Shown piece after piece: positions 1 to 10,842 of a stretch of 10,842 nt of DNA. Source of the DNA: Desulfocapsa sp. (lineage in GTDB: Bacteria > Desulfobacterota > Desulfobulbia > Desulfobulbales > Desulfocapsaceae); assembly GCA_029934915.1 (NCBI GenBank), contig JAOZLI010000062.1:1-10842 (forward strand), read 5' to 3'. The notes beneath the pieces are model-generated. The model had not been told where the DNA came from. It worked only from the letters and a program-made list of their open reading frames with translations, and did no database searches. The position numbers and the translations under genes are program-made. Within the stretch, counting starts at the first letter, position 1, and each line of letters opens with the position of its first letter.

Positions 1-260
1 TCGAGATAAATATCTCTAAATTTATAAGATCAGAACAGAATTATTTTTAGCAGGATTTTTGGAAAAAATGAAATGGCCAATGGGTATGCACCTTTTTCGA
101 AATTGCCCGAAAGGAGCCCTTACTACTATGTTGCCGGTTTACACAATACACGTTAAGTCTCTATATTTCTGGAGCGTACCACTTTTGTTGTGTTTATATC
201 AATTGGCTCAATTATGCCTTGTTTGTTGACGATTCTTTTGAGGCGTAATGTTTCTTATAT
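1..260. other. Non-coding left flank, no convincing gene
   Basis: This stretch is AT-rich and carries no convincing coding region. A perfect inverted repeat sits at its left edge, GAGATA (3-8), AA, TATCTC (11-16), followed at once by the palindrome TAAATTTA (17-24). One 53-codon open frame (68-229) starts at an ATG behind GGAAAAA, but its translation shows no family signal and it ends in an unremarkable hydrophobic stretch. The flank may be the regulatory upstream region of the toxin-antitoxin operon or remnant sequence at the junction where that module was acquired; nothing in it settles the question. Confidence 0.5.
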
Positions 261-290
261 TTGACAATGAGTGGATTTTTGCTGTATACT
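261..290 (+). promoter_or_regulatory. hipBA promoter, sigma-70 type
   Basis: TTGACA at 261-266 is a perfect -35 hexamer. TATACT at 285-290 matches five of six -10 bases. The spacer is 18 bases. Initiation about 7 bases past the -10 box would fall at 296-298, which is on or beside the ATG at 298, so the transcript should have essentially no leader. Confidence 0.75.
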
Positions 291-299
291 GTTAAGTAT
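286..299. promoter_or_regulatory. Candidate HipB operator (inverted repeat over -10 and start codon)
   Basis: ATACT (286-290), GTTA, AGTAT (295-299) is a perfect 5-base inverted repeat centred between the -10 box and the hipB start codon. HipB-type antitoxins are dimeric HTH proteins that repress their own operon by binding palindromes at the promoter, so the position fits an autoregulatory operator. The half-sites differ from the E. coli HipB operator (TATCC, 8-base spacer, GGATA), and only one copy was noticed, so the call is inferred from position. Confidence 0.45.
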
Positions 300-603
300 G
301 GTTAACAATAATTTCGATCCCCAACAGCTTTTGTCACAACTTGGTGAACGTCTCAAACAGGCACGACTAATCCGTAATGAAAGTCAGGAGTTGTTCGCTT
401 CACGCCTTGGCATAACCAGACAATCGTATGCCAAGATGGAAAAAGGAGACCCAGCCACCTCCGTTGGGCATTGGGTAAATGCCAGTCAGATTCTTGGGAA
501 ATTGCAGTCGTGGCAGGAAGTGTTGCAAAACGATGAAAACTTATTCGATAAATTCGAGCTGATGACACTTGGACGACAGCGAGCAGGGAAACAGCGAAGA
601 TGA
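298..603 (+). CDS. hipB: HipB-like antitoxin, XRE-family HTH regulator
   Basis: This 101-residue protein is a Cro/C1 (XRE)-type helix-turn-helix regulator. The domain spans about residues 14-70, with the HTH core near 29-50 (LASRLGIT-like: ELFASRLGITRQSYAKMEKG). HipB antitoxins bind their HipA kinase partner, neutralise it and repress the shared promoter. The role here is inferred from the HTH plus the directly overlapping hipA. The start is the ATG at 298. A GTG at 271 would add nine residues but lies between the -35 and -10 boxes, so it cannot be on the transcript. There is no Shine-Dalgarno sequence, which fits leaderless translation. The stop overlaps the hipA start (ATGA, 600-603), so the two are translationally coupled. 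The basic C-terminus (about residues 93-101, rich in Arg and Lys) may form a flexible tail. Confidence 0.88.
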   Translation: MVNNNFDPQQLLSQLGERLKQARLIRNESQELFASRLGITRQSYAKMEKGDPATSVGHWVNASQILGKLQSWQEVLQNDENLFDKFELMTLGRQRAGKQRR

Positions 604-1829
604 TCAGGTTGACTGTTTGGCTTACCACTTTCGATGGTACCAGAGTCCAGGCTGGAGAAATTGTTGTGGCAGATCCTGATGTGCAGGGGAGATTGCGTGG
701 ACAGTTTCGTTATACCCCGGAGTTTGTTGGAGCTTCTTCTGCTTTTGCACTGGATCCTATTTCTTTACCACTTTCCTCGCAACTTTTTGAGGCGGATCGA
801 GCTTCTTCCGGTGTTCATGGAGTCTTTGAAGATAGCTTGCCCGACGATTGGGGCAGAAAAATCATGGTTCGTCGTTATGGTCTGGAACGGAATGAACAGC
901 GAGTTCCGCAGCTTCTACGGGCTCTTGGCCCGAGCGGCCTGGGTGCTCTTAGTTACGAAGATGGTGATCGGCTCTTTGAAAGAGATGAAATTCCTGATCA
1001 ATGTTATCTGGAAGAACTTCAGAAACTGGCGCTGGAGTTTGAACGTGACGCGAACACAGTTGATCCTGAAATGACACTTCTTTTTCAGGCAGGAAGTTCT
1101 CCTGGCGGAGCACGTCCCAAGGTGCTTGTAAGTGACGGACAACATCAGTACATAGCAAAGTTTTCGTCCATTCGGGATTCTTTTGATGTGGTTGCTTTGG
1201 AGGCTGCGGCTATGGAACTTGCGGGACTTGCAGGTCTGGAAGTTGCGCAAACAAGATCTGTGCCTTGCGGAGGGAAGAGTGTCTTGTTGGTGACACGTTT
1301 TGATATACACAGAAACGGCGGTCGCAATCATTTGATTAGCATGCAGACCTTACTCAGAGCCGATGGTTATTATACTGCAGGCTATCGAGATATGGCACAG
1401 GTGCTTAAGCAAGTATCCTGCAGGCCAGTAGAAGATTTACAACAGCTTTTTAAACAGCTCGTTTTTAATGCCCTTTTGGGCAATACCGATGATCATTTGA
1501 AAAATTTCAGTATGATGAATGATGGTGATGGGTGGAGACTGACCCCTGCTTTTGATATTGTGCCCAATATCGGACAAAATCGGGAGCATGTTCTGCATAT
1601 TAACGATTCCTTCCTTGCTCCTGATCGAAACACCCTTATTCGTGAAGCGGGTTCCTTCATGTTTAAGCGGCGGCAGGAAATTGAAAGTATAATTGATAGT
1701 GTAGTTCAGGTTGTACAACAGTGGAAAATGATCTTTAGGGAGCATGGCGTTCCCCAGCATGATGTTGAAATACTGGGAAGTGATATCGATCAACGGATAG
1801 AACGCATCAGACCCGTAATTATTCAATAA
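600..1829 (+). CDS. hipA: HipA-like serine/threonine kinase toxin
   Basis: This 409-residue protein is a full-length type II toxin kinase of the HipA family (E. coli HipA has 440 residues). The N-terminal HipA_N subdomain covers about residues 1-110 and the HipA_C kinase fold about 155-375. The phosphate-binding, autophosphorylation-type loop reads GSSPGGARPK (165-174), with Ser166/167 as candidate autophosphorylated residues. Lys187 in YIAKF is the likely ATP lysine. GNTDDHLKNF (294-303) supplies the catalytic Asp297, and LTPAFDI (314-320) the metal-binding Asp319. All key kinase motifs look intact, so the toxin is probably active. E. coli HipA phosphorylates GltX; the substrate here cannot be read from sequence. 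It is expressed with hipB and overlaps it by 4 bases. It converges on the amidohydrolase gene with only 28 bases between stops. Confidence 0.92.
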   Translation: MIRLTVWLTTFDGTRVQAGEIVVADPDVQGRLRGQFRYTPEFVGASSAFALDPISLPLSSQLFEADRASSGVHGVFEDSLPDDWGRKIMVRRYGLERNEQRVPQLLRALGPSGLGALSYEDGDRLFERDEIPDQCYLEELQKLALEFERDANTVDPEMTLLFQAGSSPGGARPKVLVSDGQHQYIAKFSSIRDSFDVVALEAAAMELAGLAGLEVAQTRSVPCGGKSVLLVTRFDIHRNGGRNHLISMQTLLRADGYYTAGYRDMAQVLKQVSCRPVEDLQQLFKQLVFNALLGNTDDHLKNFSMMNDGDGWRLTPAFDIVPNIGQNREHVLHINDSFLAPDRNTLIREAGSFMFKRRQEIESIIDSVVQVVQQWKMIFREHGVPQHDVEILGSDIDQRIERIRPVIIQ

Positions 1830-1857
1830 TAAAAAGTTTTTTCTGTCACGCCTCTTG

Positions 1858-3165
1858 TTACAACGCGCCAAGTGTCTTGCTCAGGTGTCTCACCTCAGCC
1901 ATACACTCGTCCACATCAAGTGAAATAAATTTTCGTCCCTGAAGAACGATGTCTCCGTTAATAATAACGGTATCTACGTCGGAACCACTCGCATTGTAGG
2001 TAAGAAAATCATTGTTGTAGCAGGGTTGCAGGTGGGGGCGATCCATTGCGAGAAGGATAAGGTCGGCTTTGTATCCCGGTGCAATCTTCCCAAGATCCGA
2101 AAATCCTAGAATATCACCATTATTTTCTGTAGCTGCAGCAAGAGCCTGGCTGGCTGGCAGGGCAGTGGCATTAAGGGTTCGTAGTTTTTGGCTTTTTGCC
2201 AAAAAATCCATTTCCTGAAACATATCCAGGCTATTATTGCTGGCACAGCCATCTGTCCCAAGTCCTGTTCTGATCCCTTGTTCTATCATTTCCGTAACTT
2301 CTGCAATGCCTGAAGAAAGTTTACAATGGGATTGCGGGCAAATAATCACTCCGGCACCGCTTTGCCGGATAATATTTCGGTCTTCTTGGTCCAGCCAGAC
2401 ACAGTGGATAAGAACAGTGTCTTTGTCCAATAAATCAAGAGCCGCCAGGTGCCTGACAGGGCTGCTCCCCTGTGGGTCCATAAGCATCTTTTGTTCATAT
2501 TTACTTTCTGCTGTATGGATAAAAAATGGCGTATTATATTTCTTTGTAAGCGCTTTTGCCCCCTGCAGGGTTTGCGGAGAGCACGTGTATGGCGAGTGAG
2601 CGAAGAGAGCTGGCCGTATGCGATCATTTTTTCCCTGCCATTGTGTGAGGAAATCTTCAGCTGCTGCAAGATTTTGCAATGGATCAGGAACACCAGGGGC
2701 TGGGAAATCCACGATGCCCTGTGCTGGAATGGCCCGCATTCCAGCGTCAAGAAAAGCGCGTGCGGCCTGGTCTTCGTGGAAATATCCATCGGCCACAGTG
2801 GTGGTGCCTGATAAGATCATCTCAGCTGCGGCAAGTTTTGCACACCAATACACCATTTCCGGATGTACATGTTTTGCTTCTGCTGGAAAGATATGTTTGT
2901 TCAGCCAGTCGTTTAAGGCAAGATCATCTGCCATCCCCCTAAAAAGTGTCATGGCGCAGTGGTTGTGTGCGTTAATCAGCCCGGGGAGAAGAAGTTTTCC
3001 TGTGCCGTCAATATGTTGTGCGTCGGGTCTGGAAGGAATATCGTCCATGGAGCCAAAGGAGTGAATAGTGTTTTCCTCGCATAATAGCCATTGCTTGTCA
3101 GCAAAAGGAGTTTTTGGGCTGGAAAGAAGGCTGACGTTGCTTATAAGTAAGGAAGGCGTGTACAT
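1858..3165 (-). CDS. mtaD: Amidohydrolase, MTA/SAH deaminase (MtaD/SsnA-like) family
   Basis: This 435-residue metal-dependent hydrolase belongs to the amidohydrolase superfamily, in the branch that deaminates 5'-methylthioadenosine and S-adenosylhomocysteine. The metal and catalytic residues are visible in order: the HxH pair His67/His69 (NAHNHCAM), His190 (AHSPYTC), His217 with the catalytic Glu220 (HTAES), His254 (IHCVWLD) and Asp305 (GTDGCASNN). The ends form the usual small beta-sandwich, with the C-terminal KIAPGYKADLI motif at 360-370. Length is normal for the family. The start is supported by AAGGA five bases upstream. It is cytosolic, with no signal peptide. Physiologically it could recycle the purine of methylation by-products. 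Aminodeoxyfutalosine deaminase of menaquinone synthesis and guanine or chlorohydrolase-type enzymes are close relatives, so the exact substrate is uncertain. It is a single gene on the minus strand, divergent from ychF. Confidence 0.85.
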   Translation of the reverse strand: MYTPSLLISNVSLLSSPKTPFADKQWLLCEENTIHSFGSMDDIPSRPDAQHIDGTGKLLLPGLINAHNHCAMTLFRGMADDLALNDWLNKHIFPAEAKHVHPEMVYWCAKLAAAEMILSGTTTVADGYFHEDQAARAFLDAGMRAIPAQGIVDFPAPGVPDPLQNLAAAEDFLTQWQGKNDRIRPALFAHSPYTCSPQTLQGAKALTKKYNTPFFIHTAESKYEQKMLMDPQGSSPVRHLAALDLLDKDTVLIHCVWLDQEDRNIIRQSGAGVIICPQSHCKLSSGIAEVTEMIEQGIRTGLGTDGCASNNSLDMFQEMDFLAKSQKLRTLNATALPASQALAAATENNGDILGFSDLGKIAPGYKADLILLAMDRPHLQPCYNNDFLTYNASGSDVDTVIINGDIVLQGRKFISLDVDECMAEVRHLSKTLGAL

Positions 3166-3206
3166 GGGAGTCCTTGGAAAAATAGGGGCATTTTTGCTTT
3201 CAGCAG

Positions 3207-3235
3207 GGTATACTGCTTGGTTTGAAGTTTGTAAA
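3207..3235 (-). promoter_or_regulatory. Promoter of the amidohydrolase gene
   Basis: Read on the minus strand, TTTACA (3235-3230) is a five-of-six match to the -35 hexamer and TATACC (3212-3207) a four-of-six match to the -10, with a 17-base spacer. Initiation would fall near 3200, giving a leader of about 35 bases before the ATG at 3165. The ribosome site AAGGA lies at 3175-3171. Confidence 0.5.
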
Positions 3236-3247
3236 AGTAATTATTCC

Positions 3248-3262
3248 GAGTCCAATGGACTC
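3248..3262. repeat. Perfect 6-bp inverted repeat in divergent intergenic region
   Basis: GAGTCC (3248-3253), AAT, GGACTC (3257-3262) is a perfect 15-base interrupted palindrome. It lies just upstream (on the minus strand) of the amidohydrolase -35 box and about 95 bases before ychF. It could be an operator for either gene or a small hairpin. There is no T-tract, so it is not a standard terminator. Confidence 0.45.
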
Positions 3263-3293
3263 TGCATAAACACTTTTTCTACGAATACATCAT

Positions 3294-3328
3294 AAAGTGA
3301 AAATTGGGAAGTCGCCAATCACTTTTTT
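3294..3328 (+). promoter_or_regulatory. Predicted hairpin with T-tract in the ychF leader
   Basis: AAAGTG (3294-3299) pairs with CACTTT (3320-3325), and ATTGG (3303-3307) pairs with CCAAT (3315-3319). This gives 11 base pairs with a 3-base AAA bulge and a 7-base loop, ending in TTTTTT (3323-3328). It lies 28 bases before the ychF start. The shape resembles a weak intrinsic terminator or attenuator, but the upper stem is AT-rich and the T-tract is partly inside the stem. No clear ychF promoter was identified, so whether it is transcribed is unknown. Confidence 0.35.
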
Positions 3329-3355
3329 CAGACAGAAATATTTTGGAGTAAATAT

Positions 3356-4453
3356 ATGGGTTTTTGTTGTGGTATTGTCGGGCTTCCAAATGTTGGGAAA
3401 TCCACTATTTTTAATGCATTGACAGCAGCGGGAATTGACGCTGAAAATTATCCCTTTTGCACCATTGAGCCAAATGTGGGGATTGTTCCTGTTCCTGATA
3501 AACGTCTCGATGTGTTGGCTGAAATGGCCAAGACTAAAAAGAAGGTCGCAACCCAAATGGAATTTGTGGATATTGCGGGTCTTGTGAAAGGTGCCAGTCA
3601 GGGAGAGGGTCTTGGGAATCAGTTCCTGGGGCATATTCGCCAGGTTGATGCCCTTGTGCATGTGGTTCGCTGTTTTGAGGATGAAAATGTTGTCCATGTG
3701 GATGGGAGTATTGATCCTGCCCGTGATCGGGACGTGATCACCATGGAGCTTATCCTGGCAGATCTTGATACCGTCGAAAAACGATTGAAAAAAGCGCAGA
3801 GTCTTGCCAAATCTGGTGATAAAACTTTGAAGGCTCAGGCCATTTTTCTTGAAAAACTGCGTGATCATCTCGATACTGGTCAAACGGCCAGAACTCTTGA
3901 AATCGATGGTGATATGGAAGAAGGTCTCATGAAAGAGATGACTTTGCTCACCGACAAACCGGTTCTCTATGTTGCCAATGTTCATGAGGATGATGTTCCC
4001 GATGGCAATGCGTTTGTGCGCGTACTGGAAAAACTTGCCGAGGAAGATGGTGATGGCGTCGTAGTTATCGCTGGTTCCATTGAGCAGGAGTTAAGTCAGC
4101 TCGATGCCGAGGAACAACGGGAATTCCTGGCCGATATGGGCATGGAAGAGCCAGGGCTTAATCGGCTTATTGCCGCGGGTTACGAACTTCTTGGCCTGAT
4201 TACCTATTTTACTGTGGGTGAAAAAGAGACGCGAGCCTGGACAATCACTAAAGGGACAAAGGGACCGGGGGCTGCTGGAAAGATTCATTCGGATTTTGAG
4301 CGTGGTTTTATCCGGGCAGAGACCATTGCCTACGATGATTTTGTGGCATGTGACGGTGAAAATGGAGCCAAAGATAAAGGCTTGATGCGTTCGGAAGGCA
4401 AGGAGTATGTCGTGGTCGATGGAGATTGTCTGAATTTTCGTTTTAATGTGTGA
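3356..4453 (+). CDS. ychF: YchF/Obg-like ATPase, ribosome-associated
   Basis: This 365-residue protein is the universally conserved Obg-family P-loop NTPase YchF (OLA1 family), a cytosolic, ribosome-associated enzyme linked to translation and stress responses. The N-terminus [16 protein letters not shown] carries the G1/Walker A loop (GLPNVGKS, 9-16). Switch II is DIAG (72-75). The G4 position reads NVHE (208-211) instead of NKxD, the signature of the ATP preference of this family. A coiled-coil segment lies at about 130-200 and a TGS domain at about 280-365, with the [12 protein letters not shown] motif typical of the C-terminus. Length is standard (about 363). The start is supported by GGAG seven bases upstream. 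It heads a same-strand run of eight genes and is separated from holB by only 12 bases. Confidence 0.97.
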
Positions 4454-4465
4454 TTTGTTAGAATC

Positions 4466-5434
4466 ATGAGTGAGACGCAGCAGCTATACGGACAAAGCCA
4501 GGCAAAAAATCTTCTAACCAGAAGTATTGCTGCAGATCGTCTGGCTCATGCCTATCTCTTTCGCGGGCCTGATGGGGTAGGTAAGCAACTCTTTGCTAAG
4601 AGGCTTGCCGCGATTATCAATTGCAAACAGAGCGAGGGCTTTGTTGCCTGCGGAACCTGTTCTTCCTGTAAAAAGCTTGCTGCGGGTTCGCATCCGGATT
4701 TTGTTCTTGTGTCTCCGCAAAAAGGAGCCATCAAGATCGATCAGGTTCGTGCATTGATAAAATCACTCTCTTTTGCCCCTTATGAAGCAAAAACACGGGT
4801 GGTAGTTTTAGAAGATATACATACCATGCGTGCGGAGGCTGCTAATAGTCTTTTAAAAACTCTGGAAGAACCACCTGAAAATAATATTCTGATCTTAACG
4901 GCAGATACGGCCGGAAACGTTTTGCAGACAATTATTTCCAGGTGCCAGTCCATTCCTTTTTATTCGTTAACGACGGAAGAAACGGTGTCTATCCTGATGG
5001 CGCAGGAGGATGAGCTTGATCTTGATACCGCCCATCTTCTGGCACGTCTTAGTGAAGGAAGCCCGGGAAAGGGCCTGCTTTTTTATAAGAAAGATCTTAT
5101 CCCTTTATGGCAGGAACTTACTTCTCTTCTTGTTGAGCCTGAGAGTAACAGTGACAAAAATAGTGGAAAAGTACTGCTTATGGCGGAGCGAATAGCTGCC
5201 TTAAAGGAAGATTTGCCATATCTTTTAGGACTCATTCGTCTCTGGTTGCGTGATTGTCTTTTTGTGTTGAATGGTCATGATCAGGGTACGGAAAGTCTAA
5301 ATAGACGGAAAGAGTGGAATTCACCACAATATTTTGCTAAGTTGCAAGCTATAGATCGTGCAGAGAAGGAGCTTTCGAGAAATTGTAATCGCACCTTGGT
5401 TTGTGAGGTATTGCTCTTTCAACTAACGGCCTGA
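4466..5434 (+). CDS. holB: DNA polymerase III delta' subunit
   Basis: This 322-residue AAA+ family protein is the delta' subunit of the clamp loader that places the beta clamp on primed DNA. It shows the RuvB-like start, then a Walker A-like loop GPDGVGKQ (34-41) whose final Ser/Thr is Gln, suggesting weak or no ATP binding as known for delta'. The zinc module is complete: Cys53, Cys62, Cys65, Cys68. The sensor/arginine-finger SRC motif is at 158-160, preceded by the NSLLKTLEEPP stretch (127-137) shared with gamma/tau subunits. The C-terminal part (about 210-322) is variable, as usual. The ATG at 4466 has no strong Shine-Dalgarno sequence, so translation may be coupled to ychF, whose stop lies 12 bases upstream. 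A role as DnaX itself is excluded by length and by the poor Walker A. Confidence 0.93.
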   Translation: MSETQQLYGQSQAKNLLTRSIAADRLAHAYLFRGPDGVGKQLFAKRLAAIINCKQSEGFVACGTCSSCKKLAAGSHPDFVLVSPQKGAIKIDQVRALIKSLSFAPYEAKTRVVVLEDIHTMRAEAANSLLKTLEEPPENNILILTADTAGNVLQTIISRCQSIPFYSLTTEETVSILMAQEDELDLDTAHLLARLSEGSPGKGLLFYKKDLIPLWQELTSLLVEPESNSDKNSGKVLLMAERIAALKEDLPYLLGLIRLWLRDCLFVLNGHDQGTESLNRRKEWNSPQYFAKLQAIDRAEKELSRNCNRTLVCEVLLFQLTA

Positions 5435-5449
5435 AGCTGGCAAGCGAAA

Positions 5450-5540
5450 AGTATGAAGTGAAAAGTTGAAAGTACGTAGTGTCGCGGCTCTGCCGCCTTA
5501 TCAAACTTTATAACTTTATAAACTTTATAACTTTAAACTG
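5450..5540. repeat. Structured intergenic repeat element (AGT heptads, GC hairpin, AACTTTAT units)
   Basis: The gap between holB and ricT holds three ordered parts. First, AGT recurs at exactly 7-base steps (5450, 5457, 5464, 5471, 5478). Second, a hairpin GCGGC-TCT-GCCGC occupies 5484-5496. Third, four near-tandem units of AACTTTAT follow (5504, 5512, 5521, 5529; the last ends AACTTTAA and one extra A precedes the third). The purine-rich left arm and the right arm are imperfect inverted repeats (for example AAAGTTGAAAGT against the complement of ACTTTATAACTTT), so the whole could fold into a long stem crowned by the GC hairpin. This looks like an interspersed intergenic repeat or MITE-like element rather than random spacer. 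There is no T-tract, so it is not a standard terminator. Confidence 0.6.
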
Positions 5541-5551
5541 TTTAATGTATT

Positions 5552-6427
5552 ATGGAAGAAAATAAAAAAGACAATCTCCAGTATTTTTACCGCATTCGCT
5601 TTCGGGCAGATGGACAGGAGTTTACCGTGTCATCACCCCTGGACGACCTGAAACGTCATGACGTGGTTATGGTGCGTGGAGAATATGGGCTGGAACCTGC
5701 CGCTATTACTGGTCCTGCGCCGGCCTGTCGGGATTCTGGGTTTGAGCGGAAAGCAACCTACGAATCTTCTCGTCGCGCAGCCCCTGAAGAGTGTACTCGA
5801 TATGAAAATATTCCCATGGAGGAAGCTGCCGCCTTTGAGAACTGTAAGAACTTAATTGCCAAACACACATTGCAGATGCGGCTTGTTCGGGTGGAACGCT
5901 TTTTTAATGGCAGTAAAATGATTTTTTATTTTACTGCAGATAAGAGGGTGGACTTTAGAGGTCTTGTGAAAGACCTTGTTCAGGAATTCCGTACCCGGGT
6001 AGAGATGCGGCAGGTTGGTGTGCGGCATGAAACAAAGATGCTTGGTGGTCTTGGAACCTGTGGTCGTGAGCTCTGTTGTTCCAATCATATGAAGAAATTT
6101 GATTCTGTTTCTATTAAAATGGCCAAAGAACAGGATTTACCGTTAAACCCTTCGAAAATTTCAGGGGTTTGTAATCGTTTGCTTTGTTGCCTGACCTATG
6201 AGTTCGAGACATATAAACGGGAACGCAAGGGAATGCCAAGACCAGGGAAGATCTTGAAACTGGATGAACAGTTGTACAAGGTAAGAAGACAAAATCCGCT
6301 GCAGCAAACACTTCAGGTTATTAGTGAGGCAGGTGAGATGCACGTTCTTGAGGCCAGCGAATGGCAACATGCGGAAATAGTACGACCGGAAAAGAAAAAG
6401 AAAAAAGAAAAGAAACAGGAATCATGA
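5552..6427 (+). CDS. ricT: PSP1-domain regulatory factor, RicT/YaaT family
   Basis: This 291-residue protein belongs to the PSP1/RicT family. In Bacillus subtilis RicT works with RicA and RicF in an Fe-S-bearing complex that assists RNase Y-dependent mRNA maturation; the partner set in this organism is unknown. The PSP1 core runs from about residue 80 to 230. The family's clustered cysteines are all visible: Cys170, Cys175/176 (GTCGRELCC), Cys207 and Cys212/213 (GVCNRLLCC), separated by the conserved VSIKMAKEQDLPLNPSKISG-type block. The N-terminal 60 residues form a separate beta-rich part, and the C-terminus is a charged Lys/Glu tail (KKKKKEKK, 281-288). The ATG at 5552 lacks a Shine-Dalgarno sequence and lies just after the repeat element. 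The stop overlaps the metG start (ATGA, 6424-6427). Its place between holB and metG matches the Firmicute holB-yaaT neighbourhood. Confidence 0.92.
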   Translation: MEENKKDNLQYFYRIRFRADGQEFTVSSPLDDLKRHDVVMVRGEYGLEPAAITGPAPACRDSGFERKATYESSRRAAPEECTRYENIPMEEAAAFENCKNLIAKHTLQMRLVRVERFFNGSKMIFYFTADKRVDFRGLVKDLVQEFRTRVEMRQVGVRHETKMLGGLGTCGRELCCSNHMKKFDSVSIKMAKEQDLPLNPSKISGVCNRLLCCLTYEFETYKRERKGMPRPGKILKLDEQLYKVRRQNPLQQTLQVISEAGEMHVLEASEWQHAEIVRPEKKKKKEKKQES

Positions 6428-8364
6428 CAACTTATATAACGACCCCTATCTATTACGTAAATGCACAGCCACATTTGGGGCATGCCTATACGACAATTGT
6501 TGCCGATACTTACGCCAGGTTTCGACGTCTTGCCGGGGACTCTGTACGGTTTCAGACTGGAACGGACGAACATGGGGATAAAATAGCGGAAGCGGCTGAC
6601 AAAGAAGGGGTGAGCCCTAAGGCATACGTCGATCGTATCAGTGCAATGTTCAGTGATACCTGGCCTACGCTGGATATTGTACCGGATAATTTCATTCGAA
6701 CCACGGATGCCGATCATGTGGCAACGGTGCAGAACATTCTGCAGCAGGTATATGACAAGGGTGATATCTACTTTGATAAGTATACTGGTTTGTATTGCAC
6801 TGGATGCGAACGCTTTCTTACTGAAAAAGAGCTGGTGAATGGGAAATGTCCAGATCACCAGACGGTGCCGGATGAGATAACCGAACAGAATTATTTTTTC
6901 AGGATGTCCAAATATCAGCAGGATCTTATCGATCATATCAAGGGAAATCCTGATTTTATAACTCCTGAACGTTATCGAAACGAGGTACTCTCTTTTTTAA
7001 GTGAACCCCTGGAAGATCTTTGCATTTCAAGACCTACATCACGACTTACCTGGGGCATTCCTCTTCCTTTTGATGATAAATTTGTTACCTATGTCTGGTT
7101 TGATGCACTGATTAACTATCTAACGGGTATTGGCTATCCTGATTCCGAACAGTTCAAGAGCTATTGGGATGTAGCGGAACACGTTATTGCAAAAGACATT
7201 CTTAAACCTCATGCCATTTACTGGCCCACCATGCTATTATCCATGGGATTGCCGCTCTATCAGAAGTTGCACGTACATGGCTATTGGAACGTTGATGAAA
7301 CGAAGATGTCCAAGAGCATTGGTAATGTGGTGCGTCCTGCTGAGCTTGTTGAAGAATATGGTGTGGATTGTGTGCGTTATTTTACCCTGCGGGAGATGTC
7401 CTTCGGGCTCGATTCCTCCTTTAGCGCTGATGCAATTGTAGCCAGGAAAAATTCTGATCTTGCCAATGATCTTGGGAATCTGTACAGTCGAAGTACAGCC
7501 ATGCTTATCAAATATACTGGTGGCGTTATTCCAGAACCGGTTGCAAGTGATGATGATACGGTCATGCGGGATCTGGCAAGGGACGTGGTTACAACCTACA
7601 CCGAGAAGATGGGTGATTTTCAATTTCATCGAGCCCTTGCAGCGGTATGGGAATTGATCAGTCTGGCTAATAAATATATTGTGACCAATGAACCCTGGGC
7701 GCTTGCCAAGGAACCTGAACGCGCAGGACGATTGCATACAGTGTTGTATAATCTGCATGAAACATTGCGTTTGCTGACGCTGCTCTTGCAACCTGTGATG
7801 CCGGGTACATGTAAGAAAATGGCGAAGGGACTGGGGATTGCGGAAGATTCTCCTCTGGTAACATCTCTTGATGCTGCAGGATGGGGTGGCTTGCAGGCAA
7901 AAACTGAGCTCACCAGAATTGATGCTTTGTTTCCTCGTATGGATACAAAGAAGAAGAAACAGCAGGCACCGCCTAAAGAGAAGACAAAGAAGAAACAGAA
8001 ACAAAAGGTCAAAAAGACTGAAAATATGGAAGGCTTAATTACCTTCGATCAGTTCCAGGATCTTGAGCTTCGAGTTGCAGAGATTGTGGCAGCAGAACCC
8101 ATCAAAAAATCAGACAGACTGTTGAAGCTGAGTGTTAAAGCGCCTGAAGAGCGGACGATTGTTGCTGGTATTGCAGAGTATTATAAACCTGAGGATGTCG
8201 TTGGGCTGCAGGTGTTAATTGTTGCTAATCTTAAGCCTGTAAAGCTTATGGGGATTGAGTCCCAGGGGATGGTTCTTGCTGCAAAAGTTGAGGAGGAGGG
8301 GGGCAGTCGTTTGGTGCTTTCTGCTGTTAGTGCTCCTGTTCCTGCTGGATCTAAGGTTGCGTAG
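6424..8364 (+). CDS. metG: Methionyl-tRNA synthetase with C-terminal tRNA-binding domain
   Basis: This 646-residue class I aminoacyl-tRNA synthetase charges tRNA-Met with methionine in the cytosol. The HIGH motif is HLGH (17-20). A single CxxC...CxxH zinc knuckle occupies 125-145 (Cys125, Cys128, Cys142, His145), and KMSKS is at 294-298. The helical anticodon-binding domain covers about 340-505. A Lys-rich linker (about 509-532) leads to an EMAP/Arc1p-type tRNA-binding domain (about 537-646), which in relatives promotes dimerisation and tRNA binding. The chosen start, ATG 6424, gives the family N-terminus TTYITTPIYYVNAQPHLGHA and has AGGA three bases upstream. An in-frame ATG at 6361 would add 21 low-complexity residues read out of frame through the 3' end of ricT and is rejected. 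It is translationally coupled to ricT by the 4-base overlap. Confidence 0.97.
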   Translation: MTTYITTPIYYVNAQPHLGHAYTTIVADTYARFRRLAGDSVRFQTGTDEHGDKIAEAADKEGVSPKAYVDRISAMFSDTWPTLDIVPDNFIRTTDADHVATVQNILQQVYDKGDIYFDKYTGLYCTGCERFLTEKELVNGKCPDHQTVPDEITEQNYFFRMSKYQQDLIDHIKGNPDFITPERYRNEVLSFLSEPLEDLCISRPTSRLTWGIPLPFDDKFVTYVWFDALINYLTGIGYPDSEQFKSYWDVAEHVIAKDILKPHAIYWPTMLLSMGLPLYQKLHVHGYWNVDETKMSKSIGNVVRPAELVEEYGVDCVRYFTLREMSFGLDSSFSADAIVARKNSDLANDLGNLYSRSTAMLIKYTGGVIPEPVASDDDTVMRDLARDVVTTYTEKMGDFQFHRALAAVWELISLANKYIVTNEPWALAKEPERAGRLHTVLYNLHETLRLLTLLLQPVMPGTCKKMAKGLGIAEDSPLVTSLDAAGWGGLQAKTELTRIDALFPRMDTKKKKQQAPPKEKTKKKQKQKVKKTENMEGLITFDQFQDLELRVAEIVAAEPIKKSDRLLKLSVKAPEERTIVAGIAEYYKPEDVVGLQVLIVANLKPVKLMGIESQGMVLAAKVEEEGGSRLVLSAVSAPVPAGSKVA

Positions 8365-8434
8365 GGTTTTATAATGAGGAACGGGGTAGTTACTTATTTT
8401 GTTGGAACTGTCCTGGTAAATTCGGAGTCTTTAA

Positions 8435-8728
8435 ATGTTTGTGGTAAATAATTTTATGATGGCTATTGCTCAGTTGATCGATTTTTTGCTCACCGCATAT
8501 ATGTGGATTATTATTGGCCGGGCGGTGATTTCCTGGGTTAATGCTGATCCTCACAATCCTATTGTTCGCTTTCTCTATGAGGCCACTGAGCCACCCTTGA
8601 GAAAAATTAGAAATGTGTTGCCCATGAGCATGGGCGGGATCGATTTTTCTCCCATGATTCTAATCATGGCTATTATGTTTCTGCAGAGTTTTCTTGTGCC
8701 AACGTTGAAACAGTTGGCAATGGGATAA
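8435..8728 (+). CDS. yggT: YggT/YlmG family small membrane protein
   Basis: This 97-residue protein of the YggT (YlmG) family has two membrane segments, about residues 8-33 and 71-92. The conserved loop between them holds RAVISWVNADPHNP (29-42) and the TEPPLRKIRNVLP motif (51-63), followed by GGIDFSP (67-73) at the start of the second segment. Family members are inner-membrane proteins linked to envelope or division organisation and, in plastids, to nucleoid distribution; the molecular activity is not established. The start ATG has GGAG seven bases upstream. It follows metG by 70 bases and precedes divIVA by 30, the same pairing as ylmG-divIVA in Gram-positive division clusters, which supports a related envelope role. 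Confidence 0.93.
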   Translation: MFVVNNFMMAIAQLIDFLLTAYMWIIIGRAVISWVNADPHNPIVRFLYEATEPPLRKIRNVLPMSMGGIDFSPMILIMAIMFLQSFLVPTLKQLAMG

Positions 8729-8758
8729 TTATTTTTTTCTCCAATATCGAGGAATAGC

Positions 8759-9718
8759 ATGTCCATAACTCCACAGCTTATAAAAGATCAGGAATTTGAA
8801 GTAAAATTCAGAGGCTTTGATCCCATTGAAGTAAAAGATTATCTGGAAACCATTGCTGACAAATTCTTCGAGTTGCAGGAATTGTGCAAGGAGCAGGAGG
8901 AAGAACTCGATACCCTGCGTGATGCGAAGGATTCTTCCGAAGAATACAATACTTCTCTCGAAACAGATATGGAGTTTACCAGGAAAATATCTGAAGAACT
9001 GAAAGATGGCTGTGCTCAAAAAGAAGAAAAGGTAAACGAGCTTACAGCAGAAGTGGAAGAGTTGCAGCTGCGTATTGCTGATATGGAGGAAGATGGGAAG
9101 GAGCACGAGGAAGAACTCAGCACTATTGAGGCTGGCCGGGAAGAGCTGGAAGAGGCTCTAAAGGAAGCCATGTTAGAGGGTGAACGTCTTCGAAATAAAC
9201 TTGAGCTTCAGCTGGAACAGATAAATGATCTGAAAAAAGAAGAAGTTGATTTTAAAGCAACTTTGGCCTCGGCTCAGCGGTTTGCGGAGGAGATGAGAGA
9301 GGACAGTCTGGTCGAAGCCGAAGAGCTGGTCGAAGGGGCAAAGAATGAAATTGCCAAAATCCGGGATGATGCTCAGGCTGAACTGGATCGTTTGCCCGTG
9401 GAGATTTCAACTCTTGAAAAGAAAAAATACAGAGTTCGGGAAGAGCTGAAGGCCATTCTTGAAAATTATCTGGAGACAATAGATGTGTTTGCTCCCGCTG
9501 CAGAGAGCGAAGCTGTAGAAGATACGGAACTTTTTCAAAAAATTGAAATCAACGAAGATGGATCGCTAAATCCTGAAGACCTGAAAAAAATGGATGAAAA
9601 GGCTTTGGACTCCTTGCTTGGCGGTGAAAGCGAAGGGGAGACAGGTGATGATACATTTAATCTGAATGATATGTTTAGCCTGGGTGCGGAGGACGAAGAG
9701 AAAAAGGAATCTTCGTGA
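8759..9718 (+). CDS. divIVA: DivIVA-domain coiled-coil protein
   Basis: This 319-residue cytoplasmic protein has a DivIVA-type N-terminal membrane-binding domain and a long coiled coil. Residues 4-40 match the family (TPQLI..QEF..KFRGFDPIEVKDYL). Phe17 and Arg18 fall at the same positions as the membrane-inserting Phe17 and Arg18 of Bacillus subtilis DivIVA. Heptad-rich, highly charged sequence covers about 35-235, including the second family block around 175-215 (AQRFAEEM...EAEELVEGAKNEI). A non-coiled acidic tail of about 85 residues follows, longer than in classical DivIVA. Such proteins recognise curved or polar membrane and recruit partners. The role here (division, polarity or cell shape) is inferred. 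GAGGA lies five bases before the ATG. The DUF167 gene begins one base after its stop. Confidence 0.9.
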   Translation: MSITPQLIKDQEFEVKFRGFDPIEVKDYLETIADKFFELQELCKEQEEELDTLRDAKDSSEEYNTSLETDMEFTRKISEELKDGCAQKEEKVNELTAEVEELQLRIADMEEDGKEHEEELSTIEAGREELEEALKEAMLEGERLRNKLELQLEQINDLKKEEVDFKATLASAQRFAEEMREDSLVEAEELVEGAKNEIAKIRDDAQAELDRLPVEISTLEKKKYRVREELKAILENYLETIDVFAPAAESEAVEDTELFQKIEINEDGSLNPEDLKKMDEKALDSLLGGESEGETGDDTFNLNDMFSLGAEDEEKKESS

Positions 9719-9719
9719 T

Positions 9720-10016
9720 ATGAGTTATTTGTCCACCTACAAGGGTGGTGGGGTTTTGTTGCGGTTATATGTGCAGCCTAAAGCCTCCAGGAACGAATTT
9801 GTCGGAGTGCACGGTGATGCAATAAAGCTTGCGATTACAGCACCACCCGTTGATGGAAAAGCGAATAAAGCGGTTGTAAAGTTTTTGGCCGCGTTTTTTA
9901 AGATGAAGAAAAAGGATTTCAGCATAAAGCATGGTTTACAATCAAGGACAAAGTCAGTTCTCATCGAAGGGGTCGAGTTGCAGGATATGAGGCGACGAAT
10001 GGAAATACTTCTTTAA
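9720..10016 (+). CDS. yggU: DUF167/YggU family protein
   Basis: This 98-residue protein belongs to the DUF167 (YggU/UPF0235) family, small alpha/beta proteins of unknown molecular function. The signature elements are present in order: VQPKASRNEFVG (18-29), KLAITAPPVDGKAN (36-49), then K(A)VVKFLA and the later strand with SRTKSVLIEG. Length is normal (about 95-100). The ATG at 9720 was chosen because it begins one base after the divIVA stop and an AGGA lies 11 bases upstream inside divIVA. A longer in-frame reading from 9666 would merely be the shifted frame of the divIVA 3' end. It sits with yggT, as is common for these two families, suggesting coupled expression with the envelope/division genes. 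Confidence 0.93.
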   Translation: MSYLSTYKGGGVLLRLYVQPKASRNEFVGVHGDAIKLAITAPPVDGKANKAVVKFLAAFFKMKKKDFSIKHGLQSRTKSVLIEGVELQDMRRRMEILL

Positions 10017-10044
10017 TAAATTAAAGAATTGATGGGAGAAATGC

Positions 10045-10752
10045 ATGAAAAAATATGTAGTTGGCAATTGGAAGTGTAATAAAGATAAAAAGGATGCGCA
10101 AAAGTGGTTTGCTGAATTTTCTAACTGTTACACACCTGTTGATGGACTTGAAGTAATCATTGCCCCTTCCTTTATTTGTCTTTGCTCTCTTTCTGAATAT
10201 GTTAAGACCCTGGAAATACAAAATCTTTCTTTAGCCGCCCAGGATGTGTCTCCTTTCCCCAAGGGATCCTATACTGGCGCCGTTGCCGCTGATATGGTCA
10301 GGGACATGGTTGACTATGTCATTATCGGCCATTCAGAACGTCGGCGCTATTTTCACGAAACCTCCCAGGAAACAGCCAACAAAATGGCAGAAACAGTTGA
10401 TGCGGGACTCAAGCCCATAGTCTGTATCGACCAGCCCTATGCCATGTCACAACTCACCGCTCTTCATGATATCGATTGTGAAGAAATGCTCCTGGCTTAC
10501 GGGCCAGTGGATGCTATGACAGCAAGAATACCAGAGTTGCCAAAGCGTGTAGCAGAAGCTACGCAGTTTATCAGTCAGGTTCATCCTAAACGGCCGGTTC
10601 TTTATGGCGGCTCTCTGATGGTTGAAAATGTGGATGATTATATTAGCCTGCCTCAGCTGTCAGGTATCTTTGTCGGCCAAACCAGTCTTGATGCCAGTGC
10701 TTTTGCAATCCTGTGTAATAAGGTAGGAGAATCGCTGATAAGTAAATCTTGA
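10045..10752 (+). CDS. Triosephosphate isomerase homologue lacking the catalytic glutamate
   Basis: This 235-residue TIM-barrel protein is a clear triosephosphate isomerase homologue, about 15 residues shorter than usual. It retains Asn8 and Lys10 (GNWKCN), His96 and Glu98 (IIGHSERR), the YFHET..ETANKM..A..AGLKPIVC run (102-127), YGGS (187-190) and a VGQTSLDA phosphate-loop region (210-217). It departs where catalysis happens. The loop-6 region that should read YEPVWAIGTG reads YGPVDAMTAR (152-161), so the general-base Glu is Gly153 (codon GGG, 10501-10503). VCxGE reads VCIDQ (126-130), and VGG reads VGQ. The segment around helix 5 is shortened, as in archaeal TIMs. It is therefore probably not a working isomerase, and tpiA is withheld as a symbol. 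The start is backed by GGGAG six bases upstream. It closes the operon, 28 bases after the DUF167 gene. Confidence 0.85.
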   Translation: MKKYVVGNWKCNKDKKDAQKWFAEFSNCYTPVDGLEVIIAPSFICLCSLSEYVKTLEIQNLSLAAQDVSPFPKGSYTGAVAADMVRDMVDYVIIGHSERRRYFHETSQETANKMAETVDAGLKPIVCIDQPYAMSQLTALHDIDCEEMLLAYGPVDAMTARIPELPKRVAEATQFISQVHPKRPVLYGGSLMVENVDDYISLPQLSGIFVGQTSLDASAFAILCNKVGESLISKS

Positions 10753-10756
10753 TGGC

Positions 10757-10772
10757 GTTGTAAAAAGACAAC
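10757..10772. other. Small stem-loop after the TIM homologue
   Basis: GTTGT (10757-10761), a six-base loop AAAAAG, and ACAAC (10768-10772) form a 5-base-pair stem five bases past the last stop codon. No T-tract follows, so this is at most a weak 3' end structure and not a convincing intrinsic terminator. Confidence 0.25.
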
Positions 10773-10779
10773 ACTCACC

Positions 10780-10839
10780 ATGAAGGTCATGAAGAACATG
10801 AAGTTAAAAGACTGATTCGCTGTTATTCTTTTCTTCATG
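10780..10839. repeat. ATGAAG 9-base periodic repeat with inverted copy, runs to window edge
   Basis: ATGAAG recurs every 9 bases at 10780, 10789 and 10798 (ATGAAGGTC, ATGAAGAAC, ATGAAGTTA). The inverse, CTTCATG, lies at 10833-10839, giving an inverted-repeat arrangement with about 30 bases between. The stretch is non-coding in context and resembles intergenic repeat families built from short near-periodic units. It probably continues beyond the window. Confidence 0.45.
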
Positions 10840-10842
10840 CCC

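Follow-up and report, generated by a model that had tools for sequence, protein, structure and literature searches.

A triosephosphate isomerase (TIM) paralogue encoded by Desulfocapsa sp. (GenBank assembly GCA_029934915.1, contig JAOZLI010000062.1) lacks the catalytic glutamate of the enzyme and belongs to a clade that shares this loss. Its sequence suggests that it is probably a neofunctionalised protein with a different reaction or a metabolite-sensing role, likely binding a small phosphorylated ligand, and not an ordinary TIM. The gene lies in a window of 10,842 nucleotides, the whole stretch of DNA that was analysed, and is an exact open reading frame that starts with ATG and has no internal stops:

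10045–10752, + strand: TIM-family paralogue that lacks the catalytic Glu; 235 amino acids (open reading frame, Pfam TIM at 165.1 bits, AlphaFold2)

The preliminary description had called this gene a TIM paralogue and proposed a structure prediction, and domain typing and the predicted fold agree on family membership. The Pfam TIM model PF00121 matches residues 4–226 at 165.1 bits (cut-off 20.1), and the AlphaFold2 model is a confident TIM beta/alpha barrel (pLDDT 94.4, pTM 0.92). At the level of the enzyme, the NCBIfam TIM equivalog TIGR00419 scores 93.7 bits, under its cut-off of 130.6, and the protein falls under the cut-off in all nine NCBIfam models listed.

Residue counts were made in 433 distinct paralogues and 44 canonical TIMs. 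Paralogues were gathered through overall similarity to three paralogue queries (best 120 matches of each protein search), with residue 153 playing no part in their choice, and sets A, B and C are named for the query or group of loci through which each sequence entered. The alignment kept 457 sequences (433 paralogue, 24 canonical) after identical ones and those of 180 residues or fewer were dropped; 20 canonical sequences were added later. Alignment, together with the codon itself for Gly153, places the active-site elements of the window protein as follows:

10072–10074, + strand: Lys10 (yeast TIM Lys12), retained in 430/433 paralogues
10240–10278, + strand: loop 3 segment Q66–G78, QDVSPFPKGSYTG; Gln66, Gly74 and Gly78 in 433/433
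10330–10338, + strand: His96-Ser97-Glu98 (TIM His95-Ser96-Glu97); His in 433/433, Glu in 417 and Asp in 16 of 433
10423–10452, + strand: C127-I-D129-Q-P-Y-A-M-S-Q136, replacing the canonical CVGE stretch
10501–10503, + strand: GGG codon for Gly153, where TIM has the catalytic Glu165
10504–10536, + strand: loop 6 lid PVDAMTARIPE, replacing canonical PVWAIGTGKTA; lid Trp, Thr, Gly and Ala lost
10603–10614, + strand: Y187-G-G-S190, phosphate side of loop 7, retained
10675–10680, + strand: Gly211-Gln212, loop 8, second phosphate-side Gly gone

These assignments confirm the residues and numbering first given for the protein: Asn8, Lys10, His96 and Glu98 are present, and Gly153, PVDAMTAR, CIDQ and VGQ are changed, so that YEPVWAIGTG reads YGPVDAMTAR, CVGE reads C127-I-D129-Q130 and VGG reads VGQ. 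Glu occupies the base position in 44/44 canonical TIMs and in 0/433 paralogues, where residue 153 is Gly in 274, Thr in 143, Arg in 6, Cys in 6, Ser in 3 and Ala in 1. By set, Gly accounts for 149/160 sequences in A (with 5 Cys, 3 Ser and 3 Thr) and 125/134 in B (with 6 Arg and one each of Ala, Cys and Thr), Thr for 134/134 in C and for 5/5 rows kept apart as unsure of set. The preliminary description had asked whether the Gly form is a conserved clade. The Glu-less form is such a clade, and under selection; Gly itself is mostly a feature of sets A and B.

The Lys/His pocket and the YGG loop are retained across the clade almost without exception: Asn8 and Lys10 each stand in 430 of the 433 paralogues, His96 in all and Glu98 in 417. 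At 26 alignment positions, retention is at least 95% in both the paralogue and the canonical sets, and these include Asn8, Trp9, Lys10, Gln66, Gly74, Thr77, Gly78, His96, Glu98, Arg99, Cys127, Tyr152, Pro154, Tyr187, Gly188, Gly189, Asn195 and Gly211. Lost in the paralogues, in TIM numbering with the lid positions mapped by hand, are Trp168, Thr172, Gly173 and Ala176 of the lid, Glu129, Gly233 and the Met behind Lys12; the losses of the lid Trp, Thr and Gly (W-AIGTG) and of the second loop-8 Gly are clade-wide. Residues gained or switched, in window-protein numbering, are Asp129 (412/433, with Glu in 8 more; Gly in 44/44 canonical TIMs), Gln136 (429), Trp21 (432), Phe25 (431), Ser69, Pro72 and Glu116 (432 each) and six others. 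A Trp168–Glu129 hydrogen bond is described as stabilising in wild-type TIM (PMC12874384), and the joint loss of both partners would be the expected appearance of a linked change in the lid.

Such a departure from the canonical site might reflect error or decay, since GGG is one base from GAG (Glu) and two relatives carry broken copies: the paralogue is split into two frames in G180 (L052, one contig) and cut short in G184 (L053), so its loss is under way in some genomes of the window's own family. For the Gly153 codon, however, a pseudogene or sequencing error has a negligible likelihood, and for the family both are ruled out by the shared state (Gly in 119 and Ser in 2 of the 121 sequences of the first protein set, best matches listed, 61–99% identical to the query), the linked changes around Gly153, the open frame and strongly constrained amino acid change. 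Pairwise amino acid identities of paralogue and tpiA across five genomes of the genus are 84/86, 78/75, 72/76, 66/76, 77/78, 76/79, 69/76, 76/83, 66/78 and 66/81%, the two genes diverging within 4 points of one another in five pairs and the paralogue faster in five. Among computable pairs, dN/dS is 0.036–0.062 in three paralogue pairs (dS is saturated in 7/10) and 0.063–0.094 in eight tpiA pairs. Because the genome holds a canonical tpiA beside pgk and the clade without Glu (0/433) is conserved, the window gene is neither error nor decay, as had been argued from its letters alone.

That second tpiA, predicted in the preliminary description to carry an intact YEPVWAIGTG loop and to lie beside pgk, is found on contig C68 of the same genome. 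A PF00121 search of this assembly (606 contigs, 83% complete) returned two matches, the window gene at 164 bits and C68:4520–5257 at 315 bits; the product of the latter reads AYEPVWAIGTGK, and pgk lies just upstream at C68:3227–4363. Canonical TIM is also present in 16/20 paralogue-bearing genomes tested, including all seven assembled in one to three contigs, and was not found in the other four (G056, G109, G159 and G185), which were chosen because an initial search gave a single match each. A PGK search of five genomes found pgk in three others and not in G056 or G109; because pgk is missing there too, the pgk–tpiA region is probably unassembled and the missing tpiA probably an assembly gap, true loss of both genes being possible. 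In eight of the genomes tested, paralogue and tpiA share a contig, with 0.12 Mb or more between them; in the window's own genome they are on separate contigs. Glycolytic isomerisation is most likely left to canonical TpiA.

The D. sulfexigens genome report names two triosephosphate isomerase loci, UWK_00786 (beside PGK UWK_00787) and UWK_01623, each counted as TIM (PMC3739170). In G041, probably D. sulfexigens, the map positions are 0.91 Mb for pgk–tpiA and 1.82 Mb for the paralogue; because gene order and position match this genome, UWK_01623 is probably the Glu-less paralogue, counted as a glycolytic isozyme in the published account. Many clade proteins are named triosephosphate isomerase in databases, and a few entries, among the matches listed, read 'triose-phosphate isomerase family protein'. 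Going by titles and abstract openings, we found no published description of a Glu-less TIM clade.

Matches to the window protein at 1e-30 or better occur in 104/193 genomes drawn from the order (a count from the match table), so the paralogue is not essential there. They comprise 46/52 genomes of the window's own family, where G184 adds a fragment, and 58/141 genomes of other families; some matches were flagged with an internal stop. Below this threshold come one partial copy (6.5e-26) and then matches at 1e-23 or weaker, of which all 20 fetched are canonical. One genome, G088 (L075), carries two copies some 4.7 kb from each other, one full and one partial, with nearly identical motifs. In a phylum search, 49/395 genomes had a match at 1e-25, 8 inside the order and 41 outside, and the Glu-less form was not found outside the order among the best 22 of these 41 outside matches, which are canonical with Glu. 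The class-level sample held order members only and hence added no outgroup. Within the phylum surveyed, the clade has so far been seen only in the window's order, and sources of the database protein matches include Desulfocapsa, Desulfobulbus and Desulfurivibrionaceae, which points to Desulfobulbales as this order.

Comparison with canonical TpiA (PF00121, EC 5.3.1.1) reveals a shared fold, Asn-Trp-Lys, His95, Glu97, Arg98, YGG loop and loop-3 core, whereas the window paralogue is without Glu165, Trp168, the GTG lid, CVGE and the second loop-8 Gly and has a new Asp129, Gln136, Trp21 and Glu116; it is 235 residues long against 250 for the TpiA reading frame of its own genome, at 32% identity. 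Trees were built from chosen rows. In a 94-row tree, one branch with support of 100/100 and a stem of 1.36 changes per column splits 51 paralogues from 43 canonical TIMs, and the paralogues do not fall beside the order's own TpiA rows, the fork joining them to other canonical rows being weak (83/88). In a 40-row tree with three added PDB chains, a branch with support of 100/98 groups a Roizmanbacteria TIM (7r9b), the one sequence of its type included, with the paralogues, and its own end branch has a length of 1.79. The same structure leads the PDB matches of both sequence profiles by about 15 bits, but in pairwise comparison at least one canonical TIM scores higher against it than the window protein does; in fold comparison it ranks 23 for the set-B model and is not among the best 50 matches listed for the window model. 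Because of the long branch, kinship with 7r9b is a tentative lead, one that would speak for descent from a lineage of short TIMs rather than for a duplicated tpiA of the order itself. Like the window protein, 7r9b is short (223 residues), has an AAQDVS segment and has lost CVGE and Trp168; unlike it, 7r9b keeps an acidic base residue and the AIGTG lid, and the two are 36.6% identical. The 7r9b structure (Ca. Roizmanbacteria), named triosephosphate isomerase, has Asp for the catalytic Glu and Glu for Trp168, and departures at the base position may be more widespread among Patescibacteria. Another listed close system is 7r7m, a short TIM of Katanobacteria (WWE3). L-erythrulose-1-phosphate isomerase (PDB 11ef) likewise has the TIM fold and isomerises a sugar phosphate, with another substrate; TIM relatives of this kind are known to keep the catalytic Glu.

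In TIM, Lys12 stabilises the phosphodianion and His95 the enediolate, Glu97 is the ion-pair partner of Lys12, and a mere shortening of the base side chain in E165D costs 1500-fold in kcat (PMC12874384). Judged by the alignment, the phosphate and oxyanion side of the pocket is under strict selection in the paralogues, and the proton-removing and closing half is gone. On the favoured reading, the protein keeps the fold and the loop-3 core, which in TIM reaches the partner subunit, together with the part of the pocket that serves the phosphate and the carbonyl or enediolate oxygens (Asn, Lys, His, the Glu97 position and the Tyr-Gly-Gly loop). It has replaced the proton-abstracting Glu, the substrate-closing lid and both partners of the open-lid Trp168–Glu129 contact, and most likely binds a small, triose-like metabolite that carries phosphate, in a pocket that would be more open. 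We infer ligand binding, a dimer, loss of ordinary TIM activity and changed chemistry from these features. The near-complete invariance of the catalytic His and Lys (His96 433/433) would favour a changed reaction over pure metabolite sensing. As a counterpoint, Gly, Thr and Arg at one position seem to give no pointer to a common chemistry, and function may differ among sets A, B and C.

Near-invariance of Asp129 raises a further counterpoint, as this residue acting as base could preserve isomerase activity. The protein might then still isomerise triose phosphate or a related sugar phosphate, with the base moved from Glu165 on strand 6 to Asp129 on strand 5, a reading that we consider unlikely. 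Asp129 is new (Gly in 44/44 canonical TIMs) and is Asp in 412 and Glu in 8 of 433 paralogues, the retention of His96 (433/433) and Lys10 (430/433) argues for kept oxyanion chemistry, and the best solved sequence match, 7r9b, is likewise without Glu and has Asp in its place; however, the lid, which in TIM shields the transition state, has been replaced, and canonical TpiA is usually co-present, so there is no evident need for a second isomerase. More speculatively, and with a low chance of being right, the clade might be a new sugar-phosphate enzyme whose carboxylate moved from strand 6 to strand 5 (Asp129) as the lid was lost, perhaps shared with the short TIMs of Patescibacteria. If true, the Asp129 move would be a natural migration of a catalytic residue within the archetypal 'perfect' enzyme.

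TIM is a dimer, and the retained loop 3 could instead serve in a heterodimer in which the paralogue is a regulatory subunit that modulates TpiA. TIM loop 3 reaches the active site of the partner subunit, where Thr75 and Gly76 of loop 3' are named as active-site residues (PMC12874384). Paralogues retain the loop-3 Gln, Gly and Thr-Gly residues, and canonical TpiA accompanies them in 16/20 genomes tested. However, the residue after Thr-Gly is Glu in 42/44 canonical TIMs, and among the 433 paralogues 404 have Ala or Ser there and 12 have Glu; this switch, with the paralogue-specific Ser69 and Pro72, suggests a homodimer of its own. Nor is the paralogue co-located with tpiA, from which it is separated by a contig boundary in its own genome and by at least 0.12 Mb in eight others, and we regard regulation through a heterodimer as improbable. 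On the preferred reading of neofunctionalisation, the paralogue probably has a role other than that of TIM.

Textbooks present TIM as the model of catalytic perfection and Glu165 as the base that it cannot do without, yet a large natural clade drops both Glu165 and the lid and keeps Lys12, His95 and Glu97. The clade shows what selection continues to require of the pocket after the usual base has gone, and its study could uncover a ligand or reaction new to sulfur-metabolising bacteria.

In the window, the paralogue follows a same-strand run of YchF, DNA polymerase III delta' (HolB-like), PSP1, metG, yggT, divIVA and DUF167 genes, of which the nearest, placed by domain typing (metG and DUF167/YggU also by the list of open reading frames), are:

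6361–8364, + strand: methionyl-tRNA synthetase gene, same run; the start is that of the mechanical reading frame, and a relative starts later at MTTYITTPIYY
8435–8728, + strand: YggT-family gene, same run
8759–9718, + strand: DivIVA-domain gene, same run
9720–10016, + strand: DUF167/YggU gene, ending 28 bases before the paralogue

Eight first-copy loci of the window's own family have an ABC1-type kinase gene downstream on the opposite strand (one typed by Pfam), which places the paralogue at or near the end of the gene run. Of 62 loci examined, 34 have DUF167 upstream; they belong to the own family and to family f12, and DUF167 is absent from all set-B loci and all five second copies of genus g2. 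The preliminary description had asked whether the clade shares the window's neighbourhood: as metG–yggT–(divIVA)–DUF167, it recurs in the own and one other family, and does not extend to set B or the second copies. Because this context is limited to two families and missing from set B, the neighbours say little on function; a functional link with DUF167, DivIVA or RNA genes is therefore rejected, as set-B copies sit among other genes.

The second Glu-less paralogue of genus g2 (family f1; L037, L039, L041, L042 and L045) has its own neighbourhood, with an alpha-amylase/CBM48 (branching-enzyme-like) gene at 4/5 loci, a holin-like gene at 4/5, a BON-domain gene at 3/5 and ice-binding-like genes at L037 and L039, one member of each type being checked by Pfam. 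A role read from this neighbourhood was rejected as too local. At three set-C-like loci (L072, L073 and L082), a gene of the NAD-dependent epimerase type, typed by Pfam at L072, comes before the paralogue, and at L073 a ThiF-family gene comes after it. Elsewhere in the window, positions 271–1829 hold a HipB/HipA-like pair (HTH_3; HipA_C and Couple_hipA) whose reading frames overlap by four bases.
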